Source: Belliella buryatensis
GTDB taxonomy: Bacteria; Bacteroidota; Bacteroidia; Cytophagales; Cyclobacteriaceae
Direction of reading: 5' to 3'
Assembly (NCBI RefSeq): GCF_900188245.1
Contig: NZ_FZOK01000002.1
Coordinates: forward strand, 186,001-250,000
Length of the DNA: 64,000 bases
In this document: positions 1 through 64,000 of the stretch, one piece after another
Numbering within the stretch: position 1 is the first letter of the stretch
Layout: each line of letters opens with the position of its first letter
Notes under the pieces: generated by a model
What the model saw: the letters and a program-made list of their open reading frames with translations, nothing else
What the model was told of the DNA's origin: nothing
The model's database searches: none
Made by a program: the position numbers and the translations under genes

Positions 1-1434
1 GATACTGAAACTCTTGATCATCGTAGTAAAATCTTCCACAGCATTGGAAGCTCTTCCTGATAGGAAGCTATTCGCATTGGTCATCACTTCCCAAAGTGGG
101 ATATCGTGTTCGTAGGCAGCCACCAGCATTTTCTCTACTGTGGTGTCACCTATGCCTCTTTTTGGGTAGTTGATGATTCTTTTGAAAGCTTCTTCGTCAT
201 CTCTATTGACTATAAAGCGCATGTACGCCATCAGGTCCTTGATTTCCTTCCTTTGGTAAAATGAAAGACCACCGACAATTTTGTAGGTGATATTCATTTT
301 TCGCAAAGCTTCCTCCATCGATCTTGATTGTGAGTTGGTGCGATAGAGAATGGCGAAATCACTGTTATTGAGCTTTTTGTTGTTCTTTTCTTCAAAAATT
401 GTAGTTGCTACCACACGTCCTTCTTCATTGTCAGAACTCGCTTTGATCAGTTCGATCATGTCGCCTTCGTCGTTTTGAGTCCAGACATTTTTTTGAAGTT
501 GAGCTTTATTTTTGGCAATGATGCTGTTGGCAGCTTGGACGATGTTTTTGGTAGAGCGATAGTTCTGCTCTAGTTTGACTACAAAAAGATCAGGATAATC
601 TTTTTCAAAATTCAAGATGTTTTGAATATCTGCACCCCTGAAAGCGTAAATACTTTGTGCATCATCACCCACCACACAGATGTTTTGATGGACAGCTGCA
701 AGTTTTTTGGTGATCAGATATTGGGAGAGGTTTGTATCCTGAAACTCATCTACCATTACATATTTGAAGCGCTGTTGGTATTTGTTAAGTACGTCGAGGT
801 GATCTCTGAAAAGAATGTTGGTATTGAAAAGCAAATCATCAAAATCCATTGCTGAGGATTTGAAAAGACGCTTTTGGTATGTTTTGTAAATCTCACCCAT
901 CCGAGGCTTCATCGCTGCATCGTCATCTGCTTTGATATAAGGGTCGGTAAGATATGTCTCCCAAGAAATCAACCTATTTTTCGCTCCTGAGATCCTCGAA
1001 AGAACCGTATTCGCCTTATAGACTTTGTCGTCCAGCTTCATTTCTTTGACGATGGAGCGAATCAGTGATTTACTGTCATCTGTATCGTAGATGGTGAAGT
1101 TAGATGGATAGCCTAGTTTTTCTGCTTCTACTCTGAGGATTTTGGCAAAGGTAGAGTGAAAAGTTCCCATCCAGGTATTGCGAGCTTCTAGACCAATCAA
1201 TCGTTCAATCCTGTTTTTCATTTCGGCAGCAGCCTTATTGGTAAAAGTTAGGGAAAGTATATGGAAAGGGTCAACACCTTTGGCATGGATCAGGTGGGCA
1301 ATGCGGTAAGTCAGTACCCGGGTTTTGCCCGATCCGGCACCTGCGATGATCATCACAGGTCCATCAGTATGTTCTACAGCTTCTTTTTGTGGGGGGTTCA
1401 GTCCTTTGAGGTAATCCATTCTTAATCTATCCAT
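1..1434 (-). CDS. pcrA: UvrD/PcrA-type superfamily 1 DNA helicase, partial (3' end beyond window)
   Basis: ATP-dependent 3'-5' DNA helicase used in excision repair and replication-fork maintenance. The gene reads leftward and 478 codons are visible, running exactly to the window edge; family members are usually about 720-780 residues, so the C-terminal part is outside. Visible motifs are Walker A GAGSGKT at residues 32-38, the Walker B/DEFQDT motif near residue 226, and IYAFRGADI near 261. Two starts are possible: ATG at 1434 or, five codons later, ATG at 1419 (MDYLKGLNPPQ), which resembles the usual N-terminus of the family better. Whether it is PcrA, UvrD or Rep cannot be settled from this part. 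It reads away from the lipoprotein gene at 1705. Confidence 0.93.
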   Translation of the reverse strand, partial: MDRLRMDYLKGLNPPQKEAVEHTDGPVMIIAGAGSGKTRVLTYRIAHLIHAKGVDPFHILSLTFTNKAAAEMKNRIERLIGLEARNTWMGTFHSTFAKILRVEAEKLGYPSNFTIYDTDDSKSLIRSIVKEMKLDDKVYKANTVLSRISGAKNRLISWETYLTDPYIKADDDAAMKPRMGEIYKTYQKRLFKSSAMDFDDLLFNTNILFRDHLDVLNKYQQRFKYVMVDEFQDTNLSQYLITKKLAAVHQNICVVGDDAQSIYAFRGADIQNILNFEKDYPDLFVVKLEQNYRSTKNIVQAANSIIAKNKAQLQKNVWTQNDEGDMIELIKASSDNEEGRVVATTIFEEKNNKKLNNSDFAILYRTNSQSRSMEEALRKMNITYKIVGGLSFYQRKEIKDLMAYMRFIVNRDDEEAFKRIINYPKRGIGDTTVEKMLVAAYEHDIPLWEVMTNANSFLSGRASNAVEDFTTMIKSFSI

Positions 1435-1473
1435 TCAACAAGCTTCAAAGTTAATGGATTTTTTGGCTTTAAT

Positions 1474-1519
1474 GGAACGCGGATGACGCAGATTTGAGGA
1501 ATAGAAGCGGATAAAAATC
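1474..1519. repeat. Decayed dispersed repeat (GGAACGCGGATGACGCAGAT type)
   Basis: The spacer between the helicase and the lipoprotein gene contains GGAACGCGGATGACGCAGAT followed by GAAGCGGATAAAAATC. Related fragments occur at about 3389 (GAACGCGGACTGCG) and 11896 (GGATGACGCAGATGACTCGG). I see no gene in this 270-bp spacer. These look like degraded copies of one intergenic repeat family; this is inference from shared words, not from an alignment. Confidence 0.4.
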
Positions 1520-1704
1520 ATAGTATAATTGTTTACCCAATCGAACTTTCTAATAGTTTATTGAAGTTTGATTTTTGAAAGAAGTTTTTAATATTAGACC
1601 TTTGATATAGTTAGTTTAGTGGTTAAGACTAAATCATCTATATTGAATAAGCTTTTTAGTTTATAGCAATGTTTCAAATAAGATTTTAATCAAAATAAAT
1701 TTTC

Positions 1705-2829
1705 ATGATGAAAAGAATATGTTTTGTATCCGTTTTATTGATTGTATTTTCTTGTAATACTGAAAATGGCTTCTATGATGAAAGCGGTGTGTTACAGTTG
1801 AAACTCGATGACGCAAAGTTGATAGACAATTCTTATTTTGAAATTATTGATCTAATTCCACTCGAGACAAATTCGCAGAATCTGATGAGTATGGAACTAA
1901 GAATTAGAGAGCATAAGGATGGTTTTTTCGTAATGGATGCTGAAAAATTTGATGCTGTTCATCATTTTGATCAGAGCGGAAAATACCTTGGTAAAATGGC
2001 AGAAGTTGGTGAGGGTCCGAATCAATTGTTAGGACTTCAAGATTTTCAGGTTTCAGAAAATGGAGATTTACTTCTTTTATCTTCTATCGGAGATCAAACC
2101 TCGATCTATATGAAATCAAAGTCTGGCGAATTGTCAAAAATTTCAGATGTAGACTATTTAGCTAACTCATTTATTAAACTTGAAGACGGAGGATATCTAT
2201 TGGCTGGTGGATACAATTCACCTTTTGTCTCTAACCGAGTTGTAAAAATAGATTTAGAGGGAATTATTCAAGAATCTTTTTTACCAAATGATTATACAAA
2301 TATGATGATTCCTTTGTCAGAAAGGAACTTTTATGAGTCTATTGATGGGGTTAACTACACAGAAATTTTCAACAATAAAGTTTATGAATATTCAAATGGT
2401 AAATTTTCTATTGTATTAGAAATAGATTTTGGAAAATATTCGATTCCAAGTGAGTTTTGGGATGTAGATATAAATGAAGGTTTTGAAATCCTAATGGAAA
2501 ATGGTTTTGCGACCTACAAGTCGCTTTTTTCTAACTCAAATTTTTATTTGACAAACATCCATATTCAGAGCAAATCAGGTTTTTACAAAAAAGTAGTTCT
2601 GATTAACAAAGAAAGCGGAAGGTCATACTTTTGGGAAGCGACTACTCAAGATGAAGATTTATTTAGTGACCCAATTGGTTTTAAAAATGACGAAGTGATG
2701 TTTTTATCTTATCATTCTGTGCTTAAAGAAAAGCTTGGGAATCAAGTGCCAATAGCTTTTGAAAATAAACTTGAAGAGACTGAATTTGATTATCCTGTGC
2801 TTGTGCAAGCTAAGATTAATGTTAAATAG
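1705..2829 (+). CDS. 6-bladed beta-propeller lipoprotein
   Basis: The 374-residue product starts with a lipoprotein signal peptide whose lipobox is VFSC with the modified cysteine at residue 17, so it should be anchored in the periplasm or outer membrane. The mature part shows propeller-like spacing of short beta motifs (for example the stretch DQSGKYLGKM followed by GEGPNQ), as in the Bacteroidota 6-bladed beta-propeller/DUF5128-type family. The ligand and role of this family are unknown. Seven bases separate it from the small lipoprotein gene downstream, so the two are probably cotranscribed. Confidence 0.75.
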   Translation: MMKRICFVSVLLIVFSCNTENGFYDESGVLQLKLDDAKLIDNSYFEIIDLIPLETNSQNLMSMELRIREHKDGFFVMDAEKFDAVHHFDQSGKYLGKMAEVGEGPNQLLGLQDFQVSENGDLLLLSSIGDQTSIYMKSKSGELSKISDVDYLANSFIKLEDGGYLLAGGYNSPFVSNRVVKIDLEGIIQESFLPNDYTNMMIPLSERNFYESIDGVNYTEIFNNKVYEYSNGKFSIVLEIDFGKYSIPSEFWDVDINEGFEILMENGFATYKSLFSNSNFYLTNIHIQSKSGFYKKVVLINKESGRSYFWEATTQDEDLFSDPIGFKNDEVMFLSYHSVLKEKLGNQVPIAFENKLEETEFDYPVLVQAKINVK

Positions 2830-2836
2830 ATAGAAA

Positions 2837-3379
2837 ATGATAGCAAGAATTCATCAGCTTATGAAATCTCTTTTTCTTGTAATGATTTTGATATTCATGC
2901 TTAGTTCCTGTTCAGATGGGCCTCCCAAAACGATAGAATTTCCTGAGGGTTTAGAGCAGATTTATGTTGGTGAGGAAAGTAAAGATCTTTGTCTTGAATG
3001 TGAAAAGAAATTAGTGGCTTATTTTAGTTTGGAATCAGGTAGATCTATCAGTTATTTTCAAATGACTTCAAAGAACTGGAAAAGTTTAAAGGAAAATTAT
3101 AATGACCTTCCCGTTATTTTTGTTTTTGGTGGTGAAGACCCAAATGGAAAATGGGATAAGAGCTATTTATTAAGACTTCTAAAAAGTGTGGATTTCCCTT
3201 ATCCTGTGCTATATGATCCAAAAGATGAATTTTATGAAACCAATAATCTTCAAAACTCAACAGAGGAATTGAAAGACATTCATGTTTTTTTTGTTGAAAA
3301 TAACATGATCCATTCTAAACCAGAGCCAGGTGTTCCAGAATTGTTCTCGAAGCAAGTAAAGGGTTTCTTGGATAATTAA
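2837..3379 (+). CDS. Small lipoprotein of unknown function, possibly thioredoxin-like
   Basis: The 180-residue product has a lipoprotein signal (hydrophobic stretch ending LSSC). An internal ATG at 2861 (MKSLFLV) would give a shorter and more typical signal peptide. The mature part contains a CLEC dicysteine and a segment, FPYPVLYDPKDEFYETN, that resembles the late strand-turn region of peroxiredoxin/TlpA-like folds, but no clear active-site motif is present. It probably forms a two-gene unit with the propeller lipoprotein before it. The thioredoxin-fold assignment is a weak inference; otherwise it is unrecognised. Confidence 0.6.
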   Translation: MIARIHQLMKSLFLVMILIFMLSSCSDGPPKTIEFPEGLEQIYVGEESKDLCLECEKKLVAYFSLESGRSISYFQMTSKNWKSLKENYNDLPVIFVFGGEDPNGKWDKSYLLRLLKSVDFPYPVLYDPKDEFYETNNLQNSTEELKDIHVFFVENNMIHSKPEPGVPELFSKQVKGFLDN

Positions 3380-3414
3380 TCTAAAATAGAACGCGGACTG
3401 CGTGTCATAGAATA

Positions 3415-4257
3415 TCAGCGACTGACTTTCCAGCGGTTGTGACTCCAAAGATAAAGATCTGGACTTTTGCGGATACTTTGCTCTGTTCGGCGGATAAATT
3501 CATCTGTGATGCTATGTTCCGCTGCATGATCATAAGGAGGACTGTCCATTAGGCTGTAAGTGAAGATATAATGGCCGCGTTTGGGTTTGCGCACTTCAGA
3601 ATAAATGACCGTATGCCCAAAGCGCTTGGCAAGCTTCTCTGCACCTTCAAAGAAAATCGTTTCTCTATTCATAAAAGGTGACCAATAACGGATTTCAGCT
3701 TTTGTTGGTCTTTGGTCTGCAGCTAGGACAATCAAACGTGGGGTATTCCTGTTTCTCAAGTATTCCCGCTGAAAAGTTGCCCGTTCTACCAGCATTCCAC
3801 CAAATCTACTTCGGATGGTTTTCATCAGTTTTTCGAAAAAAGGACTGTTTACTTTGAGGTACACTACCTCGCATTGCGTACTGACATTGGCCATCATGTG
3901 GAGCAAATGCATCTCCCAGTTGAAGAAATGCCCTGTCATACCTACCACAATTTCACCTTTTGCGACTAAATCTAATGGGATGTGAGCATTTTCGATTTGA
4001 ACTCTTCTCGCCAACTCCTCTTTTGATATGGTGTACATCTTGATGATTTCAGCAAAAGAATCTGTCAGATTTCTGAAAAATTTCCGCTCAATTTCCAATC
4101 GCTCAGCTACTGATTTTTCTGGAAAAGCATGTAGCAGATTTTCCCTGATCACCTTTTTCCTATACCAAATCCCATAATATCCTATCAGGTATAACAAATC
4201 TGAAAACAAGTAAAGGATGCTTAAAGGAAGGTAAGAAATAAGTTTGATTATGAACAT
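3415..4257 (-). CDS. LpxL/HtrB-family lipid A biosynthesis acyltransferase
   Basis: Inner-membrane acyltransferase that adds a secondary acyl chain to a lipid A precursor, or a related lysophospholipid acyltransferase. The 280-residue length fits the family. An N-terminal hydrophobic anchor (residues 1-30) is followed by RENLLHAFPEKS and by the catalytic H-x4-E motif in GHFFNWE near residue 108. The segment AADQRPTKAEIRYWSPFM with F-x-G-x-E (FFEGAEKLA) matches the family. It converges on the small lipoprotein gene, with only 35 bp between the stops and no obvious terminator. Its exact acyl substrate is unknown. Confidence 0.85.
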   Translation of the reverse strand: MFIIKLISYLPLSILYLFSDLLYLIGYYGIWYRKKVIRENLLHAFPEKSVAERLEIERKFFRNLTDSFAEIIKMYTISKEELARRVQIENAHIPLDLVAKGEIVVGMTGHFFNWEMHLLHMMANVSTQCEVVYLKVNSPFFEKLMKTIRSRFGGMLVERATFQREYLRNRNTPRLIVLAADQRPTKAEIRYWSPFMNRETIFFEGAEKLAKRFGHTVIYSEVRKPKRGHYIFTYSLMDSPPYDHAAEHSITDEFIRRTEQSIRKSPDLYLWSHNRWKVSR

Positions 4258-4330
4258 TACATGTTTGATCTAGAGGGTGAAGGTTAAAGTTAGGCTTTAC
4301 AAATGACAAACGAAATCATGCTTATTATAT

Positions 4331-4353
4331 GTCAACTGACGACGGTCCACAGT
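4331..4353 (-). repeat. Dispersed 23-bp repeat, copy 1
   Basis: Read on the minus strand, this segment (ACTGTGGACCGTCGTCAGTT plus GAC) matches 21 of 23 bases of the segment ending at 32335, about 28 kb away in the opposite orientation. A shorter partial copy (GACTGTCGACTGTGGACAG) lies at about 4505-4523, inverted relative to this one, so the 4331-4523 interval may be a small inverted-repeat element. Confidence 0.6.
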
Positions 4354-4573
4354 ACTTTGGAAGTAACAAAGAGGGTTAGCTTTAATCGTTATTTGAGTAG
4401 AAAATGAACTCAGTGTAGAACTAGTCTTTTTTCATTTACAAATATCTAAAATAGTAGCAATGTAAAAACTTTTACTACCTGATTTCTCAATTCTGTGGGT
4501 CTTTGACTGTCGACTGTGGACAGAGTGAAAATCACTTTTTTCAAAAAAATTAGCTATAATTTACCCCATTGCT

Positions 4574-4581
4574 TACTTTTG
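4574..4581 (+). promoter_or_regulatory. Candidate Bacteroidota -7 promoter box TACTTTTG
   Basis: TACTTTTG fits the Bacteroidota sigma-70 -7 consensus TAnnTTTG and lies 6 bases before the chosen ATG of the ECF sigma gene. No good -33 TTTG is seen at the usual spacing, so the call rests on one box. If used, the transcript would have almost no leader. Confidence 0.35.
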
Positions 4582-4587
4582 AGTCTT

Positions 4588-5181
4588 ATGTCTGAAGTGC
4601 AGCGAAAAAAATATACCGAGCAGGAAAAAAATAGGATCTTCGATGAGGAGTTTATGCCTCATATAGATTCCATGTACAATTTTGGCTACAGGCTTACCTT
4701 TGATGAGGATGATGCCAAAGACCTTGTGCAGGACACCTACCTAAAAGCCTACCGCTTCATCAATTCCTTTGAGCAGGGTACCAATGCCAAGGCTTGGTTG
4801 TTCAGGATTTTGAAAAATAGCTTTATCAACGATTACCGCAAGAAGAGTAAGCAGCCCGCCAAGGTAGATTATCAAGAGGTGGAAACTTATTACAACTCTG
4901 AGGATGTTGACTATAAGATGACCTCAGATCTTCGCGTAGATTCCTTGAAGGATATGCTAGGGGACGAGATTTCCAATGCACTGAATAGCCTAGCGGTAGA
5001 TTTTCGTACAGTGATTATTTTATGTGATTTGGAAGGCTTCACTTATGAGGAAATGGCCAAGATTCTTGATATCCCAATTGGGACTGTGAGATCTAGGTTA
5101 CACAGAGCAAGGAACTTATTGAAAGACAAGTTGCGTTCTTATGCGCAAAATATGGGATATAAAACAGACGAGGAAGAATAG
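4588..5181 (+). CDS. ECF-family RNA polymerase sigma factor
   Basis: Alternative sigma factor of the extracytoplasmic-function type. Region 2 is visible in DEDDAKDLVQDTYLKAYRF and the following AKAWLFRILKNSFINDYRK; region 4 is visible in FTYEEMAKILDIPIGTVRSR with the HRARNLLKDKL recognition helix. I chose ATG at 4588 (MSEVQRKK) over the ATG at 4516 because the extra 24 residues look non-coding and overlap a repeat and a candidate promoter box. The product is 197 residues. It is followed after 49 bp by a small Cys-rich protein that is probably its anti-sigma factor, then by gmk and nadD. This looks like the conserved housekeeping-type ECF factor of Bacteroidota. Confidence 0.9.
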   Translation: MSEVQRKKYTEQEKNRIFDEEFMPHIDSMYNFGYRLTFDEDDAKDLVQDTYLKAYRFINSFEQGTNAKAWLFRILKNSFINDYRKKSKQPAKVDYQEVETYYNSEDVDYKMTSDLRVDSLKDMLGDEISNALNSLAVDFRTVIILCDLEGFTYEEMAKILDIPIGTVRSRLHRARNLLKDKLRSYAQNMGYKTDEEE

Positions 5182-5230
5182 ATTTTCCTTTATAAAAATA
5201 TTAGTAAAGATTACCCTAGATTAAATTACA

Positions 5231-5503
5231 ATGGAAAATAATTTGGAAGGTTCAGGAGAAAGGAAGCTGCAATGCTCTGATGTGAGTAAGTGCTTTCAAT
5301 TGCTGGAAAGCATCCTAGATGGAGCAAATATTCCGGACTCACAGGAAATTCTTAAATCAAAATTGGCAAAATGTCAACCTTGTTTTGAGCATTTTCATCT
5401 CGAACAGGCGATCAAAGAAGTGCTTAAGAATAAATGCACCAAGCACGAGGTTCCCTCCGAACTGGTAGCGAATATCCGCCAAAAGATCGAAGAGATAAAG
5501 TAA
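5231..5503 (+). CDS. Putative zinc-finger-type anti-sigma factor
   Basis: A 90-residue soluble protein with no membrane segment. It carries C-x5-C (CSDVSKC) near residue 15 and C-x2-C-x3-H (CQPCFEHF) near 48, followed by a basic CTKHEVP segment, which resembles the cysteine/histidine layout of ZAS anti-sigma domains. Its position directly after an ECF sigma gene supports the assignment. Because it lacks a transmembrane anchor it would act in the cytoplasm, possibly as a redox or zinc-responsive regulator like RsrA; this last point is inference. The stop lies 5 bp before gmk. Confidence 0.65.
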
Positions 5504-5508
5504 GCAAT

Positions 5509-6081
5509 ATGTCATCAGGAAAAGCAATTATTTTTTCAGCTCCTTCAGGTTCAGGTAAGACGACCATCGTCCGACATTTAATCAGCAAATTTCCAAATTT
5601 GGGGTTTTCTATTTCTGCTTGTACTAGGGACAAGCGGGGGAGAGCCGAGCAAAACGGGAAAGATTATTACTTCCTCAGCCCCGAGGAATTCAAAAGTAAA
5701 ATAGATCAAGACGCATTTATAGAGTGGGAAGAAGTCTATGAGGGCAACTTCTACGGCACATTGAAAGAAGAAATCCAACGTATCTGGGACTCCGGCAGAC
5801 ATGTGATATTCGATGTGGATGTCAAAGGTGGACTCAATCTTAAAAAATATTTCGGCGATCAGGCTTTAGCCATATTTGTCAAAGTTCCTTCCATGGATGT
5901 GTTGACAGAGAGATTGAAGGATAGAGGGACTGAGTCCGAGGAGAGTCTATCACGTAGGCTATACAAAGCAAAATTCGAGATGGGCTTTGAGAATAAATTT
6001 GATGTGACCATTGTCAATGATGACATGCAAAAGTCTTTTGCAGAAGCAGAGAAAATGGTGGGTGAATTCTTAGCAAAATAA
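5509..6081 (+). CDS. gmk: Guanylate kinase
   Basis: Phosphorylates GMP to GDP with ATP in purine nucleotide metabolism. The 190-residue product has the P-loop APSGSGKT at residues 11-18, the GMP-binding stretch containing STRDKR-like [20 protein letters not shown], and the [13 protein letters not shown] segment typical of the family. I chose ATG at 5509, 5 bp after the preceding stop; a longer reading frame starting at 5434 would overlap the anti-sigma gene and add residues without homology. It is tightly followed by nadD, which starts 2 bp after its stop. Confidence 0.97.
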
Positions 6082-6083
6082 CT

Positions 6084-6650
6084 TTGAAAATCGGGCTTTT
6101 TTTCGGATCTTATAATCCTATTCACATTGGGCACTTGATTATCGCCAATGTGATGCAGGATCAGACTGATTTGGATGAGGTGTGGTTTGTGGTCAGTCCT
6201 CAGAATCCTTTCAAAGCTAGAAAAACATTACTTCATGAACATGATCGGCTAAAGATGGTAGAGCTCGCCATCGCCGATCATTTCTTTTTTCGGGCTAGCG
6301 ATGTGGAGTTCCACATGCCCAAGCCAAGTTATACGATCGACACACTCACTTATCTCTCTGCTCAACATCCACAGCACGACTTCAAATTGATTGTAGGAGG
6401 TGATAATCTGACACATTTTCATAAGTGGAAAAATCACGAACAGATACTGGAGCACTATGGGCTCTATGTGTATCCTAGGCCTGGGGAATCTCCTAGTATT
6501 GAGCATCCCAATGTGAGGTTTGTAGCAGCGCCATTGATGGATATCTCGGCGACATTTATCCGTGACTCTATCAAGTCAAACCAATCCGTTCGCTACCTGC
6601 TTCATGAAAAAGTGGAGGAGTATATTAGGGATAAGAAGCTTTATTTTTGA
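6084..6650 (+). CDS. nadD: Nicotinate-nucleotide adenylyltransferase
   Basis: Adenylates nicotinate mononucleotide in NAD synthesis. The 188-residue product shows the nucleotidyltransferase signature GSYNPIHIGH at residues 8-17 and the C-terminal ISATFIR motif near 150. The start appears to be TTG at 6084, two bases after the gmk stop, because MKIGLFFGSYNP is the normal N-terminus and no ATG precedes it in frame. This is a translationally coupled gmk-nadD arrangement. Confidence 0.94.
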   Translation: MKIGLFFGSYNPIHIGHLIIANVMQDQTDLDEVWFVVSPQNPFKARKTLLHEHDRLKMVELAIADHFFFRASDVEFHMPKPSYTIDTLTYLSAQHPQHDFKLIVGGDNLTHFHKWKNHEQILEHYGLYVYPRPGESPSIEHPNVRFVAAPLMDISATFIRDSIKSNQSVRYLLHEKVEEYIRDKKLYF

Positions 6651-6848
6651 AATTACAGTTTTGTGATAGAACAGGGAACTTGTAGCGATCCCTTTCGGGA
6701 TGATGCGGGTTCAACGGATAGTCGCACGTAATAAAATCAGTTTAAATTATCCCAATCAGCATTTTCTTTATTCAATCAAGAAAATCCAAAAAGCCTTAAT
6801 TCAAGCAGAAAGCGCTAAAATACCCAAGCTTTCTAATTTTCCAACTTC

Positions 6849-7460
6849 CTAAATATGCTTCTCCTTACCAGATGCAATCTCAAAAAGCAATTCTCTAGAC
6901 CTGTGCAATTGGGCTTTTACAGTACCTAGGGGTTTGTCAAGTTCTTGCGCAATCTCGTCATAGGATAACTCTTGAAAGTAGCGAAGCTCTACCAATTTGC
7001 GGTATTTGGCAGGTAACTTATCGACGAATACACGCACCATCTCGATTCTTTGTGACTTGATAAACTCGTCCTGTGGATTATTCTCATCATCCTCCACATC
7101 AATAGTCACAGAGTTGCCACCATCATCACTGAGTGTAGTATTCAGACTCATGGTTTTGAGCTTCTTCTTTCTGATAAAATCAATGGTATTGTTCGTGGCG
7201 ATTCTAAAAAGCCAGGTGCTGAAAGTATAGTCTTTCTTGAATTTATGGAGGTTTTTGAAAGCTTTGGCAAAGGCTTCCATCGTGAGGTCTTCTGCATCGT
7301 CTGCATCGCGAATCATTTTCAGGATCATGAAGTACACCGCTTTTTTATAGCGCTTCATCAATGCAGCATAGGCTTGCTGATCTTTCTGATCTACGGCTTG
7401 ATCGATCAGATCAAAGTCCTCTAATGCCTTGTTTGAAAAACCTCTTGAATTTACTTCCAT
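6849..7460 (-). CDS. ECF-family RNA polymerase sigma factor
   Basis: A 203-residue sigma-70-type factor. Region 2 is at about residues 35-100 (DADDAEDLTMEAFAKAFKNL, then STWLFRIATNNTIDFIRKKK) and region 4 at 150-200 (RYFQELSYDEIAQELDKPLG with TVKAQLHRSRELL). Its start overlaps the end of the upstream glycosyltransferase gene by 10 bp, so the two are translationally linked. No anti-sigma gene is adjacent. The linker between the regions is unusually acidic (DVEDDENNPQDE). Confidence 0.92.
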   Translation of the reverse strand: MEVNSRGFSNKALEDFDLIDQAVDQKDQQAYAALMKRYKKAVYFMILKMIRDADDAEDLTMEAFAKAFKNLHKFKKDYTFSTWLFRIATNNTIDFIRKKKLKTMSLNTTLSDDGGNSVTIDVEDDENNPQDEFIKSQRIEMVRVFVDKLPAKYRKLVELRYFQELSYDEIAQELDKPLGTVKAQLHRSRELLFEIASGKEKHI

Positions 7461-8587
7461 CTAACTGTTTTTGAACGGTACCCTAATGTGCCTATGATCC
7501 AAAAATACCCCAGATATATGACATCAGAAAATATTGGCCAATACACTTTGCCTATTCCTTGCAATTTTCTCCTTGCCGATGTAAATATCCAAGTGAGCAT
7601 CAATGATCTCACGGTAATTATACCAATAATCCCTCCAAAATGTTCCCATTTTTCTGCTAGACCTAAAAAAATCAATAAACATAATCCAGTGATCCAAAAT
7701 AAGAGATGGGAAAGGGTGTAAAGTCCGATTTTTTGTTTGTCTTTTTCGCGATAATATTTACCAGCATGAAAATGCCTCTTTTTCTGCACAAAGTAATTCT
7801 TCCAAGTGCTTTTTGGTTTGGATAGGGTGATGCTTTCTGGTGCGATGACCACTGCTGTGTTTTTGCCGTTCGCATATTTATTGATAAAAAGGTCATCATC
7901 TCCACAGTCAATTTGCCAAAGATCTTTAAAAGCTTTTTTTTCCATAAAGAATCCCCGTCTATAACAAAGGTTTCTCCCTACTCCCATAAAAGGCGCTTTC
8001 CATAGTGCAAAGGAAAAATAAAGTAGCGCTGTCCAAAGGGTCTCGAACTGAATCCATTGATTCAAGATCCCTCTGTCCTTCTCGTATGGCGCATAACCCA
8101 GCGCAAAGGTTTTGCCCTCTTCCCTTACAGGGGCTGTCATCAATTTGATCCACTGATCAGTTTGCGGAATACAGTCTGCATCAGTGAGGAGAAGTACATC
8201 ATTTTTGGCTACTTTGATACCCAATGTAAGCGCATATTTCTTCGAAGTCACATGATCTGGCGTGTACTTGATAGTCACCGTACGCAACTGAGGATACTGT
8301 GCCATCATCTTTTCCAAAAGTACCCTTGTCCCGTCGAAAGAACGATCATTGATCACCATGACATCGTAGTTAGGGTAATCCTGTGAGCAGAGTATGGGGA
8401 TCAGTTTTTTGAGGTTTTCTTTTTCATTATGTGCAGCTACTACTACTGTGACACCTTCCGCTTTTGTAATCGGTGCGGATACATTTTTGTATTTGTAAAG
8501 TGCTAATCTGCTAAAAATAAAGAGGATATAGATCAATTGAACTGCTAAGGCAGCTAAAAATATTATCCACAAAATCTCGTTGACCAT
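7451..8587 (-). CDS. Membrane-associated family 2 glycosyltransferase
   Basis: A 378-residue GT-A-fold glycosyltransferase probably acting on envelope or polysaccharide sugars. An N-terminal membrane helix (residues 3-28) precedes the GT2 domain: VTVVVAAHNEKENL at about 45-58, the DxD-like TDADC near 135, and a GDDDLFINKYA segment near 230 that fits the acceptor-site ED/DD motif. Three hydrophobic helices close the protein. The sugar and acceptor are unknown. It is the first gene of a two-gene unit with an ECF sigma factor. Confidence 0.85.
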   Translation of the reverse strand: MVNEILWIIFLAALAVQLIYILFIFSRLALYKYKNVSAPITKAEGVTVVVAAHNEKENLKKLIPILCSQDYPNYDVMVINDRSFDGTRVLLEKMMAQYPQLRTVTIKYTPDHVTSKKYALTLGIKVAKNDVLLLTDADCIPQTDQWIKLMTAPVREEGKTFALGYAPYEKDRGILNQWIQFETLWTALLYFSFALWKAPFMGVGRNLCYRRGFFMEKKAFKDLWQIDCGDDDLFINKYANGKNTAVVIAPESITLSKPKSTWKNYFVQKKRHFHAGKYYREKDKQKIGLYTLSHLLFWITGLCLLIFLGLAEKWEHFGGIIGIITVRSLMLTWIFTSARRKLQGIGKVYWPIFSDVIYLGYFWIIGTLGYRSKTVRWK

Positions 8588-8606
8588 TCTGAAAGGTTTT
8601 GAAGGG

Positions 8607-8614
8607 CAAATATA
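8607..8614 (-). promoter_or_regulatory. Candidate -7 promoter box for the glycosyltransferase-sigma unit
   Basis: On the minus strand TATATTTG fits TAnnTTTG and lies 20 bp upstream of the glycosyltransferase start. A TTG about 17 bp further upstream could serve as a weak -33 element. Confidence 0.45.
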
Positions 8615-8650
8615 AAAGCAAAATCAGCATTCAATTCAAGAATAAGCTTA

Positions 8651-8658
8651 TATTTTTG
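8651..8658 (+). promoter_or_regulatory. Candidate -7 promoter box for tgt
   Basis: TATTTTTG fits TAnnTTTG, about 63 bp upstream of the tgt start and back to back with the box serving the divergent glycosyltransferase gene. No clear -33 TTTG is seen. Confidence 0.3.
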
Positions 8659-8721
8659 TGGGCGGATTGATCAAGTGATAACAATATCCGTATATTGAAT
8701 TCTGAGTGCTGAAAATTAAAG

Positions 8722-9852
8722 ATGAAATTTATACTTGAACATACAGACCCTCAATCTAAGGCGAGGGCTGGAGTCGTGAAAACTGATCATGGGGATATTG
8801 AAACCCCTATTTTTATGCCTGTAGGGACTGCTGGGTCAGTCAAAGCTGTACATCAGCGGGAATTGACCTATGATGTGAAAGCACAGATTATATTAGGTAA
8901 TACCTATCACCTTTATCTCCGTCCAGGATTGGATGTGTTAGAAAAGGCTGGTGGCTTGCACAAGTTCAATGGCTGGTCTAAGCCAATCTTGACAGATAGT
9001 GGGGGCTATCAGGTTTTTTCTTTAGCAGGAACTAGAAAGATCACAGAAGAAGGGGTGTTGTTCAAGTCACATATTGATGGATCTAAACATATTTTTTCTC
9101 CTGAAGGAGTGATGGACATTCAGCGAACTATTGGTGCGGATATCATCATGGCTTTTGATGAATGTACGCCCTATCCTTGCGAGTTTGGCTACGCCAGAAA
9201 TTCCATGGAAATGACACATCGCTGGTTGAAGCGCTGCATTGAGAGATTTGATAGTACTGAGGGCAAGTATGGATACAGTCAAACTTTGTTTCCAATTGTT
9301 CAGGGGTCGGTTTACAAAGACCTGAGAAAACAATCAGCAGAGTTCATTGCCTCTTGTGAAAGAGAAGGAAACGCCATAGGAGGACTTTCAGTAGGTGAGC
9401 CTGCAGAGATGATGTATGAAATGACTGAAATGGTTACAGATATCCTTCCCAAAGACAAGCCGAGATATTTGATGGGTGTGGGGACACCTGCCAATATTTT
9501 GGAATGCATCGCATTAGGAGTCGATATGTTTGACTGCGTCATGCCCACCCGTAATGCTCGAAATGGCATGCTTTTCACTTCTGAGGGTATCATCAACATC
9601 AGAAATGAGAAATGGAAGGATGATTTCAGCCCTATAGACCTAGGTATCAATTCTTATGTCAGCAGTTTTTATTCTAAAGCATATTTGAGACATTTGACTA
9701 TTTCTAAGGAGATTCTTGCCGCACAGATTGCCAGTATTCATAACTTAGCCTTTTACCTTTGGCTAGTAGGTCAGGCGAGGGAAAAAATCAAAAGTGGTGA
9801 ATTTGCCGCTTGGAAAGATCAGATGGTCAAAAAAGTAAGTACAAGGCTGTAA
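8722..9852 (+). CDS. tgt: tRNA-guanine transglycosylase lacking the canonical zinc cysteines
   Basis: Exchanges guanine for a queuosine precursor at position 34 of GUN tRNAs. The 376-residue product has the substrate-site LTDSGGYQVFSL near residue 92, the GGLSVGEP loop, the catalytic MFDCVMPTRNARNG region near 264-277, and the conserved KAYLRHL and SIHNLAFYLWLV segments. Well-studied bacterial enzymes carry a C-x-C-x2-C zinc site just before S-x-AYL-x-HL; here the aligned stretch reads GINSYVSSFYSKAYLRHL with no cysteine, although the later histidine is kept. It may be a lineage variant. The LptF/G permease gene follows with no gap. Confidence 0.95.
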   Translation: MKFILEHTDPQSKARAGVVKTDHGDIETPIFMPVGTAGSVKAVHQRELTYDVKAQIILGNTYHLYLRPGLDVLEKAGGLHKFNGWSKPILTDSGGYQVFSLAGTRKITEEGVLFKSHIDGSKHIFSPEGVMDIQRTIGADIIMAFDECTPYPCEFGYARNSMEMTHRWLKRCIERFDSTEGKYGYSQTLFPIVQGSVYKDLRKQSAEFIASCEREGNAIGGLSVGEPAEMMYEMTEMVTDILPKDKPRYLMGVGTPANILECIALGVDMFDCVMPTRNARNGMLFTSEGIINIRNEKWKDDFSPIDLGINSYVSSFYSKAYLRHLTISKEILAAQIASIHNLAFYLWLVGQAREKIKSGEFAAWKDQMVKKVSTRL

Positions 9853-10926
9853 ATGAAACTATTGGATAAACTCATCATCAAGGACTTTCTCAAAACCTAT
9901 TTCTTTGTGGTTTTGATGCTGATTCTTATTGTCTTGGTCTTGGACTTTACTGAGAAAAATGATGCTTTTATCCGAAACAAAGTACCAGCCTCTCAAATAC
10001 TGAAGTACATGGCCAATTATGGACTGTACCTCAACAACCTACTTACTCCCATTACAGTATTTATCTCGGTAATCTTCATCACCTCTAAGATGGCAGGTAG
10101 AACGGAAATCGTTGCGATACTGAGTTCTGGAACATCCTTTATCAGAATGCTTTTGCCGTTTTTTGTAGGAGCCACATTGATCGGGGCAGCTTCTTTCTTA
10201 CTCAATGGTTGGGTACTCCCAGGAGCAACAGCTGGAGTAACCGAGTTTAAGACTCGCTATTTAGAAGAGACAAAATTTTACAATGAATCCAATATCCATA
10301 TCAAAGTAGCTCCAGATGTTTACGCATATATTTCTAGATACTATCCTTCTGGAAATATGGGGTACAATTTCACGCTTGAGCAAATCAGAGATGGAGAATT
10401 GGTAGCCAAGCTTTCTGCTGACAGGATTGTATGGGATACTGCAATCAATTCGTGGACAGCCAAAAATTGGAAGATGCGTGTGCTTCATGAGAGAGGGGAG
10501 CACTACACCACAGGGGATAATTTAGACACACTGTTGTCTATTAGGCCAGATGATTTTGACTTACCTTCCAATCATCACGAGACACTGACCTTACCAGAGT
10601 TAGGGAAGCAAATTCGCATCTTGGAAGATAGGGGTGCTGATAATGTGAATTATTATAGAATCGAGCGCTATGTCCGGTATATGTCTCCATTTGCTGCTGT
10701 AATTCTGACGTTTATAGGAGTGATTCTTTCATCCAAAAAGACCAGAGGTGGCTCTGGTTTTCAGATTGCACTAGGTTTTATGTTGGCCTTTGTATACATC
10801 ATTTTGTTTTTGCTGTCTCGTACTTTTGCAGAAGCCGGTACGACTTATCCGATTTTAGCGATTTGGTTGCCTAATGTCATTTTTGCAGTCACCGGTTTGG
10901 TTTTATATAAAACAGTACCTCGATAG
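9853..10926 (+). CDS. LptF/LptG-family permease
   Basis: Inner-membrane permease (YjgP/YjgQ family) of the Lpt lipopolysaccharide export complex. The 357-residue product shows three N-terminal hydrophobic helices (about residues 12-35, 55-80, 98-125), a periplasmic beta-rich domain (about 130-265) and three C-terminal helices (about 275-355), the family layout. Its ATG follows the tgt stop directly and 2 bp separate it from the next gene, so it is in an operon. Whether it is LptF or LptG is not decided here. Confidence 0.9.
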   Translation: MKLLDKLIIKDFLKTYFFVVLMLILIVLVLDFTEKNDAFIRNKVPASQILKYMANYGLYLNNLLTPITVFISVIFITSKMAGRTEIVAILSSGTSFIRMLLPFFVGATLIGAASFLLNGWVLPGATAGVTEFKTRYLEETKFYNESNIHIKVAPDVYAYISRYYPSGNMGYNFTLEQIRDGELVAKLSADRIVWDTAINSWTAKNWKMRVLHERGEHYTTGDNLDTLLSIRPDDFDLPSNHHETLTLPELGKQIRILEDRGADNVNYYRIERYVRYMSPFAAVILTFIGVILSSKKTRGGSGFQIALGFMLAFVYIILFLLSRTFAEAGTTYPILAIWLPNVIFAVTGLVLYKTVPR

Positions 10927-10928
10927 AC

Positions 10929-11849
10929 ATGCTAGAAAATTCCACAATCAAGGATTATCTGATGCTTCATTTCATCGTGGTGATTTGGGGGTTTACGGCC
11001 ATTTTGGGATTGCTGATCAGTATGCCATCAGTAGAAATCGTCTTTTATAGAACTTTGCTGGCAAGTGGATTTCTAGGCTTGGTTTTTTTAGTAAAAAAGC
11101 AAAAAATCAAGCTCTCCAATCAAGAACTTGTTAAAGTCATCGGAACAGGCTTTTTGATCAGCTTGCATTGGATTTTGTTTTTCTGGGCAGCTCAGGTTTC
11201 GACCGCTTCGGTATGTCTTGCAGGTATGGCAACCACCTCGCTTTGGACAGCTTTTATAGAGCCGATGGTCAATAAATCCAAAATCAAGTGGTTCGAAATT
11301 CTGCTTGGCTTGATGGTGATATCAGGGCTATATGTGGTATTCAGCTTTGAGGGTGGTTACTGGCTAGGACTAAGTATGGCGGTGGCTTCGGCATTGATTG
11401 CAGCGATCTTTACAGTGATCAATGGCAGGCTGACCAAGAGGCATTCGCCTTATGTTTTGACATTTTACGAAATGCTGGGAGCTTGCATATTTTCAGTTTT
11501 ATTTATGCCCTTTTATGCTGCTTTTTTCACAGAAGGAGCGGGGCTGCAGTTGATTCCACAAGGTTGGGATTGGTTTTGGCTGTTTCTTTTGGGTGGTGTT
11601 TGTACAGTTTATGCTTTTTCAGTTTCTGTAGAATTGATGCGTCGATTGACAGCTTTTGCCATTAACCTTACCGTAAACCTAGAGCCTGTTTATGGCATTG
11701 TGCTAGCAGTTTTGATTTTTGGAGAAAAGGAACAGATGACTCCAGGGTTTTATCTGGGGACATTGATTATTTTGATTTCAGTTTTATTGTATCCAGTTTT
11801 CAATTATTTCAATAGGATAAGACATGTGAAAAGGGTTTTGGGGGTGTGA
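10929..11849 (+). CDS. EamA/DMT-superfamily transporter
   Basis: A 306-residue integral membrane protein with about ten hydrophobic helices and the internal duplication typical of EamA drug/metabolite exporters; the second half contains the LEPVYGIVLAVLIFGE segment characteristic of the family. The substrate cannot be predicted. It is the last gene of the tgt-permease-EamA run, followed by a repeat-containing spacer with no evident terminator. Confidence 0.88.
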   Translation: MLENSTIKDYLMLHFIVVIWGFTAILGLLISMPSVEIVFYRTLLASGFLGLVFLVKKQKIKLSNQELVKVIGTGFLISLHWILFFWAAQVSTASVCLAGMATTSLWTAFIEPMVNKSKIKWFEILLGLMVISGLYVVFSFEGGYWLGLSMAVASALIAAIFTVINGRLTKRHSPYVLTFYEMLGACIFSVLFMPFYAAFFTEGAGLQLIPQGWDWFWLFLLGGVCTVYAFSVSVELMRRLTAFAINLTVNLEPVYGIVLAVLIFGEKEQMTPGFYLGTLIILISVLLYPVFNYFNRIRHVKRVLGV

Positions 11850-11889
11850 ATTAAAAATTAGGATAGCACATAGGGCCTGTCCCGATCAA

Positions 11890-11920
11890 TTTTTGGGATG
11901 ACGCAGATGACTCGGATTTA
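11890..11920. repeat. Decayed dispersed repeat fragment
   Basis: The spacer after the EamA gene contains GGGATGACGCAGATGACTCG followed by GATTTATTTT, sharing GGATGACGCAGAT with the repeat at 1474. No gene is seen in this 174-bp spacer. Confidence 0.35.
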
Positions 11921-12023
11921 TTTTAAAGCTTTTGCCAGTTTCTTCTTTGTCCAGAAATATAATTGTAGGAGAAATAAGAAATCAGGAGGGATTCATTTTT
12001 TTAAAGCTTGGTAATATTAAAGT

Positions 12024-12446
12024 TTAAGTCAAATTTTCAAAAAATATATTTTGTAAATATTTATTTCGGATATCTTTATAAATGTAAAAATCAGAATCGA
12101 TACTAATGATTTTATCTACCGAGAGAGATTCTGCAGCTACCATTAAACTAGCATCAGCCAAGTCCATGGGAACATCTGAGTATTTCTTTGTAAATGTTAT
12201 AATCTGTTCTATACTCTCAGAGGTAAGTGAAACTAAATTCAGCCCTCCTCTTTTGATCCATTCTAATAAATTTAACTGTGCTTTTATGCTAAAATCCAAC
12301 ATGTGACTTGCTTCGGTAATGACAGGCCAAGTTGTCCAAAGGTTACAATTTTGCTTTTCTAAAAATTTAAGGATCTGAATATGGTATTGATCTCTTTTGT
12401 TGAATAGTGCAATAAGTGGTCCTGCGTCAATGAGAATGCTTTGCAT
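12024..12446 (-). CDS. PIN-domain ribonuclease toxin (VapC-like)
   Basis: The 140-residue protein has the PIN-domain acidic residues: ILIDAGPLIALF (Asp7), a central Glu near residue 45 (VITEASH), and the DLADASLMVAAE and IDSDF motifs near 95 and 117. It probably cleaves RNA as the toxin of a type II toxin-antitoxin pair. The upstream antitoxin gene overlaps its start by 20 bp, the usual coupled arrangement. The final residues are Phe/Asn-rich with no further domain. Confidence 0.85.
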   Translation of the reverse strand: MQSILIDAGPLIALFNKRDQYHIQILKFLEKQNCNLWTTWPVITEASHMLDFSIKAQLNLLEWIKRGGLNLVSLTSESIEQIITFTKKYSDVPMDLADASLMVAAESLSVDKIISIDSDFYIYKDIRNKYLQNIFFENLT

Positions 12447-12672
12447 TTAGTTTTTGTTTTAACTTCTCTTTGTAATTGTTTGAAAGATCAATATCGCCCG
12501 CACCAACACCAAATAAGTCTTTGCCCAATTCATAAGACGATAAAGTGGCAGCATGTTTTTCCAAATACATGGCCAAAGCATCTTTGACTATCCTCGATTT
12601 GGATAGTCCTTGTTTCTTGCTTTCAAACTCAAGTTTCTCCTCAAGTTCTTTATCAATCCGTACGTTCAACAT
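12427..12672 (-). CDS. Ribbon-helix-helix antitoxin (VapB/CopG-like)
   Basis: An 81-residue protein beginning MLNVRIDKELEEKLEFES, the beta strand and first helix of a ribbon-helix-helix DNA-binding domain, followed by GLSKSRIVKDALAMYLEK for the second helix. The C-terminal half would bind and neutralise the PIN toxin encoded directly downstream. A perfect inverted repeat sits 22 bp upstream of the start and is the obvious autoregulatory operator. Confidence 0.82.
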   Translation of the reverse strand: MLNVRIDKELEEKLEFESKKQGLSKSRIVKDALAMYLEKHAATLSSYELGKDLFGVGAGDIDLSNNYKEKLKQKLNAKHSH

Positions 12673-12694
12673 TGCTTAAATCATTTTGTAATAC

Positions 12695-12717
12695 TAATGT
12701 AATACAAATTTACATTA
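12695..12717. promoter_or_regulatory. Palindromic operator of the VapBC-type operon
   Basis: TAATGTAA and its exact reverse complement TTACATTA are separated by 7 bases just upstream of the antitoxin start. A nested 10-bp palindrome ACATTAATGT (12712-12721) overlaps the right arm. Ribbon-helix-helix antitoxins bind such sites to repress their own operon. Confidence 0.65.
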
Positions 12718-12880
12718 ATGTCAACATATTATATATCTAGGAACGCTGACGAGCTGAACCTATTCAAATCGAGATTAAGCCGATTTTCACAGATTGAAAA
12801 ATTAAATGGGGTTTGACGAGTATTCTACGCTTCAACTTTCGGCTTGATTTTAAAATCATCCTTTGGAGTTAATTCATAGA

Positions 12881-13138
12881 TTACTCAAGTTTGAACTTAA
12901 TTAGATTAGGCTCTCTATCAGCTGTGACTCCATATAGGATTTTATTGGTTTCATCGACCGTTATACCTTTTAGTTCATAGTCTAATTGATATTGTTTCAT
13001 GATTTTTCCATTAAAATCAAACTCAAACACTTTATTCAAATTGGTTTCTTCATGTCTTTTACTATACGGTTTTCCAAAATAGAGCAAGAAAAATGAGTCT
13101 GACCCCACATAAAAATACAAATTATATTTATAAAACAT
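12881..13138 (-). pseudogene. C-terminal remnant of a TolB-like beta-propeller protein
   Basis: An 85-codon open stretch ends with a propeller-blade-like sequence: VFEFDFNGKIMKQYQLDYEL followed by KGITVDETNKILYGV and a terminal EPNLIKFKL. This matches the pattern of the last blades of Bacteroidota TolB-like 6-bladed propellers, which are about 350-400 residues. No signal peptide or earlier blades exist upstream, because ispE ends there. I read it as a gene remnant; a genuine 85-residue protein is less likely. Confidence 0.5.
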
Positions 13139-13174
13139 AAATATAGATTTGTCATGAATTATTGATGAACTTTT

Positions 13175-13981
13175 CTACATCACTCCCTCAAACACAAAAT
13201 AACCTTCCTTCCAATTTCCCTTTTCAGGCTTTTCCTCAAACAATCCAAACACAGTCGAGCCTGAGCCTGACATCGCAGCATAAAATGCACCCATTTCATA
13301 CAGTTGTGATTTGATCGAATCTATTTCTGGGTATCGGGGGAAGACGCTAGCTTCAAAGTCGTTGATCAATTCATCCTTCCATCGACTTCGGTCTGTAAGT
13401 GCTGCTTTCAGATCCACGGCGGGGGCGGTTGGGGTTACGCCTGCATAAGCTTCTTTGGTTCCAATATGGATTTGTGGATTGATCAATAGCAGGTACGTAC
13501 CTTTGAGGTCAAGGTCTATAGGTTCTAGGATCTCTCCTCTTCCAGTCGCGATTTTTGGAGTATTCTCTATAAAAAATGGACAATCACTCCCCAACTGCGC
13601 AGCGTAATCTTCCAAGAACCAATCTTCTAAATGAAGGTCAAAGAGATTGTTCATCAGTTTCAGTGCAAAAGCGGCGTCAGCTGATCCTCCTCCAAGTCCG
13701 GCGCCCATTGGGATATTTTTATGAAGGTGAATGTTGATATGAGGTAGTTCATTGAAGTCTTTTCGAAAAAGCTTCAAGGCCTTCATGATCAAATTGTCCT
13801 TATCAGAGCCAGGAATTGGTAGCCCGGTACTCGTAAAAATAGTTTTTTTATCCAAGATGATTTCAAGTGCATCATAAAGCGGAATAGGAACCATACAGGT
13901 CTCAATATCGTGATAACCATCTTTTCTTTTGGCTGTGATATGCAAGCCAAGATTGATTTTAGCATTTGGGAAACTGATCAT
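13175..13981 (-). CDS. ispE: 4-diphosphocytidyl-2-C-methyl-D-erythritol kinase
   Basis: GHMP kinase that phosphorylates CDP-methylerythritol in the non-mevalonate isoprenoid pathway. The 268-residue product shows FPNAKINLGLHITAKRKDGY at the N-terminus, the ATP-binding PMGAGLGGGSADAAF near residue 90, and the C-terminal AAMSGSGSTVFGLF motif. It reads leftward from the AT-rich region upstream of the ilv operon, so the two transcription units diverge. Confidence 0.96.
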   Translation of the reverse strand: MISFPNAKINLGLHITAKRKDGYHDIETCMVPIPLYDALEIILDKKTIFTSTGLPIPGSDKDNLIMKALKLFRKDFNELPHINIHLHKNIPMGAGLGGGSADAAFALKLMNNLFDLHLEDWFLEDYAAQLGSDCPFFIENTPKIATGRGEILEPIDLDLKGTYLLLINPQIHIGTKEAYAGVTPTAPAVDLKAALTDRSRWKDELINDFEASVFPRYPEIDSIKSQLYEMGAFYAAMSGSGSTVFGLFEEKPEKGNWKEGYFVFEGVM

Positions 13982-14005
13982 GGGCCGAAATTAAAAATTC
14001 CTGAT

Positions 14006-14013
14006 CAAAATTA
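14006..14013 (-). promoter_or_regulatory. Candidate -7 promoter box for ispE
   Basis: Minus-strand TAATTTTG fits TAnnTTTG and lies 25 bp upstream of the ispE start. No matching -33 TTTG is visible at the usual distance. Confidence 0.4.
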
Positions 14014-14392
14014 ACTCATTCTGAAAAAAACCATTGTTTTTGAATCCCAAACAATATAAAATTCTGAAAACGCTTATTTTTTCTTTTTAATAAAACATGC
14101 ATTTTATTGATTAATAGCTGCTTAATAAATTTTATCATTATAAAAAAATCAACAATATGATCCTTTTATTACTGATTATGAAAAATCAGAATTTATTTAA
14201 AAATTTTTAAACATTTTCAATAATTTGAAAATTATATTTTGAATTTTATTATAAAATATTGCTAAAATTTTTATAAAATAATTAATTACAGCGCTAAACG
14301 ATTGTGTTTATCATAAAAAAACGATTAAAATATTGTAAGTATCGAAAATGGGCTTTAATATTGTATCGTTGATTGAAATTAAAAATAACCAC
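14014..14392. other. AT-rich divergent regulatory region
   Basis: About 380 bp rich in runs of A and T between ispE and the ilv leader. No reading frame of note. The ilv operon promoter must lie here; TATCGTTG at 14364-14371 is a one-mismatch fit to TAnnTTTG but lacks a well-placed -33 element. Confidence 0.5.
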
Positions 14393-14449
14393 ATGTCACG
14401 TCTAGTCATCTTTATTGGATTCCTAATTCTCATTATTGGAAAGCAATGA
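14393..14449 (+). CDS. Branched-chain amino acid operon leader peptide
   Basis: ATG at 14393 opens an 18-codon frame ending in TGA at 14447-14449, encoding MSRLVIFIGFLILIIGKQ. Five isoleucines, three leucines and one valine make up half of the peptide, exactly the residues made by the operon that follows. The stop codon overlaps the 5' arm of the antiterminator. Ribosomes stalled on these codons when Ile, Leu or Val is scarce would leave that arm free. The peptide itself is presumably only a sensor. Confidence 0.85.
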   Translation: MSRLVIFIGFLILIIGKQ

Positions 14450-14489
14450 GGCGCTAGACTATATCATTCACACAACCATATAAATCTAG

Positions 14490-14518
14490 GTGCCTCATCC
14501 AAGTGAGGCACTTTTTTT
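14490..14518 (+). terminator. Attenuator terminator hairpin
   Basis: An 8-bp perfect stem GTGCCTCA/TGAGGCAC with a 6-base loop, followed by a run of seven T residues. It lies 33 bp upstream of ilvD and is the intrinsic terminator of the leader. Confidence 0.9.
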
Positions 14519-14551
14519 ATAACCACCTATAAAGATAAACCTATTATACCC

Positions 14552-16228
14552 ATGAGTTTGAAAAAATACAGTTGGGAAATCAGCCAAAATGAAGAGCATC
14601 CAGCAGGCAAGGCCATGTTGTATGCCACAGGAATGACTGATAAACAAATGAACCAACCCTTTGTGGGTGTTGCCAGTTGCGGCTATGAAAGTAATCCCTG
14701 CAATATGCACCTCAATAACTTCGCCGGTCTGATCAAAGATGCCACCAAGGCAGATGGTCTGACCGGTTTGGTTTTTAATACCATCGGGGTTTCTGATGGG
14801 ATTTCTATGGGGACCTCTGGGATGCGTTACTCTCTGGTTTCTAGGGAGATTATTGCTGATTCTATCGAATCATTTATCCTTGGACATTCTTTTGATGCGT
14901 GTGTGGCAGTAGCTGGATGTGATAAGAATATGCCCGGGGCTGTGATGGGAATGTTACGTATCGACAGACCATCTATCATGGTCTATGGTGGCACCATTCG
15001 TTCAGGAAATTATAAAGGAGAGAAATTAAATATAGTCTCAGCATTTGAAGCTTACGGTAAGCGTGTCAAAGGTGAAATGAATGATGTCGATTATCAAGGT
15101 GTGATTCAAAATGCCTGCCCAGGTGCGGGTGCTTGTGGTGGTATGTACACTGCCAATACCATGTCTTCGGCTATTGAAGCCATGGGAATGTCTTTACCCT
15201 ATTCCTCTTCTAGTCCTGCGGATAGCCCAGAAAAACTGAATGAATGCAAAGAGGCTTCGAAATACATCAAGATACTTTTAGAAAAAAACATCACTCCAAA
15301 AGATATTGTCACCCGAAAAAGCCTTGAGAATGCAGTAAGGGTTGTCATTGCTTTGGGTGGGAGTACAAATGCAACCTTACACCTCTTGGCAATCGCGAAA
15401 ACTGCTGGGATTGATTTTACGCTGGATGATTTTAAGAAAATCAATGACGAAACACCTTTGCTTGGAGATTTCAAGCCATCAGGTAAATTTTTGATGGAGG
15501 ATCTTTACGAGCAAGGAGGCCTTCCTGCATTTATGAAATACTTTTTGAACAATGGCCTTCTGCATGGAGACTGCATGACAGTTACAGGGAAAACTCTCGC
15601 AGAGAATCTAGCAGATATTGATCCAGTCGTTCCTTCTTTGGTCAATGTCATCCATCCGATCGAACAGCCGCTCAAAGCTTCAGGGCATTTGTGTGTTTTA
15701 AAGGGAAATTTAGCACCTGAGGGTTCTGTAGCCAAGATTTCTGGCAAGGAAGGTAAATCATTTACAGGTCCAGCAAGATGCTTTGATTCTGAGTTGGATG
15801 CGAATGAAGCTATTAAAAATAAGCAAGTTCAAAAAGGAGAAGTGATTGTGATCAGATTCATTGGTCCAAAAGGTGGTCCGGGCATGCCTGAAATGCTCAA
15901 GCCCACATCGATGATCATTGGTGCAGGACTTGGGTCTGACGTAGCCTTGATTACGGACGGTAGATTTTCTGGAGGGACACACGGCTTTGTCGTCGGCCAT
16001 GTCACCCCAGAAGCCTACTTGGGTGGACCTATTGGTTTGCTGAAAGATGGCGATTTGATCACCATTGATGCTGATTCCTTGGAATTAAGCTGTAAGGTGT
16101 CTGAGGAAGAATTTACCGAAAGGAAAAAGTCTTGGAAAAACAAAGACTTGAGTGACTTACAAGGTACTTTGAAGAAATACAATCTATTGGTGTCAACAGC
16201 TTCAGAGGGCTGCGTGACAGATAAATAA
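14552..16228 (+). CDS. ilvD: Dihydroxy-acid dehydratase
   Basis: Iron-sulfur enzyme that dehydrates the dihydroxy acids in valine and isoleucine synthesis. The 558-residue product has the cluster and active-site segments [13 protein letters not shown] near residue 48, [11 protein letters not shown] near 121, and [18 protein letters not shown] near 190, as well as [12 protein letters not shown] near the C-terminus. First structural gene of the operon, 33 bp after the attenuator terminator and 14 bp before ilvB. Confidence 0.97.
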
Positions 16229-16242
16229 TCAATTCCAACACC

Positions 16243-17925
16243 ATGATAAGAGGAGCAGATATTGTAGTGAGATCATTGATAGCAGAGAGTGTGCAGCACA
16301 TATTTGGCTATCCAGGTGGTGCAATCATGCCAGTGTATGATGCACTATATGACTACCATGATCAGATCAAGCATGTACTGACACGTCACGAGCAAGGAGC
16401 GATCCACGCCGCACAGGGTTATGCTCGTGTATCAGGTAAAGTGGGTGTAGCCTTAGCTACATCAGGACCAGGAGCGACCAATCTGATCACAGGACTAGCA
16501 GATGCGATGATCGATAGTACTCCTTTAGTATGTATTACGGGTCAGGTAGCAGCACATCTTTTGGGTTCAGATGCATTTCAAGAGACTGATGTGGTAGGGA
16601 TTTCTATGCCTGTCACCAAATGGAATATCCAAGTCCGAAGAGCTGAAGAAATTGCGCCTGCTATTGCTAAAGGCTTTCATATTGCAAGATCTGGTCGTCC
16701 AGGACCAGTATTAATTGATATCACAAAAAATGCCCAAATAGAGGCAGGGTTATTCAATTATGTACCATGTTTGAGTATTCGATCTTACAGACCACATTTC
16801 CCAGTAGATCCAAATGCGATAGCTCAAGCTGCTGCATTGATCAACCAAGCACAAAGACCTTATGTCCTTTTTGGTCAAGGGGTAATTATTGGGAAAGCCG
16901 AATTGGAGTTGAAAGCATTTTTGGACAAAACAGGTATTCCTGCAGCATCTACTTTACTAGGCTCGGGGGCATTGTCAGAAGATCATCCAGCATATGTTGG
17001 GAAGCTGGGTATGCATGGTAATTATGCACCTAATCTATTGACTAACCAATGCGATATCTTGATCGCCATAGGGATGAGGTTTGATGACCGGGTGACGGGT
17101 GATTTGAATAGGTACGCCAAGCAAGCTAAAGTAGTCCATCTAGAACTAGACCCTGCAGAGATCAATAAGAATGTCAAATGTGAAGTGCCTGTTTTGGGTG
17201 ATTGTAGAGAAAGTTTGTCTCTTTTGATAGATGCTGTCCAAGATAATAACCACCCTGAGTGGTTGGGCAGATTCAGAGAGCTGGAGCTCTTAGAGCAAGA
17301 ATCTGTAATCAATCATGACCTAGCACCGACCAAGACAGGCTTGACTATGGGTGAAGTCATTCGCTACATCAATCAATATAAAGCAGATGATGCAATCTTG
17401 GTGACGGATGTTGGCCAGCATCAGATGATCGCATGGAGATATTTTAATTATAAAAAAAGTAAGACACAAGTTACCTCAGGTGGATTGGGTACCATGGGAT
17501 TCGCTTTGCCAGCAGCACTGGGCGCTCAGATGGCAGACTACAGCAAGCAGGTGATCTGTGTGGTTGGTGATGGTGGAATTCAAATGACCATCCAAGAGCT
17601 AGGTACTATCATGCAGACTAAAGCACCTGTTAAAGTTGTCTTGCTAAATAACAACTTCTTAGGTATGGTGAGACAATGGCAGCAGATGTTTTTTGATCGA
17701 AGGTATTCCTTCACCGAACTGGATAATCCGGACTTTATTAAGCTGGCTGATGCTTATGGAATCAAGGCTGTCAAGGTAGAAGAGCGAGGGGATTTAAGTG
17801 AGGCTGTGGCAGAGATGCTTTTACATAAAGGCCCATTTTTCTTAGAGGTAGTAGTAGAGAAAGAAGATAATGTGTTTCCAATGATTGCTACGGGTTGCTC
17901 TGTAGAAGAAGTGAGACTTAGTTAA
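16243..17925 (+). CDS. ilvB: Acetolactate synthase, large catalytic subunit
   Basis: Thiamine-diphosphate enzyme that makes acetolactate or acetohydroxybutyrate, the first common step. The 560-residue product shows the catalytic glutamate in TRHEQGA (Glu50), SGPGATNLITGLADA, a central FAD-type domain, and the ThDP-binding GDGGIQMTIQEL ... NNNFLGMVRQWQ motif near residues 444-480. It is followed 11 bp later by the regulatory subunit gene. Confidence 0.97.
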   Translation: MIRGADIVVRSLIAESVQHIFGYPGGAIMPVYDALYDYHDQIKHVLTRHEQGAIHAAQGYARVSGKVGVALATSGPGATNLITGLADAMIDSTPLVCITGQVAAHLLGSDAFQETDVVGISMPVTKWNIQVRRAEEIAPAIAKGFHIARSGRPGPVLIDITKNAQIEAGLFNYVPCLSIRSYRPHFPVDPNAIAQAAALINQAQRPYVLFGQGVIIGKAELELKAFLDKTGIPAASTLLGSGALSEDHPAYVGKLGMHGNYAPNLLTNQCDILIAIGMRFDDRVTGDLNRYAKQAKVVHLELDPAEINKNVKCEVPVLGDCRESLSLLIDAVQDNNHPEWLGRFRELELLEQESVINHDLAPTKTGLTMGEVIRYINQYKADDAILVTDVGQHQMIAWRYFNYKKSKTQVTSGGLGTMGFALPAALGAQMADYSKQVICVVGDGGIQMTIQELGTIMQTKAPVKVVLLNNNFLGMVRQWQQMFFDRRYSFTELDNPDFIKLADAYGIKAVKVEERGDLSEAVAEMLLHKGPFFLEVVVEKEDNVFPMIATGCSVEEVRLS

Positions 17926-17936
17926 ATCCAGAATTT

Positions 17937-18449
17937 ATGAATCGCTATACCATACTAATTTATACAGAGAATTTTATCGGTATCCTCAACAGGATCACGA
18001 TAATTTTCACCAGAAGGGGGATCAATATTGATGCACTTACAGCTTCTGAAAGCCGCTTGGATGGAATCCATAAGATCACGATTGAGTGTGCTGTCACAGA
18101 AGAACAAATCATTCAATTGGTCAAGCAAATTGAGAAAATCACAGACGTGATCAAAGCGTATTATTTCATGGATACCGAAGTGGTCTATCAGGAAATAGCG
18201 CTATACAAACTTCCAATAGACAGCTTAGATGCGAGTTTGGAAAAAGTAATCAGACAATATAATGCCCATATTATCGCAGCTGAGAAGGAATTTGTGGTCA
18301 TAGAATTTACAGGGCACAAAGAAGATACGCAGGCTTTGTTGGAAACACTCAAGCCTTACAATCTTCTTGAATTTTCTAGGTCAGGCCGTGTTGCCATTGC
18401 CAAGCCTAGATTTTCTGTATCGGAGTATTTAAATAATCAAACCTTATAA
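17937..18449 (+). CDS. ilvN: Acetolactate synthase, small regulatory subunit
   Basis: A 170-residue protein with an N-terminal ACT domain (ENFIGILNRITIIFTRRGIN, DALTASESRLDGIHKITI) that gives valine feedback inhibition, and a C-terminal domain ending FSRSGRVAIAKPR. Length and domain order are those of long-form IlvN/IlvH. It lies 11 bp after ilvB and 11 bp before ilvC. Confidence 0.95.
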   Translation: MNRYTILIYTENFIGILNRITIIFTRRGINIDALTASESRLDGIHKITIECAVTEEQIIQLVKQIEKITDVIKAYYFMDTEVVYQEIALYKLPIDSLDASLEKVIRQYNAHIIAAEKEFVVIEFTGHKEDTQALLETLKPYNLLEFSRSGRVAIAKPRFSVSEYLNNQTL

Positions 18450-18460
18450 AACCAAAAACT

Positions 18461-19504
18461 ATGAAACTGAAATTTGGATCAGTAGAAGAAAATGTAGTAA
18501 CCAGAGAGGAATTTCCACTGGAGAAAGCTAGAGAAGTATTGAAGGATGAAGTGATCGCCGTATTGGGTTACGGAGTACAAGGTCCTGGTCAAGCATTGAA
18601 CTTGAAAGATAATGGCTTCAATGTTATTGTAGGTCAAAGAAAAGATTCCAAGACTTGGGACAAAGCAGTCGCTGATGGTTGGGTTCCTGGAGAGACACTT
18701 TTCGAATTGGAAGAAGCTTGTGAAAAAGGTACAATTCTTCAATTCTTACTATCTGATGCAGGACAAATTGCACTTTGGCCTACAGTGAAAAAACACCTTA
18801 CTCCTGGAAAAGCATTGTATTTTTCTCATGGTTTCGGCGTGACTTACAAAGAGAAAACAGGCATCGTTCCGCCAGCTGATGTTGATGTGATCTTGGTAGC
18901 TCCAAAAGGTTCTGGAACATCTTTGAGAAGAATGTTTGTAGAAGGTAGAGGGTTGAATTCTTCCTATGCAATCTTCCAAGATGGAACAGGAAAAGCAAAA
19001 GATAGAGTCGTAGCACTTGGAATCGGTGTTGGATCAGGGTACTTGTTTGAGACTGATTTTTACAGAGAAGTTACATCTGATTTGACAGGTGAAAGAGGGA
19101 CTTTGATGGGGGCGATCCAAGGGATTTTTGCTGCACAATATGAAGTATTGAGAGCTAATGGACATACTCCTTCGGAGGCATTCAATGAAACTGTTGAAGA
19201 ATTGACGCAGAGTTTGATGCCATTGGTGGCAGAAAATGGCATGGACTGGATGTATGCCAACTGCTCTACTACAGCACAAAGAGGAGCCTTGGATTGGTGG
19301 AAGCCTTTCAGAGATGCAACTAAGCCGGTATTTGAAGAGCTGTATGATTCTGTGAAAACAGGAAAAGAAGCACAAAAATCAATTGATTCAAATAGTAAAT
19401 CTGATTACAGAGTAAAATTAGAAGCTGAATTGAAAGAATTGAGAGATTCTGAAATGTGGCAAGCTGGCGCAACCGTCAGAAAATTAAGACCCGAAAATAA
19501 CTGA
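18461..19504 (+). CDS. ilvC: Ketol-acid reductoisomerase
   Basis: NADPH- and magnesium-dependent isomeroreductase of the Val/Ile pathway. The 347-residue product begins its Rossmann fold with [20 protein letters not shown], continues with [12 protein letters not shown] (nucleotide specificity loop) and SHGFGV, VAPKGSG, and the C-terminal metal site region [17 protein letters not shown]. The sequence style resembles the fungal-like KARI found in Bacteroidota. Spacing to leuA is 4 bp. Confidence 0.96.
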
Positions 19505-19508
19505 TATT

Positions 19509-21020
19509 ATGAGTGAAAAGCTATGGATATTCGATACCACCCTTCGTGATGGGGAACAGGTACCGGGTTGTCAATTGAACACCCGAGAAAAGATCGTGGT
19601 CGCTAAGGCATTAGAAGAACTGGGAGTTGATGTAATTGAAGCTGGATTTCCAATATCCAGTCCAGGTGACTTCAATTCAGTTGTAGAAATTTCCAAAGCT
19701 GTATCAAATCCCATTATCTGCGCCCTTTCCAGAGCAGTGGAAAAGGATATTGATGTAGCTGCTGAAGCACTGAAATACGCCAAAAAAGGAAGGATTCACA
19801 CTGGAATCGGTGTGTCTCCTTTTCACATACAATACAAACTCAGATCTACGCCAGATGAAATCATTGAGCGGGCGGTCAGGGCGGTAAAATATGCCAAACG
19901 CTATGTAGAAGATGTGGAATTTTATGCAGAAGATGCAGGTCGTGCCGAAAAAGATTTTTTAGCCAGAATATTGGAACAAGTCATCAAAGCCGGTGCTACT
20001 GTAGTCAATATTCCAGATACCACAGGTTATTGTCTTCCGGAACAATACGGAGCAATCATCAGGCATCTAAAAGAAAATGTTTCCAACATTGACAAAGCAA
20101 TCATTGCTACCCATTGCCACAATGATCTTGGTATGGCGACAGCCAACACCATTTCTGGTGTTCAGAATGGAGCAAGACAAGTGGAGGTAACGATCAATGG
20201 GATAGGCGAAAGAGCTGGAAATACTTCCATGGAAGAAGTAGTTATGGCAATCAAATGTCACCATGATATTCCAATCCACACCAACATCGTCACTCCGAAG
20301 ATTTACGAGACCAGCAGGTTGATCTCCAAATTGATGAATATGCCTGTTCAGCCAAACAAGGCCATTGTAGGAAGAAATGCCTTTGCTCATTCATCAGGAA
20401 TCCATCAGGATGGTGTGTTGAAGCACCGAGAGAATTATGAAATCATCGATCCTAAGGATGTTGGAGTTCATGAATCCTCTATCGTTTTGACAGCAAGAAG
20501 TGGAAGAGCTGCATTGAAACATCATTTGGATGCTTTGGGAGTGGTGTTGGAAGGTGAGGCCTTGAACGAAGTGTATGAAGAGTTTTTGGTTCTAGCGGAT
20601 TCAAAAAGAGATATCACTCCAAAAGATCTACTTTCTTTGGTTGGAAAATATGTGGATGAATCTACTTTTATCGAATTGGAAAAAGTAAGTTACGAGTCTA
20701 ATGGATCTATTAAAGCAAGTGTTACTCTGAAAGTCGGTGACAAAACTGAGCAAGCTTCTTCAAGTGGAAATGGCCCTGTAGATGCAGTGCTTAAATCTAT
20801 CGAGAAAATCGTAAAGCCGGATATTGAGTTGGAAGAGTTTCTTATACAAGCTATTACGGCAGGAAGTGATGATGTAGCAAAAGTCCACATGAGAATCATG
20901 CAAGGAAAAATCCCTTACTATGGTTTTTCTTCCAATACAGATATCGTTGTCGCATCTGCGCAGGCATTTGTAGATGCTTTGAATAAAATACCCGTCAAAA
21001 ATAAAGTGACAGTAGCTTAA
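19509..21020 (+). CDS. leuA: 2-isopropylmalate synthase
   Basis: Condenses acetyl-CoA with 2-ketoisovalerate, the committed step to leucine. The 503-residue product shows [20 protein letters not shown] at the N-terminus, the metal-binding [14 protein letters not shown] near residue 200, [15 protein letters not shown], and [19 protein letters not shown], followed by the C-terminal regulatory domain (about 370-503). This is the classical LeuA of the two synthases in the operon; leuC starts 2 bp after its stop. Confidence 0.95.
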
Positions 21021-21022
21021 TT

Positions 21023-22423
21023 ATGGAAAAGAAAACATTATTCGATAAAATTTGGGATGCACATGTGGTGAAATCTGTTCCTTCGGGACCTGATGTATTC
21101 TTCATTGATAAACATTTTATCCATGAAGTAACTAGCCCTGTTGCATTTTTGAATTTGGAAAAACGTGGCGTAGGTGTTCTTCATCCTCAAAGAACTGTGG
21201 GCACACCAGATCACAATGTGCCAACGGTGGATCAAGATAAGACCATCAAAGACAAGCTTTCAAGAATGCAAGTTGAAAAGCTTCGTGAAAACTGTAAGAA
21301 GCATGGCATTGAATTGCATGATTTAGGTTCTGCCCATCATGGAATTGTTCATGTGATTGGTCCAGAATTGGGGATTACGCAGCCTGGGATGACGATTGTT
21401 TGTGGTGATAGCCATACTTCTACCCATGGAGCTTTTGGAGCGATTGCTTTTGGTATTGGTACATCAGAAGTTGAAATGGTCTTGGCTACGCAATGTATCA
21501 TGCAAAGCAAAGCCAAGAAAATGCGCATCACAGTTGATGGTGAATTGGGTGCAGGAGTGACTTCAAAAGATATAATTTTATACATCATCGCTAAAATCTC
21601 AGCGGCGGGCGCAACGGGTTATTTCGTGGAATATGCTGGCTCGGCAATCGAAAGCCTTAGCATGGAAGCAAGGATGACTATCTGTAATATGAGTATAGAA
21701 ATGGGTGCGAGAGGTGGTCTAATTGCCCCTGACGAAACCACTTTTAATTACCTAAAAGGAAAGCAATATGCTCCAAAAGGAGAAGAATGGGAAAAGACAG
21801 TTGCTTATTGGAAGTCGCTGAAAACGGACGATGAAGCTGTTTTTGATAAAGAATATCATTTTGATGCCGCCGATATTGAACCCATGATTACTTATGGTAC
21901 CAATCCTGGGATGGGTATCAAAGTCAAAGGAAATATACCAAGCACTGAAGGTATGGAAGGAAGCAACAAATCTTCCTACTTGAAGTCATTGGATTACATG
22001 GGTTTTGTGCCAGGTGAGGCGATCCAAGGGAAGAAGGTTGACTTTGTTTTTGTAGGAAGCTGTACCAATGGCCGAATCGAAGATATCCGATCAGTTGCCA
22101 ATTATGTGAAGGGTAAGAAAAAGGCGGATAACATCACCGCTTGGATTGTACCGGGTTCGAGAGAAGTTGAAAAAATGGCACATGAAGAAGGCTTAGTGAA
22201 AATCTTAGAAGAAGCAGGATTTGAGTTGAGACAACCAGGATGCTCTGCTTGTTTGGCGATGAATGATGATAAGATTCCTTCTGGAAAATACGCTGTCTCC
22301 ACTTCAAACAGAAACTTTGAAGGCAGACAAGGGCCAGGAGCCAGAACTATGCTCGCGAGTCCATTGACTGTGGCAGCTGTGGCTGTCAAAGGTGAGATAT
22401 GTGACCCTAGAGAGATCTTTTAA
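21023..22423 (+). CDS. leuC: 3-isopropylmalate dehydratase, large subunit
   Basis: Aconitase-family 4Fe-4S isomerase in leucine synthesis. The 466-residue product shows [20 protein letters not shown] near residue 129, the [14 protein letters not shown] cluster site near 346, and [17 protein letters not shown] with the other two cluster cysteines near 409. It pairs with leuD, whose gene starts 18 bp later. Confidence 0.97.
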
Positions 22424-22441
22424 TTCTTAAAAAAGAAAAAA

Positions 22442-23035
22442 ATGGCTTACGATAAATTTAATGTATTGACTTCAACAGTCGTCCCGCTTCCAAACGAAAA
22501 CGTGGATACAGATCAAATCATCCCTGCAAGATTCTTGAAAGCAACTGAGCGGGAAGGTTTCGGAGACAATCTTTTCAGAGATTGGAGATATGATGTAGAG
22601 GGCAATCCAAAAAAGGATTTTGTATTGAATGACTCCACCTATTCTGGAAAAATTCTCCTCGCAGGTAGAAATTTTGGTTCTGGCTCGAGTAGGGAGCATG
22701 CCGTTTGGGCATTGTATGATTATGGGTTCAGATGTGTGGTATCTAGCTTCTTTGCTGATATCTTCAAAAACAACTGTCTGAACATCGGAGTACTTCCAGT
22801 GACTATCAGCCCAGAGTTTGCAGACGTATTGTTTGCAGCAGTTGAAGCTGATCCAAGGACAGAAGTAGAAGTGGATATAGATACACAAAAAATAACTCTA
22901 TTGAGCACAGGTCAATCAGAATCTTTTGATATCAATGCCTACAAAAAAGAGAACATGAAAAATGGCTTTGATGACATAGACTACCTTTTGAATTTAAAAG
23001 AAGAGATAGAGGAGTTTGAGAAAGGAAGAAAATAA
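22442..23035 (+). CDS. leuD: 3-isopropylmalate dehydratase, small subunit
   Basis: The swivelling domain partner of LeuC. The 197-residue product contains NVDTDQIIPARFLK near residue 20 and the substrate-recognition loop GRNFGSGSSREHAVWAL near 76. It is followed not directly by another gene but by a 366-bp repeat-bearing spacer before the next synthase gene. Confidence 0.97.
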   Translation: MAYDKFNVLTSTVVPLPNENVDTDQIIPARFLKATEREGFGDNLFRDWRYDVEGNPKKDFVLNDSTYSGKILLAGRNFGSGSSREHAVWALYDYGFRCVVSSFFADIFKNNCLNIGVLPVTISPEFADVLFAAVEADPRTEVEVDIDTQKITLLSTGQSESFDINAYKKENMKNGFDDIDYLLNLKEEIEEFEKGRK

Positions 23036-23036
23036 A

Positions 23037-23367
23037 TTGAAAGGATGAAGGCTGAGGGATCAAGGATGAAAGATTCAAGAACCAAGACAGAGGATATCAA
23101 TGGAGGAAGGGAAAAGGAAAAAGAGGTGAATTCAAATCTTTTATCATATTTCGATATGATATTTCGATTAGAAAAAAACAACCCCGAAGGGGTTAAACTA
23201 TGATTAACCCCGGGTTGCAACCCGGGGATTAAGATGATTTCATCGGACAACAACCCCGAAGTGGGTTGAATTTGAAATGCTTGTAAATAGAAAAAAATAA
23301 CATCAATCAATTCAAAATATCTAAAATCAAAATTTCATCCCTCAAACTTCATCCTTCCTCCTTTCAA
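23037..23367. repeat. MITE-like element with REP-type palindromes inside the leu operon
   Basis: The spacer between leuD and the next synthase gene has inverted ends: TTGAAAGGATGAAG...TGAGGGAT at 23037-23060, and its near reverse complement at 23337-23367 with a 7-base insertion. Inside are palindromes: AACCCC-GAA-GGGGTT (23180-23194), a perfect 20-bp palindrome with arm CCCCGGGTTG (23208-23227), and CAACCC-N6-GGGTTG (23251-23268). No reading frame is present. Just before the next gene the sequence is repetitive (TCTAAAATC). It is probably a mobile non-autonomous element tolerated in the transcript. Confidence 0.65.
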
Positions 23368-23401
23368 AATCTAAAATCTACCCTCTACAATCTAAAATCA
23401 C

Positions 23402-25030
23402 ATGGGAACACACCGTAAAATAGAAATCATGGATACCACACTGAGGGATGGAGAACAGACCTCGGGCGTGTCCTTTTTACCTTCTGAAAAGCTTCAGATA
23501 GCCAAGTTGCTATTGGAGGAAATGAAGGTGGATAGGATCGAAGTGGCGTCGGCAAGGGTTTCTCAGGGTGAGATGGAAGGTGTCAAGAAAATCACCCAAT
23601 GGGCTGCCGAAAAAGGCTATTCCGACAGGGTTGAAGTACTTGGTTTTGTGGATACACCAGCTTCTGTAGATTGGTTGGTGGAGGCTGGAGCAAAAGTCAT
23701 GAATTTATTGACCAAAGGTTCTCTCAATCACCTGACCCATCAACTCAAAAAGACTCCCGAACAACATTTTGAGGATATCCATACTTGTGTAAAATATGCT
23801 AGAAGCAAAGGGATCACAGTCAATGTTTACTTAGAAGATTGGAGTAATGGGATGCGTAATTCTATGGATTACACCATGGAACTGATCGGATTTTTGAATG
23901 AAATCCGAGTGCGAAGAATTATGCTTCCAGATACCTTGGGACTTTTGCATCCCAGAGAAGTTTCCCATTTTGTGAAATTAATCACAACCGAATTTCCGGA
24001 TTGCCATTTTGATTTTCATGCACACAATGACTATGACCTTTCTATTGCGAATGTGCTTGAGGCGATTTATAATGGCATTGCAGGAATTCATACTACTGTC
24101 AATGGACTTGGAGAGCGAGCTGGAAATGCGCCTTTGGAGTCAGTGACAGCTGTGCTTAAAGATTTCACGGATTACAAAATCAGTCTCAATGAAAGCAAAA
24201 TCTACCGTGTCAGCAAGTTGGTGGAGCAGTTTTCTGGACAACATATTCCTGCCAATAAGCCCGTGGTCGGGGAAAATGTATTTACACAAACTGCAGGAAT
24301 TCATGCGGATGGGGACAACAAAAAGAACCTTTATTTCAATGACTTGCTTCCAGAGAGATTTGGGAGACAAAGAAAATATGCGCTTGGAAAAACTTCCGGG
24401 AAAGCCAATATTCTCAAAAACCTACAAGAATTGGGGATATCGCTTGAGCAGGATGAATTAACCAAAGTGACGCAAAAGATCATCGAGCTTGGCGACAAAA
24501 AAGAACGGGTGACCACAGAGGATTTGCCTTATATTATTTCCGATGTATTGCAGAATAATTCGATTACGAAGAATATCTTTATCGAAGGCTACCACATGAC
24601 CCACTCAAAGGGATTGAAACCAACCGTGCAACTGAAACTCAGCATCCATGGAAAATCCTTCGAAGAATCTTCTTCTGGAGATGGTCAATATGATGCGTTT
24701 ATGCGCGCTTTGGTGAAAATTTACAAGTCGCAGGGATTCCAGCTTCCCAAATTGACGGACTACCATGTCTCCATTCCTCCAGGAGGAAAAACAGACGCTT
24801 TTGTGGAAACAGTCATCACTTGGGATTTTGGGAAAATCTTCAAAACCAAAGGATTGGATTCCGATCAGACTGTAGCTGCGATGATGGCGACCGAAAAAAT
24901 GTTGAATATTATAGATAAAATGGATGCAAGGGCTTCTGATAAAGTGAAATTTCAGGAGCTGAAAAATCAAAACCCAGAACAAGACAAAGAGAATTTCTAT
25001 GGAAATGAATATAGCACTACTGCCAGGTGA
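23402..25030 (+). CDS. LeuA-family acyltransferase, probably (R)-citramalate synthase
   Basis: A second member of the isopropylmalate synthase family, 542 residues: [20 protein letters not shown] at the N-terminus, the metal site [15 protein letters not shown] near 200, [15 protein letters not shown], an [12 protein letters not shown] segment, and a C-terminal LeuA-type regulatory domain (about 390-515). It differs clearly from the first LeuA in the substrate region ([20 protein letters not shown]). The operon makes isoleucine enzymes but no threonine dehydratase is present here, so citramalate synthesis from pyruvate and acetyl-CoA is the likely role; homocitrate or a second isopropylmalate synthase activity cannot be excluded. 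Its 3' end overlaps leuB by 32 bp. Confidence 0.75.
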
Positions 25031-26060
25031 TGGCATAGGACCTGAGGTAATTGCTCAGGCAGTAAAAGTGGTCAAAGCTGTTGGAAAGAAGTTTGGCCAT
25101 ACGATCAATTTCGAAGAAGCGGCTGTTGGGGCTGCTGCAATAGACTTGACAGGAAATCCTTACCCGGACGCAACCCATGAAGTTTGCTTAAGAGCAGATG
25201 CGGTGCTTTTTGGAGCTATCGGAGATCCTAAATATGACAATGATCCCAAAGCTAAAGTAAGACCAGAACAAGGTCTTTTGGAAATGAGGAAAAAATTGGG
25301 ACTCTTTGCCAATATCCGACCGACATTTACTTTTCCTTCCCTGATTCACAAATCTCCTTTGAAGCTAGAAAGAGTCGAAGGAGTAGATTTTGTTTTCTTC
25401 AGAGAACTGACTGGCGGAATTTATTTTGGTGAGCCAAGAGGAAGAAACGAGCAAGGAACAAAGGCATTTGATACCAATGTCTACACCAAAGAAGAAATCA
25501 CGAGACTGGCTCGAATGGGTTTCGAAGCTGCACAAAAAAGAAGAAAATTGCTTACATGTGTGGACAAAGCCAACGTCTTGGCTACTTCTAGATTGTGGAG
25601 GGAAACGGTGCAAGAACTTGCTCCAGAATACCCTGATGTCAAAGTAGAATATGAATTTGTGGATGCGGTGGCGATGCGCTTGATCCAATGGCCAAAAGCT
25701 TACGATGTTTTGATCACAGAGAATCTTTTTGGAGATATTTTGACTGACGAAGCTTCTGTGATTTCAGGATCTATGGGCTTGATGCCATCAGCCTCTGTTG
25801 GGATAGAAAATAAATTGTTTGAGCCAATTCACGGTTCCTATCCACAAGCAGCAGGCAAAGACATCGCCAATCCATTGGCTACGGTGCTATCAGCAGCGAT
25901 GATGTTTGAGTACGCTTTTGATATGAAAGCAGAAGCCCAAGCCATTTCAGATGTAGTGAATAAATCTCTTTCAGAAGGAATCGTAACCGAAGATATCGCC
26001 GAAGGTGCCAAAGCCTACAAGACCTCCGAAGTTGGAGATTGGTTGGCGGAGAATGTTTGA
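24999..26060 (+). CDS. leuB: 3-isopropylmalate dehydrogenase
   Basis: NAD-dependent oxidative decarboxylase of leucine synthesis (also accepts methylmalate in the citramalate route). The 353-residue product starts [20 protein letters not shown], and shows the substrate-binding [20 protein letters not shown] near residue 240 and [18 protein letters not shown] near 276. ATG at 24999 lies inside the preceding gene; the next in-frame ATG at 25005 is also possible. Last gene of the operon, followed by a strong terminator. Confidence 0.96.
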
Positions 26061-26088
26061 GACACGCTCTTACATAAATTAGTGAAGT

Positions 26089-26129
26089 AAGCTTTCCCAA
26101 AATTTTAAAATTTTGGGAAAGCTTTTTTT
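26089..26129 (+). terminator. Rho-independent terminator of the ilv-leu operon
   Basis: A perfect 18-bp palindrome (arm AAGCTTTCCCAAAATTTT, 26089-26106, with its exact complement at 26107-26124) runs into a tract of seven Ts. It lies 28 bp after the leuB stop. Folding would leave a few central A-T pairs as the loop. Confidence 0.9.
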
Positions 26130-26388
26130 AAATAACATACTTTTTTCATGTAAATTATTGTTTTTAGATAAAAATTTTTTTTCTCTTCAAAATGTCGATC
26201 AACTTTTTTTATTTGAGTTTGAATGGTGATAAATCATAAAGATTCTATATAAATCATGTTTTAATCTAGATAATTCCTTGAAAAATTTATAACTAAAAAT
26301 TTGCTTCTTTCTTTAAAACGACTTTTTTGGCAGCCAAAACTATAAAGGCTTAAATTTATCTTTAACTTAAATCATTAAAATAATAAAG
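26130..26388. other. AT-rich spacer upstream of the propeller lipoprotein gene
   Basis: With the terminator before it this makes 328 bp without a gene. No repeat or hairpin was noticed. TATCTTTA at 26357-26364 is a one-mismatch fit to the -7 box TAnnTTTG, 25 bp before the lipoprotein start. Confidence 0.4.
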
Positions 26389-27558
26389 ATGATTAATTCT
26401 CTAATAAAAAAAACATTTTCTAAAAATCTATTTGTTTTTGTAATCCTACTTATTGCTATAGTTTTCTCTTCTTGTTCAGGTTCTAATTCCAAAGAAGATA
26501 GCTTATTTCAAAATGAATTTGAAAAAGAAATACAAATTGATACGCTTTTTTTCTCAGTCCCTCAAAGCTCTCAATTGGGTAGTTTTTTTATAAATGACAA
26601 GAATCTTTATTATGTCGATCAACTATTTGGTATCATAGAACAGTTCGATGAAAATGGAAATCAAATTCGTCGTTGTCTTCAAGTAATGAATGGACCAGAA
26701 GAACTGATGTCGATTACAGAAGTAATTCCTTATCCATCTGGGTTTATCGTCCGCAGTGATTGGCAATTTTATTTTTATGATAAAGACTGGAACTACCAAC
26801 GAAAATTTATGATGGATACTGATGATGGAGTTCCATTTGATGATTTGGTAAATAATCCAAAACCATCATATACAGCAATGTATGAATTGCAGAATTATGA
26901 TCAGAAGACTACATACTTTGATGGACAACTTTTGGTCAAATTAGATGTAGAACATCCAAAGTTCAATGCATTCTCGACGAGAGCGTACTACAAAGAAGCT
27001 TCGATTTTTGGATTTATTAATATAAATACTGGAAAACTAAAATTGATCGATCTTGCAAGACCCGATTCTTATGATGCCTATTCATTTATTCCATTTCATA
27101 TCTTTTTTGATTACCATATCGGACAACGAGAGATTTTCACAACCTTCGAATCTGATCCTTTGATTTACAAATATGATTTGAATTTTGAATTACAAGATTC
27201 ATTTGGGGAGACTGGGAAGGAGATGTTGACATCCTACCCACAAACTGATAGAATTGAAGCTGCTTTTGACAATAGTTTGTTTTCGGATAGTAGAAACAAA
27301 GATGGTTTCTACAAAAACATCTTTGTTGATAAAGACTTCATTTTTAGAACTTACAGGCAAGGAACCAAAGGTGAAAGTTATTCTGAATTAAAAAATCCTT
27401 TAAGGCTTCAGATTTATTCTCAGAAGCAGTTGGTTCAAGATATTGCTTTGCCAAACAGGTTTAAAATTTTGGGTAAAATAGGAGATACTTATTTTGCTGA
27501 TGGTTATTTCAACGAGCAGGAGGAAAAACAAGGGCTATTTACTATTAAGATGGAATGA
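26389..27558 (+). CDS. Beta-propeller-like lipoprotein of unknown function
   Basis: A 389-residue protein with a lipoprotein signal peptide, lipobox FSSC with the cysteine at residue 29. The rest is beta-rich with repeated aromatic strands (YVDQLFGIIEQFDENGN, FIVRSDWQFYFYDKDWN), typical of Bacteroidota 6-bladed propeller or DUF4221-like lipoproteins; I cannot assign it to a named family with certainty. Its stop overlaps the next start by 4 bp (ATGA), so it is coupled to the following carboxypeptidase-regulatory-domain protein. Confidence 0.7.
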   Translation: MINSLIKKTFSKNLFVFVILLIAIVFSSCSGSNSKEDSLFQNEFEKEIQIDTLFFSVPQSSQLGSFFINDKNLYYVDQLFGIIEQFDENGNQIRRCLQVMNGPEELMSITEVIPYPSGFIVRSDWQFYFYDKDWNYQRKFMMDTDDGVPFDDLVNNPKPSYTAMYELQNYDQKTTYFDGQLLVKLDVEHPKFNAFSTRAYYKEASIFGFININTGKLKLIDLARPDSYDAYSFIPFHIFFDYHIGQREIFTTFESDPLIYKYDLNFELQDSFGETGKEMLTSYPQTDRIEAAFDNSLFSDSRNKDGFYKNIFVDKDFIFRTYRQGTKGESYSELKNPLRLQIYSQKQLVQDIALPNRFKILGKIGDTYFADGYFNEQEEKQGLFTIKME

Positions 27559-29036
27559 AAAAATCTATTCAAATTTATTTTATTGCGATATTTTTTGGCC
27601 TTCAATTTCATCATTTAGATGCGCAAGTAGTTCGTGGTAAGGTCGTCGATTCCAAAACAGGGGATGCTGTCCCTTATGTGAATATATTTTTGGAAAATTA
27701 TGCTAAGGGAACAGTCACCAATGCGGAAGGTGAATTTAATTTTCGGTTGCCGGAAAATATTTCTAAAACAGACACTTTAGCTTTTTCACATGTAGGATAT
27801 AGTCGGTATAGACTATCTGTTAGAGAAGCTATTTCGAAAGAGAAATTAATGGTTACTCTTCAATTTGGTGATCAAGAACTGATGGAGGCTTTAGTAACTA
27901 CGCTTGATCCAAAGAAAATCATGAAAAAGATGCAGGATAATCTAACTTCCAATATGTATTCTGACGCTTATGAAGTAGAGATTTTTGGGAGAGAATATAT
28001 TCAAGATCAAAATGATTATCAGGGAATAGCTAGGGCAAGGGGATTCTTACATGTAGAGCCATTTGACTTGAAACAATCAAAAAAGAATGCAAATAGTTAT
28101 CATTTTTTAGCTTTTGATCATGTCCAAAAGTCAGATTATGGAATTATAAATAATAGGACTGGTCGCATTAGAAGTAGTCAATTTTTAGTGTCTTATTCAA
28201 ATATGATTTTTGAAATTTGGGATTTTAAGTTGTCCTGGTTTGATTTTGAACTGCTTGGTCAAAAGATCATTGACGACCGGAAAGTGTATATTATTAAATC
28301 AATAACTCGGGGTTCTGGTATTTCAAATAAAGGTAGTAGATGGTTGCTTAGCCATTATGGCCTTCTTGAAGATGCTACTTTTTATATTGATCAAGAAGAT
28401 TATGGTGTTCATATGATGGAACTGGGTCAAAAATATACTGGAAATATCGAAACCAATAAATATATACTACATCAGTGGAAGAGGGATGAGAGAAATGCCA
28501 TTGTGAAATTTAGAAGGAATGATGCTGGTTATTATTTTTTTTCATATGCTAATCAAAGTCAAAGGTATACATCCTTAGGCTATAAAACTGAAAAAAATCC
28601 TGGGACCAGAGAGGTTTATGAATTTGGAGAAGTTTATGCCATGGATTATGAATTTGTAGATCTTACCAATGAAGCATTAGCAATAAAATATAAAGCACCT
28701 GTGTTTGGAGAGAAGCCTATGAGACGAATTAGATATCCAGTTCCTTCATTAAATGGCTGGATGTTTTTAATGGGCGATCCTCGCTATAATCAAGATTTTT
28801 GGAAAACATATGAGTACCCACCGATGGCGAAGGAAAATGAAATTGAAAAAGCATTATCTAAAAATAAATCACTAGAGGAGCAATATAAAAGTTTCTCCAA
28901 TGATCAAAGGTACTTGTTGCCGATAATTAGGAGAAAGTATAATTTGGAGGGGGTTGATTATTGGTCGGTGGAAAGAGTGCAAAATCAGTTTCAACAATCA
29001 GCTGCGACTTTAAATAAATATGGATATTTTAAATAA
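27555..29036 (+). CDS. Carboxypeptidase-regulatory-like domain protein, exported
   Basis: A 493-residue protein with a signal peptide ending near LDAQ (residue 24). Residues 25-110 form a CarboxypepD_reg-like Ig-fold domain (VVRGKVVDSKTGDAVPYVNI, VTNAEGEFNFRLP, LAFSHVGYSRY), as found at the N-terminus of TonB-dependent receptors and DUF5686 proteins. No TonB box, plug or barrel follows; the remaining 380 residues are beta-rich and unrecognised. It is likely periplasmic or outer-membrane associated and works with the propeller lipoprotein before it. Confidence 0.7.
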   Translation: MKKSIQIYFIAIFFGLQFHHLDAQVVRGKVVDSKTGDAVPYVNIFLENYAKGTVTNAEGEFNFRLPENISKTDTLAFSHVGYSRYRLSVREAISKEKLMVTLQFGDQELMEALVTTLDPKKIMKKMQDNLTSNMYSDAYEVEIFGREYIQDQNDYQGIARARGFLHVEPFDLKQSKKNANSYHFLAFDHVQKSDYGIINNRTGRIRSSQFLVSYSNMIFEIWDFKLSWFDFELLGQKIIDDRKVYIIKSITRGSGISNKGSRWLLSHYGLLEDATFYIDQEDYGVHMMELGQKYTGNIETNKYILHQWKRDERNAIVKFRRNDAGYYFFSYANQSQRYTSLGYKTEKNPGTREVYEFGEVYAMDYEFVDLTNEALAIKYKAPVFGEKPMRRIRYPVPSLNGWMFLMGDPRYNQDFWKTYEYPPMAKENEIEKALSKNKSLEEQYKSFSNDQRYLLPIIRRKYNLEGVDYWSVERVQNQFQQSAATLNKYGYFK

Positions 29037-29046
29037 TTGATTGGTT

Positions 29047-29403
29047 ATGAAAAGTGTGGTATTACTTCTTTTTTTAGGGTTTGTATTTGTAACATCAGAA
29101 TTTGAATTCAAAGATGGGAAGATCCATGATTTTGGAAAGGTGAAAGTGAATTCAGAGGTCACATATGATTTCGAATTTAAAAATACTTCCAAAGAGACGA
29201 TAAGAATTTTGAATTTGACGACAACCTGCGGCTGCACGGTAGCTGATTATCCGAAAGAAGTAAAAGCAGGAGAAGTGGCCAAAATAAAAGCGAAATATAA
29301 TTCAGGAGGTAGTCCTGGAGTTTTTAAAAAATATATTACAGTGTTTACAACTGGCAAGGAGGAGTTTATCAAGCTTACTATTCACGGCGAAGTTATTCTT
29401 TGA
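29047..29403 (+). CDS. DUF1573 domain protein
   Basis: A 118-residue exported protein with a short hydrophobic N-terminus and a single immunoglobulin-like DUF1573 domain: HDFGKVKVNSEVTYDFEFKN, then TTTCGCTVADYPKEV and AKIKAKYNSGGSPGVFKKYI. I chose ATG at 29047 over the TTG two codons earlier. It lies 10 bp after the preceding gene and closes a three-gene envelope unit. Its function is unknown. Confidence 0.82.
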   Translation: MKSVVLLLFLGFVFVTSEFEFKDGKIHDFGKVKVNSEVTYDFEFKNTSKETIRILNLTTTCGCTVADYPKEVKAGEVAKIKAKYNSGGSPGVFKKYITVFTTGKEEFIKLTIHGEVIL

Positions 29404-29435
29404 AATTCTAGATTATAGTTTTCTATTTTTTAACC

Positions 29436-29443
29436 TTACTTTT
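29436..29443 (+). promoter_or_regulatory. Candidate -7 promoter box for truA
   Basis: TACTTTTG fits TAnnTTTG and lies 16 bp before the truA ATG, in a 56-bp spacer. No clear -33 element is seen. Confidence 0.4.
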
Positions 29444-29459
29444 GTTTAGCTAAATTCCA

Positions 29460-30242
29460 ATGCAATCAAGACCCTTCACCTACCTTTTTTATATCCAATA
29501 CCTAGGCCTTCGCTATCACGGCTGGCAGAAGCAGCCTGGTTTGAAAACGATCCAAGGGAAATTGGAAAAGGTTTTTAGGTATGTTTTGGGACATGAAGAT
29601 TTCACCATTCTGAGTGCAGGTAGGACAGACTCAGGTGTTTCTTGTCACCGAGGAGCTTTTGAGCTTTTTCACATAGCAGAGATTGACTTAGAGGATTTTA
29701 TTAATCAAGTCAATGAAAATCTTCCAGATGATATCAGGTTGTTGGAGGGAAAGCGAGTGTCCTTAGATTTCAATATCATCCAAGATGTTATTGCGAAAGA
29801 ATATCGATACTACTTTACAACAGGGGAAAAGTTTCATCCCTTTGCAGCTGGGAATTTGACATACTTTATAGGGCAACTTGATATTGATTCGATGAAAGCT
29901 GCTGCTGATATTTTTGTTGGTGAGCATGATTTCAGAAGATTCTGTGCCAAGCAAAAGCAATCTGATAACTATCGCAGACAGATTTTTGAGTCAGAGATAT
30001 TAGAAGACAAACTGATTTTGGCGGATGGAACACAGCTAAAGAGATATTGCTATCGGGTAAAAGGAAAAGGTTTTCTGATGCATCAAGTCAGACTGATAAT
30101 GGGGAGTTTACTGGAAATAGGAAAAGGAATTATTACCAAAGGGGATATTCAAGAAGCCTTAAAAAGCCAAGAGAAAAGTCCTTTGAGTGGGAAAGTTCCT
30201 GCGAACGGATTGGTGCTTTATGGGGTGGAGTTTGGATCTTAA
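29460..30242 (+). CDS. truA: tRNA pseudouridine(38-40) synthase
   Basis: Isomerises uridines in the anticodon arm of tRNAs. The 260-residue product has YLGLRYHGWQKQPGLKTIQG at the N-terminus, the catalytic aspartate in AGRTDSGV (Asp57), HDFRRFCAKQ near residue 160, and the C-terminal FLMHQVRLIMGSLLEIGKG. Its last 4 bp overlap the end of the convergent ParE-like gene. Confidence 0.96.
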   Translation: MQSRPFTYLFYIQYLGLRYHGWQKQPGLKTIQGKLEKVFRYVLGHEDFTILSAGRTDSGVSCHRGAFELFHIAEIDLEDFINQVNENLPDDIRLLEGKRVSLDFNIIQDVIAKEYRYYFTTGEKFHPFAAGNLTYFIGQLDIDSMKAAADIFVGEHDFRRFCAKQKQSDNYRRQIFESEILEDKLILADGTQLKRYCYRVKGKGFLMHQVRLIMGSLLEIGKGIITKGDIQEALKSQEKSPLSGKVPANGLVLYGVEFGS

Positions 30243-30523
30243 AATCTTGGACTTCTTTTATTGTCTCTTACACTGAGTATTATTATATCGTCTTTTTCAA
30301 TTTTAAAAAATAGACTTGTCTGTTTGTTAATTAAAGCTCGTCGAACTTTTAACGGGCCGAATTCTGGATAAATCAAGGGTGTTTCTCTTACAATTGAAAT
30401 TGTTTTATCTAATTTTTCTAAAAATCTTAGAACCTGTTTTTGATACCACTTTTTATCTAAGTAATCAATAACTTCTGATAAGCTAATTTCTGCTTCCTCT
30501 GTCCAGACTACTTTGTAATTCAT
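30239..30523 (-). CDS. RelE/ParE-family toxin
   Basis: A 94-residue protein with the ParE/RelE fold pattern: MNYKVVWTEEAEISLSEVID followed by a helical pair, and the C-terminal strands ALINKQTSLFFKIEKDDIII and VRDNKRSPR. ParE members poison gyrase and RelE members cut mRNA; which applies is not clear. The ATG overlaps the upstream antitoxin stop by 4 bp, and the gene converges on truA. Confidence 0.82.
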   Translation of the reverse strand: MNYKVVWTEEAEISLSEVIDYLDKKWYQKQVLRFLEKLDKTISIVRETPLIYPEFGPLKVRRALINKQTSLFFKIEKDDIIILSVRDNKRSPRF

Positions 30524-30750
30524 TTTTTATATTTTGCTTTAAGTTCTTCCATGACTACATCATGGGGTCTTACCCTTTCTTGTTCGTAATCATTTACTCC
30601 TCGTTCGATGGAGGTTTTGGTTTCATCATCTAAAGAGTACCAAAAATCTTCTTCATCTTCAAAAAGTAGGTCTCTAATCTGACTTAAAACTTGTTCATTA
30701 TCAGTTGACATGATTTTTTCTATAAGAGTATATTTCAGTAATTTATCCAT
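30520..30750 (-). CDS. Antitoxin of the RelE/ParE pair
   Basis: A 76-residue, strongly acidic protein: an N-terminal helical part (KIMSTDNEQVLSQIRDLLFE) and a C-terminal segment SLDDETKTSIERGVNDYEQE that resembles the toxin-binding tail of short addiction-module antitoxins. It lacks an obvious DNA-binding fold. Assignment rests mainly on its position directly upstream of, and overlapping, the toxin gene. Confidence 0.75.
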   Translation of the reverse strand: MDKLLKYTLIEKIMSTDNEQVLSQIRDLLFEDEEDFWYSLDDETKTSIERGVNDYEQERVRPHDVVMEELKAKYKK

Positions 30751-30795
30751 GTTGAAATTTACGATTATTTCTCCAAATAAGAAAAGCTACACAAA

Positions 30796-30979
30796 AGGGG
30801 CTTTAGCTCTACAATCTTCGTAGAAAATCGAATGTAATTTAATTCATTGAAGGGGCGTAGCCCTGACATCTTTTTGGCCCATCAAAGAATGGTTTTTTAG
30901 CAAAGAATAGATTACAGGGCTACGCCCCTTGTTTCACCAGAATTCAAATTTTCTACGAAGATATATGGGCTATGCCCCT
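30796..30979. repeat. MITE-like inverted-repeat element, copy 1
   Basis: A 184-bp segment with about 32-bp inverted ends: left AGGGGCTTTAGC...ATCTTCGTAGAAAAT, right ATTTTCTACGAAGAT...GGGCTATGCCCCT. An inner inverted repeat GGGGCGTAGCCCTG (30852-30865) / CAGGGCTACGCCCC (30915-30928) lies between. No reading frame. It is one of two tandem copies with a period of 239 bp, and together they fill the 540-bp gap between the antitoxin gene and the DUF2911 gene. Confidence 0.75.
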
Positions 30980-31034
30980 AGTTCTAAATAGAAATGGTTT
31001 CTTATTAAAGCCCAAATAATAAAAGCTACCCAAA

Positions 31035-31217
31035 AGGGGCTTTAGCTCTGCAATCTTCCTAGAAAAACAAATGAAATTTATTCATTGTAGGGGCGTAGCC
31101 CTGACATCTATTTGGTCCATCAAAGAATGATTTTTTAGCAAAGAATAGATTACAGGGCTACGCCCCTTGTTTCACCAGAATTCAAATTTTCTACGAAGAT
31201 ATATGGGCTACGTCCCT
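31035..31217. repeat. MITE-like inverted-repeat element, copy 2
   Basis: A second copy of the element at 30796, in the same orientation, with the inner inverted repeat at 31090-31103 and 31153-31166. The flank between the copies (AAATAATAAAAGCTAC) also repeats the sequence before copy 1, so a unit of 239 bp was duplicated in tandem. The outer ends of copy 2 have more mismatches than copy 1 (CTTCCTAG for CTTCGTAG; GTCCCT for GCCCCT). Confidence 0.75.
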
Positions 31218-31253
31218 AGTTTTAGATAGAAATGATTTATAAAGATTTTACTC

Positions 31254-31287
31254 CAAAAAAATAAAAGCTGCCCTTTTGGACAGCTTT
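31254..31287 (-). terminator. Rho-independent terminator of the DUF2911 gene
   Basis: On the minus strand AAAGCTGTCC-AAAA-GGGCAGCTTT forms a 10-bp stem with one G-T pair, followed by a T-rich tract (31254-31262 on the plus strand is A-rich). It starts a few bases after the stop of the gene at 31293. Confidence 0.8.
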
Positions 31288-31292
31288 CTGAT

Positions 31293-31934
31293 TTATTTGA
31301 TGCTGAATGGCATACTTACTTTGACCTGATCCCAGCTGAGAGAGATGGCTCCTTCAGTGTCTGAGACTTTTTCCACTTCGTAGGTTAGTCGCTGCACTTC
31401 ATCGTCTAGATCGATTGGCTTGACGCTTACCCTTACCAAATCATCTGCTTCATCATATTCGTCTGCTAGATGCTGGTCATAATGCTTATTGATAATCAAT
31501 GTCCATTCCTCTCTTCCAGGGATGGTAAAGAATCCATACATCCCAGCAGGTACCTCGACTTCATTGATTACTACATCTTCTGAAAATGTTACTGCTGTAG
31601 CCCAATGCGAACCACTGACCCATACTTGATCATAAGAAACCAAGCCATTCCAGATTACACGTCCCCTTTTTCCTGGAGAACCATAATTGATCGTGACAGT
31701 AGCATCACCAATGGAGCCAATAGCTTCTCTTCTTGCACTGCCTTTGAAGGTATCTTCTATCAAGCCAGCATTGACGCTGTCGGCATAAGCTACTTTCTCC
31801 AAGAGATGCTCTTTCTCCAAGTTAGAAAGCTCTTCAGTTTCTGCTTCAAGGGTGACTTCAGTAGTTTCCTTATTTTCACCACCACAAGAGAATAGTAAAG
31901 TGGCGGAAAGTATGGTAATGAGTGTTTTTTTCAT
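31293..31934 (-). CDS. DUF2911 domain lipoprotein
   Basis: A 213-residue protein with a lipoprotein signal (lipobox LFSC, cysteine 17), a Glu-rich linker (residues 20-45) and a DUF2911 domain: VTINYGSPGKRGRVIWNGLV, VWVSGSHWATAVTFSEDV, VPAGMYGFFTIPG and a final SWDQVKVSMPFSI. The family is common in Bacteroidota and of unknown function. A clear terminator follows and the upstream region holds short hairpin repeats. Confidence 0.88.
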   Translation of the reverse strand: MKKTLITILSATLLFSCGGENKETTEVTLEAETEELSNLEKEHLLEKVAYADSVNAGLIEDTFKGSARREAIGSIGDATVTINYGSPGKRGRVIWNGLVSYDQVWVSGSHWATAVTFSEDVVINEVEVPAGMYGFFTIPGREEWTLIINKHYDQHLADEYDEADDLVRVSVKPIDLDDEVQRLTYEVEKVSDTEGAISLSWDQVKVSMPFSIK

Positions 31935-31946
31935 GTTACTTTAAAT

Positions 31947-31996
31947 GATATATGCTTCGCGATATATGGTAGAAATATGCCTTCGGCGATATATTT
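31947..31996. repeat. Tandem pair of short hairpin repeats
   Basis: GATATATGCTTCGCGATATAT and AATATGCCTTCGGCGATATAT stand next to each other, 7 bases apart. Each has A/T-rich complementary arms around a TTCG core. They lie just upstream of the DUF2911 gene on its 5' side. Whether they act in its leader or are a dispersed repeat is unknown. Confidence 0.45.
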
Positions 31997-32308
31997 GGTA
32001 TAAGTGTGAATTGAAATCCAATTGCAAGGACTTTTCCCAAGTGTAGGAATTAGACTTTTCTGATAGGCTTTCATCTCAGGTACTTACCGCAATCTCGACT
32101 AATTTTACGCAACCTTTTAACTTTCCTACTTTAAAACCTTCCAACTCTAACCCCCACTGACTTTCGGGACTAATCTTTCAATCTTCCATTCCGCCACGGC
32201 GGACAAGTTCTTTCAATCTTCTATGGAAGGAATGTTAATTCAATATGTATATCCTCTTTCGCACCAGTAACCATATTTTATTACGCACACACCTTAAATT
32301 CAGATGTT

Positions 32309-32335
32309 GTCGACTGTCGACCGTCGTCCGTTGAC
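32309..32335 (+). repeat. Dispersed 23-bp repeat, copy 2
   Basis: GTCGACTGTCGACCGTCGTC followed by CGTTGAC; its last 23 bases match the minus strand of 4331-4353 at 21 positions. It contains the nested palindrome GTCGAC twice. Confidence 0.6.
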
Positions 32336-32457
32336 GATTATCCGCTTGATCCTTTCGTTTTATTGAATTACTGGTGTCATTGCGAATAATCATATAATTC
32401 AATTTAAAAGCTGCTATGCGCAACTTTTTAACCTTCCAACCTTTCAACGATTCCACC

Positions 32458-33273
32458 TCACTCCCCTGTCAATCCTTCCATCAAATCCTCAGAGATTCCG
32501 GTGAAGGAGTAACCCCCATCATGGAATAGGTTCTGCATGGTCACATATCTAGTCAAATCGGAGAACATGGTGATGATGTAATCAGCACAAGCTTCTGCTG
32601 AGGCATTGCCCAGTGGAGACATCTTGTCTGCAAAGTTGTAGAAGGTATCAAAACCTCCGATTCCTGTTCCAGCTGTTGTTTTGGTTGGAGATTGAGAGAT
32701 GGTGTTGACTCTTACTTTTTTCAACTTGCCATATCTGTAGCCATATCCTCTAGCGATGCTTTCCAATAGTGCCTTGGCATCTGCCATATCTGTATAGAAA
32801 GGATATACTCTCTGTGCTGCGATATAAGAAAGCCCCATGATAGAACCCCACTCATTCATGATGTCCATCTTCTCAGCTACGTGCATCATCTTGTGAAAAG
32901 AAATAGCTGACACATCATAAGACTTCATGGCCCAATCATAATTTAGGTCGCCATAAGATCTGCCTTTTCGGATATTAGGAGACATCCCGATAGAATGTAA
33001 TAAAAAGTCAAAATTTCCGCCCAAGTATTCCTTGGCTTCAGTATAAAGTTTCTCTAAGTCTTCCAAAGAAGTGGCATCAGCAGGAATAACGATGGTGTTG
33101 CATTCTTGTGCAAGCTCATTGATGGCACCCATTCTCATGGCTATGGGAGCGTTGGTCAGGACAAACTTAGCGCCTTGTTCTTTGGCTTTGAGGGCTGTTT
33201 TCCAGGCGATTGAGTTTTCGTCTAAAGCTCCAGTGATGATACCGACTTTTCCTTTTAGTAAGTTCTCAGGCAT
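32458..33273 (-). CDS. fabI: Enoyl-[acyl-carrier-protein] reductase (NADH)
   Basis: Short-chain dehydrogenase family enzyme that completes each fatty acid elongation cycle. The 271-residue product shows KGKVGIITGALDENSIAW (FabI-type nucleotide loop) near residue 7, LLHSIGMSPN near 90, and the active-site tyrosines and lysine in YPFYTDMADAKALLES near 157-172. SQSPTKTTAGTGIGGFD covers the substrate loop. It stands alone between the repeat region and recN. Confidence 0.93.
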   Translation of the reverse strand: MPENLLKGKVGIITGALDENSIAWKTALKAKEQGAKFVLTNAPIAMRMGAINELAQECNTIVIPADATSLEDLEKLYTEAKEYLGGNFDFLLHSIGMSPNIRKGRSYGDLNYDWAMKSYDVSAISFHKMMHVAEKMDIMNEWGSIMGLSYIAAQRVYPFYTDMADAKALLESIARGYGYRYGKLKKVRVNTISQSPTKTTAGTGIGGFDTFYNFADKMSPLGNASAEACADYIITMFSDLTRYVTMQNLFHDGGYSFTGISEDLMEGLTGE

Positions 33274-33380
33274 AGTATAGATGTGTTTTAGTTCAATTTT
33301 GATGGGTAAAAATACAGAAAAAATTTAGATCATTGTGGATTTAGCCTTGCAAGCCCTTTTTCTATGACCTCGTTGAATTC

Positions 33381-35033
33381 TTAGATTTTCAATAAATCCT
33401 TTGCACTTTCGATCGCACTGTTGCTTGGATTGGCGCCAGCGATCATTTTGGCAATTTCTTGAATTCTTTCTTCTGCCGTTAGCGGCTTCACTTTGGAGAT
33501 GGTTCTCGCAGTACTATTGTCTTTGTAGACAAAGTAATGTTGCTCTCCTTTGGCAGCTACTTGCGGGAGGTGGCTGATACAGATGACTTGGTGTTTTTGG
33601 GAAATTTCCTGCATCATACGTACCATTTGCAAGGCTACTTCTCCTGATACACCTGTATCGATTTCGTCAAAAATCAACGTTGGCAAGGCCATTTTGTCCG
33701 CCATGATGTATTTGATGGCGAAGATCAATCTTGAGAATTCTCCTCCTGAGGCGACTTGCTTGAGGGCTTGGGGTTTTACGCCCTTATTTGCTGAGAATAG
33801 TAAGTCCACCTGATCCATGCCGCTTGGAGTAGGTGTGCTGCTCAGCTGAGATAATACGATGCTGGCGTTCTCCATGCCCAATTGCTGGAGAAGGCCACTC
33901 AACTCTTTGGCGAATGGATCAAAAGCAGATTGCCTCTTGGCGCTAAGTACCTTCCCTGCTGCCAATACTTCTTGGTATAGTTGCGCTGATGTAGTGCGGA
34001 GTCTTTCTAATTCCTCGTCCAGGTGATCTAATTGGAAGGCCTTATCGGCCAGTGTTTTCTCCAGCTTCATCAATGCTTCCACTGAATCTAAGGCATGCTT
34101 TTGTTGGAGTTGGTAGATTTTGCTGAGACGCTCTCTAGTGGTTTCAAGTTTTTCGAAGTCAACTTCTATTTTGCTGTATTCGTCCTCAAGTCCATCAGCG
34201 ATATCTTTGAGCTCGATCAAGGCTGTTTGGAATCGCTCTCTATAAGTATCAAATTTTTGTGCAAGTCTACCTAGTTGTTGCAGAGCGCTATTGGCTTGGC
34301 TCAGTATATTGATCCCGCCAAACTGATCGTCTTGCAGTTGGTGGAGGATTTCATGGATTTTGCTTTTGATTTCCTCAGCATTTTCCAATATTTCTTGTTC
34401 AGACTCTAAGTCTGCTTGCTCTCCTGCTTGCAGGCCAAGGTTGGAGAGCTCCTCCAATTGAAACTGATTGAAGTCTGCTTCTTTTTTTAAGTCTTGTGCT
34501 TCGAGCAGGAGCTTTTCATAAGCCTTTTTGGCTTGCTGATGGGATTTGAATGCTTGGTGATACTGGGCAAGTTCTACTTGGGTGCCAGCATATGCATCTA
34601 TCAAGTTCAATTGATAGCCACCATCACCTAGCTGTAAGCTGTCATGCTGCGAATGCACATCCATCAAGGCTTTACCTAGCTCTTTGAGGTTTTCCAGCCT
34701 AACAGGGGTGTCATTGATAAATGCCCGGGATTTGCCATTGGGGCTGATTTCTCTTCGGATGATGCAATTTTCCTCGTAGTCTAAGTCTTCGGCTTCAAAA
34801 AACTGCTGCAAGCCGTAAGATTTGATGTTGAATTCCCCTTCGACGATGCATTTTTTCTCTTCATCGAAGAGGGCTTTGGTGTCAGCTCGATTTCCCAGTA
34901 GCAACCCTACCGCCCCCAGCATGATTGACTTCCCTGCGCCAGTTTCCCCTGTGATCATATTGAGGGAGGCACAAGGCTTCATTTCCAAGCTTTGGATCAA
35001 GGCATAATTGTTAATGCTAAGGGATTTGAGCAT
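33381..35033 (-). CDS. recN: DNA repair protein RecN
   Basis: SMC-like ATPase for double-strand break repair. The 550-residue product has Walker A GETGAGKS at residues 29-36, a long coiled-coil middle (about 155-380), and the C-terminal ABC signature GGEFSRLIFA with Walker B TLIFDEIDTGVSGE near residue 470. It is the last gene of the leftward conserved cluster bamD-rpoZ-coaBC-porD-recN. Confidence 0.95.
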   Translation of the reverse strand: MLKSLSINNYALIQSLEMKPCASLNMITGETGAGKSIMLGAVGLLLGNRADTKALFDEEKKCIVEGEFNIKSYGLQQFFEAEDLDYEENCIIRREISPNGKSRAFINDTPVRLENLKELGKALMDVHSQHDSLQLGDGGYQLNLIDAYAGTQVELAQYHQAFKSHQQAKKAYEKLLLEAQDLKKEADFNQFQLEELSNLGLQAGEQADLESEQEILENAEEIKSKIHEILHQLQDDQFGGINILSQANSALQQLGRLAQKFDTYRERFQTALIELKDIADGLEDEYSKIEVDFEKLETTRERLSKIYQLQQKHALDSVEALMKLEKTLADKAFQLDHLDEELERLRTTSAQLYQEVLAAGKVLSAKRQSAFDPFAKELSGLLQQLGMENASIVLSQLSSTPTPSGMDQVDLLFSANKGVKPQALKQVASGGEFSRLIFAIKYIMADKMALPTLIFDEIDTGVSGEVALQMVRMMQEISQKHQVICISHLPQVAAKGEQHYFVYKDNSTARTISKVKPLTAEERIQEIAKMIAGANPSNSAIESAKDLLKI

Positions 35034-35058
35034 AGAAGTTGGTCTTTATTGAATCAGA

Positions 35059-35066
35059 CAAATCTA
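35059..35066 (-). promoter_or_regulatory. Candidate -7 promoter box for recN
   Basis: Minus-strand TAGATTTG fits TAnnTTTG, 25 bp before the recN start in the 44-bp gap after porD. It would give recN its own promoter inside the cluster. Confidence 0.4.
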
Positions 35067-35077
35067 AGAAAATGATC

Positions 35078-35980
35078 TTAACCTTTGAGCAGGTCATTGT
35101 ACTTTCTGGCGTTGTTGGGGTCTACTTTGAGGAGTAGTTCCACAGCCTCGGTCCTGATCTCTAGTGGTGCTTTTTTGAAGATTTTACTGATCTCGTCTCC
35201 TTTGGCATCCATAAAAGAAATGGTGAAAATTCCGTTTGGTTGTGCTGTATTGGCATCTTCCACCTTTCTGATCGCTTCAAGCATATTTTTGAAAGCTTCT
35301 TCTGGATCTCTATTGAGTAGGTCCATGCCTTTTCTATGATAGAGGTATAGCGCTTCTCTGATGGGAGCAAAGACTGATGAAGTATAGATGTCATTGATCA
35401 GCCAGTACCTATTTCTCCTATCGCTAGGGTTTTGATTCCATCCAGGTCTTTGCGATTGTTGCGCATTATTGACTATAGCATTGGCGATCTCAAAATAAGG
35501 ATCTCCTCCTCTCAAAGAGAAAGAATCATAATCTAAACCTAAAGCCATGTAGGCGTAGTAAGCAAGGAGTGAGGAGATGTTGTTCAAAAATGAAAAACGA
35601 TTGAATTCTAATGGCTGATTCTGAATGAATTCGAATGACCAGTTACGATCAATGAAATTGAAAACCATAGACTCGTAGTTGGTCCCGTAGATAGGGCGCA
35701 CTACCTGTACTTGAACGGTTGCATTGTAGAGTCCTACTTGGGGCATGTCATTGATGGTGATCAGCATATTGCCCTTGATACGCTCCATGGGTTTGAATTC
35801 CTCATTTGTCCAATTTCTGCCGTTGAGAAACTGTTCAAAGGTATTTTTCATATTCTCAAAAACTTCCTTCTCTTGGGTTCGTGCTCTGTCAGAGTTGATG
35901 ATCACTTGGAAATTCAATTCTTGACTGAAACCGATCAGCGGGAGGAGGATGAGGGTGAATGCTGAAATAACTTTTTTCAT
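35078..35980 (-). CDS. DUF4835 / PorD-type protein
   Basis: A 300-residue exported protein with a signal peptide ending GFSQ (about residue 20). It shows the DUF4835 hallmarks ELNFQVIINSDRARTQEKEV, an RNWTNEEFKPMERIKGNMLI segment, and LAYYAYMALGLDYDSFSLRG. Members are annotated as PorD and linked to the type IX secretion system, although the biochemical role is unclear. The gene sits between coaBC and recN, its conserved place in Bacteroidota. Confidence 0.87.
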   Translation of the reverse strand: MKKVISAFTLILLPLIGFSQELNFQVIINSDRARTQEKEVFENMKNTFEQFLNGRNWTNEEFKPMERIKGNMLITINDMPQVGLYNATVQVQVVRPIYGTNYESMVFNFIDRNWSFEFIQNQPLEFNRFSFLNNISSLLAYYAYMALGLDYDSFSLRGGDPYFEIANAIVNNAQQSQRPGWNQNPSDRRNRYWLINDIYTSSVFAPIREALYLYHRKGMDLLNRDPEEAFKNMLEAIRKVEDANTAQPNGIFTISFMDAKGDEISKIFKKAPLEIRTEAVELLLKVDPNNARKYNDLLKG

Positions 35981-36016
35981 GGAAGGATGAAATTCATTTC
36001 ATTAAAGGTAAAAAAA

Positions 36017-37225
36017 TCAAACGGTTTTTGGGAGTTTTTTAATAGCCTTTAAGATCATTTTGGCAATGTCAGTCTTTGGTAATACTTCCGAACTTTCTAC
36101 GGCTCCATTTTGATCAAAAATGGTCACTTTATTGGTGTCATGCTGAAATCCTGCTCCCGATTCTTTCATGGAATTGAGTACGATCAAGTCGAAATTCTTT
36201 TTAGCGAGTTTTTCCTGAGCATGTACAACTTCATTTTCTGTTTCTAAAGCAAAGCCCACATGGATTTGATGTGAATTTTTGAGTGCGGCCAGACTCTGGG
36301 CGATGTCTACATTTTTGATCAATTCAATGGTCATAGACTCTCCTGCTTTTTTGATCTTCTGTGAAGCCACATTTTTCGGAGCATAGTCGGCTACAGCTGC
36401 GGCAAAAATAGCGATGTCGACTTTTGGATGTATTAACTTGGATGTTTCATACATCTCTTGCGCACTGACTACTGAATAGATTTTTATATTTGGGTGAGAA
36501 GGTTCCATAGCGCCCTTGCCGAGAACCAAATGTACCTCTGCTCCTCTCTTAGCAAATCCCACAGCTAGTGCTGCGCCCATTTTGCCACTGGAATGATTGC
36601 TGATGAATCTGACAGGGTCAATGGCTTCTTGCGTAGGTCCAGAGGTCAGCAGTACTTTTTTTCCTTTAAAGTCCTGCTTGCTTGCAAAGTGATGAAAAAC
36701 TTCCTCCAAGATATGCTCGGGTTCCATCATTCTTCCTTGTCCTGAAAGTCCAGAAGCAAGTTCTCCAGCTTCTGCATCTAGGATGATGTTACCGTATTGA
36801 CTTATTTTCTTGAGATTTTCCCTTACACTTGGGTGCTGATACATATCTAGATCCATCGCTGGAGCTACCATGACAGGACATCTAGCTGAAAGGTAGGTTG
36901 CTGTGAGTAAGTTATCACATATTCCATTGGCAAATTTGGCCAAGGTATTAGCAGATATTGGAGCTACTAAAAATAAATCTGCCCATAAGCCCAGTTCCAC
37001 ATGATTGTTCCATTCACCAGTTTCATTTTTATAAAATTGGTGGTAAACAGGCTTTTTGGAAAGGGTAGCTAAAGTAAGCGGGGTAATAAAGTCAAGAGCA
37101 GAAGTACTGGCTATCACCTGTACTTCTGCTCCTTCTTTAATTAATAAACGTATCAAATGGGCACTTTTATAGGCAGCAATGCTGCCAGTTACACCCAAAA
37201 GGATTCGTTTACCTTGAAGTTTCAT
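36017..37225 (-). CDS. coaBC: Bifunctional phosphopantothenoylcysteine decarboxylase/synthetase
   Basis: Two steps of coenzyme A synthesis in one protein of 402 residues. The N-terminal flavoprotein CoaC domain (GVTGSIAAYKSAHLIRLL, the histidine in NNHVELGLWAD near 74, ANTLAKFANGICDNL, PAMDLDMY) is followed by the CoaB domain (TSGPTQEAIDPVRFISNHSS near 193, FAAAVADYAPKN). Its start overlaps the end of the omega-subunit gene by one base, a coupled arrangement. Confidence 0.95.
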   Translation of the reverse strand: MKLQGKRILLGVTGSIAAYKSAHLIRLLIKEGAEVQVIASTSALDFITPLTLATLSKKPVYHQFYKNETGEWNNHVELGLWADLFLVAPISANTLAKFANGICDNLLTATYLSARCPVMVAPAMDLDMYQHPSVRENLKKISQYGNIILDAEAGELASGLSGQGRMMEPEHILEEVFHHFASKQDFKGKKVLLTSGPTQEAIDPVRFISNHSSGKMGAALAVGFAKRGAEVHLVLGKGAMEPSHPNIKIYSVVSAQEMYETSKLIHPKVDIAIFAAAVADYAPKNVASQKIKKAGESMTIELIKNVDIAQSLAALKNSHQIHVGFALETENEVVHAQEKLAKKNFDLIVLNSMKESGAGFQHDTNKVTIFDQNGAVESSEVLPKTDIAKMILKAIKKLPKTV

Positions 37226-37539
37226 TATCCTTCAATGTCAGTTTCTGGATGGCGGAAATAAACTTTCCCTTCCATAAACTCTTCCATTGCCAAAGTAGAT
37301 GGTTTTGGCATTCTTTCGTAAAACTTAGAGATTTCGATTTGCTCTTTGTTTTCGAATACTTCTTCCAAGTTATCCACAGTAGAAGCAAATTCTGAAAGTT
37401 TGCTGTTCAACTCTTCTTTTTGTGTAGAAGAGATTTGCTTTGCTCTCTGTCCGATGATGTGGATAGATTCGTAGATGTTTTCAGTCGGTTCAGCGACTTT
37501 ATCCAAATCTCTAGTGATGATGGATGGATTGATTGCCAT
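37225..37539 (-). CDS. rpoZ: RNA polymerase omega subunit
   Basis: A 104-residue protein of the Bacteroidota Rpb6/omega type: ITRDLDKVAEPTENIYESIH at the N-terminus followed by the conserved IGQRAKQIS helix. The C-terminal tail (PSTLAMEEFMEGKVYFRHPE) matches the long-tailed omega of this phylum. Placement between bamD and coaBC supports it. Confidence 0.87.
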   Translation of the reverse strand: MAINPSIITRDLDKVAEPTENIYESIHIIGQRAKQISSTQKEELNSKLSEFASTVDNLEEVFENKEQIEISKFYERMPKPSTLAMEEFMEGKVYFRHPETDIEG

Positions 37540-37547
37540 ATCTTTGA

Positions 37548-38489
37548 TTAATTATTGTTTTCAGTAATTGGGATTGTTCTTACTTCTTCACCTTCAGGTG
37601 AGATAGCTTTGTTAGCGTCTTGTTCAGCCTTCAATTTGGCCAAGCGCTCCTCATAATCCTTCTTCATGACTATGAAGTTATCATACTCTTTGGTTGTCTT
37701 GATCGCGTAGGTTTCTACTTGTCCAAGGTATTTACTCTGAGGGTATTTTCTCTTGAATTGCTCCGCAAATCGCGCAGAGTCTTTAAGCCTATCTTCTTTT
37801 TTGTCGAAGACACTTCGCTCAGCATAATTGTAAGCTACTTCAACGAGTCTAAAGGATAATTCCTCGTTATGCTTGCTATCGGGATAGTTTTTGGCAAAGT
37901 TCTGGAAGTTGATGATACAAGCTTTGTAAAACTCTCCTGGGAAAAGGCCTTCTGTCAATCTATGGTACATCATGGATTCTTGGTAGGCTTTTTCTTCAAA
38001 TCTCCTTTGGAGGTCATCGATCATCCCCATGGCCCTCTCGTAAGAGTCCGATTCTGGGAATTTGTTGATGAAAATTTGAATGGCGTTGACGGCGTCTCTA
38101 CTACTCTTTTGATCCAAATTAAAATCGGGTGCATCTAGATAGAGCGAATAGGCATTCATAAACATTGCTTCTTCAGCCATTGGGCTTCTATTGTATGTTT
38201 GATAGAATGTATTGAAATAGCCGGCAGCTTCTATGTACCTCTTGGTTCTGAAGTGGCTGTAAGCGTAATTAAAATCTGCTAATTCAGCCCTTTCACTTCC
38301 TCTGATTACTGGTAAAACTCTATCATATAAGATAATGGCTTTATTGTATTCACCTTTTTCATAATAGCTATTGGCAGCATCATACAATTCTTCCCAATTA
38401 GTACTTTTTTCAAGTTTGTAAAACTTGCCACAAGCGCTAATGGATAGGATCAAAGAAAGCGTGAATATATAAAGGAGGGATTTTTTCAT
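37548..38489 (-). CDS. bamD: Outer membrane assembly lipoprotein BamD
   Basis: Lipoprotein of the beta-barrel assembly complex. With ATG at 38489 the product is 313 residues and starts MKKSLLYIFTLSLILSISAC, lipobox cysteine at residue 20; the TTG three codons upstream is a less likely start. TPR-like helices cover residues 30-270 (SYYEKGEYNKAIILYDRVLP, FNTFYQTYNRSPMAEEAMFM). A well-formed promoter overlaps the leader, so translation starts only a few bases after transcription. First gene of the conserved cluster ending at recN. Confidence 0.92.
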   Translation of the reverse strand: MKKSLLYIFTLSLILSISACGKFYKLEKSTNWEELYDAANSYYEKGEYNKAIILYDRVLPVIRGSERAELADFNYAYSHFRTKRYIEAAGYFNTFYQTYNRSPMAEEAMFMNAYSLYLDAPDFNLDQKSSRDAVNAIQIFINKFPESDSYERAMGMIDDLQRRFEEKAYQESMMYHRLTEGLFPGEFYKACIINFQNFAKNYPDSKHNEELSFRLVEVAYNYAERSVFDKKEDRLKDSARFAEQFKRKYPQSKYLGQVETYAIKTTKEYDNFIVMKKDYEERLAKLKAEQDANKAISPEGEEVRTIPITENNN

Positions 38490-38502
38490 AATTTTCAAGG
38501 TG

Positions 38503-38533
38503 CAAATATAGGGGAATATTAATTTGTATCAAA
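38503..38533 (-). promoter_or_regulatory. Bacteroidota-type promoter of the bamD cluster
   Basis: On the minus strand TTTG (38530-38533) is followed after exactly 19 bp by TATATTTG (38503-38510), matching the -33 TTTG / -7 TAnnTTTG consensus. The -7 box ends 13 bp before the bamD ATG. This is the best full promoter match I found in the window. Confidence 0.65.
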
Positions 38534-38561
38534 CTTAGTGTGATAGGCTAAGCAGGAAGAT

Positions 38562-39272
38562 CTATTCGACAACGAGTTTCTTGGTGACTATATTTTTGTT
38601 GTCTACAAATAATGTATAAAAGTAAACGCCAGGCCTAAGGTCTTCTACATTCATGACTAATGTCCTTTGTCTTGGATCTAATCTGTATTCAGCAATTGGG
38701 TTTCCAATAAAACTATTGATACTGATTTTGGCATTGGCATTCGGGTTTTTGAAATTATAATCAATTTGGGCTATTCGATTGCTTGGGTTAGGATAGACGC
38801 TTCCAATAGAGATGTCTTTGTGGTCAGTTTGGTCTGCGTCTTTGGCTGGATTGGAGACATTGTAAATGGCGTCAATGACAAATAAATCCCTATTGTTGTC
38901 AGGATTGATGAAATGTAATTCAAAGTTACCTTTGGTCTCTACGATTCCAAAATCAAACTCGAGGTAAAGGTCTGTCACAATTTCTCCAGGCTTCAAACTC
39001 AAGCGGATTTTAGCTAAATCCTTTCTGGGATCAAAACAATTATCTCCGATGCAAATTTTAATATTTTGTGAAGTACCGATGTTTCCTCTAAGAAAACGCA
39101 AATTGTACTCTTTTCGAGTATTGCTTTCGTTTTGAATGATGAGGGATTTTCTTTGTGCAGTTCCTATCTTACCATTAAACTCTATATTTTCTGACAATAC
39201 GCGCACTTGCGCTTCCGAGTACAACGGAAAAAGCAAGATTAGACATGCACATATCAATAGAAAAGATTTCAT
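38562..39272 (-). CDS. T9SS type A sorting domain protein
   Basis: A 236-residue secreted protein with a signal peptide ending SEAQ (about residue 21). Residues 22-145 form an unrecognised beta-rich domain with a likely disulfide pair (CIGDNCFDPRKD). The C-terminal 80 residues are a type IX secretion sorting domain: SIGSVYPNPSNRIAQIDY, ISINSFIGNPI, LRPGVYFYTLFVDNK and the terminal KKLVVE. It is probably delivered to the cell surface. It has its own spacer on both sides and is probably monocistronic. Confidence 0.87.
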   Translation of the reverse strand: MKSFLLICACLILLFPLYSEAQVRVLSENIEFNGKIGTAQRKSLIIQNESNTRKEYNLRFLRGNIGTSQNIKICIGDNCFDPRKDLAKIRLSLKPGEIVTDLYLEFDFGIVETKGNFELHFINPDNNRDLFVIDAIYNVSNPAKDADQTDHKDISIGSVYPNPSNRIAQIDYNFKNPNANAKISINSFIGNPIAEYRLDPRQRTLVMNVEDLRPGVYFYTLFVDNKNIVTKKLVVE

Positions 39273-39447
39273 GTAGAGTTTTTATTCAATAAGCCCGACT
39301 AATTATCTGATTTACTTATACTAATACGTATAAAAATACCTAATTGGTTTCAGGTTAAAAAGATTTAGGGGTTAATTTTTGTTAACCTGTTATAAAATTT
39401 TTTTCAAGGTTCTGCGTTTCTGCCGACTTTCAAAATCAGCAATGCTA

Positions 39448-41079
39448 TTAATTATTGTTTTGGTCTCCTGATTTGACCCTTTCATCTATCAAAATCTGTA
39501 TTTCTTCCTCTGTTGGTAGGGGGATATTTATCTCAGGGATATCAAATAAATTTTCCTGATTTTTTCTTCTATTGATAGGATCTCTCCATGCTCGTATGAT
39601 TTCCATACTCGGTTTTTCATCTTCTCTCCACTTGAAGCCATCCAGGATTTTCTGATCTTCCTTGAGCATGTGAGGAGGGGTAAATTGACCTTCAGGTTTG
39701 ACTAAATAGTTAATTTTACTCACATTCCCTTCTTTGAAAAACATGATGATATTGGCACAAATATTTTTATTGACTCCTCGGAGTGTACTGTCATTGAGCA
39801 AGTCAAAGTACAAAGACTCTCCATTGCCTGTGACGTCGAGTCTTTGGATTTGGGATTCACTAAATAATCCCACCATCTTTCTGCCTTTGAGTTGATTGAA
39901 GTTGCCCAAAGTGTCCTTACTTACGGAGAATGCTTTTTGGGTAAGAAAGACTTTCTCGATTTCTTCATTGGCGATCAAAAACCTGATACTATCAGCTGTA
40001 ATTTGCGTTTTGTCATTCCAGATCACGGGATCATTGTACAAGTGAATGGTCGAGTCTGAATAAATATAAGCTAATGAGTCTGATCTGCCTGCCAGTTCTG
40101 ATTTGATCATACGGACATTGTGGAAGGCCTGCAAGAATCGCTCAGTTTCATCCTCGCTATCCTGAGAAATCAAGGTGTCGGCAATCATGTACATGGTATC
40201 TTGTTCAAAATATTTCTTGACCAAGGCATTTCCATAGACTTTTGAATATTTTCTATCTTCCCAGTATTTTCCTTCTTCCCCAAAAATCTCAATATCTCTT
40301 TCCTTATTATAAACGGCTACATCTCCTCTTCCCTCGTAATAGAATTGGTTTTCATCGTAATACAAATTGTCAGCATATACCCAAGAGGTCTCTGTTTCAA
40401 CATCGCCTTCATAGAATCTGAAAATCTTGTTCTCAGTGTCATAATAACTGCCCTTTTGAGCATTCAATCTGTTTCCTTCTGCTGAGACGACATTGGTAAG
40501 TCCTACTGTTTCGGCAGTTTTCGGGATTGTTCTGTAGATAAGGAAATTGGTTTTTAGCGTGTAATCTGGATTCACTAAAATCACATCATCTGTAAAGGTG
40601 ATTTTTTCTATGGTGGTCTCGTAAACACCATTTTTGCTAGTTAGCACATTGGTAGAGTCTACGACTTTTCCATCATTGAAGTAATTGGCCACGCCTGTCT
40701 CTCTATTGTAATCCAAAAATTCAGTGTAGAGTGTGGTGGATTCATTTTTGAAAACTACGTTAGTTCTGAGCTTGGCGATCTTGGTGTTGCCATCATACTC
40801 TGCATACCTACTTCTGGTGGTGACAGGATCTTTCTGATCTACAATTCTCACATTCCCGAATAACTTGGCTTTGTTTTCTGTCTCGAAAAAATGTGCTGAG
40901 TCGCAATAGATCAGCGAGTTTTGGTGCCTCATCACAGCATTACCAAGAAGCCTCTGGAATCCTCCGCTTCCAACCAGACGATCTGCTTTTCTGATTTCCA
41001 GAAGATTGTCATTTTGAGCAAGGGCCAAAAAGGATATAAATAAGAAAAATATGGAGGGAAAGAGTTTCTTTTTGATCAT
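39448..41079 (-). CDS. OstA-like (LptA/LptD N-domain) protein
   Basis: A 543-residue exported protein (signal peptide ending ALAQ near residue 22) with the OstA jellyroll repeats: RHQNSLIYCDSAHFFETENK followed by AKLFGNVRI, YAEYDGNTKIAKL, YFNDGKVVDS. OstA domains bind lipopolysaccharide in the Lpt transport path. It is larger than LptA and lacks the LptD barrel, as in the Bacteroidota OstA-like family. The gene diverges from tilS. Confidence 0.85.
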   Translation of the reverse strand: MIKKKLFPSIFFLFISFLALAQNDNLLEIRKADRLVGSGGFQRLLGNAVMRHQNSLIYCDSAHFFETENKAKLFGNVRIVDQKDPVTTRSRYAEYDGNTKIAKLRTNVVFKNESTTLYTEFLDYNRETGVANYFNDGKVVDSTNVLTSKNGVYETTIEKITFTDDVILVNPDYTLKTNFLIYRTIPKTAETVGLTNVVSAEGNRLNAQKGSYYDTENKIFRFYEGDVETETSWVYADNLYYDENQFYYEGRGDVAVYNKERDIEIFGEEGKYWEDRKYSKVYGNALVKKYFEQDTMYMIADTLISQDSEDETERFLQAFHNVRMIKSELAGRSDSLAYIYSDSTIHLYNDPVIWNDKTQITADSIRFLIANEEIEKVFLTQKAFSVSKDTLGNFNQLKGRKMVGLFSESQIQRLDVTGNGESLYFDLLNDSTLRGVNKNICANIIMFFKEGNVSKINYLVKPEGQFTPPHMLKEDQKILDGFKWREDEKPSMEIIRAWRDPINRRKNQENLFDIPEINIPLPTEEEIQILIDERVKSGDQNNN

Positions 41080-41098
41080 TTCATTCTTAGGTCGGCAA

Positions 41099-41106
41099 CA
41101 AAATTA
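41099..41106 (-). promoter_or_regulatory. Candidate -7 promoter box for the OstA-like gene
   Basis: Minus-strand TAATTTTG fits TAnnTTTG, 19 bp upstream of the start. It is back to back with the tilS box in a 50-bp divergent spacer. Confidence 0.4.
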
Positions 41107-41117
41107 AGCAAAAATGA

Positions 41118-41125
41118 TATTTTTG
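41118..41125 (+). promoter_or_regulatory. Candidate -7 promoter box for tilS
   Basis: TATTTTTG fits TAnnTTTG and ends only 4 bp before the tilS ATG, so a transcript from it would be practically leaderless. No -33 TTTG at the usual spacing. Confidence 0.35.
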
Positions 41126-41129
41126 GTCT

Positions 41130-42446
41130 ATGGTTGAACATTTTATCCAGCATATACGCACAAAAAATCTTTTTGATTTAGAAAAACGCTACTTATTAGC
41201 AATCAGTGGTGGTTTAGATAGTACTTGTCTTGGACATCTGCTTAAGGCATCTGGTGTAAAGTTTGCATTGGTTCATTATAATTTTGGTTTGAGAGGTGGA
41301 GAAAGTGATGAGGATGAAGCTTTTGTCAAACAAATGGCGGACTTATGGGAGGTTTCTATCTACACTCAAAAGGCAACCCCGAGAGAATTTGATCAGACAG
41401 GGAAATCAATTCAGATGATTGCTAGAGAGCTGAGGTATGCTTGGTTTGAAAGTATTTTGGAGACTAAAACTTATGCTGGGGTGGTGGTAGCGCATCATCT
41501 CGAGGATCAGTTGGAGACTATTTTCCTCAACTTACTCAGAGGCACAGGTATAGAAGGGATGTATGGCATGGCTGAGAAAAGAGATTATCTGATCCGACCA
41601 TTGTTGCCTTTCAAAAAATCAGATTTACAAAACTATATGGTCAGTCAAAGATTACCTTGGCGAATCGATAGTAGCAACGAAAAAAATATCTATAAGCGAA
41701 ATTTTATTAGGAATGAGGTGTTTCCACTCATTCAATCAGCCTTTCCAGATGCGGTGACTACTTTAGAAGGGAGTTTTCAAAGGATCAAAGATACAGGCAA
41801 AGCATTTTTTCACCTTTACACACTATGGCGTCTTGAGCATGTCGTGGAAGATGGGGGCTTCCAATATCTACCCATCAAAGCATTGGAGAATCTCCCAGGC
41901 AAGCATTCCATGTTGTATTACTGGTTGAGAGATAGTGGATTTGGGATGGCTGAAGTGGAAGAGGTATTTGTTGCATTGGATCAAGGTGAATCTGGGAAGG
42001 TATTTTTCTCAGGAAAGTATGTTCTCAATGTGGATCGAGAGTATTTGATCTTAGGGGAGCAGGATTTTGCCCAGCCTGAAATCAAGATTGATAAGACTGC
42101 AATTTCCCTGGTGCTCAATACCTCGAAATATGATATCTTGCATCTGCAAGCTCCTTCAGAATTAGACAAGAGTACTGACAATGCCATGCTGGATCTTGGC
42201 AAGCTAGAGTTTCCTCTTTCAGTCAGGAACTGGCAAATTGGGGATAGATTGATGCCTTTGGGGATGAAACAAAATAAAAAAGTTTCAGACCTGCTGATTG
42301 ACCTGAAAGTCCCCGTCATTCATAAAAAAGGAGTTAAAGTATTGTGTTCTGGAGAGGAAATTGTGTGGGTGATAGGATATAGAGTGAGTGAATTATTCAA
42401 AGTTGACGTAAATACAAAGGCTATCCTGTATTTCAAAAAAAGATAA
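41130..42446 (+). CDS. tilS: tRNA(Ile)-lysidine synthase
   Basis: Converts the wobble cytidine of tRNA-Ile(CAU) to lysidine. The 438-residue product has the PP-loop SGGLDS at residues 26-31, HHLEDQLETIFLNLLRGTGI near 127, the NEKNIYKRNFIRNEVFP segment, and a C-terminal TilS domain with WQIGDRLMPLGM and KVSDLLIDLKVP. It lies 3 bp before the next gene. Confidence 0.95.
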   Translation: MVEHFIQHIRTKNLFDLEKRYLLAISGGLDSTCLGHLLKASGVKFALVHYNFGLRGGESDEDEAFVKQMADLWEVSIYTQKATPREFDQTGKSIQMIARELRYAWFESILETKTYAGVVVAHHLEDQLETIFLNLLRGTGIEGMYGMAEKRDYLIRPLLPFKKSDLQNYMVSQRLPWRIDSSNEKNIYKRNFIRNEVFPLIQSAFPDAVTTLEGSFQRIKDTGKAFFHLYTLWRLEHVVEDGGFQYLPIKALENLPGKHSMLYYWLRDSGFGMAEVEEVFVALDQGESGKVFFSGKYVLNVDREYLILGEQDFAQPEIKIDKTAISLVLNTSKYDILHLQAPSELDKSTDNAMLDLGKLEFPLSVRNWQIGDRLMPLGMKQNKKVSDLLIDLKVPVIHKKGVKVLCSGEEIVWVIGYRVSELFKVDVNTKAILYFKKR

Positions 42447-42449
42447 GAT

Positions 42450-42974
42450 ATGATAAATCCATTTTCTAAAACCTTCACTGCAACCGAACACGCAGTATTT
42501 GACTTTCTTTCTCAGGTTAAGTTTTTTGAGCGACTGAAGCATGGGGAGATGGCTAGGTTTTTACCCACTATCCACAATAGAAAGTATCAAAAGGACGAGG
42601 TGGTGTTTTTCAGAAATGACCCCAGCCAAGCTCTGTATATTGTAAGAAGAGGTGCGATCAGATTGACCGTTGATATCAAAGAAAGCTTTGAGACTATACT
42701 GGAAGTTGGAAAAGGCGGGGCATTTGGTGAAAATTCACTTCTGGAGAATACCAAGCGAATCTATACGGCTATCGTAGATTCGGAGGAAGCTGAATTGATG
42801 GTGATTCCGCATTTTTCGGTTCAGGAAATATTTGAAGCACACCCGAAAATCAAAGCCAAGATGATGACTTCGCTTTCTGAATTTTACAATCAGAATAATC
42901 AAAAGCTCTTCAAGTCCTATCAGAATTCCTTTGGCTTTTTCAATTTGGCGCAGATGTTTGACCATGAACAATAA
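42450..42974 (+). CDS. Cyclic nucleotide-binding domain protein
   Basis: A 174-residue protein consisting of little more than a CAP-type sensor barrel: a helical lead-in (VKFFERLKHGEMARFLPTIH), RKYQKDEVVFFRNDPSQALY, VRRGAIRLTV, GKGGAFGENSLLENTKR and the C helix. It lacks the helix-turn-helix found in CRP/FNR regulators, so it may signal by protein contact rather than by binding DNA. It is 3 bp from tilS and probably cotranscribed. Whether it binds cAMP or another ligand is unknown. Confidence 0.83.
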   Translation: MINPFSKTFTATEHAVFDFLSQVKFFERLKHGEMARFLPTIHNRKYQKDEVVFFRNDPSQALYIVRRGAIRLTVDIKESFETILEVGKGGAFGENSLLENTKRIYTAIVDSEEAELMVIPHFSVQEIFEAHPKIKAKMMTSLSEFYNQNNQKLFKSYQNSFGFFNLAQMFDHEQ

Positions 42975-43172
42975 TTAGTCAGGGGGTAACAGGGGTTAGA
43001 CTTAGTAGATTCTTTGACATTAACCATCAATTGCTTATCTATACCGATTAGCAAAACATTTTTTTCATTTTTGAAGTATTCCAAGCTGTGGCTTTATTAA
43101 ATGTGCTTTGTTTAATAACTTAGCGACACTTTTGAGAAAAATCATTTAAACTTAAATACAAACATATAAATC

Positions 43173-44111
43173 ATGGCAAAAGTAACCGTAGTTGGAGCTG
43201 GGAATGTAGGAGCAACCTGTGCTGATGTATTGGCATACAGAGAGATTGCTGAAGAGATCGTATTGGTAGATATCAAAGAAGGTGTAGCCGAAGGCAAAGC
43301 CCTAGATATCTGGCAAAAAGCTCCAATCAATCAATATGATAGCAGAACTGTAGGAAGCACCAATGACTACTCTAAGACTGCTAACTCTGATGTAGTAGTG
43401 ATCACATCAGGTCTTCCAAGAAAACCAGGGATGACTAGAGATGATCTGATCGAAACCAACGCAGGTATCGTAAAGTCTGTGACTGAAAATGTGATCAAAC
43501 ATTCTCCAGATGCTATCATCATCGTGGTATCCAATCCACTAGATGTAATGACTTACCAAGCCCACATCACATCCAAATTGCCAAGAACCAAAGTTATGGG
43601 TATGGCTGGAATCTTGGATACTGCTAGATATAGAGCATTTATCGCTGAAGAATTGAATATTTCTCCAAAAGAAATCCAAGCAATTCTAATGGGGGGGCAT
43701 GGTGATACCATGGTGCCACTTCCAAGATATACTACAGTAGCTGGTATTCCAGTGACTGAATTGATCGACAAAGATACCCTAGATGCGATCATTGAAAGAA
43801 CGAAGTTCGGTGGTGGTGAATTGGTGAAATTGATGGGTACTTCCGCTTGGTATGCACCAGGTTCTGCTGCTGCACAAATGGTAGAAGCGATCTTGAAAAA
43901 CCAAAGAAGAGTATTCCCAGTTTGTATTAAGCTAGATGGCGAGTACGGTATCGATGATTGCTACTTAGGTGTACCAGTGATTTTGGGCAAAAATGGTATC
44001 GAAAAAGTGATTGAACTAGATCTAAATGAAGAAGAAAAAGCGCTCCTAGAAGTATCTAGAGGTCACGTAAAAGAAGTGATGACTGTGTTGGATAAAATCA
44101 CTAATAAGTAA
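43173..44111 (+). CDS. mdh: Malate dehydrogenase
   Basis: NAD-dependent enzyme of the citric acid cycle, of the lactate dehydrogenase-like type. The 312-residue product has the Rossmann motif VVGAGNVG (residues 6-13), the adenosine-binding aspartate in VLVDI, the mobile loop GLPRKPGMTRDDL with the substrate arginines near 84-90, and the catalytic histidine in MGGHGDTMVPL near residue 177. A strong terminator follows, so it is probably a single-gene unit. Confidence 0.96.
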   Translation: MAKVTVVGAGNVGATCADVLAYREIAEEIVLVDIKEGVAEGKALDIWQKAPINQYDSRTVGSTNDYSKTANSDVVVITSGLPRKPGMTRDDLIETNAGIVKSVTENVIKHSPDAIIIVVSNPLDVMTYQAHITSKLPRTKVMGMAGILDTARYRAFIAEELNISPKEIQAILMGGHGDTMVPLPRYTTVAGIPVTELIDKDTLDAIIERTKFGGGELVKLMGTSAWYAPGSAAAQMVEAILKNQRRVFPVCIKLDGEYGIDDCYLGVPVILGKNGIEKVIELDLNEEEKALLEVSRGHVKEVMTVLDKITNK

Positions 44112-44122
44112 GTTTACTATGT

Positions 44123-44169
44123 AAAACCTAAAAATCCCGACAAACCATCGGGATTTTTAGGTTTTTATT
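44123..44169 (+). terminator. Rho-independent terminator after mdh
   Basis: An 18-bp perfect stem (arm AAAACCTAAAAATCCCGA at 44123-44140, complement at 44148-44165) with a 7-base loop CAAACCA, running into a T-rich tract. It lies 11 bp after the mdh stop. Confidence 0.92.
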
Positions 44170-44212
44170 TTTTTGAATAAGCTTCACAAGAATAATTTGT
44201 ATTTTAAATTCG

Positions 44213-46975
44213 TTGCCAAAAGAAACTCACAGGACCTTACCCCACTATAGCGTGCAGATTTTCAAAAAAGCCCTTATCTTTTTACTAATAAGTACACTTG
44301 CCATAGCAGGATACTTCTTTTATAATAGTAGTTACTGGAAAGGGAGAATCAATGCGCTTGAGTTAGTCGCTGCTGATGCAGTTTTTGTGTTCGAGACTAA
44401 GGAACCTGTGATGGCTTGGAATCAATTGGTGACACAACCATTATGGGCGCGAATTTCTGAATTGCCCTCAGTAAAACATGCTGAATCACAGCTGTTAGGC
44501 TTAGATAGTCTAGTGGGTAGATCAGGCAATTTAGATCGCTCACTCAAAGGAAACCAGCTGGTAGTTTCCCTGCATAATGTAGGAAAGGAAGAGTTTGACT
44601 TTTTGTTTACACTTTCCTTCGCGGCCAATGCAGACCGCTCTTTTGTCCAGTCTCTAGAGGATAATCTTCCAGAATTGTCTCAAATCAATACGAGGAATTA
44701 CAGTCAAATACCTATTTACGAGTTTCAGAGTGTTAATCTTGAGCGTAATCTTAGTTATGCTAAGATTAACAATGTTTTGGTGGCAAGTTATTCATCGTTT
44801 TTGGTGGAGGAGGCAATCAGGCTACATCAAAACTCCAGTGTGCCAAATTTTAAGACGGCTCACCCTGAGTTATTGAAATCCTTAGAGTCTCCTACTGGCT
44901 TAGGGGTATTTAGATTGACAAGTGAAGGCTTGGCTAAGTTGCTATTAGGAATTAGCCGAAATGAGCAGCTTGGCTTGGTACAACAGTTTGCAGTCAATCA
45001 AATGTCAGGAAATTTTGAATTGAAGTTTGCAGAAGGAAAATTTCAGTTAGAAGGTGAGACGTTTTTTAAAAAAGATTCAAGACCTGATTTTTCTAAAGGA
45101 ATTGGAGACTTTAAAGTTTCGGCCAACCTTATTCCTAATAGAACGGCGGCTTTATTCCGTTATAATTTTAGAACACCTGCTCAGTTTGGGCAACTAAAGA
45201 ACTTAAATTTTCAGCCCAAAAGTACTTACAGAGGTGAAATTGAAAAGAAACTGATAGAAAAGGATTTTCTTAGAAAATTGACAGGCAATGCTTTTCTTAT
45301 CTTGATGGAGACGCCTGTCAATCAGCAACAAGATAAGGTGTTATTATTGAAGACCGCCCAGATTGAAGACCAACTGGAATTATTGAAATCCTTTGTGTTA
45401 GAGACTGAAAATGTGGGTTTAGATAATTTACCAACCGATTTATATCTTAATCAAGAGATTTTTGTGATCAGTACAGAAGAGTTTCCTGGGCACTTGATGG
45501 AGGGGAAATTTGTAGGCTTTGAGGATACTTACATCACGAGTTTGGGAGAATATTTGGTTTTTGCCAATAGCAGTAAATCGATGAAGGTGTTTTTGGATGA
45601 CTATAGGGCAGACAATACTTGGGGTAAAAACTTACAGCAAAAAAGGTTTGTTGGAAGTTTGGATACGGACTCTGGTTTCAGTTTTGTTTTGAATATACCA
45701 AGAGTTTGGAATGCACTCCTAGATGTGAGTTCGCCAAACTGGAAGGTGTTTTTTGAAAAATACGGGCCTCAGTTACGCACTTTTGACCTTCTCGGTCTCA
45801 GCGTCAAGGATACTGAAAGAGACTTGCGCGCAAAAATGGACTTATTATATGCTCTGGGTCCAATCAAAACTGTACAAGGAATTACTTTGACTGAGAATAG
45901 AAGTATCAATTTTAGCAATCGCTTAGTCTATGGTCCTAAGACTATAGAAAATTTTAATGATGGGAGTACTGATTTTGTGGTTCAAGATGAACTTCATCAG
46001 TTTCATTTGATTACTGGAGAGGGGGAGTTGGTTTTTACACTTCCTTTAGAGTCTCCTATTGTATCTGAAATTTACCAAATTGATTATTTCAAAAATGGTA
46101 AGCTTCAAATATTGTTTGCTACTGAAAATAGACTGTATTTGGTAGATCGATTAGGGAATATGATAGGAGGCTATCCATTGGAGGTACCAGGCAGGAAGCT
46201 TACACATTTAAATGTAGTTGATTATGACAATACTAGAGATTACAGATTTTTTATAGCAACTGATCAAGCTGAGCTTTTTCTTTTCAATAAATCAGGGGAT
46301 GCCTTGGAAGCTTGGGATCCAAAAGAAGTCAGTGCAAACTTGGCGGTGAAGCCAGCTCATAGGAGAATAGCAGGTGTAGGTGATCAAATGCTCGCGCTTA
46401 CTTTGAGAGGTGATTTATACTTTTTCAATAGAAGAGGAGAAGTGATGCTAGATTCACCCGTTAATCTAGGAGCAGCAGTCAATTCAGATTATATAGTATT
46501 GGAAAGAGGGAATGCTGTATCGAGTAGGATAGTGACAGTGACAGAGGATGGGGAAGTAGTAAGTGTCAATTTTCAGGGAGAAATAGCCTATAGAAATCAA
46601 TTGCCTAGACCAGATAGGGAGAGTAAGTTTTTCTTGGTCAGGGATCAGAAGGAGGATAATTATATTTTTGCGATACATGAATTCAATAAAGTGACTATCA
46701 TGGATGCAGCTTATAAGCCACTTTTCTCTCATAATCTTATTTCTGAGGAGATTGAGTTGCAGTTATTTTCTTTTGGCCTAGAAAGGCAGATTTTGGTACT
46801 TATTGACAAAACACAGGAGTTTACCTACCTTTTTGATCTTTCAGGACAAATGCTCAATACACTTCCTATTAGCTCTAAAATCCCAATCGATATTAGGTAC
46901 TCCAGTAGTCAAAATGAATATAGAATCTTTGCCTCATCGGGTAATTCTCTTGTAGAATACAGGTTGCCGCTTTAG
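44213..46975 (+). CDS. Large membrane-anchored protein of unknown function (DUF3352-like)
   Basis: A 920-residue protein with one N-terminal membrane helix (about residues 17-38, KKALIFLLISTLAIAGYFFY) and a long extracytoplasmic part. Residues 45-550 have the loose pattern of DUF3352-like proteins (ADAVFVFETKEPVMAWNQL; alternating strands and helices); residues about 590-915 look like propeller repeats (LITGEGELVFTLPLESPIV, LVDRLGNMIGGYPLE, LFNKSGDALEAW, FFNRRGEVMLDSPV). No ATG exists near the N-terminus: TTG at 44213 seems the start, with GTG at 44252 as an alternative. Function unknown; assignment of the family is tentative. Confidence 0.7.
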   Translation: MPKETHRTLPHYSVQIFKKALIFLLISTLAIAGYFFYNSSYWKGRINALELVAADAVFVFETKEPVMAWNQLVTQPLWARISELPSVKHAESQLLGLDSLVGRSGNLDRSLKGNQLVVSLHNVGKEEFDFLFTLSFAANADRSFVQSLEDNLPELSQINTRNYSQIPIYEFQSVNLERNLSYAKINNVLVASYSSFLVEEAIRLHQNSSVPNFKTAHPELLKSLESPTGLGVFRLTSEGLAKLLLGISRNEQLGLVQQFAVNQMSGNFELKFAEGKFQLEGETFFKKDSRPDFSKGIGDFKVSANLIPNRTAALFRYNFRTPAQFGQLKNLNFQPKSTYRGEIEKKLIEKDFLRKLTGNAFLILMETPVNQQQDKVLLLKTAQIEDQLELLKSFVLETENVGLDNLPTDLYLNQEIFVISTEEFPGHLMEGKFVGFEDTYITSLGEYLVFANSSKSMKVFLDDYRADNTWGKNLQQKRFVGSLDTDSGFSFVLNIPRVWNALLDVSSPNWKVFFEKYGPQLRTFDLLGLSVKDTERDLRAKMDLLYALGPIKTVQGITLTENRSINFSNRLVYGPKTIENFNDGSTDFVVQDELHQFHLITGEGELVFTLPLESPIVSEIYQIDYFKNGKLQILFATENRLYLVDRLGNMIGGYPLEVPGRKLTHLNVVDYDNTRDYRFFIATDQAELFLFNKSGDALEAWDPKEVSANLAVKPAHRRIAGVGDQMLALTLRGDLYFFNRRGEVMLDSPVNLGAAVNSDYIVLERGNAVSSRIVTVTEDGEVVSVNFQGEIAYRNQLPRPDRESKFFLVRDQKEDNYIFAIHEFNKVTIMDAAYKPLFSHNLISEEIELQLFSFGLERQILVLIDKTQEFTYLFDLSGQMLNTLPISSKIPIDIRYSSSQNEYRIFASSGNSLVEYRLPL

Positions 46976-46981
46976 AATTTC

Positions 46982-46989
46982 TATCTTTG
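46982..46989 (+). promoter_or_regulatory. Candidate -7 promoter box for the MscS-type gene
   Basis: TATCTTTG fits TAnnTTTG, 28 bp before the start of the channel gene. A TTG 15 bp upstream is closer than the usual -33 spacing. Confidence 0.4.
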
Positions 46990-47017
46990 CAGGCTGAAAT
47001 CAAATAATTCTATTCCA

Positions 47018-48682
47018 ATGAAATTTAGATTCCTGCTTTTATACGCATTTTTATTTGTTCATTCAGTATTCGCCCAAGTGATTTTGGATGAAAATCAGCT
47101 TCCCATTGATCCCGAGCAATACCATAGTCTGACTTCACCTTATTCCACTACCCTTACATTTTTTTATAATCTTAGAGAGGATAATTTTGAACCTGAAGAA
47201 GCTCTCAAAACCTTGCGACTCACTGATCAATCTGAGATAGAGGCTAGAAGATTAGTAGTCAAATTGAAGCAGGTATTTGACGGGAATGGCGTATATGTCA
47301 GGATCAACGAGATTCCTAATGACCCAAACTACATCGATACGCTTCATAATAATCAACCTAGATTTTTCTTTGACACCAAAAGGCTGCCTGGGGTTTATTT
47401 GGAAAAAGTAGGAGATGATTGGAAATTCAGTGCATTTACAGTTTCTCAAATCAATGAACTCCATCAAGATACTTATCCATATGGAACAGATAAGTTATTG
47501 AATGTATTGCCAAAACTGGGGAATGAAGTTTATCTAGGATTGCATTTTTGGCAATTGGCAGGTTTGTTTTTATTGATTTTGATATTATTCATTTCGCATA
47601 AAATCATTACAATTATTTTGGATAAAGGTCTTCTCTATGCCCTTGACCGATTTGGATATGGCTATATTGGAGAAAAGTACCTCCTTCCGGTAGCTAAAGT
47701 GATTAGTATTTTTGTGATAGTGCAGCTTTCTTCCCTATTTATTCGTGTTTTACAATTGCCAATTGAGGCTGTTTCTTGGATTCTGTTGTTATTGAATGCA
47801 GCTAAGCCTTTTATAGTGACTATTGTATTCTACAAGATTGTGGACATCGTAGCGATGTACTTTGCCAAACTTGCAGAGAAAACGGAATCGACTCTTGATG
47901 ATCAATTGGTGCCTTTACTGAGAAAAACGCTAAAAGCTTTTGTGGTAATTGTAGGTACTTTGTACATTCTTAAAGAAGGGCTTCAAGTTGATATCGTTCC
48001 ATTTCTGACGGGTCTATCAATTGGTGGTTTGGCTTTTGCCCTGGCCGCACAGGACACGATCAAAAACTTCTTTGGCTCCATTATGATATTTATAGATAAG
48101 CCTTTTCAAGTAGGGGATTGGATCACTTCAGGCGATGTAGATGGCACTGTGGAGGAGGTGGGTTTCCGATCCACGAGAGTCAGGACTTTTAGAAATTCCG
48201 TCATGTATATTCCCAATGGGAAAATTGCCGATGCTACTATTGATAATCATGGTTTGAGGCAGTATAGAAGGTTCTTTACTACCTTGACGATCACTTATGA
48301 CACACCCCCGCATTTGATTCAGGCTTTTGTAGATGGCTTGAGAAAGATAGTAGAGTCACACCCTGATACACGCAAAGATTATTATAATATCTATTTCAAT
48401 AACCTATCTGCCTACAGCCAAGATGTGATGTTTTATGTGTTTTTTGAGGTGCCAAATTGGACAGAGGAATTGAGGGCACGTCATGAAATCTTGATTTCAA
48501 TCATTACACTGGCAAATCAGTTGGGGGTTCGTTTTGCATTTCCTACACAGACTTTGCATATGGAGAGCTTCCCCGAAAAAAAGACTTTGGTTCCTGAATA
48601 TAATCCAGATGCAAAAGCTTACCAAGCTAAATTGCAGGATTTTGTATCTCGGGAACTGAAGAAGAAGCAGGATTTGAATTGA
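47018..48682 (+). CDS. MscS-family mechanosensitive ion channel
   Basis: A 554-residue membrane protein. It has a signal peptide ending VFAQ (residue 20), an extracytoplasmic domain (21-165) of unknown function, several membrane helices (about 175-360), the pore-lining helix SIGGLAFALAAQDTIKNFFG near 337, and the MscS beta domain PFQVGDWITSGDVDGTVEEV with the cytosolic cage to about 540. It should release solutes on hypo-osmotic shock. It converges on the SLC13 gene with a 1-bp gap. Confidence 0.92.
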   Translation: MKFRFLLLYAFLFVHSVFAQVILDENQLPIDPEQYHSLTSPYSTTLTFFYNLREDNFEPEEALKTLRLTDQSEIEARRLVVKLKQVFDGNGVYVRINEIPNDPNYIDTLHNNQPRFFFDTKRLPGVYLEKVGDDWKFSAFTVSQINELHQDTYPYGTDKLLNVLPKLGNEVYLGLHFWQLAGLFLLILILFISHKIITIILDKGLLYALDRFGYGYIGEKYLLPVAKVISIFVIVQLSSLFIRVLQLPIEAVSWILLLLNAAKPFIVTIVFYKIVDIVAMYFAKLAEKTESTLDDQLVPLLRKTLKAFVVIVGTLYILKEGLQVDIVPFLTGLSIGGLAFALAAQDTIKNFFGSIMIFIDKPFQVGDWITSGDVDGTVEEVGFRSTRVRTFRNSVMYIPNGKIADATIDNHGLRQYRRFFTTLTITYDTPPHLIQAFVDGLRKIVESHPDTRKDYYNIYFNNLSAYSQDVMFYVFFEVPNWTEELRARHEILISIITLANQLGVRFAFPTQTLHMESFPEKKTLVPEYNPDAKAYQAKLQDFVSRELKKKQDLN

Positions 48683-48683
48683 T

Positions 48684-50108
48684 TTAAGCTCCAAAAATCA
48701 AGGCATAAATCATCACAGCAACAAAGGCTAATATGGGACCTAAGACAATCATCAAAAGGCCACCACTTCTAAAACTTTTTTGTTCAATCATACCAGTGGA
48801 AAAGGAGATGGCATTGGATGGGGTAGAAACTGGCAGGAGCAATGCGCAGGAGCAACTCAAAGCTACAATTAAAGGCACTGCAAAACCCCAAATACCAGGA
48901 AGCGCAAGTCCTAAGGGGACTAGAATTGAGGAGGCGGCCGTATTGCTCATGATGTTGGATATCAGGACCGCAATAATCGCAAATACGACACCAACGCCAA
49001 AAAGGGGAATAGGAAGTAGTTCGATTTTTTCCATGATGATATCTGTCAATCCTACATCCACCATCGCAATACCAAGAGCTAAACCTCCAGCTACCAACAT
49101 CAGTGTGTCCCAAGGTAATCTTCTGACATCTTCGGCTTTGATTACCTGAAATAGAGTAAGCAAAACTATAGGGATAGCAGAAGTCGCTGCTATGGGGATG
49201 TGATGAATGGGTTCAGTAAGCCAAGCAGAGATGGTAATAATTAAAGTGAAAATCACTGCATTTTTCTCAAATTTTATTGATGGTGAAGGTTCTTGGCTAA
49301 GCTTATCAAAGTCTAAAGTCAAGGTTTTTAATTTCAATTTTCGGATCAAAAATTTCCAAAAAATATAAGTGGCCAATAAGGCAGTAGGCAAACCAAATAT
49401 CATCCATTCTATAAAGGTGATATTGATTCCTTTCTCTTGTAAAGCACCTACAGCGATGGCGTTTGGAGTACTGCCGATAATGGTCCCCATTCCGCCCAAT
49501 GTTGCGGCAGCAGGAATTCCAATTAAAAGTGCTTTGGTATAAGCAGAATTTTTACCCATCATGTGAGCCAAAGGAAGCACGGAGGAAATCATCATTGCTG
49601 TGGTGGCTGTATTTGACATGACCATACTTCCAATAGCTGTTGTAAGCATCAGTCCCATGAGTAACCTTTCTGGTTGTGTGCCAAATTTTTTCAGCGTATA
49701 TCTGAATAGAGCCTTGTCAAGTCCGACTTGAGACATGGCTTCTGCAAGGAAAAATCCTCCCAAGAGTAGCCATATTACATTGCTAGTCCAGGTGCCTAGG
49801 TACATTTCTACTGGAGTTTTGTGTTCCTCTAAGATGAAGTCAGTACCAAATCCTAATAGTAATCCTGCTATAATAAAAATCCCTACGGCAAATGGTGGTA
49901 TGGCTTCAGTCACCCAAAGGCCAATGGCTAAAACAGAAAGAAAAAAGACATAATTGACATCATCCTGATACCCAAGCTCTCTAAAAAAATATCCAATAAG
50001 CATTGCCAAAAGGAAATTACCTGCGAAAGTAGATGTGTTAAAAATCCAACCAAGTCTTAGTTTTCTGTATAGCCGGATGGCAGCTTGTCTTGAGTCATTA
50101 TAAGCCAT
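48684..50108 (-). CDS. SLC13/DASS-family sodium-coupled anion transporter
   Basis: A 474-residue membrane protein with about 11 helices. Both SNT motifs of the family are present (MVMSNTATTAMM near residue 160 and NIMSNTAASSILVPL near 390), and they bind sodium and the carboxylate substrate in characterised members. Likely substrates are dicarboxylates or sulfate; the sequence does not decide. An N-terminal cytosolic stretch of about 25 residues precedes the first helix. Confidence 0.9.
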   Translation of the reverse strand: MAYNDSRQAAIRLYRKLRLGWIFNTSTFAGNFLLAMLIGYFFRELGYQDDVNYVFFLSVLAIGLWVTEAIPPFAVGIFIIAGLLLGFGTDFILEEHKTPVEMYLGTWTSNVIWLLLGGFFLAEAMSQVGLDKALFRYTLKKFGTQPERLLMGLMLTTAIGSMVMSNTATTAMMISSVLPLAHMMGKNSAYTKALLIGIPAAATLGGMGTIIGSTPNAIAVGALQEKGINITFIEWMIFGLPTALLATYIFWKFLIRKLKLKTLTLDFDKLSQEPSPSIKFEKNAVIFTLIITISAWLTEPIHHIPIAATSAIPIVLLTLFQVIKAEDVRRLPWDTLMLVAGGLALGIAMVDVGLTDIIMEKIELLPIPLFGVGVVFAIIAVLISNIMSNTAASSILVPLGLALPGIWGFAVPLIVALSCSCALLLPVSTPSNAISFSTGMIEQKSFRSGGLLMIVLGPILAFVAVMIYALIFGA

Positions 50109-50157
50109 TCAAGTTTTATTAGATTTAAAGATAGTTGATGTTTGATAGAACCTAGGT

Positions 50158-51237
50158 TCAGTTTGGGAAATGAATAGTAAACTTGGTACCTTGACCTACC
50201 TTGCTTTCTACATCTATATTTCCGTTCATTCTTGTGATTTGGTGATAGATTAAATAGAGTCCAATGCCTTTGCTGTCTTCTAGGTTATGAAATTTTTGAT
50301 TAAGTCCAAAAATTTTACCTTTTACTTTTTCCATATCAAAGCCCATCCCATTGTCTTCTACTGTAAGCTGTGTTCCATTCTTTAATTCTTCGGACACAAT
50401 ACGAATGATAGGTGATCGGCCAGGCTGTGCATATTTAATAGAATTGGTAATTAAATTGAGAAATATACTTTCCAAAAAATCCTTTTTGTAATAGACAGTA
50501 TTGACCTTGGAGAAGTCTACCTTGATATTTGTATTTGATGTTTTGATCAAAGAATTAATGGAAGATATCACCGAATTCAGGACATCTGTAAAATTAAGTT
50601 GCTCGGGAATACTATCCGAATTTTTCTGAGAACTAAAAAGATCAACATAATTATCAAGTGTTTTTTTGAGGTTTTCGCTCGAGATCCTCAGGAGTTCAAG
50701 AAGGTTTAAAGTTTCCTCATCATTGATTTTTGACAGGTCAATTAACCTGTAAATCGAAATTAGATTATTGACAGGAGATCTTAAATCATGTGTGGTGCGG
50801 TAGGTGAGGTTTTCTAGATCTTTATTGATTGTTGTCAAGTTTGCGATTAAAAGCTTCCTTTCGTTTTCAAGTTTTTTCTTGTATGTAATATCCTTGGCAA
50901 TGGCAAAGATTAGTTCTTCATTTTCCATAAACATGGAAGTCCAAGATAGCCACACTACCTTCCCGTCCTTTGTCAGATACCGGTTTTCAAAATTAAGCAA
51001 GGGATTGCTTTTCGTAAGTTCTTTTCTTGCTTTTGCTGTCAAAGCTTGGTCCTCTGGATGAACAAACTCATTAATTGGAGTATTGTAAAGTTTTTTTTCA
51101 TCATAACCTAAGAGGGTGCTTACAGCAGGATTTATTCTTTTGAAATATCCATCGTAACCAGCTATGCAGAAAAGGTCAGGTGTAATATCAAAAAATAACT
51201 CTAACTTTTTTAAAACTTCTGTATTCAGTGTTTTCAT
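50158..51237 (-). CDS. PAS-domain sensor histidine kinase
   Basis: A soluble 359-residue kinase. A PAS domain (residues about 8-120: LFFDITPDLFCIAGYDGYFK, AVSTLLGYDEKKLYNTPINE) is followed by a short coiled coil, the phosphoacceptor histidine in TTHDLRSPVNNL near 150, and the catalytic domain with N box FLNLITNSIKYA, VEDNGMGFDMEKV and GIGLYLIYHQI. It has no membrane segment, so it senses an internal signal. No response regulator is adjacent, so its partner is unknown. Confidence 0.92.
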   Translation of the reverse strand: MKTLNTEVLKKLELFFDITPDLFCIAGYDGYFKRINPAVSTLLGYDEKKLYNTPINEFVHPEDQALTAKARKELTKSNPLLNFENRYLTKDGKVVWLSWTSMFMENEELIFAIAKDITYKKKLENERKLLIANLTTINKDLENLTYRTTHDLRSPVNNLISIYRLIDLSKINDEETLNLLELLRISSENLKKTLDNYVDLFSSQKNSDSIPEQLNFTDVLNSVISSINSLIKTSNTNIKVDFSKVNTVYYKKDFLESIFLNLITNSIKYAQPGRSPIIRIVSEELKNGTQLTVEDNGMGFDMEKVKGKIFGLNQKFHNLEDSKGIGLYLIYHQITRMNGNIDVESKVGQGTKFTIHFPN

Positions 51238-51318
51238 AGGTGGGATAATTCAATGTTTTAATCTTACAGGACGATCAAGTAAACATATGATTTTGTCATT
51301 TTATAAAGTTACCCTCTG

Positions 51319-51867
51319 TCAAAATAATTTTAAAAAAGCCTCAAAATCTTTATTTAGAATTCCCCACTTGAATTCATGGTTTGGGGTCATATATGGATAG
51401 CCTTTGAAGGTATTGACTTTGACTATGGGTTTTTTAGCTATTTGGGCTCCTGATATCCAGCCGTAGAAACCTATTTCCTTTCGAGTTTGATCGATCCATC
51501 CGACTACGATGTAATCTTTCTTTGAAGGCACTTGTTCTTGAGGATAGCCATAGGCCCAGCGATCATTGGGGGCGTTTCTTGTGCTTTTCAGAGCAATCTT
51601 GACATCGATTACTTTGCCTGAAATCAAGAAGTCATAATCATCAGTATTTCTTTCTAGGAATGAGCGTTCATCTTTTTGATATTTTACCCCGCGCTGATCT
51701 AGCCAGTGGGCAAAAGCCAATTCTCCTAGACATCCCCACAGTGCTTTTTCTACACGCTTTCCTATATGCAAACTGAACCTAGAGTACAGTCCATTTTTGA
51801 CCATTTCATTGGCCAATTCTAAAGCTATTGTTTTGCCTTTGTCATAGTTAAAATCTTGTACTATCAT
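51319..51867 (-). CDS. Putative PD-(D/E)XK restriction endonuclease
   Basis: A 182-residue protein directly downstream of a DNA methyltransferase gene (47 bp gap). It contains a conserved-looking nuclease pattern: Glu49 in the helix GCLGELAFAHWL, Asp79 in DDYDFLISGKVI, and Asp88-Val-Lys90, which together fit E...D-x8-D-x-K of the PD-(D/E)XK fold. The rest is beta-rich (YIVVGWIDQTRKEIGFYGWI). I infer it is the restriction partner of the methyltransferase. No family name is recognised with certainty. Confidence 0.65.
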   Translation of the reverse strand: MIVQDFNYDKGKTIALELANEMVKNGLYSRFSLHIGKRVEKALWGCLGELAFAHWLDQRGVKYQKDERSFLERNTDDYDFLISGKVIDVKIALKSTRNAPNDRWAYGYPQEQVPSKKDYIVVGWIDQTRKEIGFYGWISGAQIAKKPIVKVNTFKGYPYMTPNHEFKWGILNKDFEAFLKLF

Positions 51868-51914
51868 ATCTAAAAAAGTTTATGTTGTTGATAAATAGAA
51901 ATGATTCTCCGCAC

Positions 51915-53339
51915 TTACTTTAATTCGTAATAAAGTAAGCCAGCGTCATTTACCCTCCCTTCAAATATTTGGCTCACTAATGCCACCCTTTTGTAGGTGA
52001 TTTCAGATATTTTTCTAAAACCTGCTGAGTAAGCAGGGCTATTTTTTTTGATCTCTTCAGGCAGTTGTACACAGATGTAATTTCTGTTGCCTCTATCTTT
52101 TTCATTCATTTCCAAAACCGCCTGTGCTGTGGCTCCTGAGCCAGCAAAAAAGTCCATGAAAACACCATTTGGATCATCTGAAAATCCAAATAGGTATTTG
52201 ATTAAACTCGGTGGCTTGGGGAAATCAAATACCTTAGCTCCCAATAATTTTTCTAGAGCCTTACTTGCTGATTCGTTGGTTTCAACAGCAACTTTTCCAT
52301 TAATTAGGTTTGGTGGCACTTCCTCATCATAAGCTATTTTTTCATAAGATGGGCTTAGTTTAATGGTTGGGATTTGTATCAAGGTTCCATTTTGGATTTC
52401 AGTATCTAGCTTGGGCTGTGTCCATTTGAATTTTCCTCTCAGTATGACCTCTTTGACAAAAACGCCATCGCGTACTTCGGTATCTTCAAGTAGTTCAAGC
52501 GTGTATTTATCTGTCTTATACATTCCCTTTGGAATGACCCTATTTGAAATTTTAGTTCTTACCAGATTTTTGGGAAAAATCAAGGTGTTGATTGCATTGC
52601 TTTGGTTGAGAAGTCCATTGCTACTAGGACTGGTTTTTTTGATTCCCTTGAATTTTACCTTGTCTTTTACTTTCTGATAGCACAGTACATATTCGAGTAT
52701 TTTTTTGCTTTTCCGAGACAAATTGGCGGGCGTTTCTGTTTTCGCCCATGAGAAGATTTCGATGAAATTTTCTTCTCCAAAGATTTCATCTAGGAGGACT
52801 TTGAGGTTAGCTAGTTCATTTTCATCAATGCTGACAAAAATCACCCCGTCATCTCGGAGAAGTTCTCTACTCAAAATCAATCTGGGGTAGATCATTGATA
52901 GCCAATTGCCATGTAAAGTATCGAATGGGTTGTTGACCTTTTGGTTTTTTTGAGCAGCAAACTTATCCGCATAGACAAAACTCTCTGATCCAGTATTATA
53001 AGGAGGGTCAATATAGATGGCTTTTATGCTTTTGGAATAATTTTCTAGAAGCAATTTAAGGGCGTCTAAGTTATCTCCTTCAATGAAAATATTCTTGGAT
53101 ATGTCAGCATCAATTGATTTTTTAGTATTCAAAAGAAATTTAAATTCAGATCGGGTGTATGCCTGTTTTTTGGAGTTTTCTTTTCCCGTCCAATGTAATC
53201 CTGATTTTTCTTGGTTTTTGGTCTCTAAAATCTGATTTAACTTTTTTAGATCTATTTCATTATTTAAAAATACCTCAGGATGATATTTTCTAATGATTTC
53301 CAAAAGGCTTTCCATGTTTTCAAAAGTATACTGGATCAT
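51915..53339 (-). CDS. Beta-class site-specific DNA methyltransferase (type III Mod-like)
   Basis: A 474-residue amino-methyltransferase. Motif IV DPPYNTGS is at residues 111-118 and the AdoMet site FMDFFAGSGATAQAV near 393, so the order is that of beta-class enzymes such as type III Mod subunits. The central region (about 215-360) is the target-recognition part. It is shorter than most Mod proteins (about 600 or more residues) and no Res helicase gene is present; instead a small putative nuclease follows. The start may be ATG at 53339 or 53315 (MESLLEII). Confidence 0.9.
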   Translation of the reverse strand: MIQYTFENMESLLEIIRKYHPEVFLNNEIDLKKLNQILETKNQEKSGLHWTGKENSKKQAYTRSEFKFLLNTKKSIDADISKNIFIEGDNLDALKLLLENYSKSIKAIYIDPPYNTGSESFVYADKFAAQKNQKVNNPFDTLHGNWLSMIYPRLILSRELLRDDGVIFVSIDENELANLKVLLDEIFGEENFIEIFSWAKTETPANLSRKSKKILEYVLCYQKVKDKVKFKGIKKTSPSSNGLLNQSNAINTLIFPKNLVRTKISNRVIPKGMYKTDKYTLELLEDTEVRDGVFVKEVILRGKFKWTQPKLDTEIQNGTLIQIPTIKLSPSYEKIAYDEEVPPNLINGKVAVETNESASKALEKLLGAKVFDFPKPPSLIKYLFGFSDDPNGVFMDFFAGSGATAQAVLEMNEKDRGNRNYICVQLPEEIKKNSPAYSAGFRKISEITYKRVALVSQIFEGRVNDAGLLYYELK

Positions 53340-53522
53340 TTTGATGCTTAAGTTTTTTTAGAAATGAGCAATTTGAAAATGTAGTTTAAAATTGCGGGAA
53401 ATGAAATAATATGTTTTTTTAAGTAGGAATCAATTAAGATGATATCTAGGTATTTTTTAGCTAAAGTCTGAATCCCAAAAGCAACTAAATAATATGCGTA
53501 AAGGAACAAGGCTTTAGCTAAT

Positions 53523-54722
53523 TTATAAATTTTGTATCATCTTCAAAAAGGCAATCAAACCAATTACTTCAGTACCTCCCTTTATTGGAAACTGATCGGT
53601 GCCAGAGTATACTACAAATTTCTTTTTGGCTTTTATATCTTCAGCAGCTGTTTGAAAGCCTGAACTGATACTTGGAGCAAGTGATTTTTTGATTTCTATT
53701 GCCCATACCGCATCTTCCGGCCCTTCCAATACCAGATCAATTTCATTTTTATTGCTTGAGCGATAGTAGGATGCTTTCCATGTTGATGGCAGCTGATTGA
53801 GGATGTTTTCTATCACAAAACCTTCCCAGCTTGAACCGACGACAGGATTTCCAAGAAGTTGATCGAAGTTCGAAATATTCAGCAAACTATGCAGCAGCTC
53901 CGAGTCACGGATATAGACTTTAGGGGATTTGACCAATCTCTTTTTTGTATTTCCTGACCATGGCTGGAGTTGACGAATCATAAAAAAATCTTGCAGTGTA
54001 TCAAGATATGTTCTGATGGTAGTGTGACTCACTTCAAGACTTTTTCCTATTTCGCTTAGCACGGCTTGCTGACCATGATAATGTGCCAGCATTGTCCAAA
54101 ACCGCTTCATTCTTGCGGCAGGGACTTGTGGGCCGAATAGTGGGATGTCTTTTTCTACATAAGTAGTAATAAAGTCATAGCGCCAATCCCAGCTGTTACT
54201 GTCACTTTTAGCCAAATAGCTATCAGGGAATCCTCCTCTAAACCATAATTTTTCAAAATTGAACCCCAAAGAATCATCTTGATACAATTCCCAAGCGGTG
54301 AAAGGAGTAAGTTCTAAATACCTGATTCTACCAGCCAAAGTTTCTGAGGATTGCTGTAGGAGATCTTTTGATGCAGAACCAAGCAGGAGAAAATGCCCTA
54401 CTTTCTCGCCAGCTCTTTTGCGAATATCAATTAATCCTCGTAGTGTTTTAAATAACTCTGGTTTTCTTTGAACTTCATCGATAATCAAAAGCTGATTTTC
54501 AAATCGTCTTAAATAACTTTCAGCGTCATCCAGTTTGGCCAAGTCAGAATCTAGTTCTAAATCTAAATAATGAATCGGCTTGTCAATTGACTCACGTGAA
54601 AGCTCCAGTGCCAAAGTAGTTTTCCCGACTTGCCTTGGCCCAAGAATCACAGTAACTGGCATAGATATTAAGGCATGTTTTAGCTTGTTTTCAAGATCTC
54701 TCTTTTTCATTTTGGCTTTCAA
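53523..54722 (-). CDS. AAA_14/DUF4143-family ATPase
   Basis: A 399-residue protein with Walker A GPRQVGKTTLAL near residue 28, Walker B LLIIDEVQRKPELF near 78, and the DUF4143 C-terminal domain (WTMLAHYHGQQAVLSEIGKS for its winged helix, then YRSSNKNEIDLVLEGPEDAV with the nuclease-like EIDLV...EIKKS pattern near 330-350). These ATPases are very common in Bacteroidota and are thought to be toxin-antitoxin- or defence-related, without an established role. Confidence 0.88.
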   Translation of the reverse strand: MKAKMKKRDLENKLKHALISMPVTVILGPRQVGKTTLALELSRESIDKPIHYLDLELDSDLAKLDDAESYLRRFENQLLIIDEVQRKPELFKTLRGLIDIRKRAGEKVGHFLLLGSASKDLLQQSSETLAGRIRYLELTPFTAWELYQDDSLGFNFEKLWFRGGFPDSYLAKSDSNSWDWRYDFITTYVEKDIPLFGPQVPAARMKRFWTMLAHYHGQQAVLSEIGKSLEVSHTTIRTYLDTLQDFFMIRQLQPWSGNTKKRLVKSPKVYIRDSELLHSLLNISNFDQLLGNPVVGSSWEGFVIENILNQLPSTWKASYYRSSNKNEIDLVLEGPEDAVWAIEIKKSLAPSISSGFQTAAEDIKAKKKFVVYSGTDQFPIKGGTEVIGLIAFLKMIQNL

Positions 54723-54847
54723 TTTGCATAAATTATAGCTTATAATTATGTGATTTGAAAGTAATTTTATTTTAGGATTATGGGTTTTTATTATTGAAAT
54801 ATAGACTTAATTATAAAAATCAATCAGTGAGACTTTTATATAAGGTA

Positions 54848-55318
54848 AATATTGAAAGCTACATTTATACAGCCAGGGAAGTCTAGGTAATGCTTGACTA
54901 TCATTTGGCTATGATGTATCATGTTGAAACGAAAAGGTTGAATGAACAGCTTAAGAGAAACATGAAGCGGTTTCCAGGTACGTTTATGTTTCAGCTTACT
55001 CAAAAAGAATGGGTTACACTACAGCTTCATCTTTCTAAAATGATATCTTCGGATAGTTTGCAGTCGCAATTTGCGACCGCAAAGCGAAGGACACTACCCT
55101 ATGCTTTTACAGAATAAGGCGTTTCGATGCTCTCAGCCGTAATTAATAGTGATACTGAAATTGAAGTCAGCATCCAAATCATGCAGGCGTTTGTCACCAT
55201 GCGCAAGACATTGGGTAATCTACATGGAGTAATTCAGCGATTGGAAGGAGTGGAGCTGAGGCAGCTGCAAACAGACGGTAAACTGGAACAGATCTTCCAA
55301 GCTTTGGATATTGTTTAA
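54848..55318 (+). pseudogene. ORF6N-domain gene remnant with two nonsense codons
   Basis: Translation in one frame gives a protein homologous to the first 170 residues of the intact ORF6N gene at 58058, but with TAG at 54884-54886 (where the intact copy has Gln in RGVQVMLD) and TAA at 55115-55117 (where the intact copy has Gln in FTEQGVAML). Both stops are therefore at glutamine codons. The original start codon cannot be found, and the C-terminal phospholipase-D-like half is missing. The last 143 bp are about 93% identical to the intact copy while the earlier half has diverged much more. Confidence 0.8.
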
Positions 55319-55416
55319 ATTCCCTGATTCATTTATATACATTTCCTCAATATTTTGCTGTTCCCCTTCTTCCTATTATCTTAAGCCATCAATTTTAACT
55401 TTCTTATTTCATTTTT

Positions 55417-55431
55417 CGGGACCTGGTCCCG
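55417..55431. promoter_or_regulatory. Palindrome upstream of hsdM
   Basis: CGGGACC-T-GGTCCCG is a perfect 15-bp odd palindrome ending 13 bp before the hsdM ATG. It stands in otherwise AT-rich sequence. It could be an operator for a controller of the restriction operon or a hairpin over the ribosome site. Confidence 0.45.
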
Positions 55432-55444
55432 GTAGGAATATTTT

Positions 55445-57895
55445 ATGGCCATTAAAAAATCTGAATTATACAGCAGCCTATGGGCTGGCGCTGATGCTCT
55501 TAGGGGAGGAATGGATGCCTCACAATACAAGGATTATGTACTGATTTTGCTTTTCCTGAAGTATGTCAGCGATAAGGCGGAGGCGGATCCAAATGCGCTG
55601 ATCGAAGTACCGGAAGGTTGTTCCTTCAGGGAATTGGCAGAGCTGAAAGGAAACAAAGATATCGGAGAAAAAATCGATATTGCCATCGGTCAAATCGCCA
55701 AAGCCAATGACCTGCAAAATGTCATTGACGTGGTTTCTTTTAATGATGAAGAGAAGCTGGGCAAGGGTAAGGAAATGGTGGACAGGCTGAGTGACCTGAT
55801 TGCCATCTTTGAGAACAAGGCTTTGAATTTCAGTAAAAACAAAGCAGGAGGGGATGATATCCTAGGTGATGCCTACGAATACCTCATGAGGCACTTTGCT
55901 ACGGAATCGGGAAAAGCAAAAGGACAATTTTACACACCTTCTGAGGTCAGCCGAGTAATGGCCATGGTCATCGGCATCAACAAGAATACGCAACGCAGCC
56001 AGTCCTTCTATGACCCAACATCGGGATCGGGATCGCTGCTTTTGAAAGTGGCAGACGAATGTGAAGGCCCTGCTTCGCTTTTTGGTCAGGAAAAAGATGT
56101 GGCCACAGCCGCCTTGGCCAAAATGAACATGATCCTGCACAATAACCCAACAGCAGAAATCAAGAAAGGGCAAAGTACCTTGTCCAATCCATTGTTTCTA
56201 AACAATCAGGGATATTTGATGACTTTTGATTATGCAGTGGCCAATCCTCCTTTTTCTGTCAAAAACTGGATTCAGGGATTTAATCCTCAGGAAGATGAAT
56301 ATGGAAGATTTACAGGTTTCGGTATCCCTCCGGAAAAGAACGGAGATTATGCCTTTTTGCTGCACATCATTGCTTCACTGAAAAGTACGGGTAAAGGAGC
56401 GGTTATTCTTCCGCATGGGGTTTTGTTCCGTGGGAATGCAGAAGCAGAAATCCGTAAGAACATCATCAAAAAGGGCCTGATCAAGGGCATCATCGGATTG
56501 CCTGCCAACCTGTTTTATGGCACAGGTATTCCTGCATGTATCATCATAATTGACAAGGAAGATGCGGAAGAACGCAAAGGAATCTTTATGATCGATGCCA
56601 GCAAAGGTTACATGAAGGATGGTAATAAGAACAGGCTGCGTTCACAGGATATCCATAAGATTGTGGATGTGTTCAACAAACAACTGGAAGTCCCCAAATA
56701 CAGCAGATTCGTCAGCCTGGAAGAGATTGCAGATCCCAAAAACGATTATAACCTGAATATCCCACGATACATTGACAGTCAGGAAGCAGAGGACATACAG
56801 GATATTGAAGCACATTTGTTGGGTGGTATTCCTGCCAGGGATGTGGAAGCGCTTTCTCCATATTGGGAGGCTTATCCAAGTTTATGGGATGCATTGTTTA
56901 GTGGAGGAGATAGACTAGGATATTATAAATCTAAAGTTGTGAAAGAACACATCAAACAGACGATTTTTGAGCATCCCGATTTCAAGGGATTTTCACAGCG
57001 CATGCATGAAGTGTTTGAAGCATGGGCGACTGATGCCGTCCGTCTGCTGATAGGCCTTGAAAAGGGGTTCAATCCCAAGCAGGTGATTTTTCAGATTTCG
57101 GAGGATCTGTTGCAGGCTTATCGTGGTAAGCCATTGATCAGCAAATACGATGTGTACCAAAGCCTGATGGACTATTACAGCGAAACCATGCAGGATGATC
57201 TTTACCTGATTGCAGAAGATGGTTGGATTGCCAAACCTTACAGGATTATAGAGAAAAACAAGAAGACAGGCAAGGAAACAGATAAAGGCTGGACCTGCGA
57301 TCTGATTCCTCCATCGCTGATGATTGCACAGTATTTTCAGGCTGAACAGGAAGCCTTGGCGGCCATGGAAGCAGAGAAGGAATCCATTGCAGCACAGCTG
57401 TCAGAACTGGAAGAAGAACACAGTGGAGAAGATGGTATTTTTGCGGATTTTGACAAGGTAAACAAAGCATCGGTCAGTAAGCGCTTGAAAGAACTTTCCA
57501 AGGAGGTTCCTGTAGCTACAAACATGGCTGCTGAACCCCAAGCATTGTATGGAGAATCAGTCATTCTTGATCAATACCTGGAATGGACGGAACAACAAAG
57601 CAGGCTGAATGCACGAATCAAAAAGGCCGCTGAAGAGCTGGACAAAAAAGCCCTGGCCCAATACCAGCGTTTAAATACGGATGATGTCAAAAGGATTGTG
57701 GTGGAGGCCAAGTGGATGGCAGCCATGACCACGGCCATTGAGGGAGAAATGGAACGTATCTCCCAGCGCTTGACGGGACGTATCAAAGAACTAATGGAAC
57801 GCTATGAAACTCCACTACCGGAAATTGATAAAGAATTGGAAGTGTTGGAAGCAAAAGTGAATGCGCATTTAAGGAAAATGGGGTTTAACTATTGA
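55445..57895 (+). CDS. hsdM: Type I restriction-modification DNA methyltransferase subunit
   Basis: Adenine-N6 methyltransferase subunit of a type I system. The 816-residue product has the N-terminal helical HsdM domain (SSLWAGADALRGGMDASQYK), GQFYTPSEVSRVMAMVI near 160, the AdoMet motif DPTSGSGSLLLK near 190, and the catalytic NPPF near 267. About 300 residues follow the usual HsdM core, including coiled-coil stretches (AEQEALAAMEAEKESIAAQL), so it belongs to the long HsdM subfamily. The gene lies between two ORF6N copies. Confidence 0.95.
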   Translation: MAIKKSELYSSLWAGADALRGGMDASQYKDYVLILLFLKYVSDKAEADPNALIEVPEGCSFRELAELKGNKDIGEKIDIAIGQIAKANDLQNVIDVVSFNDEEKLGKGKEMVDRLSDLIAIFENKALNFSKNKAGGDDILGDAYEYLMRHFATESGKAKGQFYTPSEVSRVMAMVIGINKNTQRSQSFYDPTSGSGSLLLKVADECEGPASLFGQEKDVATAALAKMNMILHNNPTAEIKKGQSTLSNPLFLNNQGYLMTFDYAVANPPFSVKNWIQGFNPQEDEYGRFTGFGIPPEKNGDYAFLLHIIASLKSTGKGAVILPHGVLFRGNAEAEIRKNIIKKGLIKGIIGLPANLFYGTGIPACIIIIDKEDAEERKGIFMIDASKGYMKDGNKNRLRSQDIHKIVDVFNKQLEVPKYSRFVSLEEIADPKNDYNLNIPRYIDSQEAEDIQDIEAHLLGGIPARDVEALSPYWEAYPSLWDALFSGGDRLGYYKSKVVKEHIKQTIFEHPDFKGFSQRMHEVFEAWATDAVRLLIGLEKGFNPKQVIFQISEDLLQAYRGKPLISKYDVYQSLMDYYSETMQDDLYLIAEDGWIAKPYRIIEKNKKTGKETDKGWTCDLIPPSLMIAQYFQAEQEALAAMEAEKESIAAQLSELEEEHSGEDGIFADFDKVNKASVSKRLKELSKEVPVATNMAAEPQALYGESVILDQYLEWTEQQSRLNARIKKAAEELDKKALAQYQRLNTDDVKRIVVEAKWMAAMTTAIEGEMERISQRLTGRIKELMERYETPLPEIDKELEVLEAKVNAHLRKMGFNY

Positions 57896-57980
57896 TATTG
57901 GTTGGCAAAGTAAGTAGCAAAGGGATATTTGTAGATATTGGATATTGAGATAGTAGACTTATTACCACAATTTAGTAAGA

Positions 57981-57993
57981 TCACAAATTGTGA
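57981..57993. promoter_or_regulatory. TCACAAATTGTGA palindrome upstream of the ORF6N gene
   Basis: A perfect 13-bp palindrome 65 bp before the ORF6N start in the 162-bp gap after hsdM. The same 13 bases recur inside that gene, and a related palindrome follows it. Candidate binding site for the ORF6N protein. Confidence 0.5.
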
Positions 57994-58057
57994 CCGGTTT
58001 GGGAATAAAATGGTGGTTTCTTATTTGGTATGCAGTAATCAGTTATAGAAGACTTTT

Positions 58058-58951
58058 ATGGAGCTGGTAAAAGAAAATATTGAGAATAAAATATTCACTA
58101 TCAGGGGAGTTCAAGTGATGTTGGACGCTGATTTGGCTGAAATGTATCAAGTGGAAACCAAAGTTTTAAATCAAGCTGTAAAGAGAAACATTGATAGATT
58201 TCCGGAGTCATTTAGATTTCAACTGACGAATGAAGAGGCTTGGGAGGTTAAATTAAGTTCAATGGTTTCAAGTTCAAGGTCACAAATTGTGACCTTGAAG
58301 ACTAAACGAGGTCATAACATTAAATATTTGCCCTATGCTTTCACCGAACAAGGGGTGGCCATGCTTTCTGCTGTGCTGCGTAGTGAGATCGCTGTCAAAG
58401 TCAGCATCCAAATCATGCAGGCGTTTGTCGCCATGCGCAAGACATTGGGGAATCTGCATGGGGTGATCCAAAGACTGGAAGGAGTGGAGCTGAGGCAGCT
58501 GCAAACAGACAGTAAACTGGAACAGATTTTCCAAGCTTTGGAAAAAGATACCAAACCTACACAGGGTATTTTTTTTGAAGGACAGTTGTTTGATGCCCAT
58601 GTTTTTGCATCCGATTTAGTCAAAAAGGCCAAAAAATCCATTGTGCTTTTGGATAACTATGTAGATGAAACAACCCTGCTATTGCTTAGCAAGCGGAAGA
58701 AGGGTGTCAGCGGTACCGTGCATACACGCATCAAGCCTGTCTTGCAAAAGGACTTGGAGAAGCACAACAAACAATACGAACCCATCACCTTGATAGAAAA
58801 TAAAGGTAGCCATGACCGTTTTTTGATCCTGGATAATCAAGAACTGTATCATATCGGAGCATCCCTGAAAGACCTTGGAAACAAATGTTTCGCTTTTTCG
58901 AGAATGGATGATCTTTTGGAAACCATCAAACTCAATTTACTGAATGATTGA
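58058..58951 (+). CDS. ORF6N DNA-binding domain protein with PLD-like C-terminus
   Basis: A 297-residue protein. Residues 8-95 form an ORF6N domain (TIRGVQVMLDADLAEMYQVE, VKRNIDRFPESFRFQLTNEE, KYLPYAFTEQGVAML), found in phage and island proteins as a KilA-N-associated DNA-binding module. A coiled coil follows (RKTLGNLHGVIQRLEGVELR). Residues 180-295 resemble a phospholipase-D-like fold in which HxK is replaced by HDR (HDRFLILDNQELYHIGASLK). It sits between hsdM and hsdS, a common place for such genes, and may regulate or modify the restriction system; that role is inference. Confidence 0.85.
   Translation: MELVKENIENKIFTIRGVQVMLDADLAEMYQVETKVLNQAVKRNIDRFPESFRFQLTNEEAWEVKLSSMVSSSRSQIVTLKTKRGHNIKYLPYAFTEQGVAMLSAVLRSEIAVKVSIQIMQAFVAMRKTLGNLHGVIQRLEGVELRQLQTDSKLEQIFQALEKDTKPTQGIFFEGQLFDAHVFASDLVKKAKKSIVLLDNYVDETTLLLLSKRKKGVSGTVHTRIKPVLQKDLEKHNKQYEPITLIENKGSHDRFLILDNQELYHIGASLKDLGNKCFAFSRMDDLLETIKLNLLND
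58272..58298. promoter_or_regulatory. 27-bp perfect palindrome inside the ORF6N gene
   Basis: The arms are TTCAAGGTCACAA and its exact complement around a central A, covering the codons for SSRSQIVTLK. The pseudogene copy has the odd palindrome GTCGCAA-T-TTGCGAC at the equivalent place (55063-55077), with both arms changed in a complementary way. The core equals the palindrome upstream of the gene. Confidence 0.5.
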
Positions 58952-58965
58952 TAAAGAAGTTGAAA

Positions 58966-58994
58966 ATTGGAAATCACAGATTGTGATCTCCAAT
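58966..58994. promoter_or_regulatory. Imperfect 29-bp palindrome between ORF6N gene and hsdS
   Basis: Arms around ATCACA-GA-TTGTGAT extend to ATTGG on the left and CCAAT on the right, with two mismatched pairs. It lies in the 65-bp gap before hsdS and has the TCACA...TGTGA core of the two palindromes upstream. Confidence 0.45.
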
Positions 58995-59016
58995 AAAGGA
59001 AAACTAAATCACTGAT

Positions 59017-60243
59017 ATGGATACACAGAACAAACAAGGCTATAAGCAGACAGAAGTAGGGCTGATTCCTGAGGAGTGGGAGATTGTAACTATAGGAGAT
59101 TTATTTAGGTTTTAAGGTGGGTCTCAACCAGATAGATCTAATTTTATTTTTGAACCTAAAACGGGATTTGTTCGCCTTCTCCAAATTCGTGATTACAAAA
59201 CAGAGAAGTATATCACTTTCATACCAGAGATTTTAGCTAGAAGATTTTGTAAAGAAGATGATATCATGATTGGAAGATATGGACCACCAATCTTTCAAAT
59301 ATTAAATGGATTAGCTGGAGCCTATAATGTTGCTCTGATAAAAGCTATACCATCGGCTATAATTTTAAAAAAATTTGGATGGTTTGTACTCAAACAGGAA
59401 ACACTATTCGATTTTGTGGAAAAGCTTTCTCAAAGATCTTCTGGTCAAACTGGGGTAGATTTGGGGCAATTGAAAAACTATCCAATCCCCCTTCCCCCTC
59501 TCCCCGAACAAACCGCCATCGCCTCCGCCTTATCGGATATGGATGCGCTGATTGCCCAAACCGAGAAGCTGATCGAAAAAAAGAAAGCCATCAAACAAGG
59601 GGTGATGCAGGAGTTGTTGAATCCTAAGGAGGGGTGGGTGACGAGGAAATTGGGTGACGTTGGAAAATGCTTGAGGGGTGTCAGTTATAATCCTGAACTA
59701 GATTTGCATCCATTTTCCAATGAATTCAATTATACCTTGCTAAGGTCAAACAATATTTTTGAGGGGTTACTTGATTTTAATAACCTTCAATTTGTTGATA
59801 AAACTCGTGTTAAAAATCACCAGGTCATTAAAGAAATGGATATTGTTATTTGTATGGCAAATGGGAGTAAACAGTTGGTTGGTAAATCAGCATTAGCTGA
59901 AAATGTCGAGATGGGAAAATTTACTTTTGGGGCATTTATGGGATGTTTTAGGTCATTTGAAAACGTAAATCCGAAATTTATTTTTTCCTTAATGGAATCC
60001 AAAAAATATAGGGATTACATTGATGTTTTATTGTCAGGGTCAAGTATAAATAACCTGAATCCTGTCAATATTGAATCCATTGAATTTGAATTTCCACCTT
60101 TGGAGACTCAAGATGAAATAACTAGGATAATTGATAGTTTAAGAATTGAACTTTCTTTGCTTACTTCTAAACTCCAAAAACTCAAACTCCAAAAGCAAGG
60201 TATAATGCAGGCTTTGTTGACTGGAAAGATACGGTTGGCCTGA
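59017..60243 (+). pseudogene. hsdS: Type I restriction specificity subunit with an in-frame stop
   Basis: ATG at 59017 begins a normal HsdS N-terminus (YKQTEVGLIPEEWEIVTIGD), but codon 33 is TAA (59113-59115) within FRF-stop-GGSQPDRS. The same frame then stays open to 60243. The first target-recognition domain, the conserved PPLPEQTAIASALSDMDALI repeat, the second recognition domain (EGWVTRKLGDVGKCLRGVSY) and the final LQKLKLQKQGIMQALLTGKI are all present. ATG at 59266 could start a 325-residue protein that lacks part of the first recognition domain. So the subunit is broken, or made by readthrough or reinitiation. Confidence 0.85.
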
Positions 60244-60902
60244 TGGAGAGATATAAGAACAAATATCGTGTAGCCTCCGCACGTGCCTCTTGGTGGGATT
60301 ACAGCTGGGCTGGTGCCTATTTCATTACCATCTGCACACAAAACAGGTTTCATTATTTTGGTGAAATCAATCATCAAAAAATGGTTTTGTCCCCTGTCGG
60401 GGTTTTGGCAGACGTATTTTGGCACGAAATACCCAAACACGCCCCAAACGTGGAATTGGGTTCATTTGTCATCATGCCCAACCATATGCACGGAATATTG
60501 GTCATAAACCCACCCAAATTATCGGATTTATCGAAATCGGGTGGTGGTGACGTTGACGGGGGCGTTGACGGTGGCGTTGACGACGTAGAGACAAGGCATG
60601 CCTTGTCTCTACAAACCGAACCACAACCACAATCCCGACCGTCGCAACCGCCCCAATCCGAACCCAATATCGGAACCAAACGATTTCAAAATCCGGGGAA
60701 AAATACGGTTTCATCCATTGTTGGGTCCTATAAATCCGCCGTCACCCGCCATGCCAACCGGTTGGGTTTTGAATTTGGTTGGCAATCCAGGTTTCATGAT
60801 CATATTATCCGCAACGATGCCGAATACCAACAAATCAATGATTATATTGAAACCAATCCCATCAAATGGGCATCGGATAAATTTAATACAAACGAACGAT
60901 GA
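60243..60902 (+). CDS. REP-associated tyrosine transposase-like protein (RAYT/Y1 family)
   Basis: A 219-residue HUH-type nuclease. The GAYFITICTQNRFHYFGEI strand leads to the two-histidine motif MPNHMHGIL near residue 80, and the C-terminal part WQSRFHDHIIRNDAEYQQIN with DYIETNPIKW contains the likely catalytic tyrosine. Such proteins process REP palindromes and move them rather than themselves. Between the two conserved parts is a linker encoded by 12-bp tandem repeats plus a perfect palindrome. The gene sits between hsdS and hsdR and overlaps hsdR by 4 bp. Confidence 0.87.
   Translation: MERYKNKYRVASARASWWDYSWAGAYFITICTQNRFHYFGEINHQKMVLSPVGVLADVFWHEIPKHAPNVELGSFVIMPNHMHGILVINPPKLSDLSKSGGGDVDGGVDGGVDDVETRHALSLQTEPQPQSRPSQPPQSEPNIGTKRFQNPGKNTVSSIVGSYKSAVTRHANRLGFEFGWQSRFHDHIIRNDAEYQQINDYIETNPIKWASDKFNTNER
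60552..60582 (+). repeat. 12-bp tandem repeat inside the transposase gene
   Basis: GTTGACGG(T/G)GGC is repeated about 2.6 times (GTTGAC at 60552, 60564 and 60576), encoding a GGVD repeat in the linker. Copy number could vary in frame. Confidence 0.7.
60585..60612. repeat. Perfect 28-bp REP-type palindrome inside the transposase gene
   Basis: Arm GTAGAGACAAGGCA followed directly by its exact complement. In the gene it encodes the VETRHALSLQ stretch of the linker and keeps the frame open. It has the size and symmetry of REP elements mobilised by RAYT enzymes, and resembles dispersed palindromes known from other phyla. Confidence 0.8.
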
Positions 60903-63900
60903 GAAAGGAACGGATCACACAAAACAGGGTTATCAAACTGCTGCAAGAGCAGTTGGGATATTTTTACCTGGGAAACCTGGAAGATCAGGAAAACAGCAAT
61001 ATCCGGGAAGAAAGCCTCAAACCTTGGCTGCGGGAGAATGGCTATTCGGAATCAGTGATCAGCCGTGCGATTTTTGAACTGAAGAAAACCGCTGCACTCA
61101 ATCCCAGTGATGACCTGTATCCCATCAATCGGGAGGTGTACACCAAGCTGCGCTATGGAGTGAAGGTGCGTGACGAGGCATCGGATCTGGTGCAGACGGT
61201 CCGCCTGATCGATTGGGAGGATCCATACAATAATGCATTTGCAATAGCGGAAGAAGTCACTGTCCGTGGGGAAAATTCCAAACGCCCTGATATTGTCCTG
61301 TATGTGAATGGGATTGGCTTGGGTGTATTGGAACTCAAGCGGGCCAGTGTTTCCGTATCTGAAGGTATCCGACAGAACCTCGACAATCAGCAGCACCGTT
61401 TTATCAAGCCTTTTTTCTCCACCGTGCAGACTGTATTGGCGGGGAACGACAGCCAAGGCCTCTACTATGGCACCATCAAGACTCCCGAGAAGTTTTTCCT
61501 GAAATGGAAGGAAGATAATTTCACCTATGATCCCGACAAGAACATCTTGGATCAGCATCTCCTTCAGTTTTGTGAGAAATCCCGCTTCCTGGAGTTTATC
61601 CATGATTTTGTGGTTTTTGACTCCGGTATCAAGAAAACCTGTAGGCCCAATCAGTTCTTTGGGGTAAAGGCTGCCCAAGCGTTTATCAAGCGAAAAGAAG
61701 GAGGCATTATCTGGCATACCCAAGGATCCGGCAAGAGTCTAACCATGGTGTGGCTGGCCAAGTGGATACGGGAAAACCAAACCGATGCCCGTCTGCTGAT
61801 CATTACCGACCGAACAGAATTGGACGAGCAGATTGAGAAGGTATTCAAAGGGGTAGATGAACAGATCTACCGCACCAAAAGCAGCAGCGATCTCCTTCAG
61901 CGCTTGAATGACTCCACACCATGGTTGCTCTGCTCCCTGATCCACAAGTTTGGAGGCAGGGAGAATGAAGAGGATATGAAGGATTTTATCCGTGAACTGA
62001 AAAAGCCAGCGGATTTCAAGCCCAAAGGAAACCTGTTTGTCTTTATCGATGAATGTCACCGTACCCAGAGCGGGGAGCTGCATACAGCCATGAAGGAATT
62101 GTTGCCCGATGCTTTGTTTATTGGTTTTACAGGTACGCCCTTGTTGAAAACGGACAAGAAGAAGTCCATTGAGGTCTTTGGCAGGTATATCCATACCTAC
62201 AAGTTTGATGAAGCTGTAAAGGATGGGGTAGTCCTAGATCTCTTGTATGAAGCCCGTGATGTGGACCAGAAAATCACCGATCAGAAAGGGATCGATGAAT
62301 GGTTTGATACCGTCACCCGAGGGATGAACGACCTGCCCAAGGCAGAACTTAAACAGAAATGGGGCACCATGCAGAAAATCCTGAGTACCAAAGACCGCTT
62401 GCAGAAAGTGGCATTTGACATCATAAAAGATTTCAGGGTGAAGCCCAGGTTGAAAGATGGAAGGGGCAATGCCATATTGGTATCCCGAAGCATTTATGAA
62501 GCATGCCGTTATTATGAGATTTTTCAGCAGTTTGGCTTTAAGAAGTGTGCCATAGTTACCAGTTTTGAGCCTACCACTTCGAGCATCAAGGGAGAAAGTA
62601 CAGGGGATGGAGAAACCGAGAAGTTGGAGCAGTACGAGATTTACCAAAAGATGCTCAACGGCAAAGACCGGGAGCAGTTTGAGAAAGATATTAAAAAGCA
62701 GTTTATCGATGAACCTGCCAATATGCAGCTGCTGATTGTGGTGGATAAGTTGCTGACAGGTTTTGATGCGCCTTCCTGCACCTATCTGTATATCGACAAG
62801 GAAATGCGTGACCACGGCCTGTTTCAGGCCATTTGCAGGGTAAACAGGACAGAAAAGGAGGACAAAGAGTTTGGATACATTGTGGATTACAAAAATCTGT
62901 TCAATAGCCTGAATCAGTCCATTACCGATTACACCTCCGATGCCTTTGATGATTTCGAGGAAGAGGATGTCAAGGGTTTGTTGGTGGACCGCTTGGTGAA
63001 GGCCAAAGAAAGACTGGACGATGCCCTGGAAACCCTGTATGAATTGACCAAGCAGGTTGAGTCTCCCAAGGAAATCGAACAGTATCTGAAATACTTTGTT
63101 GGGAATACCGAGGATAAGGATGCTTTGAAGGAAAACGAGGAAAAGCGATTGACCTTTTACAAGGCTGTGGTTTCCCTGATCCGTGCCTACAACAACGTTG
63201 CTCCCGAAATGAAGGAAGCAGGTTACAGTGATGCAGAAGCCGAGCGCATCAAGTACAAGGTGGATAGCTACACCGAATTGAGGAACGCCATTAAAACTGC
63301 CAGTGGGGAATACATAGATCTCAAACAATACGAGCCCGATATGCGGCAATTGTTGGACATGTACCTAAGTGCAGATCCGAGCAGGACTATATCCAATTTC
63401 GAGGATGCTTCTTTGTTGCAGTTGGTGGTGGAGATTGGCATAGGAGCGGCCACCGACCGATTACCCAATATGGTCAAGAAAAGCCAGCAAGCTGTAGCCG
63501 AAACCTTGGAGGCCAATATGCGGAAAGTAATCACCCAAGAAATGCCCATCAACCCTGTGTATTATGAGCGTATGAGTGTGCTCTTGCAGGAATTGATCCA
63601 TCAGCGGAAAAGTGGGGCTGTTGCTTATGAGGAGTTTTTGAAGAAGATAGAAGAACTGGCCAAAAACCTGCAACCTGAAAACAAGCAAAGCCAATATCCG
63701 GAAGGGATCGATACACCAGCCAAACAAGCGCTCTACGAGGTTTTGAAAGATGTGGAGGCCACGATAGCCATGGAAGCAGATGTGGCTTACAATGTGGAGG
63801 AAAATTGGATTGGCAATACTCTGAAAGAACGGAAGGTCAAACGGGCCATCAGCAGGCATATCACAAATGAAGAGGATGCCAACAGGATATTGGAGATCGT

Positions 63901-63928
63901 AAAAAATCAGAAAGAGTACAGAAGATGA
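60899..63928 (+). CDS. hsdR: Type I restriction endonuclease subunit
   Basis: ATP-dependent translocase and nuclease of the type I system. The 1009-residue product has the N-terminal PD-(D/E)XK nuclease (RPDIVLYVNGIGLGVLELKR near 130-150), Walker A TQGSGKS near 275, the helicase box FIDECHRTQSG near 383, GFTGTPLLKTDKK and the motif VI region DHGLFQAICRVNRTEKEDKE near 640, then a helical C-terminal part. Start and stop both overlap neighbours by 4 bp (ATGA). The gene looks intact. Confidence 0.95.
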   Translation: MRKERITQNRVIKLLQEQLGYFYLGNLEDQENSNIREESLKPWLRENGYSESVISRAIFELKKTAALNPSDDLYPINREVYTKLRYGVKVRDEASDLVQTVRLIDWEDPYNNAFAIAEEVTVRGENSKRPDIVLYVNGIGLGVLELKRASVSVSEGIRQNLDNQQHRFIKPFFSTVQTVLAGNDSQGLYYGTIKTPEKFFLKWKEDNFTYDPDKNILDQHLLQFCEKSRFLEFIHDFVVFDSGIKKTCRPNQFFGVKAAQAFIKRKEGGIIWHTQGSGKSLTMVWLAKWIRENQTDARLLIITDRTELDEQIEKVFKGVDEQIYRTKSSSDLLQRLNDSTPWLLCSLIHKFGGRENEEDMKDFIRELKKPADFKPKGNLFVFIDECHRTQSGELHTAMKELLPDALFIGFTGTPLLKTDKKKSIEVFGRYIHTYKFDEAVKDGVVLDLLYEARDVDQKITDQKGIDEWFDTVTRGMNDLPKAELKQKWGTMQKILSTKDRLQKVAFDIIKDFRVKPRLKDGRGNAILVSRSIYEACRYYEIFQQFGFKKCAIVTSFEPTTSSIKGESTGDGETEKLEQYEIYQKMLNGKDREQFEKDIKKQFIDEPANMQLLIVVDKLLTGFDAPSCTYLYIDKEMRDHGLFQAICRVNRTEKEDKEFGYIVDYKNLFNSLNQSITDYTSDAFDDFEEEDVKGLLVDRLVKAKERLDDALETLYELTKQVESPKEIEQYLKYFVGNTEDKDALKENEEKRLTFYKAVVSLIRAYNNVAPEMKEAGYSDAEAERIKYKVDSYTELRNAIKTASGEYIDLKQYEPDMRQLLDMYLSADPSRTISNFEDASLLQLVVEIGIGAATDRLPNMVKKSQQAVAETLEANMRKVITQEMPINPVYYERMSVLLQELIHQRKSGAVAYEEFLKKIEELAKNLQPENKQSQYPEGIDTPAKQALYEVLKDVEATIAMEADVAYNVEENWIGNTLKERKVKRAISRHITNEEDANRILEIVKNQKEYRR

Positions 63929-64000
63929 ATGTAGCAGGAATAGAAGTAGAGTTGGTACAGAAAGAAATCAAAAACCTGCATTTGGCTGTTTATCCTCCCG
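63925..64000 (+). CDS. YgjP-like M48-type metallopeptidase, partial (5' end only)
   Basis: Twenty-five codons are visible (MNVAGIEVELVQKEIKNLHL then AVYPP), matching the N-terminus of YgjP/DUF45 zinc metallopeptidases that often follow type I hsdR genes. The zinc site lies outside the window. ATG overlaps the hsdR stop by 4 bp, so it is part of the same operon. Confidence 0.7.
   Translation, partial: MNVAGIEVELVQKEIKNLHLAVYPP

Follow-up and report, generated by a model that had tools for sequence, protein, structure and literature searches.

Upstream of ilvD in Belliella buryatensis we found a short open reading frame rich in isoleucine, leucine, and valine codons, followed by an intrinsic terminator and an antiterminator that competes with it. 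The best explanation for this arrangement, and very probably the correct one, is classical ribosome-mediated attenuation of transcription in response to Ile, Leu, and Val. The leader, the promoter motif, the terminator, the antiterminator, and the spacing between them can all be read from the aligned sequences of relatives. The window is the whole stretch of 64,000 nucleotides that we analysed, and all coordinates in Table 1 refer to it.

In the mechanism that we propose, transcription would begin upstream of the leader ORF. When charged tRNAs are short, the translating ribosome would slow at the Ile, Leu, and Val codons of the leader, with its leading edge ending just before segment 2; segment 2, left free, would pair with segment 3 and block the terminator, and RNA polymerase would continue into ilvD and the eight further genes. 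With the amino acids in good supply, the ribosome would run on to the stop codon and cover segment 2, and segments 3 and 4 would form the terminator. We infer that in the cell the switch responds to amino acid supply in this manner.

Table 1. Features of the leader region and the downstream operon (positions in the window).
Feature	Position	Strand	Basis
Bacteroidota-type promoter, predicted: ATTG (14332-14335), 20 nt, TAATATTG (14356-14363)	14332-14363	+	motif
Leader peptide ORF MSRLVIFIGFLILIIGKQ, 18 codons, stop TGA	14393-14449	+	translated ORF
Segment 1 (1:2 stem): 14400-14406 pairs with 14453-14459, 14410-14417 with 14444-14451	14400-14417	+	fold and synonymous-recoding test
Segment 2, antiterminator arm, overlaps stop codon	14444-14459	+	pairing analysis
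Segment 3, partner of segment 2 (antiterminator) or segment 4 (terminator)	14485-14498	+	pairing analysis
Intrinsic terminator (3:4), AGGTGCCTCAT-CCAA-GTGAGGCACTT, 11-bp stem, loop CCAA, T-run	14488-14518	+	terminator scan
ilvD, dihydroxy-acid dehydratase	14552-16228	+	NCBIfam TIGR00110, 724 bits against a cut-off of 618
ilvB, acetolactate synthase large subunit	16243-17925	+	TIGR00118
ilvN/H, acetolactate synthase small subunit	17937-18449	+	TIGR00119
ilvC, ketol-acid reductoisomerase	18461-19504	+	TIGR00465
leuA, 2-isopropylmalate synthase	19509-21020	+	TIGR00973
leuC	21023-22423	+	TIGR00170
leuD	22442-23035	+	TIGR00171
cimA-like, citramalate/isopropylmalate synthase family	23402-25030	+	best match NF042433 CimA, 695 bits, below curated cut-off of 950
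leuB	24999-26060	+	TIGR00169
Terminator-like hairpin, 16 pairs, operon end	26089-26124	+	terminator scan

For comparison we collected 53 related loci, each from a distinct genome encoding an IlvD at least 76% identical to that of the window (five duplicate named loci were dropped); the IlvD of Belliella aquatica, for example, is 99% identical. A leader ORF was present at the same place upstream of ilvD in all 53, which confirmed the 18-codon Ile/Leu/Val leader that a first-pass annotation had reported from the window alone. In nine of the loci more than one ORF or ATG was a candidate, and the choice was made by hand. The leader ORF ended 57 to 80 nt 5' of the end of the terminator T-run in every locus, and in the window 38 nt separate its end from the 11-bp terminator stem.

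Ile, Leu, and Val made up on average 51% of each leader (range 24-80%) and 53% of the pooled residues after the start codons (Ile 25.7%, Leu 16.3%, Val 11.4%). The control codons are therefore those of the end products of the downstream operon. Codon choice was also skewed: CTC accounted for 59 of the 143 Leu codons and GTC for 88 of the 100 Val codons of the leaders, compared to 5.1% of Leu and 19.5% of Val codons in the background, which consisted of 14 genes, all from the window. A sensor of decoding would be expected to use rare control codons; part of the bias may instead serve RNA pairing. One could also imagine that the nascent peptide itself arrests the ribosome in response to a ligand, since the stall-dependent geometry would then look identical. 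This is very unlikely, as the peptide differs greatly from group to group in all but its richness in Ile, Leu, and Val, and the bias toward rare Leu and Val codons points to decoding speed.

Promoters of Bacteroidota have the consensus TTTG/TANNTTTG. With a motif of this type in front of the leader, transcription would be expected to start near 14370, upstream of the ORF. All 53 loci carry the pattern [AT]TTG-N18..22-TANN[AT]TTG no more than 120 nt 5' of the leader ATG, as against 0.57% of 1060 single-base shuffles, and each time ATTG-N20-TAATATTG or a motif close to it ended 25 to 56 nt before the ATG. A short leader ORF with its own start codon thus lies behind a predicted operon promoter throughout the set (53/53 for the ORF and for the motif). 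Conservation in the promoter region (14325-14366) extends beyond the two boxes, with ATTGTAAGT... in many loci, and the same region holds a near-repeat of TTAAAATATTGT and TTTAATATTGT; for these reasons, a protein may bind there in addition.

RNA folding, one of the checks named in the first-pass annotation, gave z = -6.0 for positions 14380-14530, and none of 200 shuffles was equally stable. A detector that is blind to the sequence itself, and that calls a terminator preceded by an ORF in which at least 6 of 10 residues are Ile, Leu, or Val, recovered leader and terminator in 52 of the 53 loci. It gave no call in 59 reverse complements and 59 shuffles (one each) of more distant regions, so the pattern of leader and terminator is beyond chance. 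A simpler terminator finder missed two of the 53 loci (L041 and L048). The intrinsic terminator lies between the leader and the first gene, and 98.8% of its aligned cells were paired across the 53 loci. Two-sided changes occurred at two of its pairs, from C-G to U-A in 11 loci at one and in a single locus at the other.

The antiterminator was similarly well kept. In the window TGAGGC (14447-14452) faces GCCTCA (14492-14497), and 95.8% of the cells of the 2:3 stem were paired, compared to 26-50% when the register was slid by 1 to 3 columns. Here the two-sided change was from G-C to A-U in 12 loci, all at one pair. The number of loci with two-sided changes, 12 in each stem, was reached by none of 500 shuffles, and for both stems the number of cells with such changes and the covariation score exceeded all 500. 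In the antiterminator only one pair had a two-sided change, which was no more than in the shuffles (mean 1.4), nor did the pair types of this stem show an excess over them. Because related loci inherit the same changes, the shared ones probably reflect few events; the 53 loci include many close relatives (50 distinct alignment rows), and the counts are not independent events. A 2:3 antiterminator that excludes the terminator thus appears to be kept by covariation, with its changes at one pair and perhaps few events behind them. These predicted, conserved stems support the original proposal of Ile/Leu/Val-responsive attenuation in which a 2:3 antiterminator competes with a 3:4 terminator.

A plain intrinsic terminator with a fixed level of readthrough, beside which the small ORF is incidental, would account for the terminator, which is real. 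It would leave unexplained a leader that recurs in 53 of 53 loci while the peptide changes and the residue classes stay the same, the rare codons within that leader, and a conserved antiterminator with matching changes, and we regard it as extremely improbable.

The amino acid leader families of Rfam gave no match in the window at the gathering threshold. Between segments 2 and 3, at 14472-14480, ACAACCAUA / ACAACCATA is conserved in many relatives and lies outside both tested stems. Such an element, in the structured 5' part of a transcript for amino acid synthesis, could belong to a metabolite-binding riboswitch or a T-box that controls the terminator. However, no Rfam family of any kind reached its gathering score in the whole window, the best match of a permissive search was an unrelated sRNA (25.7 bits against a gathering score of 56, E 0.005), and most of the conserved columns are coding or belong to the switch stems. 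Control by a riboswitch or T-box is therefore scarcely credible, and membership in an Rfam family was rejected on the same searches.

The attenuator model predicts that the position of the ribosome sets the structure, and in silico it does. Each transcript was folded up to segment 3 with the ribosome footprint masked codon by codon, at equilibrium and not co-transcriptionally. The mean antiterminator probability was 0.95-1.00 with the A site five or more codons before the stop and 0.90 at four codons, and it then fell to 0.55 at three, 0.25 at two, 0.19 at one, and 0.04 at the stop. With the footprint edge at 13 nt, it was 0.92 when the last Ile, Leu, or Val codon occupied the A site, compared to 0.04 at the stop. 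For the leader of the window, the codon-by-codon folding gave 0.999 when the last Ile codon occupied the A site and 0.0 two codons later. Requiring both a probability above 0.5 at some Ile, Leu, or Val codon and one below 0.1 at the stop, 45 of the 53 loci passed and eight failed.

These results depended on the assumed reach of the ribosome. With edges of 12 to 14 nt, the antiterminator was favoured at the last Ile, Leu, or Val codon in 48-49 of 53 loci and at the stop in 0-4, so that in these calculations a stall frees segment 2 and a ribosome at the stop codon covers it. With an edge of 16 nt it was favoured at the last control codon in 28 of 53 loci only, and with an edge of 10 nt it still formed at the stop in 10 of 53. 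According to a passage of one earlier study, ribosome cover reaches up to 12 nt beyond the stop (PMC4833913).

The TGA stop had been described at first as forming the first bases of the antiterminator arm. This stands for 29 of the 53 loci, the window among them, where the stop begins 1 nt ahead of the core of the arm; it does not stand as a general feature, as the offset is 4-11 nt in the other 24, and we gave up the idea that the design generally centres on the stop codon. On the other hand, 13-16 nt separated the last Ile, Leu, or Val codon from the core of the arm in 50 of 53 loci. Judged from these spacings, it is the stall geometry and not the position of the stop that is kept.

The first-pass annotation had also described a minimal design of two hairpins, in which one stalled or released ribosome decides the outcome directly and no extra hairpin takes part. 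The two-hairpin design does not hold as stated, since a 1:2 stem is present: its fold beat the mean of 100 synonymous recodings, drawn with the codon usage of the window, in 51 of 53 loci (mean z -1.8; below -1 in 38 of 53). It holds in part, since the stem is predicted to be weak. Pair counts also depended on the register. In one fixed register 73.7% of the cells of the outer helix paired, with two-sided changes at four of six pairs; the ten two-sided cells were reached by one of 500 shuffles, but two of six slid versions gave 13 and 14. Chimeras that combined segment 1 of one locus with segment 2 of another gave a mixed result, in that a median of 32% were as good as the native pair; L001 was better than all of its 93 chimeras and L051 was matched or beaten by all 91. 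We set this test aside as uninformative for many loci, because conserved arms pair across species, the register moves, and a fixed codon stretch was used. We conclude that the 1:2 stem exists and that selection probably maintains it, its register shifting from group to group.

In ribosome-free RNA at equilibrium the antiterminator was preferred in 39 of 53 loci (mean 0.72), although co-transcriptional folding could favour 1:2. With a weak 1:2 stem and a free leader that is mostly in the antiterminator form, the decision may well fall largely to the stalled or released ribosome, and to that extent the idea of a direct decision survives beside the extra stem. One could go further and suppose that the ribosome-free leader is on by default, since the 1:2 stem would be too weak to protect the terminator, and that only a ribosome at the stop codon turns the operon off. 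We offer this reading tentatively and consider it rather doubtful. If it is true, the switch would report completed rather than stalled translation, the reverse of the default of E. coli his and trp, and a poor supply of ribosomes or of initiation would raise, not lower, the synthesis of branched-chain amino acids.

The E. coli his and trp attenuators resemble the Belliella attenuator in their segments 1 to 4 and in a switch set by the ribosome, and masked folding gave a change between on and off for both. They differ in the ribosome-free state, where a related measure put the antiterminator probability at 0.02 for hisL and 0.00 for trpL (off) while the Belliella attenuator family was mostly on at equilibrium (39/53). 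The generic calculation gave ribosome-free values of 0.53-0.83 in six hand-picked loci of the Belliella attenuator family, one of which (L056) retained 0.46 antiterminator at the stop. For E. coli ilvL the same calculation showed no clear switch; we dropped it as a yardstick and used hisL and trpL as controls.

E. coli ilvGMEDA offers a further likeness, as its Ile/Leu/Val leader (ilvL) is likewise followed by a terminator and by genes of the pathway concerned, and the E. coli leu attenuator too has a leader of the Ile/Leu/Val type, a terminator, and same-pathway genes. In contrast, ilvL has 32 codons and the Belliella leader 18, and in Belliella a single attenuator precedes nine ilv and leu genes and the window has no Rfam match at the gathering score.

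The surveys of Vitreschak et al. 2004 and Lopatovskaya et al. 2010 reportedly predicted classical attenuators in several groups including Bacteroidetes/Chlorobi. This sits ill with a passage of a 2010 study of premature terminators, which cites Vitreschak et al. 2004 and states that leader peptides were until then found only in Proteobacteria and Actinobacteria, to which it added Firmicutes (PMC2965389). The passages of the Bacteroidota literature that we consulted hold brief mentions of leader peptides only. In Flavobacterium psychrophilum, which belongs to a different family of the phylum, one passage reports strong signs that operons for amino acid biosynthesis are preceded by attenuating leader peptides, and it names none of these operons (PMC9723704); another describes short ORFs reminiscent of leader peptides in Bacteroides thetaiotaomicron (PMC7366714). 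Our search, in which subscription journals were thinly covered, found no paper on ilv or ilvD attenuation in Bacteroidota.

A covariance model of the attenuator had one match in the Belliella buryatensis genome, at the leader locus. In a search of 241 genomes of the order with stricter filters, by which weak matches are lost, it matched 15, every one from the family to which Belliella belongs. Among 56 more distant ilvD upstream regions (from 19 of 130 genomes with an IlvD identity below 76% and from 37 of 68 further matching genomes) the detector gave 15 convincing matches. Its output was 17 of 59, from which L131 and L137 were dropped as weak; L134 to L136 are the his and aspartokinase regions of the Belliella buryatensis genome itself. 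The positives included all eight genomes retrieved for a family from a different class of the phylum (L098-L100, L103, L105, L106, L108, and L109). In the 15 distant loci, the best partner of the 5' arm of the terminator overlaps or adjoins the last codons of the leader, taking the best duplex and with no control. A wide family defined by sequence was rejected: the matches of the covariance model are confined to the own family, and beyond it only the logic is shared.

The nine biosynthetic genes that the first-pass annotation had placed downstream were borne out by NCBIfam, with the cimA-like gene below its cut-off, and their order on one strand recurred in 14 of 14 relatives of the group that we examined. 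The exceptions within these operons were L141, which lacks leuA at its place, and L150, whose ilvB gave a partial match and whose leuA was matched as two pieces. In contrast, two distant loci show only ilvDBNC within about 13 kb. Between the attenuator and the hairpin at the operon end (14518 to 26089) the plus strand has five weaker terminator-like hairpins of 5-8 pairs, all within genes. The presence of a cimA-like gene in the leu part of the operon suggests that isoleucine is made via the citramalate route. The gap between leuD and this gene is 366 nt in the window and 12-382 nt in the 14 relatives, and at 23160-23275 it holds several palindromes (AACCCCGAAGGGGTT, CCCCGGGTTGCAACCCGGGG) that resemble a small interspersed repeat. 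Compared to L138 (genome G002), the operon (14393-26060) has 96-100% protein identity in ilvD and from ilvN to leuB and only 87% in ilvB, while the leader region and ilvB (95%) are nearer to L139 (G007) than to G002. A mosaic operon, with recombination within it, is a possible reading of these identities.

Leaders of other composition occur elsewhere in the genus and family. Upstream of hisG a His leader (..HHxHHSS-stop; in the own genome G000:C18, L093 1296-1409) was seen in eight of eight Belliella-genus genomes. A 6- or 7-bp hairpin (UUCCUC..GAGGAA) holds its stop codon in the loop, with CAUAUCGCCC 9 nt later, and the terminator scan found no T-run terminator at the own-genome copy. A Thr-rich leader (e.g. 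MTTIFATTITG-stop) precedes an 842-aa aspartokinase frame in the own genome (G000:C13, L094) and in seven other Belliella-genus genomes. The leader ends in a hairpin of the same shape as that of his, whose 6-bp stem (5 bp in the own-genome copy) has different letters and whose 5-nt loop contains the stop UAA, and a more or less close form of CAUAUNGCCC follows about 8-10 nt later. Five his and thr loci, two of them his, reached no Rfam family at the gathering score. The his and thr leaders share a layout, and in the own genome no terminator is visible with it; this suggests that a second type of attenuation exists there.

In a survey across the family, taking the 30 best of 58 genomes, allowing non-ATG starts, and with no control run, 29 of 30 hisG upstream loci (L173-L202) had an ORF with at least three His in six residues. 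A stop-in-loop hairpin with a motif like AUAUCGCCC 16-17 nt after the stop was present in at least six (L185, L187, L190, L192, L197, and L198). We also considered a broken aspartokinase gene with one in-frame TAA and dropped it; the TAA is probably an ordinary stop, because the open frame, at 425 aa, has the length seen in relatives (424-435 aa).

On the evidence of the alignments, the Ile/Leu/Val attenuator upstream of ilvD is a new and conserved case, in Bacteroidota, of a well-known kind of switch. It would provide a well-supported, testable attenuator for a whole nine-gene pathway in this phylum. Attenuation of this kind needs coupled transcription and translation, and the predicted switch may thus offer a handle on coupling in Bacteroidota.
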